A stretch of 39,731 bases of DNA, from contig NZ_QWEQ01000028.1 in NCBI RefSeq assembly GCF_009936045.1, forward strand, positions 1 to 39,731, read 5' to 3'. The DNA comes from Emergencia sp. 1XD21-10. Lineage in GTDB: Bacteria; Bacillota; Clostridia; Peptostreptococcales; Anaerovoracaceae. This document shows, one piece after another, positions 1-39,731 of the stretch (position 1 is the stretch's first letter; the number at the start of each line of letters is the position of its first letter). A program made the translations under genes and the position numbers. Under the pieces are notes generated by a model that had not been told where the DNA came from, searched no databases, and saw nothing but the letters and a program-made list of their open reading frames with translations.

Positions 1-353
1 ATAAATCGCTGATATTCGATAAACTGGGAATCAACCAGGGCATGATTATGGAAAACATGGCAGCGCAGATGCTGCGTACAAGCGGCAATGCGCTGTATTT
101 TCATGAGTTTAAGTATCAAGGGGCAGATGCAGCAAAGGAAAGTAAGTATGAGATTGATTTCCTGACAGTGAGAAAGAGAAAAATTGTTCCCATAGAAGTA
201 AAATCATCAGGATATAAGCAACATAAATCTTTTGATTATTTGCTGAAAAAGTATGACTTAAAAGTGCAGGATAAATATATCCTGTACACAAAGGATTTGC
301 TGTATGAGGATGGAATCACATATCTTCCGATTTATATGGCGGGATTAATATAA
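1..353 (+). CDS. DUF4143-type AAA ATPase, C-terminal part (5' end outside window)
   Basis: The reading frame is open from base 3 and ends with TAA at 351-353, so only the last ~116 residues are present. The visible part matches the C-terminal DUF4143 module of the AAA-ATPase family that is common in anaerobes. It has an entry helix (QGMIMENMAAQML), then a PD-(D/E)XK-nuclease-like core with YEIDFL followed by VPIEVKSS, and the closing ILYTKD...YLPIYM strand. The Walker motifs lie upstream of the window. A complete member of the same family is encoded at 11494-12684. The biological role of these ATPases is not established. Recognition of the family is confident; the function is unknown. Confidence 0.85.
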   Translation, partial: KSLIFDKLGINQGMIMENMAAQMLRTSGNALYFHEFKYQGADAAKESKYEIDFLTVRKRKIVPIEVKSSGYKQHKSFDYLLKKYDLKVQDKYILYTKDLLYEDGITYLPIYMAGLI

Positions 354-366
354 GGGCAAAAAACAG

Positions 367-394
367 AGGCGGTCATATATGACCGCCTAAACTT
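367..394 (+). terminator. Rho-independent terminator between convergent genes
   Basis: The 22-bp perfect palindrome at 367-388 (arm AGGCGGTCATA) is followed by AAACTTTTT. It lies between the ATPase fragment (+) and the XRE gene (-). The A-rich left flank would also serve the minus strand, so it may act in both directions. Confidence 0.8.
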
Positions 395-422
395 TTTAAT
401 TCTGATTGTGACAACGCAACCA

Positions 423-650
423 TTAGTCCTTTTTCTTTGGTTTCGGATATGGGGTCGGGTCATCGGTGAATCCGTAAATATAGTCGACACTGGTCTCAAA
501 AAGATGGGATAAGAGCTCTGCCTGGTCGGAAGTTGGCTTGCGTTTACCTGATTCCATCTTAGAATAATTGGACTGATCGATACCGGTCTTGAGTTGCACT
601 TGGAGCTGTGTCAAATCTTTGTTTTTTCTTAACTGTTTAAGTCGACTCAT
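423..650 (-). CDS. Small XRE-family HTH transcriptional regulator
   Basis: This is a 75-residue protein consisting almost entirely of a helix-turn-helix XRE/Cro-C1 domain. LKQLRKNKDLTQLQVQ is the first helix-turn, DQSNYSKMESGKRKPTS holds the recognition helix, and AELLSHLFETSVDYIYG is the typical tail helix. The last residues are Pro/Lys-rich. The ATG at 648-650 has a strong ribosome-binding site (AAAGGAGG) 9-10 bases upstream on the minus strand. A nearly perfect palindrome at 699-725 lies just upstream and could be its operator. Such small regulators are often autorepressors. The targets are unknown, although the divergent LytTR locus is an obvious candidate. Confidence 0.85.
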   Translation of the reverse strand: MSRLKQLRKNKDLTQLQVQLKTGIDQSNYSKMESGKRKPTSDQAELLSHLFETSVDYIYGFTDDPTPYPKPKKKD

Positions 651-698
651 TGCAAGTTAACCTCCTTTCTAAGAAATATTATGACAAATTACCATACA

Positions 699-725
699 AA
701 AAATAGGTCAATTTGACCTATTTTT
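699..725. promoter_or_regulatory. 27-bp palindrome, candidate XRE operator
   Basis: The arms AAAAATAGGTCAA and TTGACCTATTTTT are perfect inverted repeats around a single central T (712). The palindrome sits in the intergenic region between the XRE gene and the LytTR operator. One arm supplies a TTGACC sequence that could serve as a minus-strand -35 element. An operator is inferred; a terminator-like hairpin is the alternative. Confidence 0.5.
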
Positions 726-763
726 GGAAAAGACGCAGGAGGCTGGAATAATATCCCATTTTT

Positions 764-800
764 GACCAGTTATCCGAAAAAACGACCAGTTATCCGAAAA
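764..800 (+). promoter_or_regulatory. Paired LytTR-type direct repeats upstream of the response regulator gene
   Basis: Two identical 17-mers, GACCAGTTATCCGAAAA, start at 764 and 784 (20-bp period). The ACCAGTTAT core resembles the roughly 9-bp repeats, separated by about 12 bp, that are bound by AgrA/LytTR proteins. The same arrangement recurs at 2996-3032. A -35-like TTGACG begins exactly 31 bp after the start of the second repeat. Binding by the adjacent LytTR regulator, and hence autoregulation, is inferred. Confidence 0.75.
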
Positions 801-814
801 TGTTTGTAAGGCGC

Positions 815-843
815 TTGACGTTATGCTAGAATTAGGGTGAATT
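815..843 (+). promoter_or_regulatory. Putative LytTR-activated promoter
   Basis: TTGACG at 815-820 has only a poor -10 (TGAATT, 838-843) 17 bp downstream, as expected for an activator-dependent promoter next to the paired repeats. The -35 hexamer has the same distance to the repeats as TTGACA at 3047. Confidence 0.45.
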
Positions 844-867
844 AACATATTCATATACATATTTTTA

Positions 868-876
868 TGGTATAAT
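868..876 (+). promoter_or_regulatory. Extended -10 promoter of the LytTR operon
   Basis: TGGTATAAT at 868-876 is a consensus extended -10 element. There is no good -35 hexamer upstream. It would start transcription near 883, about 29 bases before the regulator start codon, and may give basal expression of the two-component pair. Confidence 0.6.
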
Positions 877-911
877 TTCATTAAGAATCATTATGATTAA
901 GGGGAATTACA

Positions 912-1607
912 ATGAAAGTATGTATTTGTGATGATTTAGCAGAAGAACTTGAGCTGCTGAAAGCAGCTTGCCAGACATTTTTTGCAGAGAGAAATGTACA
1001 GGCGGAGATTGTATGTACGCAGGATCCGGAACACCCCATCAAGCATGAATATGATCTTTTGATTTTAGATGTGGAAATGCCAAAGAAGAAAGGTACTGCT
1101 GTAAAGGATCAGCTGATGGGAAGGGAGCGGCCGTTGATTATTTTTGCAACCAGCTATCAGGAAAACATCGTGGATGCTTTTGGAACTAATGTGATTGGAT
1201 TTTTAGCAAAGCCTTTGGTATGGGAAAGTTTTGAGCTAAAGATGGATTTGGCTGTACGGCTGCTTTTAGCTGGCAGGATGCTGGAACTTTCTCCTGTGCT
1301 GTATGAGCATAGCGAGAAGATTATTATGTTTTATACGGAGCAGAGATATACGAAAGCGCTTCTGGCGGACGGCGAAAAAACGCCTTTATCTGCAAAAAGT
1401 CTTTCTGCATGGGAAAAAGAACTGGAAGATTTGTATTTTGTTCGAGTGGATACATCTCATCTGGTAAACTGCAAGCATATTGTGGATGCATATGACGATA
1501 TCTTTGTACTGCGTGACGGGCAAAAGCTGAAAGTCAGCAGAAGGCGAAAAAAGGACTGCTTTGAGAAATTGCGGCAGTATAACTTGCGGTTTTCTAAATT
1601 TGCATAA
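912..1607 (+). CDS. LytTR-family response regulator (AgrA-like)
   Basis: This 231-residue cytoplasmic response regulator has an N-terminal receiver domain (about 1-120) and a C-terminal LytTR DNA-binding domain (about 135-231). In the receiver, the acidic pair D7/D8 binds metal, D53 in LILDVEMP is the phospho-acceptor, and K100 is in GFLAKP. The C-terminal part shows the LytTR pattern FVRVDTSHLVNCKHI and the basic end KLKVSRRRKKDC. It is followed 18 bases later by the AgrC-like kinase gene, so the two form a two-component system. Paired ACCAGTT repeats upstream of itself and of the 3117 gene are its likely targets. The ATG at 912 has AAGGGG about 9 bases upstream. The family is certain; the inducing signal is unknown. 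Confidence 0.93.
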   Translation: MKVCICDDLAEELELLKAACQTFFAERNVQAEIVCTQDPEHPIKHEYDLLILDVEMPKKKGTAVKDQLMGRERPLIIFATSYQENIVDAFGTNVIGFLAKPLVWESFELKMDLAVRLLLAGRMLELSPVLYEHSEKIIMFYTEQRYTKALLADGEKTPLSAKSLSAWEKELEDLYFVRVDTSHLVNCKHIVDAYDDIFVLRDGQKLKVSRRRKKDCFEKLRQYNLRFSKFA

Positions 1608-1625
1608 AGAATAGGAGGAAACGGT

Positions 1626-2927
1626 ATGACACCACTTGCACAGCTACTGGAAGTATTAGTTTTACTACTTTTGTTTAAAGGCGTTCTTGGCTATGAGTTT
1701 AGAGAAGAGAATCGGTTTCTTTGTGTAGGTTTGGTGATTCTGTTTGTTCGCTGTGCTATGCTGTTTATCTTGCCGGAAGATTATACTTATTTAATCTGGC
1801 GCAGTATACTGTTTCCGGCAGCGGCGATGCCGTTTTTCTTTCATGGCAAGTGGAAAATCAATCTGGCAGCGGGAATCTGTATGATGCAGATGGTTTGGGT
1901 CATGTATAGGCTGAATATGGGAATCTGGATTGTAGCAGTCGGAGGTGATGTCATTAAAGTTGAGCTACCTCTTTGTTATTATCTGGGTCTTGCAGAGTGT
2001 CTGGTGGCTCTCTGTGTGCTGAGCTTGATATTAAGGAGAAAGAAGGAAGGAATTTTCACGCATATGGAGCTTTTGAATGTGTGGATGTTTGTTCCTTTTT
2101 TTGTTTGTATTTGGGGAATAAATAATACTGGCTGGTCTTTTAGCACAAGTACTACCGGAAATATTGCTGAAATTGTTCAAGGAAAAAATTTAATTAGAGA
2201 CGGATTTTTAGGAGTCTTAGTCCTTTTTATTTTTATTCTCACCTGCTGCATGCAGTCTCAGCGGAGAGAGATGAAGCGTCTGCTTTTACTGAATCAGAAA
2301 TGCCTCGCCGAGCAGACGGAGCAGTATAGCAGGCAGAGCCTGATGGATGAGGAGCTGCGTAAGTTCAGGCATGATTACATCAAACAGATTACAACGCTGC
2401 AGCAAATTGCTGAGGGAACGGATATGGACAGAGTTCGGGTTTATCTGGAGCAGATTGCCGGAGAAAAGATAAAGAGTGAATCTTTCTTTTTAACCAATCA
2501 TTTGGTCTGTGATGCGATTCTGAACAGATATGGGGATGCCTGCAGGAAACAGAAGATGAAAATCAGCGTGGAAGGAAAGTTCCCGGAGCATCTGCATATC
2601 CCTGAGGTGGATTTGTGTGTCATTCTTACCAATGGGCTGCAGAATGCTTTTGAAGCGGCAAGCTTTTGCAAGGAGGGAGAAATCTCTGTAAAGGTTGAGA
2701 ATAGAGAAAACTTTGTTACGATTTCCATTCGCAACAGCACGCTGCAGAAACCGCAGCGGCAGGGAGACGGACTTGCAACGACTAAGGACGATAAAAGGAA
2801 TCATGGGATTGGAACCAGAAATATGGCAGACGCCGCGCGGAAAAGTGGTGGAATGGTTGAATGGAATTTAGAGGAAGAGGGATATGTTACGGCAAATATT
2901 CTGATTCGAGGAAAAAAGAAAGAATAG
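1626..2927 (+). CDS. AgrC-like GHKL sensor histidine kinase
   Basis: This 433-residue membrane histidine kinase belongs to the AgrC/HPK10 class. The first ~215 residues contain about six hydrophobic segments. A linker helix then leads to the phospho-accepting H249 in KFRHDYIKQ. The ATPase domain has an N-box with N336 and N340 (ILTNGLQNAFEA) and a G-box HGIGTRNM around G394. Members of this class usually sense secreted peptides, but no AgrB/AgrD-type peptide maturation genes are visible nearby, so the ligand is open. AGGAGG lies 6 bases before the ATG. It is co-transcribed with the LytTR regulator, and a stem-loop terminator follows at 2938. Confidence 0.92.
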   Translation: MTPLAQLLEVLVLLLLFKGVLGYEFREENRFLCVGLVILFVRCAMLFILPEDYTYLIWRSILFPAAAMPFFFHGKWKINLAAGICMMQMVWVMYRLNMGIWIVAVGGDVIKVELPLCYYLGLAECLVALCVLSLILRRKKEGIFTHMELLNVWMFVPFFVCIWGINNTGWSFSTSTTGNIAEIVQGKNLIRDGFLGVLVLFIFILTCCMQSQRREMKRLLLLNQKCLAEQTEQYSRQSLMDEELRKFRHDYIKQITTLQQIAEGTDMDRVRVYLEQIAGEKIKSESFFLTNHLVCDAILNRYGDACRKQKMKISVEGKFPEHLHIPEVDLCVILTNGLQNAFEAASFCKEGEISVKVENRENFVTISIRNSTLQKPQRQGDGLATTKDDKRNHGIGTRNMADAARKSGGMVEWNLEEEGYVTANILIRGKKKE

Positions 2928-2937
2928 AAAAGGACGA

Positions 2938-2976
2938 AAGGCAATTGGGAAAACCACCTGATTGCCTTAAAATTTT
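2938..2976 (+). terminator. Stem-loop terminator after the kinase gene
   Basis: The arms AAGGCAAT (2938-2945) and ATTGCCTT (2961-2968), with further inner pairing TGG/CCA, are followed by AAAATTTT. The U-tract is modest, so read-through is possible. Confidence 0.55.
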
Positions 2977-2995
2977 GACATAATCTGGAAAATTT

Positions 2996-3032
2996 GACCA
3001 GTTGACCGAAAAAATGACCAGTTATCCGAAAG
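2996..3032 (+). promoter_or_regulatory. Second pair of LytTR-type direct repeats
   Basis: GACCAGTTGACCGAAAA (2996-3012) and GACCAGTTATCCGAAAG (3016-3032) repeat with the same 20-bp period as the copy at 764-800. They lie 85 bases ahead of the start codon of the first secreted protein. This links that gene to the adjacent two-component system. Confidence 0.78.
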
Positions 3033-3046
3033 TTCTTGCAATTTTG

Positions 3047-3075
3047 TTGACATGATTTTATACTTGAGACATAAA
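3047..3075 (+). promoter_or_regulatory. Promoter of the secreted-protein gene
   Basis: TTGACA (3047-3052), 17 bp, then CATAAA (3070-3075). The -35 begins 31 bp after the start of the second operator repeat, exactly as in front of the regulator gene. Confidence 0.6.
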
Positions 3076-3116
3076 GAAACACAGAATAAAAAACAAAATT
3101 GAAAGAAAGGCAAAAG

Positions 3117-3851
3117 ATGAAAAAGAAATTATTATGCGCAATATTAGGATTATCATTAATTATGACAATAGCAATTATGCCGGCATTTGCAGTATCCGTC
3201 CCCGTAGGTAATACGAGTGGAGAACAGGACGCTGCAGGAAGTGTTTCCATTTCAAAGCAGGAAGCGGAGGAACTTTTGTCTGAAAAGCTGGATGAAGCAG
3301 CGAATGTGCTTGGTGATGAAAACCTGGACATGGCGATGTGCCCGATGAGCGATGGAAGTTTATATGCGGTGAAAGCGTATGATATGGGCGATGACTGCAC
3401 GTTGACTGTAGAATTGAGAGACCAAAGTGAACTCGCAGTGGGAATCCCGTCTGTCATGCCTCTTGCGACATCAGGCAGCAATGAGATGTGGAAAGACTAT
3501 GGAAATCGCTACTTTACAGGAAAGGCGACGGTGACAGTTGGAGGAGCTAGTGTTACTTTGGGATTAGAAAATCATTATATATTGTCTGCAAATGGGATTG
3601 ATGAGAACTTTGGCAAGGATGTGAAAGATGCACCTGTGGGTTATATTGTTAATGCAGGAACGCCGGTTGTCACCACCAGCACAGCGAGAAGCGTAGGTTC
3701 CTCAGTCAGCATGTACTGCAATTTCACTTGCAAAGCAGGTATGACAACCGCCAAATACAAGATGAATACCAGTGTTAAATACCTGGCGCAGAACAAGACC
3801 GATAAACAGGTTAAAGTGGGGCATTCCTGGAATTTGACAAAGACATCATAA
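3117..3851 (+). CDS. Secreted protein of unknown function, LytTR-controlled
   Basis: This is a 244-residue exported protein. A TTG at 3099 would add six residues, but the ATG at 3117 is preferred: AAAGG lies 6 bases upstream and a clean signal peptide follows (MKKKLLC, hydrophobic core, cleavage probably after MPAFA, about residue 26). The mature N-terminal half is acidic and helical (KQEAEELLSEKLDEA). The C-terminal half, from about 120, is rich in Gly, Thr, Ser and Val and probably beta-stranded, ending in GHSWNLTKTS. It has two Cys at YCNFTC. No family is recognised. The upstream operator pair makes it a probable direct target of the adjacent AgrA-like regulator, so a secreted effector (toxin, bacteriocin-like or surface factor) is a hypothesis only. 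Confidence 0.75.
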   Translation: MKKKLLCAILGLSLIMTIAIMPAFAVSVPVGNTSGEQDAAGSVSISKQEAEELLSEKLDEAANVLGDENLDMAMCPMSDGSLYAVKAYDMGDDCTLTVELRDQSELAVGIPSVMPLATSGSNEMWKDYGNRYFTGKATVTVGGASVTLGLENHYILSANGIDENFGKDVKDAPVGYIVNAGTPVVTTSTARSVGSSVSMYCNFTCKAGMTTAKYKMNTSVKYLAQNKTDKQVKVGHSWNLTKTS

Positions 3852-3957
3852 GGAAGAATGAGGGTATTGGGAAATAGAGAAATCTAGCGAAAGTAGGCGG
3901 GAAAATTGAGAAATCTTCAGGGAAGCGGATAGGCAGATGAAAACCTGCAAAGAAAAA

Positions 3958-4016
3958 GAGTTTTCTAAAATAGCAAGTTGGATTAGGAGCCCAATTTAAG
4001 TTATTTAGGAAAACTC
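3958..4016 (+). promoter_or_regulatory. Long imperfect hairpin in the leader of the second secreted-protein gene
   Basis: GAGTTTTC-TAAAATA at 3958 pairs with TTATTTAGGAAAACTC ending at 4016, with one bulge. The inner arms AGTTGG and CCAATT continue the stem. It lies 80 bases before the ATG at 4097 and has no U-tract directly after it. It could be an RNA-processing or mRNA-stability element separating the 3117 and 4097 genes. Confidence 0.4.
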
Positions 4017-4096
4017 TATGAACAAATCATACAACAACTTTAGAGAAAAATCAAGATGTAGGGGGCATTTTGGCTGAAGGTCGAAAGGAGAACGAC

Positions 4097-4978
4097 ATGA
4101 GAAAGTTTTTATGCATGATATTAGTATTGTCTTTGGTTTTGGGAATGGGAACGGCAGCGTTTGCGGAGACATCGAATGACACAACGGGCAAATTAGGTGA
4201 TACAGTGGAAACATCTACGTGTAATGAATATGCAATGCTGAAAGAGCTGGCTAAAGAAAGTGAATTTAGTCTTGTTAAACAAGGCTACACAAAATCTGAG
4301 ATTGTAGAAATCAAGGATTACAAAGAAAATTATACCAAGCATCTTGAAAAGTTGGATAAACTGGAGGATCAAGGGCTAACTAATCTCGGGTATGATGAAG
4401 AACAAATAAAAATGATTAGAACATTTAAAGGAAGTGAAGCGGAATTGTATGGACTCTCAGCAACACTGTCTTTAAATGTCGTAAAGACTGACTTTCGATA
4501 CAAGGAAACAGAACGTTCAAGAGGGACTTTTTCATACGAATGGACATGGAGTGGGATTCCGATGTCGACCTCAACGGATATAGTTGCAGCAAGTTGGAAT
4601 GACTGGGAAATCGTTTCCCGTAGTAGTACAATTAAGTACTATGATATGACGACTGGTAGTTATGAAAAATCCACTACTGGTACAAGAAAAGATCCAACCT
4701 CTTCAGGAGGGATAGCAGGTGCAGGGTATACATTTCCGTTAAGAATTTCGAAAGAAAATTTATTTGCTAAAAATGGAAAAGTTTCTCTTAATTTGATTTC
4801 AGATGTATTTTCAAGGAAAGTTTTCTATTATTATGCAGCTTATGGGCATACGGTACTATCAGTATCTCCATCGTTTGCATTATCTGGTTCAGGTATAAAT
4901 GTCGGAATTGAATTCAGCTCGGGAGTTGAAAAGTTGAGTCCTAAAAAAGGAAATAGTACACCAAAAGTTATTTCTTAG
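4097..4978 (+). CDS. Second secreted protein of unknown function
   Basis: This is a 293-residue exported protein. The ATG at 4097 is preferred over an upstream TTG at 4070 because AAAGGAG lies 6 bases before it and an ideal signal peptide follows (MRKFLCM, hydrophobic stretch, cleavage after TAAFA, about residue 23). After cleavage comes a Lys/Glu-rich helical region (about 35-110) with a pattern typical of LxxxGYxxxEI repeats: QGYTKSEIVEIKDYKE and then LGYDEEQIKMIRTFKG. From about 130 onward the protein is aromatic and Ser/Thr-rich, probably beta-stranded. No catalytic motif is seen. Its position between the LytTR target gene and the membrane-protein cluster suggests a joint extracellular role. 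The function is unknown. Confidence 0.72.
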   Translation: MRKFLCMILVLSLVLGMGTAAFAETSNDTTGKLGDTVETSTCNEYAMLKELAKESEFSLVKQGYTKSEIVEIKDYKENYTKHLEKLDKLEDQGLTNLGYDEEQIKMIRTFKGSEAELYGLSATLSLNVVKTDFRYKETERSRGTFSYEWTWSGIPMSTSTDIVAASWNDWEIVSRSSTIKYYDMTTGSYEKSTTGTRKDPTSSGGIAGAGYTFPLRISKENLFAKNGKVSLNLISDVFSRKVFYYYAAYGHTVLSVSPSFALSGSGINVGIEFSSGVEKLSPKKGNSTPKVIS

Positions 4979-5038
4979 AGCATTGCAAAAATAAGAAAAG
5001 CAAAGATTGATGTTAAATAACATATAATAAAACATACA

Positions 5039-5066
5039 GGGGGGTTTTAATGAAACCCCCTATATA
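5039..5066 (+). terminator. Terminator after the second secreted-protein gene
   Basis: GGGGGTTT and AAACCCCC form a tight GC-rich stem (5040-5060) with an AATG-type loop, followed by a T/A-rich tail. It separates the secreted-protein genes from the membrane-protein cluster. Confidence 0.6.
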
Positions 5067-5109
5067 TTTAAAAAGAATTGCTTAAAACGAAAATCAAGGA
5101 GATGCGGTC

Positions 5110-5439
5110 ATGAAATTGGAACACTCAGAAAACAAAAAATTTTTCCATGTTGAGGGGGAGCGTATTAAAGACGAATTTGCCGCCAAGAAAATTGCTGACG
5201 GAAAAAATTCCTTTAGGGAAAATTTGCGTAAAGGGATAAAAGAATTGGAATTCGATATCTGGAGCGCACTGATTATAATTACAATTGTGGCAATTTTTGT
5301 AATGCAGGGAAAGATAGAGGGACAGATTGTAAAAACAAGAGATGCCATTGATGCCTTTGAGAGAAAAGCGATGGTACAGGCTGAGAATTTGAACTATTTT
5401 ATGAATGAGTTAATTGAGGAGGGAGACAGTGATGATTAA
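5110..5439 (+). CDS. Small single-span membrane protein, unknown
   Basis: This is a 109-residue protein with a charged N-terminal region of about 50 residues, one hydrophobic segment (WSALIIITIVAIFVMQG, about 51-67) and a C-terminal tail of about 40 residues with a heptad-like helical pattern that ends in acidic residues (EEGDSDD). AAGGAGAT lies 9 bases before the ATG. Its stop overlaps the start of the next small gene by 8 bases, so the two are translationally coupled. No family is recognised. With its neighbours it forms a run of small membrane-associated proteins downstream of the LytTR-controlled secreted proteins, possibly accessory or self-protection factors (inference). Confidence 0.65.
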   Translation: MKLEHSENKKFFHVEGERIKDEFAAKKIADGKNSFRENLRKGIKELEFDIWSALIIITIVAIFVMQGKIEGQIVKTRDAIDAFERKAMVQAENLNYFMNELIEEGDSDD

Positions 5440-5626
5440 AAGAAGCACATTGAAAAAAATAATTCTTGTGGTTCTTGTAATCATTTTAATCAAGCAAGTG
5501 CTCTTTTATGAAGATTTGCTGAAATGGTGGGAATGCTACGGTGCTCAGGGGAAAAATTATGATGACAGCATGTTGGGAGGCTATTTGGAGCGCTTGCAGG
5601 AGCGAATTCTTGAGTTTTTTTGCTGA
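5432..5626 (+). CDS. Small N-terminally anchored membrane protein, unknown
   Basis: This is a 64-residue protein. The ATG at 5432 is chosen over a TTG at 5414 because GAGGAGGG (5416-5423) lies 8 bases upstream. A Lys-rich start (MIKRSTLKK) is followed by one hydrophobic helix (IILVVLVIILIKQVLF) and an amphipathic, partly acidic tail that ends in LEFFC. It overlaps the preceding gene by 8 bases. The organisation (basic N-terminus, TM helix, short exposed tail) resembles many small immunity-like or regulatory membrane peptides, but no homology is recognised. Confidence 0.6.
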   Translation: MIKRSTLKKIILVVLVIILIKQVLFYEDLLKWWECYGAQGKNYDDSMLGGYLERLQERILEFFC

Positions 5627-5671
5627 GAGATAAATAGATTTATATAAGAAAATCATAGAAGGAGAAACTGG

Positions 5672-6165
5672 ATTAAGAAGAAAAACGTCTATTTCTTTGC
5701 CGCTGTATCGGGTCTCTGCTACTTTTGCACATTTATCTTTTTCGTTTTCATCAGCCCGAGACAGCCGGAATATAAAAATGGCCTACTGTAGAATACATAT
5801 ATACTACAGTAGATGGTGAAATGAACGTTCCGGACAATCGGTTTTGCGGTTGTGACTGGGATTTCGACGGGTATGAAAAGTCGGTAGAAGTTGATACGAG
5901 CAATCGCAAGGTGACGATAGTTTTAGAAGAAACGACTGGCCTTGCGTTGAATGTAATTTATCCGAAGCAGCCTGAGCGAATCATCGTAAAAAGGTTTTCA
6001 AACGGTGACTTTCCGGAAAATGCGGAGGAAAAAAGTATTACAAAGGATTCAAAGCATTTTTCCATCAGCCCGGGTTATACATATTTGTTTGAATTGTGGT
6101 ATGACGAAGAGCACGTTACTTATGCGCTGAGATGTGAGCCTTTTGACGAAATGAGTGAGGCTTGA
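5672..6165 (+). pseudogene. Broken gene for a membrane-anchored extracellular protein (start lost, frameshift)
   Basis: A frame starting with ATT at 5672, preceded by GAAGGAG at a normal distance, encodes KKKNVYFFAAVSG, a hydrophobic segment and FVFISPRQPEYK, then stops at 5789-5791. In the next frame, open from 5776, the coding sequence continues smoothly (PTVEYIYTTVDGEMNV...) to the stop at 6163-6165, including an ATG at 5821 with no good ribosome-binding site. Adding one A to the A-run at 5774-5778 would fuse the two into about 165 residues: one N-terminal membrane anchor plus an exported domain. That is the same plan as the next two genes. The ATT in place of an expected ATG suggests a second lesion. 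Alternatives are a sequencing error in the homopolymer or a genuine gene starting at 5821. Confidence 0.55.
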
Positions 6166-6251
6166 CCGGTTGTCTTGAAGAACGGGCTAGGCGCTAAGAG
6201 TTTTCGATATCCTTAAGAAAATTGTAAAAGTGTGATAGGGAAAGCAAAGAG

Positions 6252-6869
6252 ATGAAGAAGAAAACGAACAGGGGAACGCTGGTAACCTGGATTGTCATTG
6301 TGGTAATCCTACTGGTTTTAAATGTTCCATGGCCGGTACACAAGGAACTGACCGGTATTATGATAAAAATGGATGACTCGGAATTTTGTGAAGAGGTTTC
6401 CATTGAACTTGACGGAAGCTACTACGTTAATTTCCTAAAGGAAGATGAATACTGGGGATATTTTCGCCTTTCCAATGATAAAATGACACAGAACGAGCAG
6501 GTCGCTTTCAATCTGTCAATTGGTGCGGATTATGAAGAAGACCTGAGCTATCGATTTTACGAAAAGGAAAATCCGTGGGAATTCGCACAAGTCTGCAATG
6601 AGTTAGGCGCATATGAGTCGGGACGGCTTTTGTCCAAACGATTCCTTCGCAAAATCTGCATAGAGGTGCCGGATTATGTGGAAAATGGATATGGTATCTA
6701 TGATGGGATAGAGGAGCGTACCGGATACATGATTGTCACCGGTGTAAGCAATTATAAAGAGGCAATGAATAGGATAGATGCATGCTACAGCGATATCGTA
6801 TTCATGCCGGAGCATTTGAAAGAGTGGCCCAACCGGGTGAAATTTTCCCACAAAATTCATACTTCGTAG
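6252..6869 (+). CDS. Membrane-anchored extracellular protein of unknown function
   Basis: This is a 205-residue protein with a short Lys-rich cytoplasmic start (MKKKTNRG), one membrane segment (LVTWIVIVVILLVLNV, about 9-25) and an exported domain of about 180 residues, rich in Glu, Tyr and Asp, with two or three Cys. A purine-rich AGGGAAAGCAAAGAG precedes the ATG. The repeated gene plan (anchor plus acidic outer domain) recurs in the broken gene at 5672 and in the gene at 6939, suggesting a local family of diverged paralogs or functionally linked proteins. No domain is recognised. A role in immunity to, or anchoring of, the secreted proteins upstream is speculation. Confidence 0.68.
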   Translation: MKKKTNRGTLVTWIVIVVILLVLNVPWPVHKELTGIMIKMDDSEFCEEVSIELDGSYYVNFLKEDEYWGYFRLSNDKMTQNEQVAFNLSIGADYEEDLSYRFYEKENPWEFAQVCNELGAYESGRLLSKRFLRKICIEVPDYVENGYGIYDGIEERTGYMIVTGVSNYKEAMNRIDACYSDIVFMPEHLKEWPNRVKFSHKIHTS

Positions 6870-6938
6870 TGTGTTTTTTAGGCATGTGACAGGAAGTATA
6901 TGAAAAGATCGGAGATTCGGTAAAGGAGGACGAATCCT

Positions 6939-7319
6939 ATGAACAAAAGCACCACATCTATGTTTGCTGTATTAATCATCGTTTCCCTGTTCGCGTCAGC
7001 TTTTGCGGCATATGACATATTCTGGAAAGAAACGGTAAAAGAAAAAGAACTGGGAAAACTCGAAAACGGCGAAGTTTTTAGTTTGCGGACGAACAAGAAG
7101 CTGGTCGGCGGTATAGCAAATGAAGAGGATCACAGCATTATTCTTTCTATCAGATATAATAAAAATCGAAACCGGACTTTTGAATGGCAAATAAAGGATT
7201 ATCCAACGGAAAAGTTTGCACCGGAGGAAGAAGCGTTTTGGCATGATGTGATCGACTATGCGGAGGAACGGATTACCGAGGCTAATGTAATCGAAGTACA
7301 GCATTTCCTTTTATGGTAG
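6939..7319 (+). CDS. Small membrane-anchored extracellular protein, unknown
   Basis: This is a 126-residue protein with an N-terminal membrane anchor (TSMFAVLIIVSLFASAFAAY, about 5-24, possibly a signal peptide with cleavage after SAFA) and an exported domain of about 100 residues rich in charged residues (EKELGKLENGEVFSL, KNRNRTFEWQIKD). AAAGGAGG lies 8-9 bases before the ATG. It is the last gene of the membrane-protein cluster, followed by a gene-free region. No family is recognised. Confidence 0.66.
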   Translation: MNKSTTSMFAVLIIVSLFASAFAAYDIFWKETVKEKELGKLENGEVFSLRTNKKLVGGIANEEDHSIILSIRYNKNRNRTFEWQIKDYPTEKFAPEEEAFWHDVIDYAEERITEANVIEVQHFLLW

Positions 7320-7499
7320 GCGATTGAAAATGGAATCAATGCCATAGTTGACGCAAAAGGGATTGTTTAGAAAAATAAATACAGATTTTTAAGAGGGGGT
7401 GCAAGAATATCTGAATTTCAAAAAAACATGGCGGATTATTTTGTGATATGTGTAAATGAATTTAGCAGCAATGATTTAATCGCTCACCAAATCTCTATC

Positions 7500-7528
7500 T
7501 TGACTTTCTATAAAAATCACAGTAAAAT
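7500..7528 (+). promoter_or_regulatory. Strong sigma-A promoter in the gene-free region
   Basis: TTGACT (7500-7505), exactly 17 bp, TAAAAT (7523-7528). There is no coding sequence directly downstream; a terminator hairpin begins about 16 bases after the expected start site. Confidence 0.65.
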
Positions 7529-7534
7529 ATAACT

Positions 7535-7600
7535 AGAGTGTTGGCTATAGCCGCACGAAGGGGCACACCACCGCGGGTGTGAACTTTCGTGCGGTTTTTT
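7535..7600 (+). ncRNA. Candidate short structured RNA ending in an intrinsic terminator
   Basis: From the promoter at 7500-7528 transcription would begin near 7535. The transcript would contain the short palindrome GGCTATAGCC (7543-7552) and then a strong hairpin: CCGCACGAA (7551-7559) pairs with TTCGTGCGG (7586-7594), and an inner CACACC/GGTGTG stem is capped by ACCGC. TTTTTT (7595-7600) follows. The product would be about 66 nt. It may be a free small RNA, or an attenuated leader for the thi operon about 360 bp downstream. No known RNA family is recognised. Confidence 0.5.
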
Positions 7601-7960
7601 ATTGTCAGAGGACCCGGGCACCCACCCGAAGCGTTGCGTCTGGAAAAGGTGGAGGGGCTTATCTTAGAAGCAAGATGCGAACTTAACTTAAAAAGCGCTT
7701 TTTTGAAAAAAGTGTATAAAAATTTTAGCAAAATTGTCGCTATAAGAGGGAAACCAAAGCTGTAGTCGGTGTAATTCAATGAAAATTGCAGGATTTTTAA
7801 GCTTCATCATATGAAAAGCAGGAGTGCGTTATACATTTTTTAGCGATTTTATTAATTTTGGTTAAGTTTTGACGTTTCTTTTATACATAAAAAAGGATTT
7901 TTTGGAATTTAGGTTAAGACGGCTTAGTACAAAGTGAAGAAAATCAGAAAGGAGACCGAT

Positions 7961-8155
7961 ATGGTAAGAATCAACGGTATTGATGTCAACGCCGCAGGAA
8001 AAAGTCTGGCGGCGTACATTGATGAAAATGATTATCCCCGCATGCGCATTGCGGTGGAGCGCAACGGAAAAATTGTGCCAAAGGCGAGGTATGAAGAAAC
8101 CATTCTGACGGATGGCGATAAGATAGAAATTGTAAGTTTTGTAGGAGGTGGCTGA
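7961..8155 (+). CDS. thiS: Sulfur carrier protein ThiS
   Basis: This is a 64-residue beta-grasp sulfur carrier. The ATG at 7961 is preferred over an upstream GTG (7934) because GAAAGGAGA lies 7 bases before it and the resulting length is typical. The protein ends in the conserved Gly-Gly tail (VSFVGGG). ThiF adenylates the terminal glycine, which then receives sulfur for thiazole formation by ThiG. The stop codon overlaps the thiF start (TGATG), and the gene heads the operon thiS-thiF-thiG-thiH-thiE. Confidence 0.92.
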   Translation: MVRINGIDVNAAGKSLAAYIDENDYPRMRIAVERNGKIVPKARYEETILTDGDKIEIVSFVGGG

Positions 8156-8805
8156 TGGCAGAAAGGAGCGGAATTTTACCGGCAGAAGAAGAAATCAGAA
8201 AGTGTCTGGAACTTCGTCATACGAAGGCTGTGCAGGATAAGTTGGCGGCTGCAAAGGTTGCTGTTTGCGGGCTTGGAGGACTTGGCTCTGCGATTGCCAT
8301 TGCGCTGGCGCGAAGCGGTATCGGGCAGCTTCATCTCATTGATTTTGATAGGGTGGATTTGTCAAATTTAAACAGACAGCAGTATGCGATTAGCCAGCTG
8401 GGACAGCCTAAGCCGGAGGCATTGGCAGAGGAAATCAGGAGATTTTCTCCTTATGCAAAGTTTATTACCGATTTTATAAAGCTGACAGAGGAGAACATTC
8501 CACAGCTGCTGGCAGAAGATACATATATCTGCGAAGCCTTTGACAGCGCGGAACAAAAAGCTATGCTGACCAACTGCGTACTGACAGAATTACCGGGGAA
8601 ATATCTGGTAGGCGGCTCTGGCATGGCGGGATACAGCGACAGTAATACAATTCGAACGAGAAAAATCACAGAGCACTACTTTCTTTGCGGTGACGGCATT
8701 TCGGAAATCAGCGAAGGCTGGGGACTGATGGCGCCGCGAGTCATGATCTGTGCGGCGCACCAGGCGAATATGATAATCAGATTGATTCTGGACGAAGAGG
8801 TATAG
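8155..8805 (+). CDS. thiF: ThiS adenylyltransferase ThiF
   Basis: This 216-residue E1-like enzyme activates the ThiS C-terminus with ATP. The Rossmann nucleotide-binding loop is GLGGLGS (39-45), followed by LIDFDRVDLSNLNRQQY (61-77), the hallmark of MoeB/ThiF/UBA proteins. It is of the short clostridial type; no CxxC zinc pair is visible. It overlaps thiS by one base and is 15 bases ahead of thiG. The identification rests on motifs and operon position; MoeB is excluded by the context. Confidence 0.93.
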   Translation: MAERSGILPAEEEIRKCLELRHTKAVQDKLAAAKVAVCGLGGLGSAIAIALARSGIGQLHLIDFDRVDLSNLNRQQYAISQLGQPKPEALAEEIRRFSPYAKFITDFIKLTEENIPQLLAEDTYICEAFDSAEQKAMLTNCVLTELPGKYLVGGSGMAGYSDSNTIRTRKITEHYFLCGDGISEISEGWGLMAPRVMICAAHQANMIIRLILDEEV

Positions 8806-8820
8806 AATAGGAGGAACAAT

Positions 8821-9594
8821 ATGGAAAAGAAAGACACGTGGAGCTTAGGCGGAAGAGAATTTTCTTCCAGATTTATTTTGGGCTCCGGCAAGTACTCTAT
8901 GGAGTTGATTAATGCGGCAGTGGAGCAGGCAGGTGCTGAAATTATCACCCTTGCGGTGCGCAGAACTAACACAAAGCAGAGCGAAAATATACTGGACTTT
9001 ATTCCGGAACATGTGACCCTGCTGCCAAACACCAGCGGCGCAAGAACTGCGGAAGAAGCGGTGCGAATTGCCCGCATGGGAAGAGAATTGGGCTGCGGTG
9101 ATTTTGTAAAAATCGAAATCATGAAGGACAGCAAATACCTGCTGCCGGACAATGTGGAGACGGTGAAAGCGACAGAGATTCTGGCAAAAGAAGGGTTTAT
9201 CGTAATGCCGTACATGTATCCCGACCTCTATACGGCAAGAGATTTAGTCAGCGCCGGTGCGGCTGCCGTGATGCCGCTTGCGGCGCCAATCGGTTCCAAC
9301 AAGGGCTTAGCAACTAGAGAGTTTCTGCAGATTCTCATTGATGAGATTGACCTGCCGATTATTGTGGACGCGGGAATCGGTAAACCTTCCCAGGCATGCG
9401 AAGTGATGGAAATGGGAGCGGCGGCAGTGATGGCAAACACCGCCATTGCGACGGCAGGCGATATTCCAGCCATTGCGACGGCCTTTCGAAAAGCCATCGA
9501 AGCGGGAAGAAGCGCACATTTGTCAGGTCTTGGCAGAGTGTTGGAACGCGGCGCCAGTGCATCCGACCCATTGACTGGATTTTTGAGAGATTAG
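8821..9594 (+). CDS. thiG: Thiazole synthase ThiG
   Basis: This 257-residue TIM-barrel enzyme condenses 1-deoxy-D-xylulose 5-phosphate, dehydroglycine and ThiS-thiocarboxylate into the thiamine thiazole. Landmarks are FILGSGKYS at the start, LPNTSG (69-74), the Schiff-base lysine K97 in [23 protein letters not shown] and [11 protein letters not shown] near the phosphate site. The length is typical. AGGAGG precedes the ATG by 7 bases. It is followed 12 bases later by thiH. Confidence 0.96.
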
Positions 9595-9606
9595 GAGGAA
9601 AATCCC

Positions 9607-10860
9607 ATGAAGGAAAATCAGTTTTTTGTGGACTCGGAGAAGTTGAGTCCAAAGGCGCTGGCGCGGAAACACCAGATTGAGGAAGATCCGTCGGCGAGAA
9701 CCAACCACATGGAATATATGGAAGGCATGGAGCAGATTGACTCTGACGTGATGGAGAAGGTGCTTAGCCAGATGAACACCTACGACTACGAACGCTACAC
9801 AGAGGTTGACGTAAAACGGGCGCTGGCGGCCAATACCTGCTCGGTGGAGGATTTTAAGGCACTCCTTTCTCCAGCAGCACAGCCGTATCTGGAACAGATG
9901 GCAGAAAAAGCCAAAATTGAAACCGGTAAACACTTCGGCAATACCGTGTACTTTTTTACGCCGATTTATATCGCCAACTATTGCGAGAACTACTGTATTT
10001 ACTGCGGTTTTAACTGTTATAACGATATTCGGCGGAAAAAACTTTCTCCGGAAGAGATTGAAAAGGAGATGCGGATAATCGCAGATTCCGGCATGGAGGA
10101 AATCCTGATTTTGACCGGGGAGAGCCGCAAGGTCAGCAGTGTGGAATACATCGGCGAGGCGGTTAAAATTGCCCGAAAATATTTCCGCAATATCGGAATT
10201 GAAATTTATCCTGTCAATGTGGCTGAGTACCGCTATCTTCATGAGTGCGGTGTAGACTATGTGACGGTTTTTCAAGAGACCTATAACGCTGACAAGTACG
10301 AAACACTGCATTTGATGGGGCATAAGCGGGTGTTCCCGTACCGTTTTGAAGCGCAGGAGCGAGCGCTGATGGGAGGCGTGCGAGGCGTTGCCATGTCAGC
10401 ACTTCTCGGACTTTCTGACTTCAGAAAAGACGCTTTGGCATCGGCGCTACATGTTTACTATTTGCAGAGAAAGTATCCCCATGGGGAATTTTCGCTGTCC
10501 TGTCCGCGGCTCCGCCCTATCGTAAACAACGACAAAATCAACCCGCTTGACGTGGGCGAGCGGCAGCTTTGTCAGGTACTGTGCGCGTATCGGATCTTCC
10601 TGCCTTATGTGGGAATTACCGTGTCCACGAGAGAGGAAGAACATTTTCGCAACGGCATTGTAAAGATTGCCGCCACAAAGGTCTCCGCTGGCGTTTCCAC
10701 CGGGATCGGAGACCATGAGAGCAAATATGACGGAAAGGACGCAGGTGACACCGGCGACGAACAGTTTGAAATCGCAGATGAGAGAAGTTTTGAGCAGATG
10801 TATCGGGACATTGAAAAAGAAGGTCTGCAGCCGGTAGTCAACGAATATATTTATGTGTAA
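9607..10860 (+). CDS. thiH: 2-iminoacetate synthase ThiH (radical SAM)
   Basis: This 417-residue radical-SAM tyrosine lyase makes dehydroglycine from tyrosine for ThiG; the use of ThiH rather than ThiO fits an anaerobe. The 4Fe-4S cysteines are C126, C130 and C133 (CENYCIYC, CX3CX2C), followed by ILTGES. It is longer than E. coli ThiH (377 residues) through the N-terminal extension. HydG is the closest relative but is excluded by the context. Its stop overlaps the thiE start by 8 bases. Confidence 0.94.
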   Translation: MKENQFFVDSEKLSPKALARKHQIEEDPSARTNHMEYMEGMEQIDSDVMEKVLSQMNTYDYERYTEVDVKRALAANTCSVEDFKALLSPAAQPYLEQMAEKAKIETGKHFGNTVYFFTPIYIANYCENYCIYCGFNCYNDIRRKKLSPEEIEKEMRIIADSGMEEILILTGESRKVSSVEYIGEAVKIARKYFRNIGIEIYPVNVAEYRYLHECGVDYVTVFQETYNADKYETLHLMGHKRVFPYRFEAQERALMGGVRGVAMSALLGLSDFRKDALASALHVYYLQRKYPHGEFSLSCPRLRPIVNNDKINPLDVGERQLCQVLCAYRIFLPYVGITVSTREEEHFRNGIVKIAATKVSAGVSTGIGDHESKYDGKDAGDTGDEQFEIADERSFEQMYRDIEKEGLQPVVNEYIYV

Positions 10861-11404
10861 AAAAATAGTAATCACAAATCGCCATTTGGTACATGGCGAT
10901 TTTTTGACCCAAATCAGTAAAGTACTTGAAACAAAGCCTGCGGCGCTGATTCTTAGAGAAAAGGACCTGCCAGACGCAGAATACATGCAGCTGGCGCAGA
11001 AGGTGCTGCCTCTTTGCAGAGAACATGGCGTACCGTGTTTTTTCAACAATCGAGTAGCTCTTGCAGAAAAGCTGCACCCGGATGGGCAGCAGCTGTCTTT
11101 TGCTGCATTCTGTGAGAAGGAGGTGGGCACTGCCGGCATATTCGGGGTGTCAGTACACAGTCTGCAGGAAGCAAAGACTGCAGAAGCACTGGGCGCAAGC
11201 TTTGTCATTTTTGGTCATATTTTTGAAACGGACTGTAAGCCGGGTCTGCCGCCGCGGGGTCTGGCTGCCCTGAAAGAAATCTGCGCCAGCGTATCGATTC
11301 CTGTTTATGCCATTGGCGGCGTGAATGGGGAAAATTCCCCTTTGTGCGTGGAAGCCGGTGCGGCGGGTGTCTGCATGATGAGCGGATTTATGGAGATGGA
11401 GTAA
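10853..11404 (+). CDS. thiE: Thiamine phosphate synthase family protein (ThiE/TenI)
   Basis: This 183-residue TIM-barrel protein of the ThiE/TenI family starts inside the end of thiH (8-base overlap, translational coupling). Motifs are ALILREKDL (substrate pyrophosphate region), GVSVHS, FGHIFETDCKPGLPPRGL and PVYAIGGV. ThiE joins the thiazole and pyrimidine phosphates. The TenI-like thiazole tautomerase is the main alternative because the protein is short and ends soon after the last strand. No thiC, thiD or thiM is present in the window, so only the thiazole branch is encoded here. Confidence 0.8.
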   Translation: MCKKIVITNRHLVHGDFLTQISKVLETKPAALILREKDLPDAEYMQLAQKVLPLCREHGVPCFFNNRVALAEKLHPDGQQLSFAAFCEKEVGTAGIFGVSVHSLQEAKTAEALGASFVIFGHIFETDCKPGLPPRGLAALKEICASVSIPVYAIGGVNGENSPLCVEAGAAGVCMMSGFMEME

Positions 11405-11438
11405 CTATCCGGAATTTTGTAAAATATATTTTATAAAA

Positions 11439-11467
11439 TTGACAATAATAACGAATGATGATAAAAT
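11439..11467 (+). promoter_or_regulatory. Consensus sigma-A promoter of the DUF4143 ATPase gene
   Basis: TTGACA (11439-11444), exactly 17 bp, TAAAAT (11462-11467). The start codon is about 20 bases downstream of the expected start site. Confidence 0.75.
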
Positions 11468-11493
11468 AATTTTACAAAAACTGGAGGAACGCG

Positions 11494-12684
11494 ATGATAG
11501 AAAGAAAAGAGTATTTACAGGACTTAATTAGTTTTAAAGATAAGCACATAATTAAGGTCATTACGGGAATCAGACGCTGCGGAAAGTCCACTATGTTTGA
11601 ACTTTATCAGGATTATCTAAGAGAATCAGGCGTTAAGGATACGCAGATCATTGGAATCAATCTGGAGGACGGAGAGTTTCGTATGATAAAGGACGCAGAA
11701 AAGCTTTATTCTTATGTAGCAGATAGGCTGACGCCGAATCAGAAGAATTATGTTTTTTTAGACGAAGTGCAGCAGGCGTCTGATTTTCAAAAAGCGGTGG
11801 ACTGGCTTTATGCGAAGAAAGATGTGGACTTATATATCACTGGCTCTAATGCGTTTCTGTTATCGGGAGAACTTGCGACACTGCTGTCAGGCAGGTATGT
11901 TGAGATTAAAATGCTACCTTTATCGCTGAAAGAGTATGCTTCTGCTTATCCGCAGATTGTCAGCGCTGCGGAGCTTTATATGAATTACCTAGTGAACAGT
12001 TCTTTTCCTGGAACTTTGGAACTTACCAGAAAGAAGGATATCCGCACTTATCTGGAAGGCATTTTTAATACAATTTTAATCAAGGATATTGTAACCAGAA
12101 AGAAAATTGCTGATTCATCCATGCTGATTAGTGTGATAGAGTTTATTTTTGATAATATCGGAAATATATGTTCGGCGACCAAAATTTCTAACTTTATGAC
12201 TTCAGCAGGAAGAAAGATTAGTGTACCGACTGTGGAAAGCTATCTGCAGGCGTTACGAGACAGTTTTATTGTTTATAAAGCGAGCCGGTATGATTTAAAG
12301 GGAAAACAGTATCTTGCAACAGGTGCAAAATACTATGTTGCGGATATAGGGCTTCGCTATTATCTTCTGGGTAGCAAACCAACGGATATGGGGCATATTT
12401 TAGAAAATATTGTTTTTCTGGAACTTTTGCGCAGGGGTTATGAGGTTCACGTTGGAAAGATTGGAGACGCAGAGGTGAATTTTATTGCGGTCGATGACGA
12501 GGGGGTTGAATACTACCAGGTATCACAGACTGTCATGGAGGAGAAAACTTTGAGAAGAGAGCTTTTTCCGCTGGAATCTATTCGCGATCACAACCCGAAG
12601 TATCTTCTGACGATGGACTTTATACCGTTGACTTCCCATAATGGAATTAAACAAATCAATGTGCTTGATTGGCTTCTAAAGTAA
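11494..12684 (+). CDS. AAA ATPase with DUF4143 domain
   Basis: This 396-residue, full-length member of the AAA (PF13173-type) plus DUF4143 family is related to the fragment at the left edge of the window. Walker A is GIRRCGKST (26-34) and Walker B is YVFLDEVQQ (about 86-94). A sensor region ITGSNAFLLSGELATLLSGR follows. The C-terminal half carries DUF4143 (KDIVTRKKI, SYLQALRDSFIVYKASRYD) and ends in a nuclease-like fold with AEVNFIAVDDEGVEYYQV, where the usual ExK is replaced. GGAGG lies 8 bases before the ATG. It is transcribed alone from its own strong promoter. The biological role of the family is not established. Confidence 0.88.
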   Translation: MIERKEYLQDLISFKDKHIIKVITGIRRCGKSTMFELYQDYLRESGVKDTQIIGINLEDGEFRMIKDAEKLYSYVADRLTPNQKNYVFLDEVQQASDFQKAVDWLYAKKDVDLYITGSNAFLLSGELATLLSGRYVEIKMLPLSLKEYASAYPQIVSAAELYMNYLVNSSFPGTLELTRKKDIRTYLEGIFNTILIKDIVTRKKIADSSMLISVIEFIFDNIGNICSATKISNFMTSAGRKISVPTVESYLQALRDSFIVYKASRYDLKGKQYLATGAKYYVADIGLRYYLLGSKPTDMGHILENIVFLELLRRGYEVHVGKIGDAEVNFIAVDDEGVEYYQVSQTVMEEKTLRRELFPLESIRDHNPKYLLTMDFIPLTSHNGIKQINVLDWLLK

Positions 12685-12720
12685 CACCGCAAATATTTTG
12701 CCGAAAAAAGAAATATGTGC

Positions 12721-12749
12721 GTGACAAACCAGTATAATTGGTATAGAAT
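12721..12749 (+). promoter_or_regulatory. pckG promoter
   Basis: GTGACA (12721-12726), 17 bp, TAGAAT (12744-12749). An alternative TATAAT at 12733-12738 is present but has no matching -35. The leader to the start codon is about 93 bases. Confidence 0.55.
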
Positions 12750-12769
12750 GAATTTGTATACACAAATTC
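12750..12769. promoter_or_regulatory. Operator-like palindrome at the pckG transcription start
   Basis: GAATTTGT (12750-12757) and ACAAATTC (12762-12769) form a perfect 8-bp inverted repeat around ATAC, directly downstream of the -10. A repressor bound here would block initiation. The binding protein is unknown, and the sequence does not fit the CcpA cre consensus. Confidence 0.5.
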
Positions 12770-12848
12770 AAGCGTGTATCGCTAAATTGAATAGACTGCT
12801 TCCGCCGAAGCGGCCTAAGTTATAAAAAGAGAAAAGGAGAAAAACTTT

Positions 12849-14612
12849 ATGACTATGGTAACCAACCAATTGGTAAACGATTGGGTAAAAGAAATGGCGG
12901 AATTAACCAAACCGGATGAGGTTGTCTGGATTGACGGGAGCAAGGAACAGCTTGATGAAATTAGAAAATTATCCCTTGCAACCGGTGAGATGATTGAGCT
13001 GAATCAGGAAAAATTGCCTGGCTGCCTCTACTACCGCACTAATCCCAAAGACGTTGCAAGAGATGAAAAGAGAACGGTAATCTGCACCAGCAGAAAAGAA
13101 GATGCTGGCCCTACTAACAACTGGGTTGCACCGGAAGAGATGTATGCGAAGATGAGCAAACTCTTTGACGGCTGCATGAAAGGCAGAACTATGTATGCCA
13201 TTCCGTTTTCCATGGGCGTACCGGGAACAGAATTTGCTAAGATCGGTATCGAACTGACCGATTCTATTTATGTAGTACTGAGCATGGCGATTATGACCCA
13301 TGTAAATCAGAAGGTAATTGATTTGCTCAACGAAGGCGCAGACTTCACAAAATGTCTGCACTCCAAAGCACAGATTAATGAACAGGAAAAGTACATTGCA
13401 CATTTCCCTGAAGACAATACAATTTGGTCTATCAACTCAGCTTATGGCGGAAACGTGCTGCTTGGCAAAAAATGCCTGGCGCTGCGCATCGGTTCTTACC
13501 TTGGAAAACAGGAAGGCTGGATGGCAGAACATATGCTGATTCTGAAGATTGAGAACAAAGAGGGCGAAGCGAAATATGTTTGCGGCGCATTCCCAAGCGC
13601 TTGCGGAAAGACCAACCTGGCAATGTTGACGCCGCCTGACTATTTTAAGAAAAAAGGATACAAGATTTCTACCGTTGGCGATGATATTTCATGGCTGCGT
13701 ATCGGTGATGATGGAAGACTGTATGCAGTTAATCCAGAAAACGGTTTCTTTGGTGTTGCGCCGGGGACTAACGAAAAGTCCAACCCGAATGCACTTAGAA
13801 CCACACATAAAAATACCATCTTTACTAACGTGGCGAGAAACTTAGATGATAATACCGTATGGTGGGAAAAACTCGACAAGAATCCTCCAGAAAACGGTGA
13901 AGATTGGCTGGGCAATCCTTGGAACGGAAAGACTTCCGAAGAAAAGGGCGCACATCCAAATTCCAGATTTACAGCGCCGGCAGCAAACTGCCCGACCATC
14001 GCTGATGAATTTGCAACAGGAGAAGGCGTGCCTATTTCCGCAATTATCTTCGGTGGAAGAAGAGCAAAGGCTGAGCCGCTTGTTTACCAGGCAAGAGACT
14101 GGAACCACGGCGTATTTATCGGTTCTGCTATGGCATCAGAAACAACCGCTGCTGCCAATGGAAAAGTTGGCGTAGTGCGTCATGATCCGATGGCAATGCT
14201 GCCGTTCTGCGGATACAACATGGCAGAGTACTTCCAGCACTGGATTGACATGGGCAAAAAGATGACCAATCCACCGCAGATTTTCCATGTAAACTGGTTC
14301 AGAACTGACGAAAACGACGAGTTTATGTGGCCTGGGTTCGGTGATAACCTGAGGGTTATCCTGTGGATGCTGAACCGCTGCGAGGGAAGTGTTGACGCGG
14401 TGGAAACTCCGCTTGGTTATGAACCAAAGGCAGAAGATATCGATACCAATGAACTGGATATTGAGCCAGAAGTACTGGGGAAACTCCTTCGCGTAGACAA
14501 GGAGATCTGGAAAGAGGAAATCGCAGGAATTGAAGAATTTTACAGTCAGTTTGAATGGCTACCTGAGGAAATTACCGAAAACCTCGACAGGCTGAAGGCG
14601 CAGATTTCATAA
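12849..14612 (+). CDS. pckG: Phosphoenolpyruvate carboxykinase (GTP)
   Basis: This 587-residue cytosolic enzyme interconverts oxaloacetate plus GTP with phosphoenolpyruvate, CO2 and GDP. It is clearly of the GTP-dependent class: the kinase-1a loop is GAFPSACGKTNLAML with the reactive C252 and K254, followed by TVGDDISWL for metal binding, GFFGVAPGTNEKSNPNA, and the substrate region near NYVA-like NWVAPEEM at the N-terminus. The length is typical. AAGGAG lies 9-10 bases before the ATG at 12849. With oxaloacetate also a likely substrate of the operon at 23463, it may link amino-acid carbon to gluconeogenesis or to ATP/GTP gain. It is monocistronic and ends in a terminator. Confidence 0.95.
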   Translation: MTMVTNQLVNDWVKEMAELTKPDEVVWIDGSKEQLDEIRKLSLATGEMIELNQEKLPGCLYYRTNPKDVARDEKRTVICTSRKEDAGPTNNWVAPEEMYAKMSKLFDGCMKGRTMYAIPFSMGVPGTEFAKIGIELTDSIYVVLSMAIMTHVNQKVIDLLNEGADFTKCLHSKAQINEQEKYIAHFPEDNTIWSINSAYGGNVLLGKKCLALRIGSYLGKQEGWMAEHMLILKIENKEGEAKYVCGAFPSACGKTNLAMLTPPDYFKKKGYKISTVGDDISWLRIGDDGRLYAVNPENGFFGVAPGTNEKSNPNALRTTHKNTIFTNVARNLDDNTVWWEKLDKNPPENGEDWLGNPWNGKTSEEKGAHPNSRFTAPAANCPTIADEFATGEGVPISAIIFGGRRAKAEPLVYQARDWNHGVFIGSAMASETTAAANGKVGVVRHDPMAMLPFCGYNMAEYFQHWIDMGKKMTNPPQIFHVNWFRTDENDEFMWPGFGDNLRVILWMLNRCEGSVDAVETPLGYEPKAEDIDTNELDIEPEVLGKLLRVDKEIWKEEIAGIEEFYSQFEWLPEEITENLDRLKAQIS

Positions 14613-14624
14613 AAAGAAAAATTT

Positions 14625-14663
14625 ACGAGACTGTCTCAAGGAAAAATGAGGCAGCCTCGTTTG
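14625..14663 (+). terminator. pckG terminator
   Basis: ACGAGACTGTCTCA and TGAGGCAGCCTCGT pair over 14 positions with two G-U pairs, followed by TTTGT. Confidence 0.75.
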
Positions 14664-14668
14664 TATGT

Positions 14669-14702
14669 GCACCATTTAAGGCTAATTTACTATAAATGGT
14701 GC
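14669..14702. repeat. Palindromic element with GCACCATTTA arms
   Basis: GCACCATTTA (14669-14678) and TAAATGGTGC (14693-14702) are perfect 10-bp inverted arms just after the pckG terminator. Similar arms (GCACCATT/AATGGTGC) form the terminator at 36482-36522, suggesting a small dispersed palindromic repeat or convergence. Confidence 0.45.
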
Positions 14703-14791
14703 GGAAGCAGCGAAATTCATTTTGCAGTAGTTTCCCGGCATTCATGGGAAGGAATGTTTTTAAAACTTTTGCTAGGAATTTTTTAGAAGTA

Positions 14792-14800
14792 TGGTATACT
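14792..14800 (+). promoter_or_regulatory. Extended -10 promoter of the transglutaminase-like gene
   Basis: TGGTATACT at 14792-14800 gives an expected start near 14807. The best -35-like hexamer, TTGCTA at 14769, is 20 bp upstream of the -10, so the extended TG motif is probably decisive. Confidence 0.5.
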
Positions 14801-14851
14801 GTATTTAATTTGTTACCCCATGAAAGAAGTAGGAGGTATTTTGAGTACGAA

Positions 14852-16264
14852 ATGAAACACGAGGATCTGAAGTATCTGGCAGTAGCTTTGCCGGAGGATA
14901 TTTTAAAAGAGAAGTGGAGCGGTCATTTTGATCGCGTGAGAGAAATTATTGCAAGACGTTTGGCGGGAGAACTGACTTATGATATGCGCTGCCGGCTGGA
15001 GTTGGAACTGACCAATCTAGAACATCTGGAAAAGTGTTACAACAGAACGGAAGCGGAAGCGCTAGCAATGGTGCAGGAGAGGATTCCATCTTTTACTGCG
15101 GAGGAACTTGATGAACTGCGCCTTGAGAATAAAGTGGATTTTATTTATTTGAATGGAGAAGTGCGCTACTTGAGAAGCTTCTGCAGTACGCTTTTTAAGG
15201 TATATCCTGAAATGGAAGAGCGTGAGGCTCGGGAAAAGGGCGACGCTTATGAAAAGCAGGCGGCGAGAGCCGAGGAAGTGGAGGCTGTTGACCAGCTCGT
15301 TGAGAATTTAGTGGATGGACAGGAAACTTCAGCGCATATTCATATTCGCCAGAAGGTCTGGATTAATGAAGATGCCTTGGAAGAAGGAAAGCCTGTGCGC
15401 ATTCACGTGCCGCTTCCTGTGGAACGACAGCAGATGAAAAATGTGAAAGTGATAAGCGTAACACCGCAGCCGAAGGCAATGCCTTCTCTGGAAGACGGTC
15501 ACCCCGTTGCATACTTTGAGGAAAAAGCGAAAGCCGGTCAGGTATTTTCTGTGGAGTATAGCTTGGATCATGTGACGCATTTTGTAGACCTTTCCTGGGA
15601 AGCCATTGAGAAACTGGGTGAGGAGAAAGGCGACATTCCAGCAGAGGAAGCCCAGTATCTCTGCGAGCAGCTGGCGCACATTCAGTTCACACCGTATCTG
15701 AGAGGCCTGGCAGAGAGTTTAAAAGATCCTTCGGGCGATCTGCTGAAAACGGCAAGACGCATTTATGATTATGTGACAACCAAAGTGACCTACCGCTTTG
15801 TCAGAGATTATGCGGCAATCGACAATCTTAGCGAATACTGCGCAGTGAATCTTCGCGGTGACTGTGGTATTCAGGCGCTTTTGTTTATTACACTTTGCAG
15901 AATTTGCGGCATACCGGCAAGATGGCAGTCCGGGCTTGACACGAAACCGGGTAGTTTAGGCCAGCATGACTGGGCGCTGTTCTATCTGCCGTCCAAAGGC
16001 TGGCTGGGTGCAGACCTGTCCTACGGCGGGAGTGCCTACAAAAAAGGCAAGATGAAGCGCTGGGATTATTTCTTTGGAAATGTTGATCCGTTCAGAGTGC
16101 CGATTAATGATTCTTTCCAGGCGGAAATGGTGCCAGTGAAGAAATTCCCTAGAGAAGATCCTTGCGACAATCAGTGCGGAGAGCTGGAATACGAAGATCG
16201 CGGTTTGTACGGAAGCGACTGGGGCTGTGATTACGAGGAAATTGATATTCATAGGATAAAATAA
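14852..16264 (+). CDS. Transglutaminase-like domain protein
   Basis: This is a 470-residue protein. The frame is open from 14696, but that start would lie upstream of the promoter at 14792. The ATG at 14852 is the first suitable one, although AGGAGG (14831-14836) is an unusually long 15 bases away. The C-terminal third is a transglutaminase/protease core: C338 in NLRGDCGIQ, H372 in GQHDWALF and D388 in GADLSYGG form the expected Cys-His-Asp triad. The N-terminal region is helical and charged and probably forms a separate scaffold. No signal peptide is seen, so it is probably cytoplasmic. The family covers peptidases and cross-linking enzymes; the substrate is unknown. Confidence 0.83.
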   Translation: MKHEDLKYLAVALPEDILKEKWSGHFDRVREIIARRLAGELTYDMRCRLELELTNLEHLEKCYNRTEAEALAMVQERIPSFTAEELDELRLENKVDFIYLNGEVRYLRSFCSTLFKVYPEMEEREAREKGDAYEKQAARAEEVEAVDQLVENLVDGQETSAHIHIRQKVWINEDALEEGKPVRIHVPLPVERQQMKNVKVISVTPQPKAMPSLEDGHPVAYFEEKAKAGQVFSVEYSLDHVTHFVDLSWEAIEKLGEEKGDIPAEEAQYLCEQLAHIQFTPYLRGLAESLKDPSGDLLKTARRIYDYVTTKVTYRFVRDYAAIDNLSEYCAVNLRGDCGIQALLFITLCRICGIPARWQSGLDTKPGSLGQHDWALFYLPSKGWLGADLSYGGSAYKKGKMKRWDYFFGNVDPFRVPINDSFQAEMVPVKKFPREDPCDNQCGELEYEDRGLYGSDWGCDYEEIDIHRIK

Positions 16265-16285
16265 ATACGTTGTTATAGATTATTT

Positions 16286-16330
16286 GAAAACTGCATGGAC
16301 GGTAAATTACCGCTCATGCAGTTTTAGCTT
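16286..16330 (+). terminator. Terminator after the transglutaminase-like gene
   Basis: AAAACTGCATG (16287-16297) and CATGCAGTTTT (16315-16325) pair, with an inner CGGTAA/TTACCG stem. TTTTAGCTTTT follows. Confidence 0.8.
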
Positions 16331-16363
16331 TTGATTAAAGATGCCTAATATCTTAAAAACCAC

Positions 16364-16393
16364 TTGAAAAAATATGTCGGAGGGGGGTATAAT
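16364..16393 (+). promoter_or_regulatory. Promoter of the yfcC-type operon
   Basis: TTGAAA (16364-16369), 18 bp, TATAAT (16388-16393). The spacer contains a G-run (GGAGGGGGG), which is unusual for a sigma-A promoter. Confidence 0.7.
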
Positions 16394-16422
16394 ATATATA
16401 AATTTTATAAGGAGGTAAACTA

Positions 16423-17820
16423 ATGGAACAAAAGAAAAAGAAATTTGCGGTGCCTCATGTATACATCCTGCTGCTAGCACTTATTTTGTTATGCAGTATC
16501 CTTACGTATATTATACCAGCAGGATCATATGACATGATGACACTGGAAGACGGAAGAGAAGTTGTCAATGCAGAGACTTTTCACAATGTCGATTCGACAC
16601 CAGTGAGCTTTTTGCAGTTCTTGACCGCAGTACCCCGCGGTATGCAGGAGTCTGCACAGATCATCTTCTTCATCTTTATTGTTGGTGGAACTATGGCTGT
16701 AGTACAAGAAACCAGAGCGATTGAAGCCGGCATGGGAAGATTGATCAAGGCGCTGAAGGACAAGTCTATTATAATCATCCCGATTATTATGGTTCTGTTC
16801 TCCATCTGCGGATCCGTATTCGGTATGGCAGAAGAGACCATCCCGTTTATTCCGATCTTCGTATCACTGTGTATTGCCATGGGATTTGACTCTATCACAG
16901 GTGCGGCTATCGTGCTGTGTGGTGCCGGTGCAGGATTTGCAGGTGCCTTCATGAATCCGTTTACGATTCAGGTTGCACAGGGTATCGCAGGCCTGCCGCC
17001 GCTTTCAGCTATGGGTTTCAGAGTAGTTCTATACATCTGCTTCGTATTGCTGGCAGTCACATTCGTTATGAGATATGCATTGAAGATTAAGAAGAATCCG
17101 CAGCTCTCCAACATGCATGAATTTGACAAAACCAGAGAGGAATCTGTAGATCTCGATTCCTTACCGGAATTTGGCGGAAAGGAAAAAGCAATTTTGATTG
17201 TTTTTGTCGCTTCTATTATCATATTAGTCTACTGTGTCATTCAGTATGGTTGGTATATGGACGAGATTGCAGCGCTGTTCCTGTGCATGTCTTTCATTGT
17301 TGCGACAATTGCAGGAATGGGATTCAACAACTATGCAAATGTACTGGGAAAAGGCATGGCTGACATCGCTTCCGGCGCACTGGTTGTAGGCTTTGCAAGA
17401 GGTATTTTGGTCGTGATGAATGATGGACAGATTTTACATACGATTCTGCAGGCTGCTGCTTCTGGACTGAGCAAACTACCTTCGATGGTATCTGCTGTCG
17501 GAATGTACATTTTCCAGTGCCTACTCAACTTCATTGTTCCTTCAGGTTCCGGACAGGCTGCTGTTTCTATGCCGATTATGGCTCCTTTGGGTGATCTGGT
17601 AGGCGTAACAAGACAGACTGCTTGCCTCGCATTCCAGATGGGTGATGGTATCTCTAATATCTTCACACCAACCTCCGGCTATTTTATGGCTGGACTGGCT
17701 ATTGCAAAAGTGCCTTGGAGCAAATGGGCTAAGTGGATTCTGCCTTTAATTGGATTAGAATATCTGTTAGGTGCAATTTTTATCGTCATTGCACAGGCAA
17801 TGCAGTTAGGACCATTTTAA
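16423..17820 (+). CDS. YfcC/DcuC-family membrane carrier
   Basis: This 465-residue polytopic membrane protein has about twelve hydrophobic segments and matches the YfcC branch of the C4-dicarboxylate/basic amino acid (DcuC/ArcD-related) anaerobic carriers. Typical are the N-terminal FAVPHVYILLLALILL, IPAGSYD, the conserved GMAEETIPFIPI, the re-entrant-like GAGAGFAGAFMNPFT and the later PSGSGQAAVSMPIMAPL and FTPTSGYFMAGLA. AAGGAGG lies 7 bases before the ATG. It is followed by an attenuator-like hairpin and then by hydrolases for N-acyl amino acids, so peptides or acyl-amino acids are the most plausible cargo. The substrate is inferred. Confidence 0.88.
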   Translation: MEQKKKKFAVPHVYILLLALILLCSILTYIIPAGSYDMMTLEDGREVVNAETFHNVDSTPVSFLQFLTAVPRGMQESAQIIFFIFIVGGTMAVVQETRAIEAGMGRLIKALKDKSIIIIPIIMVLFSICGSVFGMAEETIPFIPIFVSLCIAMGFDSITGAAIVLCGAGAGFAGAFMNPFTIQVAQGIAGLPPLSAMGFRVVLYICFVLLAVTFVMRYALKIKKNPQLSNMHEFDKTREESVDLDSLPEFGGKEKAILIVFVASIIILVYCVIQYGWYMDEIAALFLCMSFIVATIAGMGFNNYANVLGKGMADIASGALVVGFARGILVVMNDGQILHTILQAAASGLSKLPSMVSAVGMYIFQCLLNFIVPSGSGQAAVSMPIMAPLGDLVGVTRQTACLAFQMGDGISNIFTPTSGYFMAGLAIAKVPWSKWAKWILPLIGLEYLLGAIFIVIAQAMQLGPF

Positions 17821-17836
17821 AAAATGTTTACAGAAG

Positions 17837-17866
17837 AAAGGGCATATTGGATGGTATGCCCTTTTT
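17837..17866 (+). terminator. Intra-operon terminator/attenuator
   Basis: AAAGGGCATA (17837-17846) and TATGCCCTTT (17855-17864) form a 10-bp stem with a T-run (17862-17866). It lies between the carrier gene and the M20 gene and would lower expression of the downstream genes. Confidence 0.7.
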
Positions 17867-17882
17867 CCTAAGAGGAGATAAA

Positions 17883-19055
17883 ATGAATTACAGTGAATTA
17901 AAAGAGAGAATTTTTTCTGAAATTGAAAAATATAGAGAAGAATTGACCGCACTGAATGACAATATCGCTGACAATCCTGAAATTTCCGGAGAGGAATATG
18001 AAACTTCTAAGAAAATCGTCAAACTATTGCAATCTCACGGTTATCAGGTGGAATATCCCTTCGCCGGGCGTGATACCGCTTTTAAGGGAATTTATGGGGA
18101 GAACCAGCATAAGCATAAGGTAGCAATTCTGACTGAATACGATGCTCTGCCTGAGATAGGACACGCCTGCGGACACTGCCTGTCAGGTTCGATTAGCATT
18201 CTTGCAGGTCTGGCAACGAAAGAGATGCAAGATGAGCTGGACACGGATATTCATATTATTGGCACACCTGTGGAGGAAACAGACGGGGCTAAGTGTCAGA
18301 TGGCAGAAGATGGTGTTTTTGATGGGTACGATATGGCAATTATGGTACATCTGTACAATACCAGCCTGCTGACACCAAAATTACAGGGCTTGGCAGCTTA
18401 CATGTACTGTTTCCATGGCAAAGCAGCTCACGCTTCAGCAGCACCGTGGGAGGGACAAAATGCGTTTAATGCAGCGCAGCTGATGTTCCACGCAGTAGAT
18501 ATGCTGCGTCAGCATAGTACACCGGATGCGCAGTTTCACGGCATCATTAGAAACGGAGGAGAAGCGCCGAATATTGTTCCGGAAGAGGTTACAGCAGAAT
18601 TTCATATTCGTGCCCTGGATAAGCATTATCTGAAAAAGCTGATCGATAAGGTAGACGATTGTGCTGCAGGGGCGGCTATTGCGACCCAGACAACCTGGGA
18701 AAAATATCCTACGGCAGCCATCTATGATAATATGAAACCAAATCCTACCGGCGCAGCGGCTCTGGCTGAAATCTATGATGAGCTGGGAATTGAAGTAAAC
18801 GGAGACCACGATAAAATCTTCGGATCCTCCGATGCTGGAAATGTCAGCTTTGCCTGCCCGGGTTTCCATCCTTGTCTGCAGATTGTTGATGAAAATATTC
18901 CGATTCATACCAGAGAATTTGCAGAGGCAATGAAAAGTGAGCGAGCCCATCAGGGTCTTGTAGTTGGAGCTAAAATTATCACACTGCAGATCGCAAAGAT
19001 TTTCAGTGATAAAGAAAAGCTGAACGCTATGAAAGCGGATTTTGCGGAGAAGTAA
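17883..19055 (+). CDS. M20-family amidohydrolase (aminoacylase/AbgB-like)
   Basis: This is a 390-residue metal-dependent amidohydrolase. The longer frame from 17733 runs through the carrier gene; AGAGGAG at 17871-17877 fixes the start at ATG 17883. Metal-binding elements are TEYDALPEIGHACGHC (first His/Asp region) and GTPVEETDGAKCQM (Glu pair), followed by the dimerisation lid containing FHGKAAHASAAPWEG. The region HTREFAEAM near the C-terminus completes the site. Relatives cleave N-acyl or N-aminobenzoyl amino acids. It follows a YfcC carrier and precedes an N-acyl-D-amino-acid deacylase, pointing to degradation of imported acylated amino acids or dipeptides. Confidence 0.88.
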   Translation: MNYSELKERIFSEIEKYREELTALNDNIADNPEISGEEYETSKKIVKLLQSHGYQVEYPFAGRDTAFKGIYGENQHKHKVAILTEYDALPEIGHACGHCLSGSISILAGLATKEMQDELDTDIHIIGTPVEETDGAKCQMAEDGVFDGYDMAIMVHLYNTSLLTPKLQGLAAYMYCFHGKAAHASAAPWEGQNAFNAAQLMFHAVDMLRQHSTPDAQFHGIIRNGGEAPNIVPEEVTAEFHIRALDKHYLKKLIDKVDDCAAGAAIATQTTWEKYPTAAIYDNMKPNPTGAAALAEIYDELGIEVNGDHDKIFGSSDAGNVSFACPGFHPCLQIVDENIPIHTREFAEAMKSERAHQGLVVGAKIITLQIAKIFSDKEKLNAMKADFAEK

Positions 19056-19057
19056 AT

Positions 19058-19303
19058 ATGGGCTATGTATTGTTCTTTTTGCCGCCGGCACTGGCTCTAA
19101 TCGCTTTTATTGCAGCAATTAAGAGAGGATTTAACAAGGCGGCATTTTTTGTATCTGCCGGTATTACTATGATCATCAACATGTTTGCGATACACAGTTT
19201 GACTTGGTATGGTCTTCTTTGTACATTGACTATACCCTTCGCAGGCATATACATCGTCATCTGCCTGGTGTTGTCTATTCAGGAGCATCGCAGCGGTCAG
19301 TAA
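19058..19303 (+). CDS. Small membrane protein, unknown
   Basis: This 81-residue, very hydrophobic protein probably has three membrane helices (YVLFFLPPALALIAFIAAI, AAFFVSAGITMIINMFAI and LLCTLTIPFAGIYIVICLVL) and a short polar tail ending EHRSGQ. It starts 2 bases after the M20 stop codon, with the GGAG of the ribosome-binding site inside the end of that gene, so the two are coupled. It may be a partner of the transporter or simply a conserved small membrane protein. No family is recognised. Confidence 0.68.
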   Translation: MGYVLFFLPPALALIAFIAAIKRGFNKAAFFVSAGITMIINMFAIHSLTWYGLLCTLTIPFAGIYIVICLVLSIQEHRSGQ

Positions 19304-19418
19304 ACTTGAAAAAATACTGGATGAAAATAAAACCAATTGCATGACGATAGAAAAGTTGTATAAAGGTTATAAAGGCGTACACTTTAAATCTAAAAAAATT
19401 CATAGGAGGTGCTTGCGC

Positions 19419-20780
19419 ATGTTGGACTTACTGATAAAGAATGGACAGTATCCGGATTTTGCGACCGGAGAGATGAGAAAAAGCAATATTGGTGTTGCTG
19501 ACGGTAAGATTACCTATATCGGATCTGCGTGTCCGGAAGCTGCCAATGTCATCGATGCTTCTGGAAGTGTAGTTTCTCCTGGTTTTATAGATATTCATAT
19601 GCACGAGGAGGATTTTAAGCAAGAAGGGGAAACCTATGTCATTGCACAGATGATGCTGAATATGGGAGTCACCACGGCGGTAGGCGGTAACTGCGGTATG
19701 CAGAAGCAGGACTTGGCTTACTTTAAAGAAGTTATCGATAGACTGGGCGGATGTCCGATTAATTATATTATGCTGGCAGGGTATAATACCTTCCGCTATC
19801 AGCTGAATGTCGGAAGATATGAGGCTGCGACAAAGGAGCAGAGAGAGCAGATCAGAACCTTACTTAGAAGAGAACTAAGCCATGGCGCATACGGTATTTC
19901 TTTTGGTATTGAATACGATCCCGGCATTACAACCGAGGAAGTTCTGTATGCTATCGGTTGTACCGACGATCCGAACCTGCTGGTATCTGCCCACTACAGG
20001 GAGGATTGTCTGCGGGATATCGAACCGATTTACGAGATGATTAAAATTGCAGATGCGATTCCGATGAAATTCCAGATCTCTCATTTGTCCAGTTGTTCCG
20101 CCATGGGGTTGATGCAGGAATCATTGGATGCTATTAACCAGGCAATGGAGAGGAACCCGAGGCTGGATTATGATACTTATCCGTATAATGCCTTTTCTAC
20201 CCATATGGGATCTGCTGTTTTTGAGGACGGCTGCATTGAAGGCTGGCATAAGGATTACAGTGACATACTTCTAACGGACGATCCTTACAAGGATGTTCGC
20301 TGTGATAAAGAGACCTTTGAAAAAGTCCGGGAAGAATACCCTGACATGCTTGCGGTTGCATTTGTCATGAACGAAGAGGAAATTGCCGGCGCCATCGCCA
20401 ATAAAAATGGAATGGTGGGCAGTGACGGCATTATCAATAACGGCAATGGTCATCCAAGAGCTGCTGGCACATTTCCGAGAGTGCTCGGAAAGTATGTCAG
20501 AGAAGACAAAGTTCTGCCGATGATTGATGCTATTCGAAAGATGACCTTAGAGCCGGCAAAGCGATTGAATCTGGATAATAAAGGGAGAATCGAAATCGGC
20601 TGTGATGCAGATTTGACAATATTTAATCCAGATACCGTCAAAGACGGCGCTACTTTTTCTGATTTGAATATTTTGCCGGAAGGCATCGAATACGTATTTA
20701 TCAATGGAGAGAAAGCAGTGGATCATAAAATGGTTGTAAACGACAGACTAGGTACATTTATCAGCTATCAAAAGCATTGA
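19419..20780 (+). CDS. N-acyl-D-amino-acid deacylase family amidohydrolase
   Basis: This 453-residue zinc amidohydrolase has a D-aminoacylase-type fold. The frame is open from 19341, but AGGAGG at 19404-19409 places the start at ATG 19419. Key motifs are PGFIDIHMHEED with H60 and H62 (metal), GGNCG with C92 (the bridging Cys of D-aminoacylases), SAHYRED, ISHLSS, DTYPYNAFSTHMGS and the family signature VGSDGI...GHPRAAGTFPRVL. It closes with the small beta domain IGCDADLTIFNPDTVKDGA. It probably releases free D-amino acids (or other amino acids) from N-acyl forms. It is the last gene of the carrier/M20 cluster and ends in a strong terminator. Confidence 0.9.
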   Translation: MLDLLIKNGQYPDFATGEMRKSNIGVADGKITYIGSACPEAANVIDASGSVVSPGFIDIHMHEEDFKQEGETYVIAQMMLNMGVTTAVGGNCGMQKQDLAYFKEVIDRLGGCPINYIMLAGYNTFRYQLNVGRYEAATKEQREQIRTLLRRELSHGAYGISFGIEYDPGITTEEVLYAIGCTDDPNLLVSAHYREDCLRDIEPIYEMIKIADAIPMKFQISHLSSCSAMGLMQESLDAINQAMERNPRLDYDTYPYNAFSTHMGSAVFEDGCIEGWHKDYSDILLTDDPYKDVRCDKETFEKVREEYPDMLAVAFVMNEEEIAGAIANKNGMVGSDGIINNGNGHPRAAGTFPRVLGKYVREDKVLPMIDAIRKMTLEPAKRLNLDNKGRIEIGCDADLTIFNPDTVKDGATFSDLNILPEGIEYVFINGEKAVDHKMVVNDRLGTFISYQKH

Positions 20781-20803
20781 TAAAAATATAGGGTATTCAT
20801 GTA

Positions 20804-20849
20804 ATCTGCCCCTTTTTAGCGTTATATGCGATGAAAGGGGCGGATTTTT
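20804..20849 (+). terminator. Terminator of the deacylase cluster
   Basis: ATCTGCCCCTTT (20804-20815) pairs with AAAGGGGCGGAT (20834-20845), including one G-U pair. TTTTATTT follows. Confidence 0.82.
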
Positions 20850-20883
20850 ATTTGTGTAAATTTGGAAAGAAGGGATAGAATAA

Positions 20884-21355
20884 AGGGATTAAGTCTGTAA
20901 ACTGGTGTAAATTAGAAAAATAAAAAAGAGCCACAAGTGTTCACCATTCGGTTAAAATATAAAAAACAAAACACGAATAACTAAATGGAGGTTCAATATG
21001 GCTCAACTTAATTTTGCACTAAATCAGGAGTTTTTGTAGGTCTTTTTTTAGTAGAGAAGAAGCTTTTGGAGAACTTATGGAATGTTTACTCAACCAGTTT
21101 CTTCAAGCAGAATATGCTGAAAAATTACAAGCCGGCACCTATGAGAAGTACTGAACGCACTGATTATCGAAACGGAATCCGCCCCAAAATACATTACCAC
21201 CCGTATTGGTAAATTAAAAATGGAAGTTTCCCGCCATCGTTACAACGTATTTCACAGCAGCATGCTTGATAATTATCAACGTAACGAATAAGCATTTATC
21301 AAAACGATGATGGAAATGGTCGTGCAGGACTGGTTGCGGCAATCCGAAAGGTATT
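20884..21355 (+). mobile_element. Degraded IS256-family (Mutator-type) insertion sequence remnant
   Basis: The ATG at 20998 has a good ribosome-binding site (ATGGAGG) and starts MAQLNFALNQEF, but it stops at once. Conceptual repair over at least two more frameshifts and a stop codon gives the N-terminal part of an IS256-type transposase: REEAFGELMECLLNQFLQAE, then RTDYRNGIRPK, GKLKMEVSRHRYNVF and, after a stop, AFIKTMMEMVVQG. This corresponds to the dimerisation and DNA-binding region before the DDE core; the rest of the transposase is missing. TCTGTAAACTGGTGTAAATT at about 20891-20910 resembles the left terminal repeat of such elements. The element is inactive and old. Confidence 0.75.
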
Positions 21356-21417
21356 TTAAACGGCAGGCAGGCAATGCTGCCAGTCCGGGTTGGAAACCTG
21401 TCTGACAGCGTTTTTTG

Positions 21418-21493
21418 TGCGTAAATTTTGAGTTTTTTAGAAAAATATGCAGGAATGTGTGCATATTTTTGATGCTTTTTCAAGAAATATGCA
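21418..21493. repeat. Paired 34-bp palindromes, copy 1
   Basis: Two 34-bp units lie at 21418-21451 (left arm degenerate) and 21460-21493, separated by 8 bp. The second unit is TGCATATT-N18-AATATGCA with inner GA...TC complementarity. The same 34-8-34 arrangement occurs twice near 30.2-30.4 kb. It lies between the IS remnant and the 3' end of the AAA+ regulator gene. Confidence 0.75.
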
Positions 21494-21519
21494 TAGCGGG
21501 CACCAAGACAACACTAAAT

Positions 21520-23223
21520 CTATTTTCGGCTTTCTAAAATCATCAGCCCTTTGTCGGTCAGGGACATGCCGTACTTTCCATGGGTTGCAGAAATTAGCCC
21601 CTGCTCAGCTAGCATGGAAATATATTTGCGGATTTTGTATTCGGATATGCCGTAGCCGGCATCATGGAGAAACCAGTAAATTCGGCTTCTGCCAGCAATT
21701 TCGCTTCTTTGGTTAATTTCCCGAATGGCAGACAAAATAAGCTTAGAGATATCATCAGTTTTTTCAGCAGAAGCAAAGTGGAATCCGCTTTCAGCAGTGG
21801 AGGCACTATCATAGGGAAAATCCTCGGGCGTGATGGTATCGCTTTCGCAGACCGCAAGAGTAAATTTAATGGTGGCAAAAAGCTCGCGAATATTGCCCTG
21901 CCACTCCCTTTGCATCAGAGCCTCCATGGCAAGAGGCGTGATTTCCTTGTTGATGCAGAACAGGGTGTTCATCCAGTGGGTAACGAGAAGGGGAATATCT
22001 TCCTTATGCTGAGAAAGGGGCGGTAGATAAAGATAGCCTTCTTTTAAGCGGTAGAACAAATCTTTACGAAAAGTTTTTTCTGCAGTCATTTCTTCTAAGT
22101 TGCAATTGGTGGCGGCAATGATACGGACGTCGACGGGGAAGTGACGCTTGCCGCCGGTTTTTATGATTTCGCCAGTCTGCATGATTTGAAGAATCTGGGC
22201 TTGCACTTTCAGGGAGGCTTCGTCTATTTCATCGAGGAAAATGCTGCCGCCTTCTGCCAGCTGAAAAAGCCCGATTGTGCCGTCTTCTTCGCAGCCAAAA
22301 AGTTCTGTCTCGATTTGGGCGTCAGACAGCGCAGCAAAGTTGATGGAAACAAAAGGTGCACCTTGTCTTGCGGAAGCGTGGTGAATTGCGCTTGCAAAGA
22401 TAGACTTTCCGGTTCCGCTGTCGCCCTCAATGAGAACAGACATATCTGTGGCAGCAATTTTTTCGGCGGTAGATTTCACCTTGGAAATGCAAGGACTTTG
22501 CCCAATAATGTCTCGGAATTTATATTTTGCATAGCAATTAGGTCCGCAAAGAGCGGTGCGCACTGCCTTGGAAGTTTTGCCCGCTTCGTTGGCAGCATCG
22601 GAGATTCGTCTTGCAAAGATTAAGAGGTCGTCCAGATACTGCTTTGCGTAGGATTGCAGGTTGGATTCCAGCAAATGATAGGAATCCATAATTTGTATGA
22701 TGGTGGAAAAATCGAAAATTTTTGCGCCGATATTGTAGACGTTTTCAACGCCGGCAGGCACGTGAATCATGGCATCGGCAGTAATCGCGATAGGCCTTGC
22801 TTTTGCGGAAAAATCGCAGTCTGGTGAGTATGGTACGAACTGATAAAAGTTAAAGCCGCTTCTCTGCAAATCGCTGATGACTTCCTCGGCGGAAGTGCGG
22901 GATTCCATGACGACGAGGATTTCCCGATCGCGAGGCAGGAAAAGAATCTTGTCCAGCTTGTGGCTGGTAATGGTACGGCTGCCGACTAAAGTTTCTTCCA
23001 GATAATCCGAAAGCCCACTGTCAAGAAATTGCTGGTAAACTTTTTCGCCGGAAAAAACACCAAAGTACTGTCCGCTAAGGACAGTAGAATCTCCTGCGGA
23101 GACATTGTATAAGGTGATAGAAATTTCTTTTGGAAGAAAAGACCGAAGTTGTTCCTCTAAAGTGCGTAATGTGAAGAAGTGGTCTGCAACTAATAGCAGA
23201 CGGGGATTCGTTTTGAAAGCCAT
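21520..23223 (-). CDS. Sigma-54-type AAA+ transcriptional regulator lacking GAFTGA, winged-helix C-terminus
   Basis: This is a 567-residue regulator. The start at 23223 is chosen over 23265 because AAAGGAG lies 6 bases before this ATG. The N-terminal region (1-225) resembles the PrpR/RocR type of effector domain only loosely. The AAA+ core (about 238-450) has Walker A GDSGTGKS (267-274), Walker B GGSIFLDE (325-332) and arginine finger region FRKDLFYRL (385-393). Between ETELFG and GLFQLAEGG there is only CEEDGTI: the GAFTGA loop that contacts sigma-54 is deleted. The C-terminus (about 490-567) is a winged-helix rather than a Fis helix-turn-helix. It is divergent from the decarboxylase operon, a likely target. 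A paralog ends the window. Confidence 0.88.
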   Translation of the reverse strand: MAFKTNPRLLLVADHFFTLRTLEEQLRSFLPKEISITLYNVSAGDSTVLSGQYFGVFSGEKVYQQFLDSGLSDYLEETLVGSRTITSHKLDKILFLPRDREILVVMESRTSAEEVISDLQRSGFNFYQFVPYSPDCDFSAKARPIAITADAMIHVPAGVENVYNIGAKIFDFSTIIQIMDSYHLLESNLQSYAKQYLDDLLIFARRISDAANEAGKTSKAVRTALCGPNCYAKYKFRDIIGQSPCISKVKSTAEKIAATDMSVLIEGDSGTGKSIFASAIHHASARQGAPFVSINFAALSDAQIETELFGCEEDGTIGLFQLAEGGSIFLDEIDEASLKVQAQILQIMQTGEIIKTGGKRHFPVDVRIIAATNCNLEEMTAEKTFRKDLFYRLKEGYLYLPPLSQHKEDIPLLVTHWMNTLFCINKEITPLAMEALMQREWQGNIRELFATIKFTLAVCESDTITPEDFPYDSASTAESGFHFASAEKTDDISKLILSAIREINQRSEIAGRSRIYWFLHDAGYGISEYKIRKYISMLAEQGLISATHGKYGMSLTDKGLMILESRK

Positions 23224-23277
23224 AGTAACTCCTTTTGCATTTTGATTGCGGCGACGCCGATTCAATTACATGCGTTC

Positions 23278-23295
23278 ATTATACCATAGCTATGG
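23278..23295 (-). promoter_or_regulatory. Extended -10 promoter overlapped by a 12-bp palindrome
   Basis: On the minus strand TGGTATAAT (TATAAT at 23278-23283) is a consensus extended -10 for the regulator gene. The perfect palindrome CCATAGCTATGG (23284-23295) overlaps its TG part. A bound regulator would block this promoter, so autoregulation is plausible. Confidence 0.6.
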
Positions 23296-23394
23296 AGAGG
23301 TGAATATGAATTTTAAATTATTCTTCTGGAAAAATTAAAAAAATTAACTGAAAGTAGCGGCATTCTTAAAAAATCAAGTACTTTTTTTGAAGTA

Positions 23395-23423
23395 TTGCAA
23401 TTGGGGCGCCTGCTATATAGAAT
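23395..23423 (+). promoter_or_regulatory. Promoter of the Na+-pumping decarboxylase operon
   Basis: TTGCAA (23395-23400), 17 bp, TAGAAT (23418-23423): a sigma-A type promoter. No -24/-12 (TGGCAC-N5-TTGC) element was found in the divergent region, which agrees with the lack of GAFTGA in the adjacent regulator. Confidence 0.6.
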
Positions 23424-23462
23424 AAAGAAAAAATTCCAAAAGAAAGATGGGGAAATAAAATC

Positions 23463-24821
23463 GTGAGCAATAAAAAAGAATTTACCGGTGCACAGAAAAT
23501 GATTTGTCAGATTTTGGATCCGGGCAGCTTTATGGAAATCGGAGAGGCGGTTACTGCAAGACTGACCGATTTTTATACGCCGGATACGCAGGACAAACCA
23601 TCTGATGGTGTTATCACAGGATACGGCACCATCGACGGACAGCTGGTTTATATATTCAGTCAGGATGTGGAAGTGCTGGGCGGCACTTATGGTGAAATGC
23701 ATGGACAGAAAATCAACAGGCTCTATCAGCTTGCTATGAAAGCAAAAGCACCGATTATTGGGCTTTTGGACTGTCATGGGTTCCGTATTGAAGAAGGTCT
23801 TGACAGTCTGGACAAATTTGCAAGACTTTATGCTTTACAGGCGCAGGCTTCAGATTTGATTCCTCAGATTATGGCGGTAGTCGGTATGTGTGGCGGCGGC
23901 ATGTCCATCGCAGCAAACATGGCGGACTTCGTCTTTGTTGAAAAAGAACACGGACAGCTTTTCGTAAATTCGGCAAGTTCCATCGACCGCAGTTTTGACG
24001 AAATTGTAGACCAGGCGGACTTCACTGACGCAAGTATGAGCTTTGATGAAATAAAGGACTCCATTCGGACGCTGGTACACACGCTGATTCCGGCGAATAC
24101 AGAAAGAAAGCCGCGGCAGAAGCCTTGCAACGACGATTTGAACAGACTTTGTCCGAATCTGGCTGGGCTGAGTGGTGACGGCAGAGCGATTTTGAAGGAG
24201 ATATCCGATAACGGCTTTTTCTTTGAAACCAGAAGAGACTGCGGCGAGGATATGGTAACCGGATTTATCATGCTGGACGGTATAGTAATCGGTGCGATTG
24301 CAAACCAGAAATCCAAGGCAGGTATGAGAAGAATCAGTGCTGAAGGCTTTGATAAGGCGGCAACTTTTATAGAACTGTGCGATAAATTCTCCTTCCCGAT
24401 TTTGACCCTAACCGATACAGAAGGCTTCGACACATCGGAGGAACAGGAAATCTATCTGCCGAAGGCAGCCGGTCGAATGATTAGGGCTCTGACGAAGGCG
24501 AAGGCGCCGAAAGTAAATCTGATTACAGGAGAAATTTACGGAAGCGCTTACAGTATCATGAACAGTAAAGGACTGGGTGCTGACTATGTATTTATGTGGG
24601 ACGGCGCAAAAGTAAACCTGATTAATGCAAAACAGGCCGTTGAAATTCTTTACCCACAGGCAGATTCCACGATGATAGAGCAGCGCATTGCTGACTATGA
24701 GAAGAGCCATAGCGGGGCAAGAGCACTGGCAAGACATGATTATGTCGATAAAGTAATTGACCCGGCGGACAGCAGAAAATATCTGGTTGGCGCTTTTGAG
24801 ACCTTTGCTAATTTGTATTAG
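23463..24821 (+). CDS. Acyl-CoA carboxyltransferase subunit (12S / MmdA-like)
   Basis: This 452-residue carboxyltransferase of the propionyl-CoA carboxylase beta/MmdA/12S-transcarboxylase family has two crotonase-fold halves. The first half carries SQDVEVLGGTYGEMHGQKI and GMCGGGMSIAANMADF. The second half carries GFIMLDGIVIGAIANQ and a degenerate glycine loop near GEIYGSAYSIMNSKGLGADY. It starts with GTG (23463) behind a weak GATGGGGA site. It is the first gene of an operon with gamma, biotin carrier and beta subunits and a 5S-type carboxyltransferase. The second half lacks the canonical GGAYGAM-type motif seen in MmdA, so the acyl-CoA substrate is uncertain. Confidence 0.83.
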   Translation: MSNKKEFTGAQKMICQILDPGSFMEIGEAVTARLTDFYTPDTQDKPSDGVITGYGTIDGQLVYIFSQDVEVLGGTYGEMHGQKINRLYQLAMKAKAPIIGLLDCHGFRIEEGLDSLDKFARLYALQAQASDLIPQIMAVVGMCGGGMSIAANMADFVFVEKEHGQLFVNSASSIDRSFDEIVDQADFTDASMSFDEIKDSIRTLVHTLIPANTERKPRQKPCNDDLNRLCPNLAGLSGDGRAILKEISDNGFFFETRRDCGEDMVTGFIMLDGIVIGAIANQKSKAGMRRISAEGFDKAATFIELCDKFSFPILTLTDTEGFDTSEEQEIYLPKAAGRMIRALTKAKAPKVNLITGEIYGSAYSIMNSKGLGADYVFMWDGAKVNLINAKQAVEILYPQADSTMIEQRIADYEKSHSGARALARHDYVDKVIDPADSRKYLVGAFETFANLY

Positions 24822-24832
24822 GGAGGCAGTCA

Positions 24833-25168
24833 ATGACAATTACAGAAATATTATCGAAAGCGGGAATGAATACGCTGCTTGGTATGGGCACCGTATTCGT
24901 CATGCTGGTTTTAATCAGCTGCATTATTTCCCTGTTCAAGTTCATACCGCAGCCGGGTGCCTCTAAGAAACAGAAAGAAGAGGCGGCAAAGACGGATGCA
25001 GCAAGCAGTCCTGCAACTGCTGCAGACGGCAAAGATGACGGCGCTTTAATTGCAGTCATTACGGCGGCTATTGCAGCAGCAAAAGCCGCAGAAAATGGCG
25101 GAGCATCTTTTGAGAATGAAGCCGATGGCGCATATATTGTTCGATCTATAAAGAGAAGAGGAAAGTAA
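24833..25168 (+). CDS. OadG-family (gamma) subunit of the Na+-pumping decarboxylase
   Basis: This is a 111-residue membrane protein with one N-terminal helix (MGTVFVMLVLISCIISLFKFI), an Ala/Lys-rich linker and a small C-terminal part. This is the usual plan of OadG/MmdD subunits, which anchor the carboxyltransferase to the beta subunit. GGGAGG precedes the ATG. It lies 11 bases after the 12S-like gene and 12 bases before the biotin carrier. The assignment relies on architecture and position. Confidence 0.82.
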   Translation: MTITEILSKAGMNTLLGMGTVFVMLVLISCIISLFKFIPQPGASKKQKEEAAKTDAASSPATAADGKDDGALIAVITAAIAAAKAAENGGASFENEADGAYIVRSIKRRGK

Positions 25169-25180
25169 GAGAGGAAAACT

Positions 25181-25543
25181 ATGGAAACATATATCATTAA
25201 AGTCAATGGAGTGACATACGAGGTAGAAGTAGAGAAAAAGGGGGCGGGAGCACCTGCCGCGCAGCCAGCAGCGTCTGCTGCTGCGCCTGCACCTGCTGCG
25301 CCTGTGCAGACAGCCGCTGCCGAAGGTGAGGGTGAAGCTGTTACTACAGGAACTGCAGGAAAGGTATGGAAAATCTCTGCGAAAGTGGGCGATAACCTGA
25401 AAAAAGGTGATACTATTCTGATTCTGGAAGCGATGAAGATGGAAATTCCAGTAGTAGCGCCAAAAGACGGTCAGCTCACCTCCATTACCGCTGCAGAGGG
25501 AGACAGCGTAGAATCCGGACAGAGTGTAGCAACCATTGCATAA
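25181..25543 (+). CDS. Biotin carboxyl carrier protein of the decarboxylase
   Basis: This is a 120-residue biotin carrier. The N-terminal strand (METYIIKVNGVTYEVEVE) is followed by a flexible Ala/Pro linker (about 21-48) and a biotinyl domain with the acceptor lysine K86 in EAMKMEIP. It shuttles CO2 from the carboxyltransferase(s) to the membrane beta subunit. It is encoded between the gamma and beta genes. The same carrier could serve both the 12S-like and the OadA-like subunits of the operon. Confidence 0.93.
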   Translation: METYIIKVNGVTYEVEVEKKGAGAPAAQPAASAAAPAPAAPVQTAAAEGEGEAVTTGTAGKVWKISAKVGDNLKKGDTILILEAMKMEIPVVAPKDGQLTSITAAEGDSVESGQSVATIA

Positions 25544-25558
25544 ACTTAGGGGAAAAAC

Positions 25559-26683
25559 ATGGAATATATTATCACAACTTTAGGAAATTTAATCCATCAG
25601 ACTGCCTTTTTCGATTTGACCATAGGCAATCTGCTAATGCTTGCGGTTGCATGTGGATTCTTATACTTAGCGATTGCCAAGCAGTACGAACCGCTTCTGC
25701 TGCTGCCGATTTCCTTCGGCATGCTGCTTGTCAATATTTATCCTCCCATCATGGAAGAGGGAGGACTGCTCCACTACTTTTATCTGCTAGATGAGTGGAC
25801 GATTTTGCCATCACTCATTTTCCTGGGCGTTGGCGCAATGACAGACTTCGGGCCGCTGATTGCAAACCCAAAGAGTTTTCTGCTTGGTGCGGCGGCACAA
25901 TTTGGAATCTTTGGCGCATACATGCTCGCCATGCTTATCGGATTTAACGATATGGCGGCAGCGGCAATCGCTATTATTGGCGGAGCCGACGGCCCGACTT
26001 CTATATTTTTAGCGATGAAACTGCACCAGACTGACATTATGGGGCCTATTGCCGTAGCAGCATATTCCTATATGTCACTGGTTCCGATCATCCAGCCTCC
26101 TATTATGCGAGCTTTGACCACAAAGGAAGAGCGTTCCATTAAAATGGAACAGCTTCGTCCGGTCTCCAAAAGAGAGAAAATTCTTTTTCCTATTGTGGTT
26201 ACCATCGTAGTGTGCGGCCTTCTGCCGTCCACTACGCCGCTCGTAGGTATGCTGATGCTGGGAAATCTCTTTAGAGAAAGCGGCGTTGTAAGACAGCTGA
26301 CTGACACAGCGTCCAATGCACTGATGTATATCGTCGTTATATTGCTTGGAACTTCCGTGGGAGCAACCACCAGCGCAGAGGCTTTCCTCAACTGGAGCAC
26401 GCTGAAAATCGTGGGCATAGGGCTTGCAGCCTTCTGCTTTGGTACAGCAGCTGGCGTACTCTTTGGAAAACTGATGTGTAAGATTTCCGGCGGTAAAATC
26501 AACCCGCTCATCGGCTCCGCAGGAGTTTCCGCTGTGCCGATGGCAGCCCGCGTATCCCAGAAAGTCGGCGCAGAAGATGATCCGACCAACTTCCTGCTGA
26601 TGCACGCTATGGGGCCTAACGTGGCAGGCGTAATCGGCACTGCTGTTGCTGCAGGCGTATTTATGGCAATCTTCGGCGTATAA
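25559..26683 (+). CDS. Na+-translocating decarboxylase beta subunit (OadB/MmdB/GcdB)
   Basis: This 374-residue polytopic membrane subunit decarboxylates carboxybiotin and exports Na+. The signature [10 protein letters not shown] with the essential D144 is present, as are [12 protein letters not shown], the conserved N and S residues in [30 protein letters not shown] and the closing [24 protein letters not shown] lies 5-6 bases before the ATG. It stands between the biotin carrier and the OadA-like gene, so the operon encodes a complete membrane pump. Confidence 0.95.
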
Positions 26684-26695
26684 AGGAGTAATAAC

Positions 26696-28099
26696 ATGAA
26701 TAATAAAAAGTTAAAAATAACCGAGACCGTTTTGAGAGACGCACATCAGTCTCTCATAGCAACAAGAATGAAAACAGAGGATATGATTCCAATTCTGGAA
26801 AAGATGGATCAGGTTGGATATCACTCTATTGAATGCTGGGGTGGTGCGACTTACGATGCTTCTCTTCGGTTCTTAAATGAGGACCCGTGGCAGCGCCTTA
26901 GAACGCTGCGTCGCAGACTTAAAAACAGTAAACTACAGATGCTGTTTCGCGGACAGAATATCCTCGGATATAGACATTATGCTGATGATGTAGTGGAATA
27001 CTTTGTACAGAAATCCATTGCAAACGGCATTGATATTTTGCGAATTTTTGACGCATTTAACGACTTGCGCAATGTGGAGACAGCTGTGCGTGCCGCAAAA
27101 AAAGAAGGCGGCAATGTGCAGCTTGCAATGTCTTACACTACTGGCAGTGCGTACACACTAGATTATTGGAAAAAACTCGCCTCAGATATGGAAAGCCTGG
27201 GTGCAGATTCTATCTGCATCAAGGATATGGCAGGCATTTTAACCCCGGATATGGCTGACCGCCTGGTAAGAGAACTGAAAACCCAGGTGAAAGTTCCCAT
27301 CTCTCTGCACAGTCACTGCACTAGCGGCGTTGCACCGATTACTTATGTAAAAGGTGTAGAAGCTGGCTGCGATGTGATTGATACAGCAATTTCCCCATTC
27401 TCTATGGGAACCAGTCAGCCGGCAACCGAGGTTATGGTGGCAACTTTTGCAGGAACACCTTACGACACAGGACTTGATCAAAATCTTTTGGCAGAGATTG
27501 CAGACTATTTCAGACCTCTTCGTGACAGTTCCATTGCCAGCGGACTTCTTGATCCGAAAATGCTGACAGTTGATGTAAAGACGCTGCTTTATCAGGTGCC
27601 GGGTGGCATGCTGTCCAATCTGGTTTCTCAGCTGAAGGAACAGGGGGCAGAAGATAGATTTTATGAAGTGCTGGAAGAAATTCCAAGGGTGCGTGCCGAT
27701 CTCGGCGAACCGCCGCTGGTAACGCCGTCCTCACAGATTGTGGGAACCCAGGCGGTGCTCAACGTGCTGACCGGCGAGCGCTATAAAATCATGTCTCAGG
27801 AAACGAAGGCAATCCTACGTGGTGAATATGGTAAGACTGTAAAGCCGTTTAATCCGGAAGTGCAGAAAAAGGCTATTGGTGATGCCGAGCCGATTACCTG
27901 CCGTCCGGCGGATTTGCTGGAACCAGAGCTGGAAACTTTGGAAAAAGAAATTTCCGTGTTTAAAACGCAGGACGAAGATGTACTGTCTTACGCACTGTTT
28001 CCGAAGGTGGCAACGGAGTACTTCAAATACAGAGACGCAAAGGCGCATAAAATCGATCCGGATAAATATGATTTGACAAACAGAGCCTATCCGGTATAA
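26696..28099 (+). CDS. oadA: Oxaloacetate decarboxylase alpha / 5S-type carboxyltransferase
   Basis: This 467-residue carboxyltransferase has a DRE-TIM barrel and lacks the C-terminal biotin domain of longer OadA proteins, so it needs the separate carrier at 25181. Motifs are ITETVLRDAHQSL (D15 and H17, metal/catalytic), ECWGGATYD, MLFRGQNILGYRHY, CIKDMAG with the carbamylated K176, and SLHSHCTSG with H205 and H207 as metal ligands. The conserved C-terminal domain contains VPGGMLSNL. It transfers carboxyl from oxaloacetate (or to/from pyruvate) to biotin. The size matches the 5S subunit of transcarboxylase. It is 12 bases after oadB and 49 before the aminotransferase. Confidence 0.93.
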   Translation: MNNKKLKITETVLRDAHQSLIATRMKTEDMIPILEKMDQVGYHSIECWGGATYDASLRFLNEDPWQRLRTLRRRLKNSKLQMLFRGQNILGYRHYADDVVEYFVQKSIANGIDILRIFDAFNDLRNVETAVRAAKKEGGNVQLAMSYTTGSAYTLDYWKKLASDMESLGADSICIKDMAGILTPDMADRLVRELKTQVKVPISLHSHCTSGVAPITYVKGVEAGCDVIDTAISPFSMGTSQPATEVMVATFAGTPYDTGLDQNLLAEIADYFRPLRDSSIASGLLDPKMLTVDVKTLLYQVPGGMLSNLVSQLKEQGAEDRFYEVLEEIPRVRADLGEPPLVTPSSQIVGTQAVLNVLTGERYKIMSQETKAILRGEYGKTVKPFNPEVQKKAIGDAEPITCRPADLLEPELETLEKEISVFKTQDEDVLSYALFPKVATEYFKYRDAKAHKIDPDKYDLTNRAYPV

Positions 28100-28148
28100 C
28101 ATAGAAAGCAAATAATAAAGATAGAAATTTTTAGGAGGTATGTGCGAA

Positions 28149-29387
28149 ATGATTATGGCACAGCAAAACGGAAGAAAAACCATCGGAGCGCCAGATAAGC
28201 TTTTCGGAGTTTCTTCCAAAGCAAAAGCAAGAATTGCAGAAAAAGGAAAAGAGAACGTAATCGATTCCACCATCGGTGTACTGCTTAACGATGAAGGAAA
28301 GTTGGTTGTGCTGGAGTCGGTTATGGAATGTATCCGCAGTCTGCAGCCGGAAGACTATGCAGCTTACGCACCGATTCTGGGATTGCCTGAATATAGAGAA
28401 GCAGTAAAAAAGGCTGTTTTCCTAGACGATATGCCGGAGGGGGTATTCGTAGAAAGCTGTTATACGCCGGGCGGTACCGGTTCCATCAGAAATGCCATTT
28501 CCGCATATACAGCTTTCGGAGATAAAATTTTGGTCAGTGATTGGCACTGGAATCCATATAATCTGATAGCATCAGAAATCGGCCGCAGCGTTTCTACTTA
28601 TCGTCTTTTCAATGAAAAACTGAAATTTGACAGCAAGTCTTTTGAGACAGAACTTGCCGCTATTTTAGCAGAGCAGGATGAAACGCTGATTATCATCAAT
28701 ACACCAGCGCACAACCCAACTGGCTATACTTTCACGGAGGAAGACTGGAATCAGGTGCTGGCTGTGCTTGATACGTATGAAGGTAAAGGTAAGAAGATTG
28801 CACTCCTTGTTGATATCGCATATCTGGATTTCTCCGGTGACGCAGTAGAATATAGATTTTTCTTAAAGAAACTGGCAGGTCTTCCTGCGCACATTCTGCC
28901 GCTGATTGCATTCAGTGCTTCCAAAGGCTATACAATGTACGGCATGCGCTGCGGCGCGCTCCTTTGCATGGCGCAGACTGCTGAAGTTGCAAAGGAATTT
29001 GTGGATGTGATGAGCGTGGAATGCAGAGCATCCTGGTCTAACGGCAACAGAGCTGCTATGAAGGTGCTGGCAAATATCGTGGAAGACCCAGCGTTGATGG
29101 CGAAGGTGACTGAAGAAAGAGAACATTATCTGCAGATTCTCAGAAGACGCGGCGCCATTTTTATGGAAGAGGCAGAAAAAGCAGGTCTGACTGCCTGCCC
29201 GTATGACAGTGGATTTTTCATCACAATTCCTTGTGAGAAACCGGAGGCAGCAGGAGAACTGCTGCAGGAAATGGATATTTTCTGTATTCCAATGGGCAGA
29301 GGAATTCGTGTTTCCGTGGCTTCCAACACAGAAGACGAATGCAGAGTAATGCCTGCAAAAATTAAAGAAGCAATCACCAAAGCATAA
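28149..29387 (+). CDS. Class I/II PLP-dependent aminotransferase (aspartate/aromatic type)
   Basis: This is a 412-residue aminotransferase. ATG 28149 (spacing 10 from AGGAGG) is preferred over ATG 28140, which would be one base from the ribosome-binding site. Fold-type I motifs are YTPGGTGSIRNA (cofactor phosphate cup), NTPAHNPTGYTF, VDIAYLDFSG and the Schiff-base K259 in SASKGYTMYGMRCG, with the C-terminal SGFFITI and a terminal arginine region GRGIRVS. Position at the end of the oxo-acid decarboxylase operon suggests that it supplies the substrate, for example oxaloacetate from aspartate; tyrosine/aromatic specificity is the alternative. A strong terminator follows. Confidence 0.88.
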   Translation: MIMAQQNGRKTIGAPDKLFGVSSKAKARIAEKGKENVIDSTIGVLLNDEGKLVVLESVMECIRSLQPEDYAAYAPILGLPEYREAVKKAVFLDDMPEGVFVESCYTPGGTGSIRNAISAYTAFGDKILVSDWHWNPYNLIASEIGRSVSTYRLFNEKLKFDSKSFETELAAILAEQDETLIIINTPAHNPTGYTFTEEDWNQVLAVLDTYEGKGKKIALLVDIAYLDFSGDAVEYRFFLKKLAGLPAHILPLIAFSASKGYTMYGMRCGALLCMAQTAEVAKEFVDVMSVECRASWSNGNRAAMKVLANIVEDPALMAKVTEEREHYLQILRRRGAIFMEEAEKAGLTACPYDSGFFITIPCEKPEAAGELLQEMDIFCIPMGRGIRVSVASNTEDECRVMPAKIKEAITKA

Positions 29388-29411
29388 TAATAGTTCCTAA
29401 TAATCAAAAAG

Positions 29412-29452
29412 CAGAACCTAAAAAGTTTTTTAACTTTTGGGTTCTGTTTTTT
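29412..29452 (+). terminator. Terminator of the decarboxylase-aminotransferase operon
   Basis: CAGAACCTAAAAAGTT (29412-29427) pairs with AACTTTTGGGTTCTG (29432-29446) around a short loop. TTTTTT follows. Confidence 0.88.
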
Positions 29453-29461
29453 GTGGAGTTG

Positions 29462-29470
29462 TGGTATAGT
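29462..29470 (+). promoter_or_regulatory. Extended -10 promoter of the Lrp-type gene
   Basis: TGGTATAGT lies 32 bases before the ATG. The expected start is near 29477. Confidence 0.5.
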
Positions 29471-29501
29471 TAGTATTGAAATTTGACGAAGGCAGGGTTT
29501 T

Positions 29502-29930
29502 ATGAGAAACTTAGACGATATCGATATCAAGATTTTAAATCAGCTTAGAAAAAATGCACGCACGCCGATGAAGGAACTGTCAGCTCTGGTATATCTGACA
29601 ACGCCGGCGGTTTCTGCCCGAATTGATAAATTGGAAAAGGACGGATATATTAAAGGATATCACGCCCATTTGGATTTGGAGAAACTGGGCTACGGAATCA
29701 AGGCGTTTATCATGATTACTGTGGAGCCGGAGGACTGCCCGAAATTCTATGATTTTGTCAAGTCAGAAAAGAGCGTGTTGGAATGCAACCACATCACAGG
29801 TCCCTATTCTATGATTTTGAAGGTAGTGTTTTCCTCCACCAGCCTTTTGGACGAGTTCCTTGGCAAACTGCAGGTTTTCGGGAAGACCGAAACCCAGGTG
29901 GTATTTTCCACCGCCTTGGAGAGACATTAG
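29502..29930 (+). CDS. Lrp/AsnC-family transcriptional regulator
   Basis: This is a 142-residue regulator with an N-terminal helix-turn-helix (DDIDIKILNQLRKNART, then TTPAVSARIDKLEKDGYI) and a C-terminal RAM ligand-binding domain (about 65-142: IKAFIMITVEPED, CNHITGPYSMILKV). Such proteins sense amino acids as dimers or octamers. It is directly downstream of the aminotransferase/decarboxylase operon, separated by a terminator and with its own promoter, so control of amino-acid catabolism, including that operon, is likely but inferred. Confidence 0.92.
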   Translation: MRNLDDIDIKILNQLRKNARTPMKELSALVYLTTPAVSARIDKLEKDGYIKGYHAHLDLEKLGYGIKAFIMITVEPEDCPKFYDFVKSEKSVLECNHITGPYSMILKVVFSSTSLLDEFLGKLQVFGKTETQVVFSTALERH

Positions 29931-29955
29931 AGCAGACTTGAATTGAGGCGAAAGC

Positions 29956-30153
29956 ATGAAAAATCAATATCTTACAAGAATTTTAGCGGCACATCTCTTG
30001 GAGTTAAAGGCGCTGGTTCAGAGATATAACCAGAGTGGAAAAGGAAGTAAACTTGAAGAACCAACTTTTTTGATGGTTCTTACGAGGGGGGAGTTTGCAT
30101 ATCAGAGAAAAGACGGTGTATATGTGGTACCTGTTGGGTGTTTGAGAGACTGA
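29956..30153 (+). pseudogene. Short remnant resembling the C-terminus of a DUF4143-type ATPase
   Basis: This 65-residue frame has a possible GAGGCG ribosome-binding site. It ends in a pattern (TFLMVLTRGEFAYQRKDG, then VYVVPVGCLRD) that I recognise from the extreme C-terminus of another group of DUF4143 AAA ATPases. The preceding helix (LAAHLLELKALVQRYNQ) also fits. No ATPase domain exists upstream, because the Lrp gene ends 25 bases before. It is therefore probably a truncated gene end that may or may not still be translated. A genuine small protein is the alternative. Confidence 0.5.
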
Positions 30154-30216
30154 GAGCAGGTTACAATAGCGCTGATAAAACAGCCTTTGTGCAATATAAA
30201 GTGAAGAATTACAAAT

Positions 30217-30292
30217 TGCATATTTTCGAGAAAAATCTCCGAAATATGCACGATACTCTACATATTTTTTGAAAAAATCCTCAAAATATGTA
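30217..30292. repeat. Paired 34-bp palindromes, copy 2
   Basis: Unit 30217-30250 is TGCATATT-N18-AATATGCA with near-complete inner pairing around AAAAAT. Unit 30259-30292 is TACATATT-N18-AATATGTA: both outer positions changed together, which preserves pairing. The units are 8 bp apart. Confidence 0.8.
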
Positions 30293-30297
30293 CAAAT

Positions 30298-30340
30298 AAG
30301 CTGCTGGATGAAAATTTTACTGTTCTTTCGGCAGCTTTTT
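30298..30340 (+). terminator. Terminator-like hairpin between the palindrome pairs
   Basis: AAGCTGC (30298-30304) pairs with GCAGCTT (30331-30337) over a long loop, and a T-run continues to 30340. It is weak because of the 26-base loop. Confidence 0.35.
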
Positions 30341-30360
30341 CGGTTTTTATAAGACAAATA

Positions 30361-30436
30361 TGCATATTAAAGGCATTTTCTTTAAAAATATGCATACGGT
30401 TGTGCATATTATCGACATAATTCTTCAAAATATGCA
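30361..30436. repeat. Paired 34-bp palindromes, copy 3
   Basis: The units 30361-30394 and 30403-30436 are both TGCATATT-N18-AATATGCA, again 8 bp apart. The inner arms differ (AAAG/CTTT and TCGA-like) but keep partial complementarity. Confidence 0.8.
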
Positions 30437-30495
30437 TAGAGACAGATTCTACAGTCTTGCAGTGTAGGAGAGACGTGGAGACTGAGTGAAAGGAA

Positions 30496-30523
30496 AGAAA
30501 CGGCCGGAGCATTTAGCTCCGGC
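30496..30523 (-). terminator. Terminator of the DUF4430 lipoprotein gene
   Basis: On the minus strand GCCGGAGC and GCTCCGGC form a perfect 8-bp GC-rich stem (30503-30523) with a 5-base loop, followed by CGTTTCTTT. Confidence 0.8.
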
Positions 30524-30545
30524 TGTTAATTTGCATTAATCTACA

Positions 30546-30971
30546 TCAATCTATTTTCTTATAAACCCATTCCAGCACATCGCCGTCCTGCAGGACATAG
30601 TCGCCGGCAGAATCGGCGCACAGCTGTCCGTTGACTTTGTACTGCCAGATTCTGTTCGGATGAAAATCCCCATTGTTTAGGTCATTAATGCCTACGATTG
30701 TTCCATCGGTAGTTTCTACATTAACTGACATGTCGTTGACGTTGCAGTAAATCTGAATTGCCTCCAACACAGAGGAATTTTCTTCGATTTTAAAAGCAGT
30801 GGTTTCGATGTCAGGGAGTTCCGATTTTTTTGGATAGTCAATGCTGATGGTGATTGTAATCGGATGGATAATTTCTGCAGTGTCGCCTTTATTTTCGCAG
30901 CTGGTTGTGCATAAGACAGCAGCAAACAAAGTCAGACACAGGGTCAAACAGATAAATTTACTCTTGTTCAT
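30546..30971 (-). CDS. DUF4430-domain lipoprotein
   Basis: This is a 141-residue exported protein. The signal peptide ends in a lipobox (LCTTSC), giving a lipid-anchored cysteine at about residue 25. The mature domain (about 37-141) fits DUF4430, the beta-grasp-like domain related to the C-terminus of transcobalamin/intrinsic factor: SSVLEAIQIYCN, then IWQYKVNGQLCADSAGDYVLQDGDVLEWVY. Such proteins bind cobalamin-like or other small ligands at the cell surface or act as adhesin domains; the ligand here is unknown. It is monocistronic, with its own terminator. Confidence 0.82.
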   Translation of the reverse strand: MNKSKFICLTLCLTLFAAVLCTTSCENKGDTAEIIHPITITISIDYPKKSELPDIETTAFKIEENSSVLEAIQIYCNVNDMSVNVETTDGTIVGINDLNNGDFHPNRIWQYKVNGQLCADSAGDYVLQDGDVLEWVYKKID

Positions 30972-31040
30972 GAAGTCTCCTTTGGGATTGCCCTATGGAT
31001 TTAGTGTTATTATCTATATTCTACCACAAAACTCCTAAAT

Positions 31041-32450
31041 TTATAAGCGCATTGTGACTAGAAGGTCATACATTTCGTTATCGCAGGCAGTTTCCAGATC
31101 GTAGACCACTTGGCTGTCGACAATTGTCATAGAAGCATGCATGGAAGAAAAGTACTGCACACTTTTTTCAAATGGATTTTCTGAAAAGACAGTGAAGTCA
31201 GCACGTTTTCCTTGCTCGATACTGCCGTACTCTTTGCCGCAGCCCAAAAGCTCGGCAGCGCCGACAGTCAGCATGTCGACTGCTTCAGAAACACTTCCTA
31301 CATGGGAATAAACAGACTGATTCAGGCAGTCCGTAGACCAGGTAGTCAGGAATCCTTCCTCTGTAGAATTTACTTCAGAATTAGAAACCGCATTGTCCGC
31401 CGCCAGCACCAGGGTGTTATGCTTGCAGCCCTTTGAGCGCAGGAAAACAAAGGCAGCACGGGCTTTTTCTATAGAAGTCTGATCCAGTGCGTCCAAGTGA
31501 ATATTGTAGCCTTTATCGCAGACTGCCTGACAGATGGTCTTCAGCGCATCCTCTGAGAAAAAGGCGAGATTTTCGTCGTCGCAGACTTCCAGCTTCAGGA
31601 AGTCATAGGTAATCAGGTTGTCCAGCTCAATGCATGCGGTTTTTCCGGCGGTCAGCTTGTGTAAAATCAGTTCCGGTGCAATAGGGCGGTTGATGTAGAG
31701 ACTGGAAAACAGCCGCTGTTTGACAGGTATACTCTCACCGATGAGGGCAACCAGACAGTCCCGATAAAGGTGCTGGAAATAGTCTGGGGTATTGAGCGGA
31801 AAGATTGAAGTAATGCCTCTGTCGCAGAGTGCGCCAGAGGACGCAATCACCGCAGCCTCCACCTCTTCAAAATCGAGAGGACTCAGCACGCTTAGCACAT
31901 AGTCTGCAGAAATGTACTGCATGCCGTCTTCCTCCGCAGATTCGCTGACCATATCCATTGCCAGAGAGTTGAACCAGCAGTGCACACCACTGGTTCCAAG
32001 AAGCAGCACCGGCTTGTCCTGCGTAATCTCGTCCAAAAGTCCCTGCACTTCCTCAGCTTCTTCATAGTCAGCGAGAATGTTTTCGTTGTAGCCGTATGCA
32101 AAGATGATATCGCGATCCGTATTTTCAGCATAAGCGGCGACTTCCTCTAAAACAGTGTCCAGATCCCATACCGGGTCGATTTCCAGATACATGTCCTCAA
32201 AAGCTTTCAGGATATCCGTATTGTGTACCTCCATGAAACCCGGGAACAAGTACTGCTCTTTTAAGTCAATGACCTGGGTGTCGGAAGATACAATTTCGTC
32301 CATCCCCTCAAAATCGCCTACGGCGAGGACTTTGCCGTCTTTGCAGGCAACAGCGCTTGCCCACGGAAACGCGGGGTCCTGGGTATAGACGTGTCCGTTC
32401 ATATAGATAATATCTGCGGTATGTTTTTTCTTAAATAATCCAAATGCCAT
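31041..32450 (-). CDS. Amidohydrolase-3 (YtcJ-like) protein with degenerate active site
   Basis: This 469-residue protein has the overall plan of YtcJ/NfdA-type metal amidohydrolases: DIIYMNGHVYTQDP, VIDLKEQYLFPGFME, LLGTSGVHCWFNSLA and the closing GSIEQGKRADFTVFSENPFE. Metal ligands are not conserved: the HxH of PGFxDxHxH reads EVHNTD, the HAxGDRA region reads LDALDQT, and neither the RxEHxQ nor the GSD motif is seen. It is either a pseudo-enzyme or has a different chemistry. Start: ATG 32450, with GGAGG 6 bases upstream. It is divergent from the DUF2284 gene. Confidence 0.8.
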   Translation of the reverse strand: MAFGLFKKKHTADIIYMNGHVYTQDPAFPWASAVACKDGKVLAVGDFEGMDEIVSSDTQVIDLKEQYLFPGFMEVHNTDILKAFEDMYLEIDPVWDLDTVLEEVAAYAENTDRDIIFAYGYNENILADYEEAEEVQGLLDEITQDKPVLLLGTSGVHCWFNSLAMDMVSESAEEDGMQYISADYVLSVLSPLDFEEVEAAVIASSGALCDRGITSIFPLNTPDYFQHLYRDCLVALIGESIPVKQRLFSSLYINRPIAPELILHKLTAGKTACIELDNLITYDFLKLEVCDDENLAFFSEDALKTICQAVCDKGYNIHLDALDQTSIEKARAAFVFLRSKGCKHNTLVLAADNAVSNSEVNSTEEGFLTTWSTDCLNQSVYSHVGSVSEAVDMLTVGAAELLGCGKEYGSIEQGKRADFTVFSENPFEKSVQYFSSMHASMTIVDSQVVYDLETACDNEMYDLLVTMRL

Positions 32451-32478
32451 GTGCAACCTCCAGAAGAATGGTATATAA

Positions 32479-32513
32479 CCAGTTTACCACAAAATCATTT
32501 TATGGTAAACTGG
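32479..32513. promoter_or_regulatory. Inverted repeat between divergent genes
   Basis: CCAGTTTACCA (32479-32489) and TGGTAAACTGG (32503-32513) are perfect 11-bp arms over 13 bases. The right arm ends 4 bases before the DUF2284 start codon. TGGTATATA (extended -10-like) lies just upstream at 32469. It is either an operator for both genes or an RNA hairpin that hides the weak ribosome-binding site. Confidence 0.55.
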
Positions 32514-32517
32514 AACT

Positions 32518-33069
32518 ATGAAAATTGAAACATTTGAAAAGACAATTGACATGCCGACTTATATCGAAGGCTACGTCAATGTGGAGGAATTTTTAGAATG
32601 CTGTAAAGTCTGCGGAAATTATGACAGAAAATGGTCTTGCCCATCCTATGACTTTGACCCGGTAGAAGACTACTGGAAACAATTTGACACCTTGCATGTC
32701 GTTGGAAAGAAAATGATTCTTGCAGAGGAGGAAAAAGATGACTGGGAGAATCTGATGACTGAGGTGAAGAAGGCGTTAACAGCAGAACTTTTCGCAGCAG
32801 AAGAAAGGCAGCCGGGCAGCAGATCCCTAAGTGCAGGAAGCTGTCATATTTGCGGTGAGGATAACTGCAGCAAACCCCTTGGACAGCCGTGTCGCTTTCC
32901 GGAAAAAATGCGCTATTCAGTGGAATCCCTTGGCGGCAATGTAGGACTGACTGCAAGCAAGCTGCTGGGAATCAATCTGCAGTGGATTGAAGAGGGGAAA
33001 GTGCCAGACTACTTCGTGCTGGTCGGAGGTCTGCTTTGCAAAGGAGAGTATAACGGTAATGAGGCTTAA
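32518..33069 (+). CDS. DUF2284 cysteine-rich metal-binding protein
   Basis: This is a 183-residue protein of the DUF2284 family. Clustered cysteines suggest Fe-S or metal binding: ECCKVCGNYDRKWSCPSYDF near the N-terminus (about 25-44) and CHICGEDNCSKPLGQPCRF (about 107-125), then LGGNVGLTASKLLGINLQW. It has no signal peptide. The ribosome-binding site is weak (TGGAAC) and lies beside the inverted repeat. The MATE gene starts inside its last codons (11-base overlap), so the two are coupled. The molecular function of the family is not established. Confidence 0.85.
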   Translation: MKIETFEKTIDMPTYIEGYVNVEEFLECCKVCGNYDRKWSCPSYDFDPVEDYWKQFDTLHVVGKKMILAEEEKDDWENLMTEVKKALTAELFAAEERQPGSRSLSAGSCHICGEDNCSKPLGQPCRFPEKMRYSVESLGGNVGLTASKLLGINLQWIEEGKVPDYFVLVGGLLCKGEYNGNEA

Positions 33070-34432
33070 ACAGGCTAATGAAGTGGATTTAGGGCAGACG
33101 TCTGTAGGGCGTCTGCTGTTTGTGCTGGCTGTTCCTGCCATTACATCTCAGGTAGTTAATGCACTTTATAACATGGTGGACAGAATGTATATCGGGCATA
33201 TTCCGGGTGAGGGCGCTGCAGCGCTGACAGGTGTGGGGATTTGTTTTCCGATTATCATGATTGTATCGGCTTTTGCCTATTTGATGGGCATGGGCGGTGC
33301 GCCCCGCGCCAGCATTTTTATGGGGAAACAGGATAATATCACAGCGGAGAAAATTTTGGGCAACTGTTTTTCTGCCCTTTTGATGACTGCGGCGGTGCTG
33401 ACCGCAGTGGTGCTGATGTTTAAAGAGCCGCTTTTGCTTCTCTTTGGCGCTAGTGAGAACACCATAGACTATGCGCAGCAGTACATCACCATTTATGCGC
33501 TGGGAACCGTGTTTGTACAGGCGACGTTAGGCCTTAACGCCTTTATCTCGGCGCAGGGCTTTGCGAAGATCAGCATGATGACTGTTGTCATCGGCGCTGT
33601 AACGAATATTGTATTGGATCCGATTTTCATTTTCGGACTGCATATGGGCGTGCGAGGTGCAGCAACTGCAACGGTAATATCCCAGGCTATCAGCGCCCTA
33701 TGGGCATATCGATTTTTGCGGGGGAAAAAGACGGTGCTGCGTCTAAAGAGAGAATATCTGAAGCCAGAAAAATCAATTTTGCTGCCGTGTGTCGCACTTG
33801 GCATTGCACCTTTTGTGATGATGTCTACAGAAAGTCTTCTGACCTTATGTTTCAATACGTCGCTGCTGAAATATGGAGGAGATATAGCCGTTGGCTCTAT
33901 GACGATTCTATCCAGCGTTATGCAGTTTTCTATGCTGCCTATGCAGGGGTTGACGCAGGGCGGCCAGCCGATTATCAGTTACAGCTTTGGCGCAAAAAAT
34001 ATGACCAGACTGAAGCAGGCGGTTAAACTGCAGACGGTCAGCTGCTTTGTATATGCGGCAATAATTTGGCTTTTGGCGGAACTGGTGCCTTCTGTCTTTG
34101 CGGGAATATTCACCGATGATCCGCAGCTGGTAGAATTTACAACATGGGCGCTGCGCATTTATATGGCGACCTCTCTTTTAATGGGGTTGCAGATTTCCTG
34201 CCAGCAGTCGTTTATTGCTTTTGGAAATGCGAAAATTAGTGCATTTTTGGCGATTTTTAGAAAGATTATCGTATTGATTCCGCTGATTTTCCTGCTGCCG
34301 GTATTCTTTATGGACAAGGTTTTTGCCGTATTTTTGGCAGAACCGGTGGCGGATGCAATCGCCGTAGCGGCGACAGTTACATTATTTTTGCGGGAAATGC
34401 GCCGTATGCTGCGAGATGATCCGGAGAATTAA
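33059..34432 (+). CDS. MATE-family efflux transporter
   Basis: This is a 457-residue, twelve-helix exporter. The ATG at 33059 is chosen over a GTG at 32987 because AAGGAG lies about 12 bases before it and the N-terminus then fits the family (LLFVLAVPAITSQVVNALYNMVDRMYIGHI). Other MATE landmarks are GEGAAALTGVG, MGMGGAPRASIFMGK, AFISAQGFAKISM, PMQGLTQGGQPIISYSFGAKN and QQSFIAFGNAK. It probably uses Na+ or H+ to export drugs or metabolites. It overlaps the DUF2284 gene, an association that may be functional. No clear terminator follows. Confidence 0.92.
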   Translation: MRLKQANEVDLGQTSVGRLLFVLAVPAITSQVVNALYNMVDRMYIGHIPGEGAAALTGVGICFPIIMIVSAFAYLMGMGGAPRASIFMGKQDNITAEKILGNCFSALLMTAAVLTAVVLMFKEPLLLLFGASENTIDYAQQYITIYALGTVFVQATLGLNAFISAQGFAKISMMTVVIGAVTNIVLDPIFIFGLHMGVRGAATATVISQAISALWAYRFLRGKKTVLRLKREYLKPEKSILLPCVALGIAPFVMMSTESLLTLCFNTSLLKYGGDIAVGSMTILSSVMQFSMLPMQGLTQGGQPIISYSFGAKNMTRLKQAVKLQTVSCFVYAAIIWLLAELVPSVFAGIFTDDPQLVEFTTWALRIYMATSLLMGLQISCQQSFIAFGNAKISAFLAIFRKIIVLIPLIFLLPVFFMDKVFAVFLAEPVADAIAVAATVTLFLREMRRMLRDDPEN

Positions 34433-34514
34433 GGTTTTTTTAAGAATTTCATTATGTTTTTTATAAAGGGAATTTTGTAAAGTAATGACAGGATATGGAG
34501 GAGGTTAAACTGAC

Positions 34515-35222
34515 ATGGATGCAGAGACCATTTTAATTGTAGATGATAACAGGGAAATTGTTGACTCTCTGGGGAAGCTTTTGAAACTGGAGGGATATTT
34601 CATTCTTACAGCCTATGATGGAATGGAGGCGCTAGAGGTCCTTGAAAAAAATCCGGTGGATCTGATTCTGCTGGATGTCATGATGCCGCGGCTGAACGGA
34701 CTTTCTGCGCTGATGAAAATCAGGGAGAATCATAAGATTCCCTGTATCATTTTGTCAGCGAAGACGGAAGAAAGCGATAAGGTGTCCGGCTTGATTCTGG
34801 GAGCAGATGATTATATCAGCAAGCCGTATAATGCGGCAGAACTCATTGCCCGTGTAAAGGCACAGCTGCGCCGTTACCACATGTGGGGCGGCGGCAGTCC
34901 TAAATCTGACGAGGATAAAGTTGTCAACGGCGGGCTGGTTTTGGACAGACGCCAGAAGAACGTCATCGTGGAGGGCGAGGAGGTTAAGCTGACGGCGACG
35001 GAGTACAAAATCCTCAAACTGCTGATGGAAAACGCCGGAAGAGTTTTTCCTGCCGAACAAATCTATGAAAACGTTTGGGGTGAAGAGGCGACCTTTGCTG
35101 TGGAAAACACCGTCATGGTACACATCAGACATATCCGGGAAAAAATTGAAATTGATACGAAAAATCCAAGATACATAAAGGTGGTGTGGGGAATTGGATA
35201 CAAAATGGAAAAGTTCAATTAA
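34515..35222 (+). CDS. OmpR/PhoB-family response regulator
   Basis: This is a 235-residue regulator: receiver domain (1-120) with D10/D11 acidic pocket, phospho-acceptor D54 in LILLDVMMP and lysine in DDYISKPYN; then a winged-helix DNA-binding domain (about 135-233) ending in NTVMVHIRHIREKIE and YIKVVWGIGYKME. GGAGGAGG precedes the ATG by 8 bases. The kinase gene starts within its last 29 bases. The stimulus and targets are unknown. Confidence 0.95.
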   Translation: MDAETILIVDDNREIVDSLGKLLKLEGYFILTAYDGMEALEVLEKNPVDLILLDVMMPRLNGLSALMKIRENHKIPCIILSAKTEESDKVSGLILGADDYISKPYNAAELIARVKAQLRRYHMWGGGSPKSDEDKVVNGGLVLDRRQKNVIVEGEEVKLTATEYKILKLLMENAGRVFPAEQIYENVWGEEATFAVENTVMVHIRHIREKIEIDTKNPRYIKVVWGIGYKMEKFN

Positions 35223-36468
35223 AAAAGTAAAGGGAGTATTGAAAGAAAATCGTAAGCTTTTTTTTGGAATCGTCCTGGCAATTATCGGTATCTTCACGGC
35301 AGTGCTCATACTGCACTATCTGGGGCGTCTGACAACTAAGGAGGTTTGGACAATCGGAATTGTGGGGTATTTTCCCATGGCAGGTGCGATGGCGCTGTTA
35401 ATTCCTGAGGCGCTTTCGCGCATTTATCGGAGCTGGATTCCGCAAAACGGTGACTTTTATCAGGAATGGAAACAGAAGCAAAGGCAGCAGCAAAAAATTC
35501 TTCTGACCATATTTGTTGTACTCCTTATAGTTGCGCTGCTGTTTTATCGCTTTCAGCAGATGACATCGTATTACTATTATTATTACGCGAATCTGGCGAC
35601 TAGCTACTATCTGATTGGGACGGTCATTTTGCTCTATATGCTGTGTAAGGTTCACGTGGAAAAATTTATGCGAGGGCGCCTTGATATGATGATGGAAAAG
35701 GTAACTGATATCAACAAGGCAAGGCTTTTGGAGGCCATCGAACTGGAGCGTAAGAGTCTGGAAAAAGAGGCGAAGAGCGAGCAGCTGAAGGTAGATCTGA
35801 TCTCCAATGTATCTCACGATTTAAAAACGCCGCTGACTTCTATGGTGGGATATTTGGAGCTTTTGAAAAAAGAAGAACTGGATGATGTGGCGAGGGATTA
35901 CGTGGACGTAATTTCTGACAAAGCGCAAAAGCTGAAGGAAATGATAGAAAGTCTCTTCTCTTTGGCGAAAGCCAGCAGTGGCAATATCCAGATTAACCTA
36001 GAGCCGGTGGAAATCAACATGCTAATTAAGCAGATTTTTGCTGATATGGACAGTCAAATTCAGGAGAGCGGGCTGTACTTTGTTACTTCCATGACTGAGG
36101 AAGACACACACCTGACGACGGACAATTTGCACATGTACCGTATCTGCCAAAATTTGATTGAGAATGCACTGAAATATTCCGCAAAAGGAACGAGAGTTTT
36201 TGTACGAACCTATTTTGCAGACAGGGCTACAGAGAGAAGACTTTGCCTGGAAATTACCAATACTGCGGGCTACTTTATGGACTTCAATGCGGAGGATATT
36301 GTGGAGCGGTTTGCCCGCGGTGATAAAGCTCGTTCCAGCGAGGGGAACGGACTGGGACTTGCTATTGTCAGCACCTATGCAGGTGCGCTTGGAGGGGCTT
36401 TTGACATTAACATCGACTGTGACCAGTTCAAAGCGACTTTGAGCTTTCCTGTTGAAGAGGTACAGTGA
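35194..36468 (+). CDS. HisKA-type membrane sensor histidine kinase
   Basis: This is a kinase of up to 424 residues. The start is uncertain: TTG 35194 overlaps the regulator gene by 29 bases, and TTG 35239 is too close to AAAGGGAG. About four membrane helices (LFFGIVLAIIGIFTAVLI to LIGTVILLYMLCKV) precede a linker. HisKA has H208 in SNVSHDLKTPLTSM. The ATPase domain has the N-box NLIENALKYS, FARGDKARSSEGNGLGLAIV (F/G boxes) and the short C-terminal strand. Closely spaced helices with little external loop suggest sensing within the membrane, as in envelope-stress kinases (inference). Confidence 0.92.
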   Translation: MDTKWKSSIKKVKGVLKENRKLFFGIVLAIIGIFTAVLILHYLGRLTTKEVWTIGIVGYFPMAGAMALLIPEALSRIYRSWIPQNGDFYQEWKQKQRQQQKILLTIFVVLLIVALLFYRFQQMTSYYYYYYANLATSYYLIGTVILLYMLCKVHVEKFMRGRLDMMMEKVTDINKARLLEAIELERKSLEKEAKSEQLKVDLISNVSHDLKTPLTSMVGYLELLKKEELDDVARDYVDVISDKAQKLKEMIESLFSLAKASSGNIQINLEPVEINMLIKQIFADMDSQIQESGLYFVTSMTEEDTHLTTDNLHMYRICQNLIENALKYSAKGTRVFVRTYFADRATERRLCLEITNTAGYFMDFNAEDIVERFARGDKARSSEGNGLGLAIVSTYAGALGGAFDINIDCDQFKATLSFPVEEVQ

Positions 36469-36481
36469 AAAAACGAGATAA

Positions 36482-36530
36482 AAATGCACCATTTTAAGCG
36501 AAAACGAGCTAATGGTGCATTTGAATTTTT
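36482..36530. terminator. Bidirectional terminator between the kinase gene and cysK
   Basis: AAATGCACCATT (36482-36493) and AATGGTGCATTT (36511-36522) form a perfect 12-bp stem. The tail GAATTTTT serves the plus strand, and TTTTATC serves the minus strand. The arms resemble the element at 14669-14702. Confidence 0.82.
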
Positions 36531-36565
36531 TGAATCAATGATGCACATTGCGCACTTTAACATGA

Positions 36566-37498
36566 TTATTTTGCAAAGAGAGGCGTGGACAGATACCTGT
36601 CGCCCGTATCTGGAAGAATGGCGACGATAGTCTTTCCCTCGTTTTCCGGACGTTTTGCAAGGGTTACAGCAGCATGAAGGGCAGCACCGGAGGAAATGCC
36701 AACCAGGATTCCTTCTCTGCTTGCGATAAGGCGACCTGCGTGAAAGGCGTTATCGTCTGATACGGTAATGATTTCATCATAGACTTGGGTGTCCAGTACC
36801 TCCGGAACAAAGCCGGCGCCGATTCCTTGAATTTTATGGGAGCCGGCAGCGCCGGTGGATAAAACTGCTGAAGAAGCAGGTTCAACAGCGACCACATTGA
36901 TGGCGGGATTCTGCTCTTTCAAATATTGACCAGCTCCGGTAATGGTGCCGCCGGTGCCGACTCCTGCTACGAAGATATCAACCTGTCCATCGGTGTCTTC
37001 AAAAATTTCGGGTCCGGTAGTTTCATGATGAATCTTTGGATTAGCAGGATTCACGAACTGACCGGCAATGAAACTATTTGGAATAGTTTCTGCAAGTTCT
37101 TTCGCTTTTGCGATAGCGCCTTTCATGCCTTTTGCGCCTTCTGTCAGCACCAGCTCTGCGCCATAAGCCTGCATGAGCTGCCTGCGTTCAATGGACATAG
37201 TTTCTGGCATTACAATGATAATGCGGTAACCTCTTGCGGCAGCAACAGCTGCAAGCCCGATACCGGTATTGCCAGAGGTAGGTTCAATAATGACTGAATT
37301 TGGATGCAGTTTTCCGGACCGTTCAGCGTCATCAATCATGGCTTTGGCAATGCGGTCCTTGACTGAACCGGCAGGGTTGAAATACTCCAGTTTTACCAGG
37401 ACTTTTGCTTTTAAATTCAGTGCACTTTCAATATTCTTAAGCTCTAAAAGCGGTGTGCCGCCGATGAGTTGGTCGGCGGAAGTGTATATCTTTGACAT
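36566..37498 (-). CDS. cysK: Cysteine synthase (O-acetylserine sulfhydrylase)
   Basis: This 310-residue PLP enzyme makes cysteine from O-acetylserine and sulfide. ATG 37498 is chosen over 37540 because AAAGGGG lies 7 bases before it and the N-terminus then matches CysK ([17 protein letters not shown]). Landmarks are the PLP lysine in [11 protein letters not shown], the substrate loop [23 protein letters not shown] for the phosphate and [15 protein letters not shown]. It is divergent from the Rrf2 regulator gene. The -35 of its promoter is covered by an inverted repeat. Confidence 0.95.
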
Positions 37499-37531
37499 GT
37501 TAAAGCCCCTTTCTGTTTGTTTTATGGGAAT

Positions 37532-37560
37532 ATCATACAACTATAAACCTATTTTGTCAA
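37532..37560 (-). promoter_or_regulatory. cysK promoter
   Basis: On the minus strand TTGACA (37555-37560), exactly 17 bp, TATGAT (37532-37537). Confidence 0.78.
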
Positions 37561-37565
37561 TAGGT
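37547..37565. promoter_or_regulatory. Operator candidate over the cysK -35 element
   Basis: ACCTATT (37547-37553) and AATAGGT (37559-37565) are inverted around TTGTC. A further ATAGG follows at 37568-37572. The half-sites recur as AACCTA...TAGGTT around the rrf2 promoter, so the adjacent Rrf2 protein is the likely ligand. Confidence 0.55.
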
Positions 37566-37618
37566 AAATAGGAAAAATCGCCGGCGTTTGCTCAAGTTTT
37601 CTTTTACAGCTGTCGATA

Positions 37619-37653
37619 TTGACAAATTATGCTCATCTGCGTGTTTTTGTCAA
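37619..37653. repeat. 35-bp inverted repeat TTGACAAA-N19-TTTGTCAA, copy 1
   Basis: Perfect 8-bp arms lie 19 bp apart in the cysK-rrf2 intergenic region. An identical arrangement occurs at 37702-37736. The arms contain -35-like hexamers but have no matching -10. Confidence 0.6.
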
Positions 37654-37701
37654 TTTAGTGTCTTAAAATGACCGGAAAACCCTCTGTTTTCTTCGTGCTT
37701 G

Positions 37702-37736
37702 TTGACAAAAATACAAAAAATTCAAGGATTTGTCAA
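37702..37736. repeat. 35-bp inverted repeat TTGACAAA-N19-TTTGTCAA, copy 2
   Basis: This copy has the same arms and the same 19-bp interior length as the copy 83 bp upstream, but the interior sequence differs. This suggests a bound dimer rather than a recent duplication. Confidence 0.6.
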
Positions 37737-37804
37737 TGTTTCTCTATGTCACCTATTTGTTAGAAATTTTTTATGGATTTGCCGTAGAAAACAGACTGGC
37801 GCCC

Positions 37805-37834
37805 TTGAAAAAACCTAAAAACTTGTAGTATAAT
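37805..37834 (+). promoter_or_regulatory. Promoter of the Rrf2 gene with flanking half-sites
   Basis: TTGAAA (37805-37810), 18 bp, TATAAT (37829-37834). AACCTA (37812-37817) and TAGGTT (37834-37839) bracket the spacer and -10, which suits autorepression. Confidence 0.65.
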
Positions 37835-37860
37835 AGGTTTAACCCAAAAGGAGGCGCACT

Positions 37861-38274
37861 ATGATTTCTACGAAAGGCAGATATGCACTGCGAGTAATGA
37901 TTGACCTTGCAGAGCAGAATACGGATAAATTTATACCACTGGACGAAATTGCCATGAGGCAGGGAATTTCCAAAAAGTACCTTGAAATTATTTTAAAGGT
38001 GTTGGTCAAGGAAAAACTCCTTGTCGGTGCTCGCGGCAAGGGCGGCGGCTATAAGCTGACCCGCAGACCGCAGGAATACACCGTTGGAGAGATTTTAGAA
38101 CTGGCGGAAGGAACGCTGGCAACTGTAGCGTGTTTGCAGAAAGGAGCGGAAAGCTGCCCGCAAAGGAGCAAATGCAAAACGCTGCCGATGTGGCAGCGCT
38201 TTGACGATATGGTATATGATTTTTTCTTCCATATTACTTTGCAAGATTTAGTCGAAGGTTTTTTTAAGGACTAG
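37861..38274 (+). CDS. Rrf2-family transcriptional regulator (IscR/CymR-like)
   Basis: This is a 137-residue regulator with the Rrf2 winged helix at the N-terminus (MISTKGRYALRVMIDLA, ISKKYLEIILKVL, then the wing GARGKGGGYKLTR). The C-terminal region has three cysteines in ACLQKGAESCPQRSKC, spaced C-x7-C-x5-C. This is close to the C-x5-C-x5-C that binds a 2Fe-2S cluster in IscR, whereas classical CymR lacks them. Divergent position from cysK and shared half-sites suggest that it controls cysteine synthesis and itself in response to Fe-S or cysteine status. AGGAGG lies 8 bases before the ATG. Confidence 0.92.
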   Translation: MISTKGRYALRVMIDLAEQNTDKFIPLDEIAMRQGISKKYLEIILKVLVKEKLLVGARGKGGGYKLTRRPQEYTVGEILELAEGTLATVACLQKGAESCPQRSKCKTLPMWQRFDDMVYDFFFHITLQDLVEGFFKD

Positions 38275-38278
38275 CTGT

Positions 38279-39307
38279 TTAGCTGGTCTTTTTCTTCTTC
38301 ATAGCGAAGAATACTAAAATGATGATGGCGATTGCGGCAACAGCGATACCTCCGATGAGAAGCGGGCTGATGGGCTTTTTTAAATCATCGGCAGTTAGTC
38401 CTTCGGTCTGTTCGTAAAGAGCAATTGTGTCAATGAAGTCACCCTGCAGGATTCGTCCATCGCCGTTATCCAGTTCATCTCCACCCATGACAACGGTATA
38501 CCACACCAGACCGTCTTTTTCCATACAGCTGGACAGACACCAGCCGGCAGCAGGGGTATAGCCAGTTTTGATACCTGTTACGTACTGAGAATAAGGGCTT
38601 TCGTAACGGTCGTCGGGATACTTTACGTAGTTGGTAGTGTAGTAGTCAAAGCCTTTTTCTCTCACGTTGGAAGCAGGAACTGCACCGTCTTCCATAGCGA
38701 CGATTTCGCGGAATTTATCAAACTGCATTGCGTATTCGCAGATTTTTACCATGTCGCGCGGCGTGGTGTAATGATCGCTGGAAGATAGCCCGACAGGATC
38801 TTTGAAATTGGTATTTTTGCAGCCGATTTCTTTTGCTTTTGCGTTCATCATGTCGACGAATTCGGAGAAAGTATCGCACAGTTCGAAGGCGAAGGCGGTA
38901 GCGGCTTCGTTTCCTGATGGAATCAGCAGGTATTTCATGCACTCCTCGTAAGAGATGACTTCGCCGGCGAGGAGGTGCCTCTGCGGTTCCATGTAACTGC
39001 AGTAGTAGTGTCTGACGGCGTTTTTGTTTACTGTAAGCTCGCCTTCGAGATTAGGGTTTTGTTCCAGAACCAAAATGGCGGTCATAACTTTAGTCATGCT
39101 GGCGGGTGGGAGCTGCATATCTGCATTTTTCTCACAGACAACAGTTCCTGTCGTTGCTTCGTACAAAATGCCCGCTTTGGAATTTTTGATGACGTCTTCG
39201 CCGGTAATTTCGCTAGCAAAGGTGTGTTGGCTGCCTGAGAGGAGCGCAAAAGCAGTGAAGAGTGCAATCAAAAGGACTGCGTAAAGTTTTTTTTCTACGT
39301 TGGTCAT
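38279..39307 (-). CDS. D-alanyl-D-alanine carboxypeptidase (DacA/PBP5 family)
   Basis: This 342-residue exported serine peptidase trims the stem pentapeptide of peptidoglycan. It has a signal peptide (about 1-31, ending HTFAS), then the active-site S70-x-x-K73 in PPASMTKVMTA, the S131-G-N133 motif in IPSGNEAATAF and K247-T-G in GIKTGYTPAAG. A C-terminal membrane helix (LLIGGIAVAAIAIIILVFFAM) and a KKKK tail anchor it, replacing the amphipathic anchor of PBP5. The ribosome-binding site is AAAGGGAA. It is convergent with the Rrf2 gene, with only 4 bases between the stop codons. Confidence 0.94.
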   Translation of the reverse strand: MTNVEKKLYAVLLIALFTAFALLSGSQHTFASEITGEDVIKNSKAGILYEATTGTVVCEKNADMQLPPASMTKVMTAILVLEQNPNLEGELTVNKNAVRHYYCSYMEPQRHLLAGEVISYEECMKYLLIPSGNEAATAFAFELCDTFSEFVDMMNAKAKEIGCKNTNFKDPVGLSSSDHYTTPRDMVKICEYAMQFDKFREIVAMEDGAVPASNVREKGFDYYTTNYVKYPDDRYESPYSQYVTGIKTGYTPAAGWCLSSCMEKDGLVWYTVVMGGDELDNGDGRILQGDFIDTIALYEQTEGLTADDLKKPISPLLIGGIAVAAIAIIILVFFAMKKKKTS

Positions 39308-39367
39308 AGTTGAGTTCCCTTTCGTAAATTTAATGGTTTCTATTTAAATATTTATACGTGGACAAAG

Positions 39368-39731
39368 CTACATGGCGTCATTGGAATGAGCAAGAAAGTC
39401 AAGACCGGTTTCGGTAATTTTTGTGCCAAGACGACCTTTTCCGACTTCGATATACCCCTTTTCCTGCAGTGCAGCCAATTCGCTGCGCAATCTAAAATCG
39501 CTGATTTTTATGTTTCGCTGGCTCAGACTTTGAATCAGTGCAACTCTGCCAATGCCGTGAGAGAGCTGCGTGTGGTCTCGGATTTCCTTTAAAATAGCGA
39601 GATTGATGCTGACACCGGACAGCCTCAGTGGAATTCCGTTACCGTTCTGCTGGCTAATCTGAGGAGGTAAAGCAGAAAGTGTCTGATAATAGGTCGCTAT
39701 ATTTTCAAGTTCTCTGATATTACCGGGCCAG
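39368..39731 (-). CDS. AAA+/winged-helix regulator, C-terminal part (5' end beyond window)
   Basis: The minus-strand frame is open from the right edge to a stop at 39368-39370, giving about 120 residues. It begins with WPGNIRELENIATYY, the end of a sigma-54-type AAA+ domain. After a linker comes a winged-helix (LAILKEIRDHTQLSHGIGR, SDFRLRSELAALQEKGYIEV, GKGRLGTKITETGLDFL). It aligns throughout with the C-terminus of the regulator at 21520-23223, so the two are paralogs. Whether this one keeps GAFTGA cannot be seen here. It has no complete start in the window. Confidence 0.82.
   Translation of the reverse strand, partial: WPGNIRELENIATYYQTLSALPPQISQQNGNGIPLRLSGVSINLAILKEIRDHTQLSHGIGRVALIQSLSQRNIKISDFRLRSELAALQEKGYIEVGKGRLGTKITETGLDFLAHSNDAM

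Follow-up and report, generated by a model that had tools for sequence, protein, structure and literature searches.

Four palindromic units in helical phase form a dispersed element at gene ends in Emergencia

Pairs of 34-bp palindromes lie between genes in the gut bacterium Emergencia sp. 1XD21-10, and they raise the question of what larger structure, if any, they belong to and what might read it. We addressed this in the window (the whole 39,731-bp stretch of DNA analysed, contig C25 of the 3.39-Mb draft genome, here G000), in the rest of that genome, in a second species of the same genus (G008) and across the family.

Units in the window and the plan of the full element

A preliminary description of this DNA had reported palindromic 34-bp units, and these match TRYATATT-N18-AATATRYA exactly at 30217, 30259, 30361, 30403 and 21460, whereas the unit at 21418 has a poor left arm (TGCGTAAA). 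With up to two mismatches the window holds seven unit matches, the five exact ones and two-mismatch sites at 4804 and 19220; shuffled windows had a mean of 0.17, and none of 100 reached seven. At the same tolerance the unit occurs at 102 places in the whole genome, and its reversed control at none. The preliminary description had let its case depend on further paired copies elsewhere, and a genome-wide search found AATATGCA-N8-TGCATATT 31 times (up to two mismatches; control 0). The constant 8-bp gap that it proposed is exact in the window pairs, but genome-wide, gaps of 18 bp (a period of 52 bp) are roughly as frequent, at 30 places in G000 versus 2 for the control (up to two mismatches). Nor do the pairs stand separately, as first thought: those at 30217 and 30361 are two halves of one element, whose inner units are spaced 102 bp apart on either side of a core, and the pair at 21418 is a half element (Table 1; model R1 was built from 64 reference units, none of them from the window). 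The palindromes are real and genome-wide, yet they are parts of a larger object of ~221 bp.

Table 1 Positions of the complete element, the half element and neighbouring features in the window
Feature	Position	Strand	Remarks
Complete four-unit element	30217..30436	.	spacings 42-102-42; between Lrp/AsnC-type gene side (+) and DUF4430 gene (-)
Unit 1, 34 bp	30217..30250	+	33.8 bits versus model R1
8-bp spacer	30251..30258	.	cgatactc
Unit 2, 34 bp	30259..30292	+	TACATATT...AATATGTA; 30.6 bits
Core, 68 bp	30293..30360	.	separates the unit pairs
Core stem-loop with T-rich tail	30298..30337	+	-16.6 kcal/mol, z -3.6; compensatory changes in related cores
Unit 3, 34 bp	30361..30394	-	28.4 bits
8-bp spacer	30395..30402	.	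tacggttg
Unit 4, 34 bp	30403..30436	+	28.3 bits
Half element, unit with degenerate outer arm TGCGTAAA	21418..21451	-	24.5 bits
Half element, second unit	21460..21493	-	31.1 bits
Possible stem-loop with T-run beside half element	21364..21417	+	z -1.55; 15 of 200 shuffles as good; none in terminator scan
Separate terminator-like hairpin outside element, before convergent DUF4430 gene	30499..30527	.	from terminator scan
Lrp/AsnC-type regulator gene	29502..29930	+	upstream context
DUF4430 gene	30546..30971	-	convergent neighbour, context

At the fetched loci one plan recurred, a unit pair, a core and a second unit pair, giving four 34-bp units with two on each side of a 48–80-bp core. Of 50 entries, 29 from G000 and 21 from a partial survey of G008, 42 contained four or more units with no more than four mismatches in the arms of each. 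Neighbouring good units were most often 42 (57 times), 52 (35), 93 (15), 83 (10), 103 (7) or 104 bp (4) apart and more rarely 72, 82 or 94 bp (two each) or 51, 102 or 114 bp (one each); a single value of 146 is an artefact of locus L073, in which the search overlooked a 35-bp unit. The outer units lay 187 bp apart in 23 of the 42 elements, the other distances being 176, 177, 186, 188, 198, 208 (five-unit copies) and 230 bp (the mis-set L073). Units were sought at a fixed length of 34 bp, and length variants such as the 33-bp unit of L050 and the 35-bp unit of L073 are therefore under-counted; poor-unit flags fall only on set positions in these two loci, and weak units in L098, L099 and L100 (three) were placed by expected spacing.

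Once oriented, 143 units gave the consensus ~TGCATATTTT NRRR AAAAAT YYCC N AAAATATGCA (40 bits), which is asymmetric because of a central A-tract. Positions 16–18 were A in 85, 96 and 99% of these units, so the interior, which the preliminary description called variable, is not free. Nine arm positions were at least 98% conserved, a figure inflated by the selection of units for their arm match.

Helical phase and conservation between species

Spacings between units correspond to whole helical turns (42/52, 72, 83, 93, 103 and 114 bp, ±1). The 12 distinct values clustered at multiples of ~10.4 bp (R = 0.92, simulated P = 5e-5), and merging them into seven classes gave P = 2e-5. The inner core shared this register, with an A/T phase of 5.8 bp versus 5.9 bp for the units (Rayleigh P = 2e-7) in 18 representatives picked by eye, some of them related. 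We repeated the test with 15 independent groups, formed by similarity and orthology from all four-unit cores except L073, and obtained R = 0.92 and P = 3e-6. An initial A-tract test took in the arms and was partly built in; the core tests drop the outer six core bases. Unit-locked A/T phase was not detected in the 60-bp flanks (P = 0.29 and 0.59), and the 60 bp beyond the left flank showed P = 0.04 at a different phase. In a test for selection on the phase of the core, W/S changes ran at 0.267 at A/T peaks and 0.317 at troughs. The accessible part of one study describes A/T periodicity as general in bacterial intergenic DNA (PMC516772), but general periodicity alone would neither lock to the units nor vanish in the flanks. 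Judged by its sequence, the element, unlike its surroundings, looks like one bending or wrapping track.

The arms did not covary as the strands of a stem would. Pairing between arms in 64 aligned units was 86.3%, slightly lower than the 87.8% of shuffles, and positions 8 and 27 avoided joint change (P = 2e-4). The compensatory change noted in the preliminary description is present in the unit at 30259, yet it is not a general feature: positions 2 and 33 were independent in 178 units (Fisher P = 0.79), and stem-preserving compensatory change, the REP/BIME criterion, was not found in the unit arms. Independent protein contacts would explain arms that do not covary, whereas a conserved RNA stem would not, which argues against RNA hairpins or REPs. 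A search of the window with Rfam covariance models at gathering scores returned 0 matches.

Conservation between the two species was concentrated in the arms. Across 12 four-unit orthologous pairs, arms had changed at 41 of 768 sites (5.3%), unit interiors at 147 of 384 (38%) and cores at 173 of 462 (37%); positions 9–10 and their mirror had changed at 15% and the centre at 19%, with interiors, cores and gaps at 32–42%. Eight pairs ascertained by flanking gene, not by motif, gave 29 of 512 arm sites (5.7%) versus 90 of 256 interior sites (35%). Spacing was equal in 8 of the 12 pairs, off by 1 in 2 and off by 11 bp in 2 (93 to 104, 103 to 114); the G008 orthologue of the window element (L081) has spacings 42-103-42. 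The pairs L072/L144 (three units recognised in G008), L073/L083 and L050/L095 (two recognised) and L063/L097 (five units, spacing kept) stand outside the 12. Neutral decay would not yield arm-biased conservation, and we therefore conclude that selection has acted on the sites ever since the two species parted. Together with the helical-turn spacings and the phase-locked core A/T, this conservation indirectly supports the protein-bound element suggested in the preliminary description, and the absent arm covariation opposes the twin-hairpin RNA suggested beside it.

Location and distribution of the copies

The units had been placed downstream of gene ends, which is true in the window and, by gene-context counts, at most other loci. 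G000 elements lay between convergent genes in 12 cases, tandem genes in 15 and divergent genes in 1 (n = 28), compared with 6, 33 and 20 control gaps taken from the element loci themselves (n = 59; P = 0.001 for each contrast). The corresponding counts in G008 were 12, 5 and 1 (n = 18) versus 3, 24 and 14 (n = 41). Genes were called as simple longest ORFs, and limits of 50 aa and 80 aa class a few loci differently (L083 is dropped from the 80 aa count). Neighbours were diverse, including a gyrA-family gene, dnaX, a MerR regulator, a biotin ligase, ABC and MATE transporters, and beta-lactamase-family and M55 peptidase genes; a reading of the annotations of 30 scanned neighbouring proteins gave no shared function. 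The operator of a single-factor regulon, with sites upstream of functionally linked genes, does not fit, given neighbours without shared function and the convergent setting of 12 of the 28 G000 elements.

Half of the tested cores carry a significant hairpin: 17 of 34 folded better than shuffles (P < 0.05; one of these is the mis-set L073 core) and 17 had no significant hairpin. In the largest subfamily the core hairpin is followed by a T-run, with compensatory change in 5 of 13 pairs and several pairs broken. By our reading, its orientation matches the upstream gene in 8 of 10 large-subfamily copies, orthologues included, the exceptions being L049 and L067. Both the window core and the half element were passed over by a terminator scan, which allows loops of up to 8; in the window core the loop of 10 exceeds this limit.

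The copies are sharply bounded. When non-orthologous copies were compared with each other, 38 of the 54 matches stopped on both sides no more than 12 bp from the element, 14 lay inside it and 2 extended past it. By similarity the copies form 15 groups, many of them small and a few larger, subfamilies having at first been named by eye. A flanking-gene lookup found 16 of 18 queried G000 flanks in G008; nine of these loci have an element (eight with four units, one with three recognised), one a decayed remnant and six none, so no single copy looks essential. In a third genome of the family, G007, 11 orthologous loci were found, with no unit in the fetched stretches, some of which were not aligned on both sides.

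Across 296 family genomes, a search with model R1 under stricter filters that may lose weak matches gave clear matches in G000, G008 and G007 only, and marginal ones (E 7e-4 to 1e-3) in G093 (2), G156 (1) and G233 (1). Single places at one mismatch occurred in G004, G005, G007, G011, G049 and G054; those of G005, G007 and G011 were inspected, and only that of G007 has a partner unit. The 8-bp-gap pattern at up to three mismatches occurred at 20 places in G007, each with at least two mismatches, versus 7 for the control, and we took these matches as chance. Across genome contigs, exact double pairs were found only in Emergencia sp. SUG182 (three stretches; records close to that of the window were possibly excluded). 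The window element had no match in phages and plasmids, and the exact three-arm pattern had none in viral contigs. A family confined to two species and one locus in a third is odd for a general chromosome-architecture site.

A putative wrapping module and its rivals

The analysis establishes how the element is built and phased, how its sites are conserved, how sharply its copies end, and where they lie and occur; from these observations we infer protein binding, wrapping and a boundary role. On balance, we lean towards a dispersed, host-retained intergenic ~221-bp module that is bound cooperatively and bent or wrapped by a putative sequence-specific protein, and that serves as a BIME-type boundary. 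Each 34-bp unit would consist of two inverted half-sites (~CRTGCATATTTT) flanking the A-tract, and the putative protein would bind the eight half-sites cooperatively on one helix face, while the core, phased in A/T, would be wrapped between the pairs and the whole module would form a single wrapping track. At transcription ends the module may pin DNA, absorb or block supercoils, and halt polymerase or read-through between neighbouring, often convergent, units, with help from the hairpin where present; this role would be like that proposed for BIMEs. The location at gene 3' ends and the frequent terminator-like hairpin make a boundary the likely job. A bolder version, which we put forward tentatively and with considerable doubt, is a portable, sequence-encoded wrapping module in which phased A/T runs through ~21 helical turns alongside four pairs of specific half-sites. 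It would have spread to gene ends, been retained as a domain boundary and be read by a dedicated, hitherto undescribed nucleosome- or segrosome-like protein assembly.

By position and dispersal the element resembles BIMEs, and by phase it resembles strong gyrase sites. BIMEs and REPs, as far as the accessible part of one account describes them, are dispersed intergenic palindromic units, often paired and mostly near 3' ends in tandem or convergent settings (PMC3733652). The element likewise has dispersed palindromic units at tandem and convergent gene ends, but it is AT-rich, follows a four-unit plan with helical-turn spacings, lacks stem covariation and showed no RAYT link; a GTAG or CGTC tag was absent from the consensus of 64 units with two flanking bases. 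Phased sites on one helix face around a core are known from parC/ParR, lambda attP and Lrp-wrapped promoters, which are single loci or operators. Segrosome and intasome sites share with the element the phased sites flanking a core, but the element exists as ~30 dispersed copies of one plan.

In descending order of likelihood, the rivals are wrapping by gyrase, ends of a transposon, sites of a recombinase and RNA hairpins. DNA gyrase itself, drawn to gene ends by positive supercoils as at BIME-2 and the Mu strong gyrase site (SGS), could wrap the element, whose A/T keeps in phase with the helix over some 130 bp, as in strong gyrase sites, where A/T recurs with every turn along >100 bp, and whose places at gene 3' ends and in convergent gaps would suit it. 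Gyrase is ubiquitous, however, and the element has a narrow taxonomic range, 2–3 of 296 family genomes. The accessible part of a study of E. coli gyrase gives a degenerate 130-bp motif whose G/C content is phased, and an enrichment of gyrase cleavage in BIME-2, which is located in intergenic DNA (PMC6379681), whereas the element has 221 bp, four defined units and nearly invariant arms, even if the conservation of the nine arm positions is inflated. We consider gyrase an unlikely wrapper, though the foremost of the rivals.

We also think it improbable that the element is a non-autonomous transposon (MITE) with the unit pairs as transposase-binding ends and the core as passenger DNA. Like MITEs, the element is short and dispersed, with sharp inverted ends (38 of the 54 matches stop at its ends on both sides), subfamilies, discrete copies at unrelated loci and presence or absence between species, and to this extent the mobile palindrome of the preliminary description finds support. 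Unlike theirs, its internal sites are conserved at fixed orthologous loci while the remainder diverges. No larger gene-bearing copy was seen among the fetched loci, no target duplication was readable between empty-site flanks too diverged to align, and no cognate transposase was found at the fetched loci or by a search for PF01797, the one transposase family sought. PF01797 was searched in 41 genomes; G000 has one copy, with a stop and ~65 kb from an examined element on its contig, G008 has one, and further copies occur in G001, G004, G007 and G012, genomes without the dispersed family. A RAYT/Y1 transposase as mobiliser is not supported, its distribution not tracking the family.

A tyrosine recombinase (P0001) raised the prospect that the units are accessory or regulatory sites of this neighbour that then spread. 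The only clear G007 element, two units with an 18-bp gap, lies 34 bp upstream of the recombinase start codon; the G007 recombinase is an orthologue with 81% identity, and the same locus is common to G000 and G008, with four units in each. It may be the founder site, but G000, G008 and G007 may simply be close relatives. Inverted sites of its own (ACATAAT..ATTATGT-like) accompany this recombinase group a short way downstream in G000, G006, G007 and G020, and no R1 match lies near the homologues (~50% identity) of G006, G010, G014 and G020. In G008 the recombinase gave no match at E 1e-12 and has a truncated start at L093, yet conserved elements are kept. Because of these other sites and the missing G008 match, we did not take the recombinase as the binder; its role appears to concern an adjacent invertible segment, and the reading of the units as its accessory or regulatory sites is very doubtful. 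Crossover within the 8-bp gaps was rejected as well, since cgatactc and tacggttg, the two gaps of the window element, do not complement each other and the recombinase has sites of a different kind. As a binder we also rejected the product of the Lrp gene beside the window element, whose gene region has a match in G007 (C38) within a 10.5-kb stretch without an R1 match.

It is very improbable that the palindromes are RNA hairpins or REP-type units acting as RNA or as RAYT substrates, despite palindromic arms at 3' ends as in REPs and a paired change in one window unit, since the arms do not covary (for which twin hairpins were rejected), the spacing follows helical turns, the window has no Rfam match, and PF01797 occurs in relatives without the dispersed family, with only a single, stop-containing copy in G000.

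The wrapping module thus remains the reading towards which we lean. Dispersed repeats at gene ends are known, but the plan of this element was not found described in a literature search in which most subscription papers were outside reach. Such repeats in bacteria are usually read as selfish palindromes or as hairpins of RNA. What is constrained in this element is the phase of the double helix and the sequence of the arms, and this points to a protein–DNA superstructure. With ~30 defined copies, sister-species loci without the element and a single-copy relative, gene insulation by repeats becomes directly testable, and the element appears to be a chromosome marker of a kind not yet described.

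Tyrosine recombinases and adjoining segments

In Emergencia sp. 1XD21-10 (G000) and in the related genomes G006, G007 and G020, stand-alone tyrosine recombinases that form one group (Pfam phage integrase) have a segment directly 3' of the gene. Each segment is bounded by inverted sites of 20–25 bp, mostly ACATAAT..ATTATGT, with 213–240 bp between them. The G006 segment contains an 11/12 promoter match (TTGACA-17-TATAGT), and the G000 segment is followed by the gene for a zinc-ribbon SPFH protein. From their sequences, the adjoining segments appear to be invertible promoters that are controlled by the recombinases and together form a family.

In G010 and G014, contigs C6 and C34 both stop no more than about 60 bases past the same recombinase gene, and the C6 end falls exactly at an inverted site. 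Such breaks might be expected of a segment present in mixed orientation within the population.

Coordinates of recombinase-associated features and elements
Feature	Position	Genome, contig	Detail
Inverted-site segment after recombinase	L057:2802-3059	G000 C22	
Inverted-site segment after recombinase	L092:5517-5779	G007	
Inverted-site segment after recombinase	L108:1205-1488	G006	
Inverted-site segments after recombinase	L105:1225-1494; L119:4673-4960	G020	
Contig end after recombinase gene	L116:1-40	G010 C6	
Contig end after recombinase gene	L117:1-58	G014 C34	
Shortened recombinase frame	L093:3850-3970	G008 C30	
65-aa frame just 5' of window element	window 29956-30153		
Element at species-alignment edge	L050:4108 vs L095	G000 C8 vs G008	
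Element	L049:4061-4282		105 bp after gyrA-family gene
Element	L069:3882-4113		165 bp before dnaX gene
Five-unit element	L063:3965-4206; L097:4049-4290		spacings 42-52-72-42

Elements and rearrangement

One element copy lies near a gyrA-family gene and another near a dnaX gene, and the five-unit variant is retained in both G000 and G008. In G008, of the same genus, the recombinase frame loses its match after about two dozen codons; the point of loss adjoins an element with four units and coincides with a break in synteny.

The frame preceding the window element matched nothing in Pfam or PHROG. Counterparts of its region lie in pieces ~18–20 kb away in G007 and are split by ~1.1 kb in G008, and thus the region adjoining the element is rearranged. 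Because the interspecies alignment of L050 with L095 starts within the element, synteny may break there, and element copies might be points of rearrangement.
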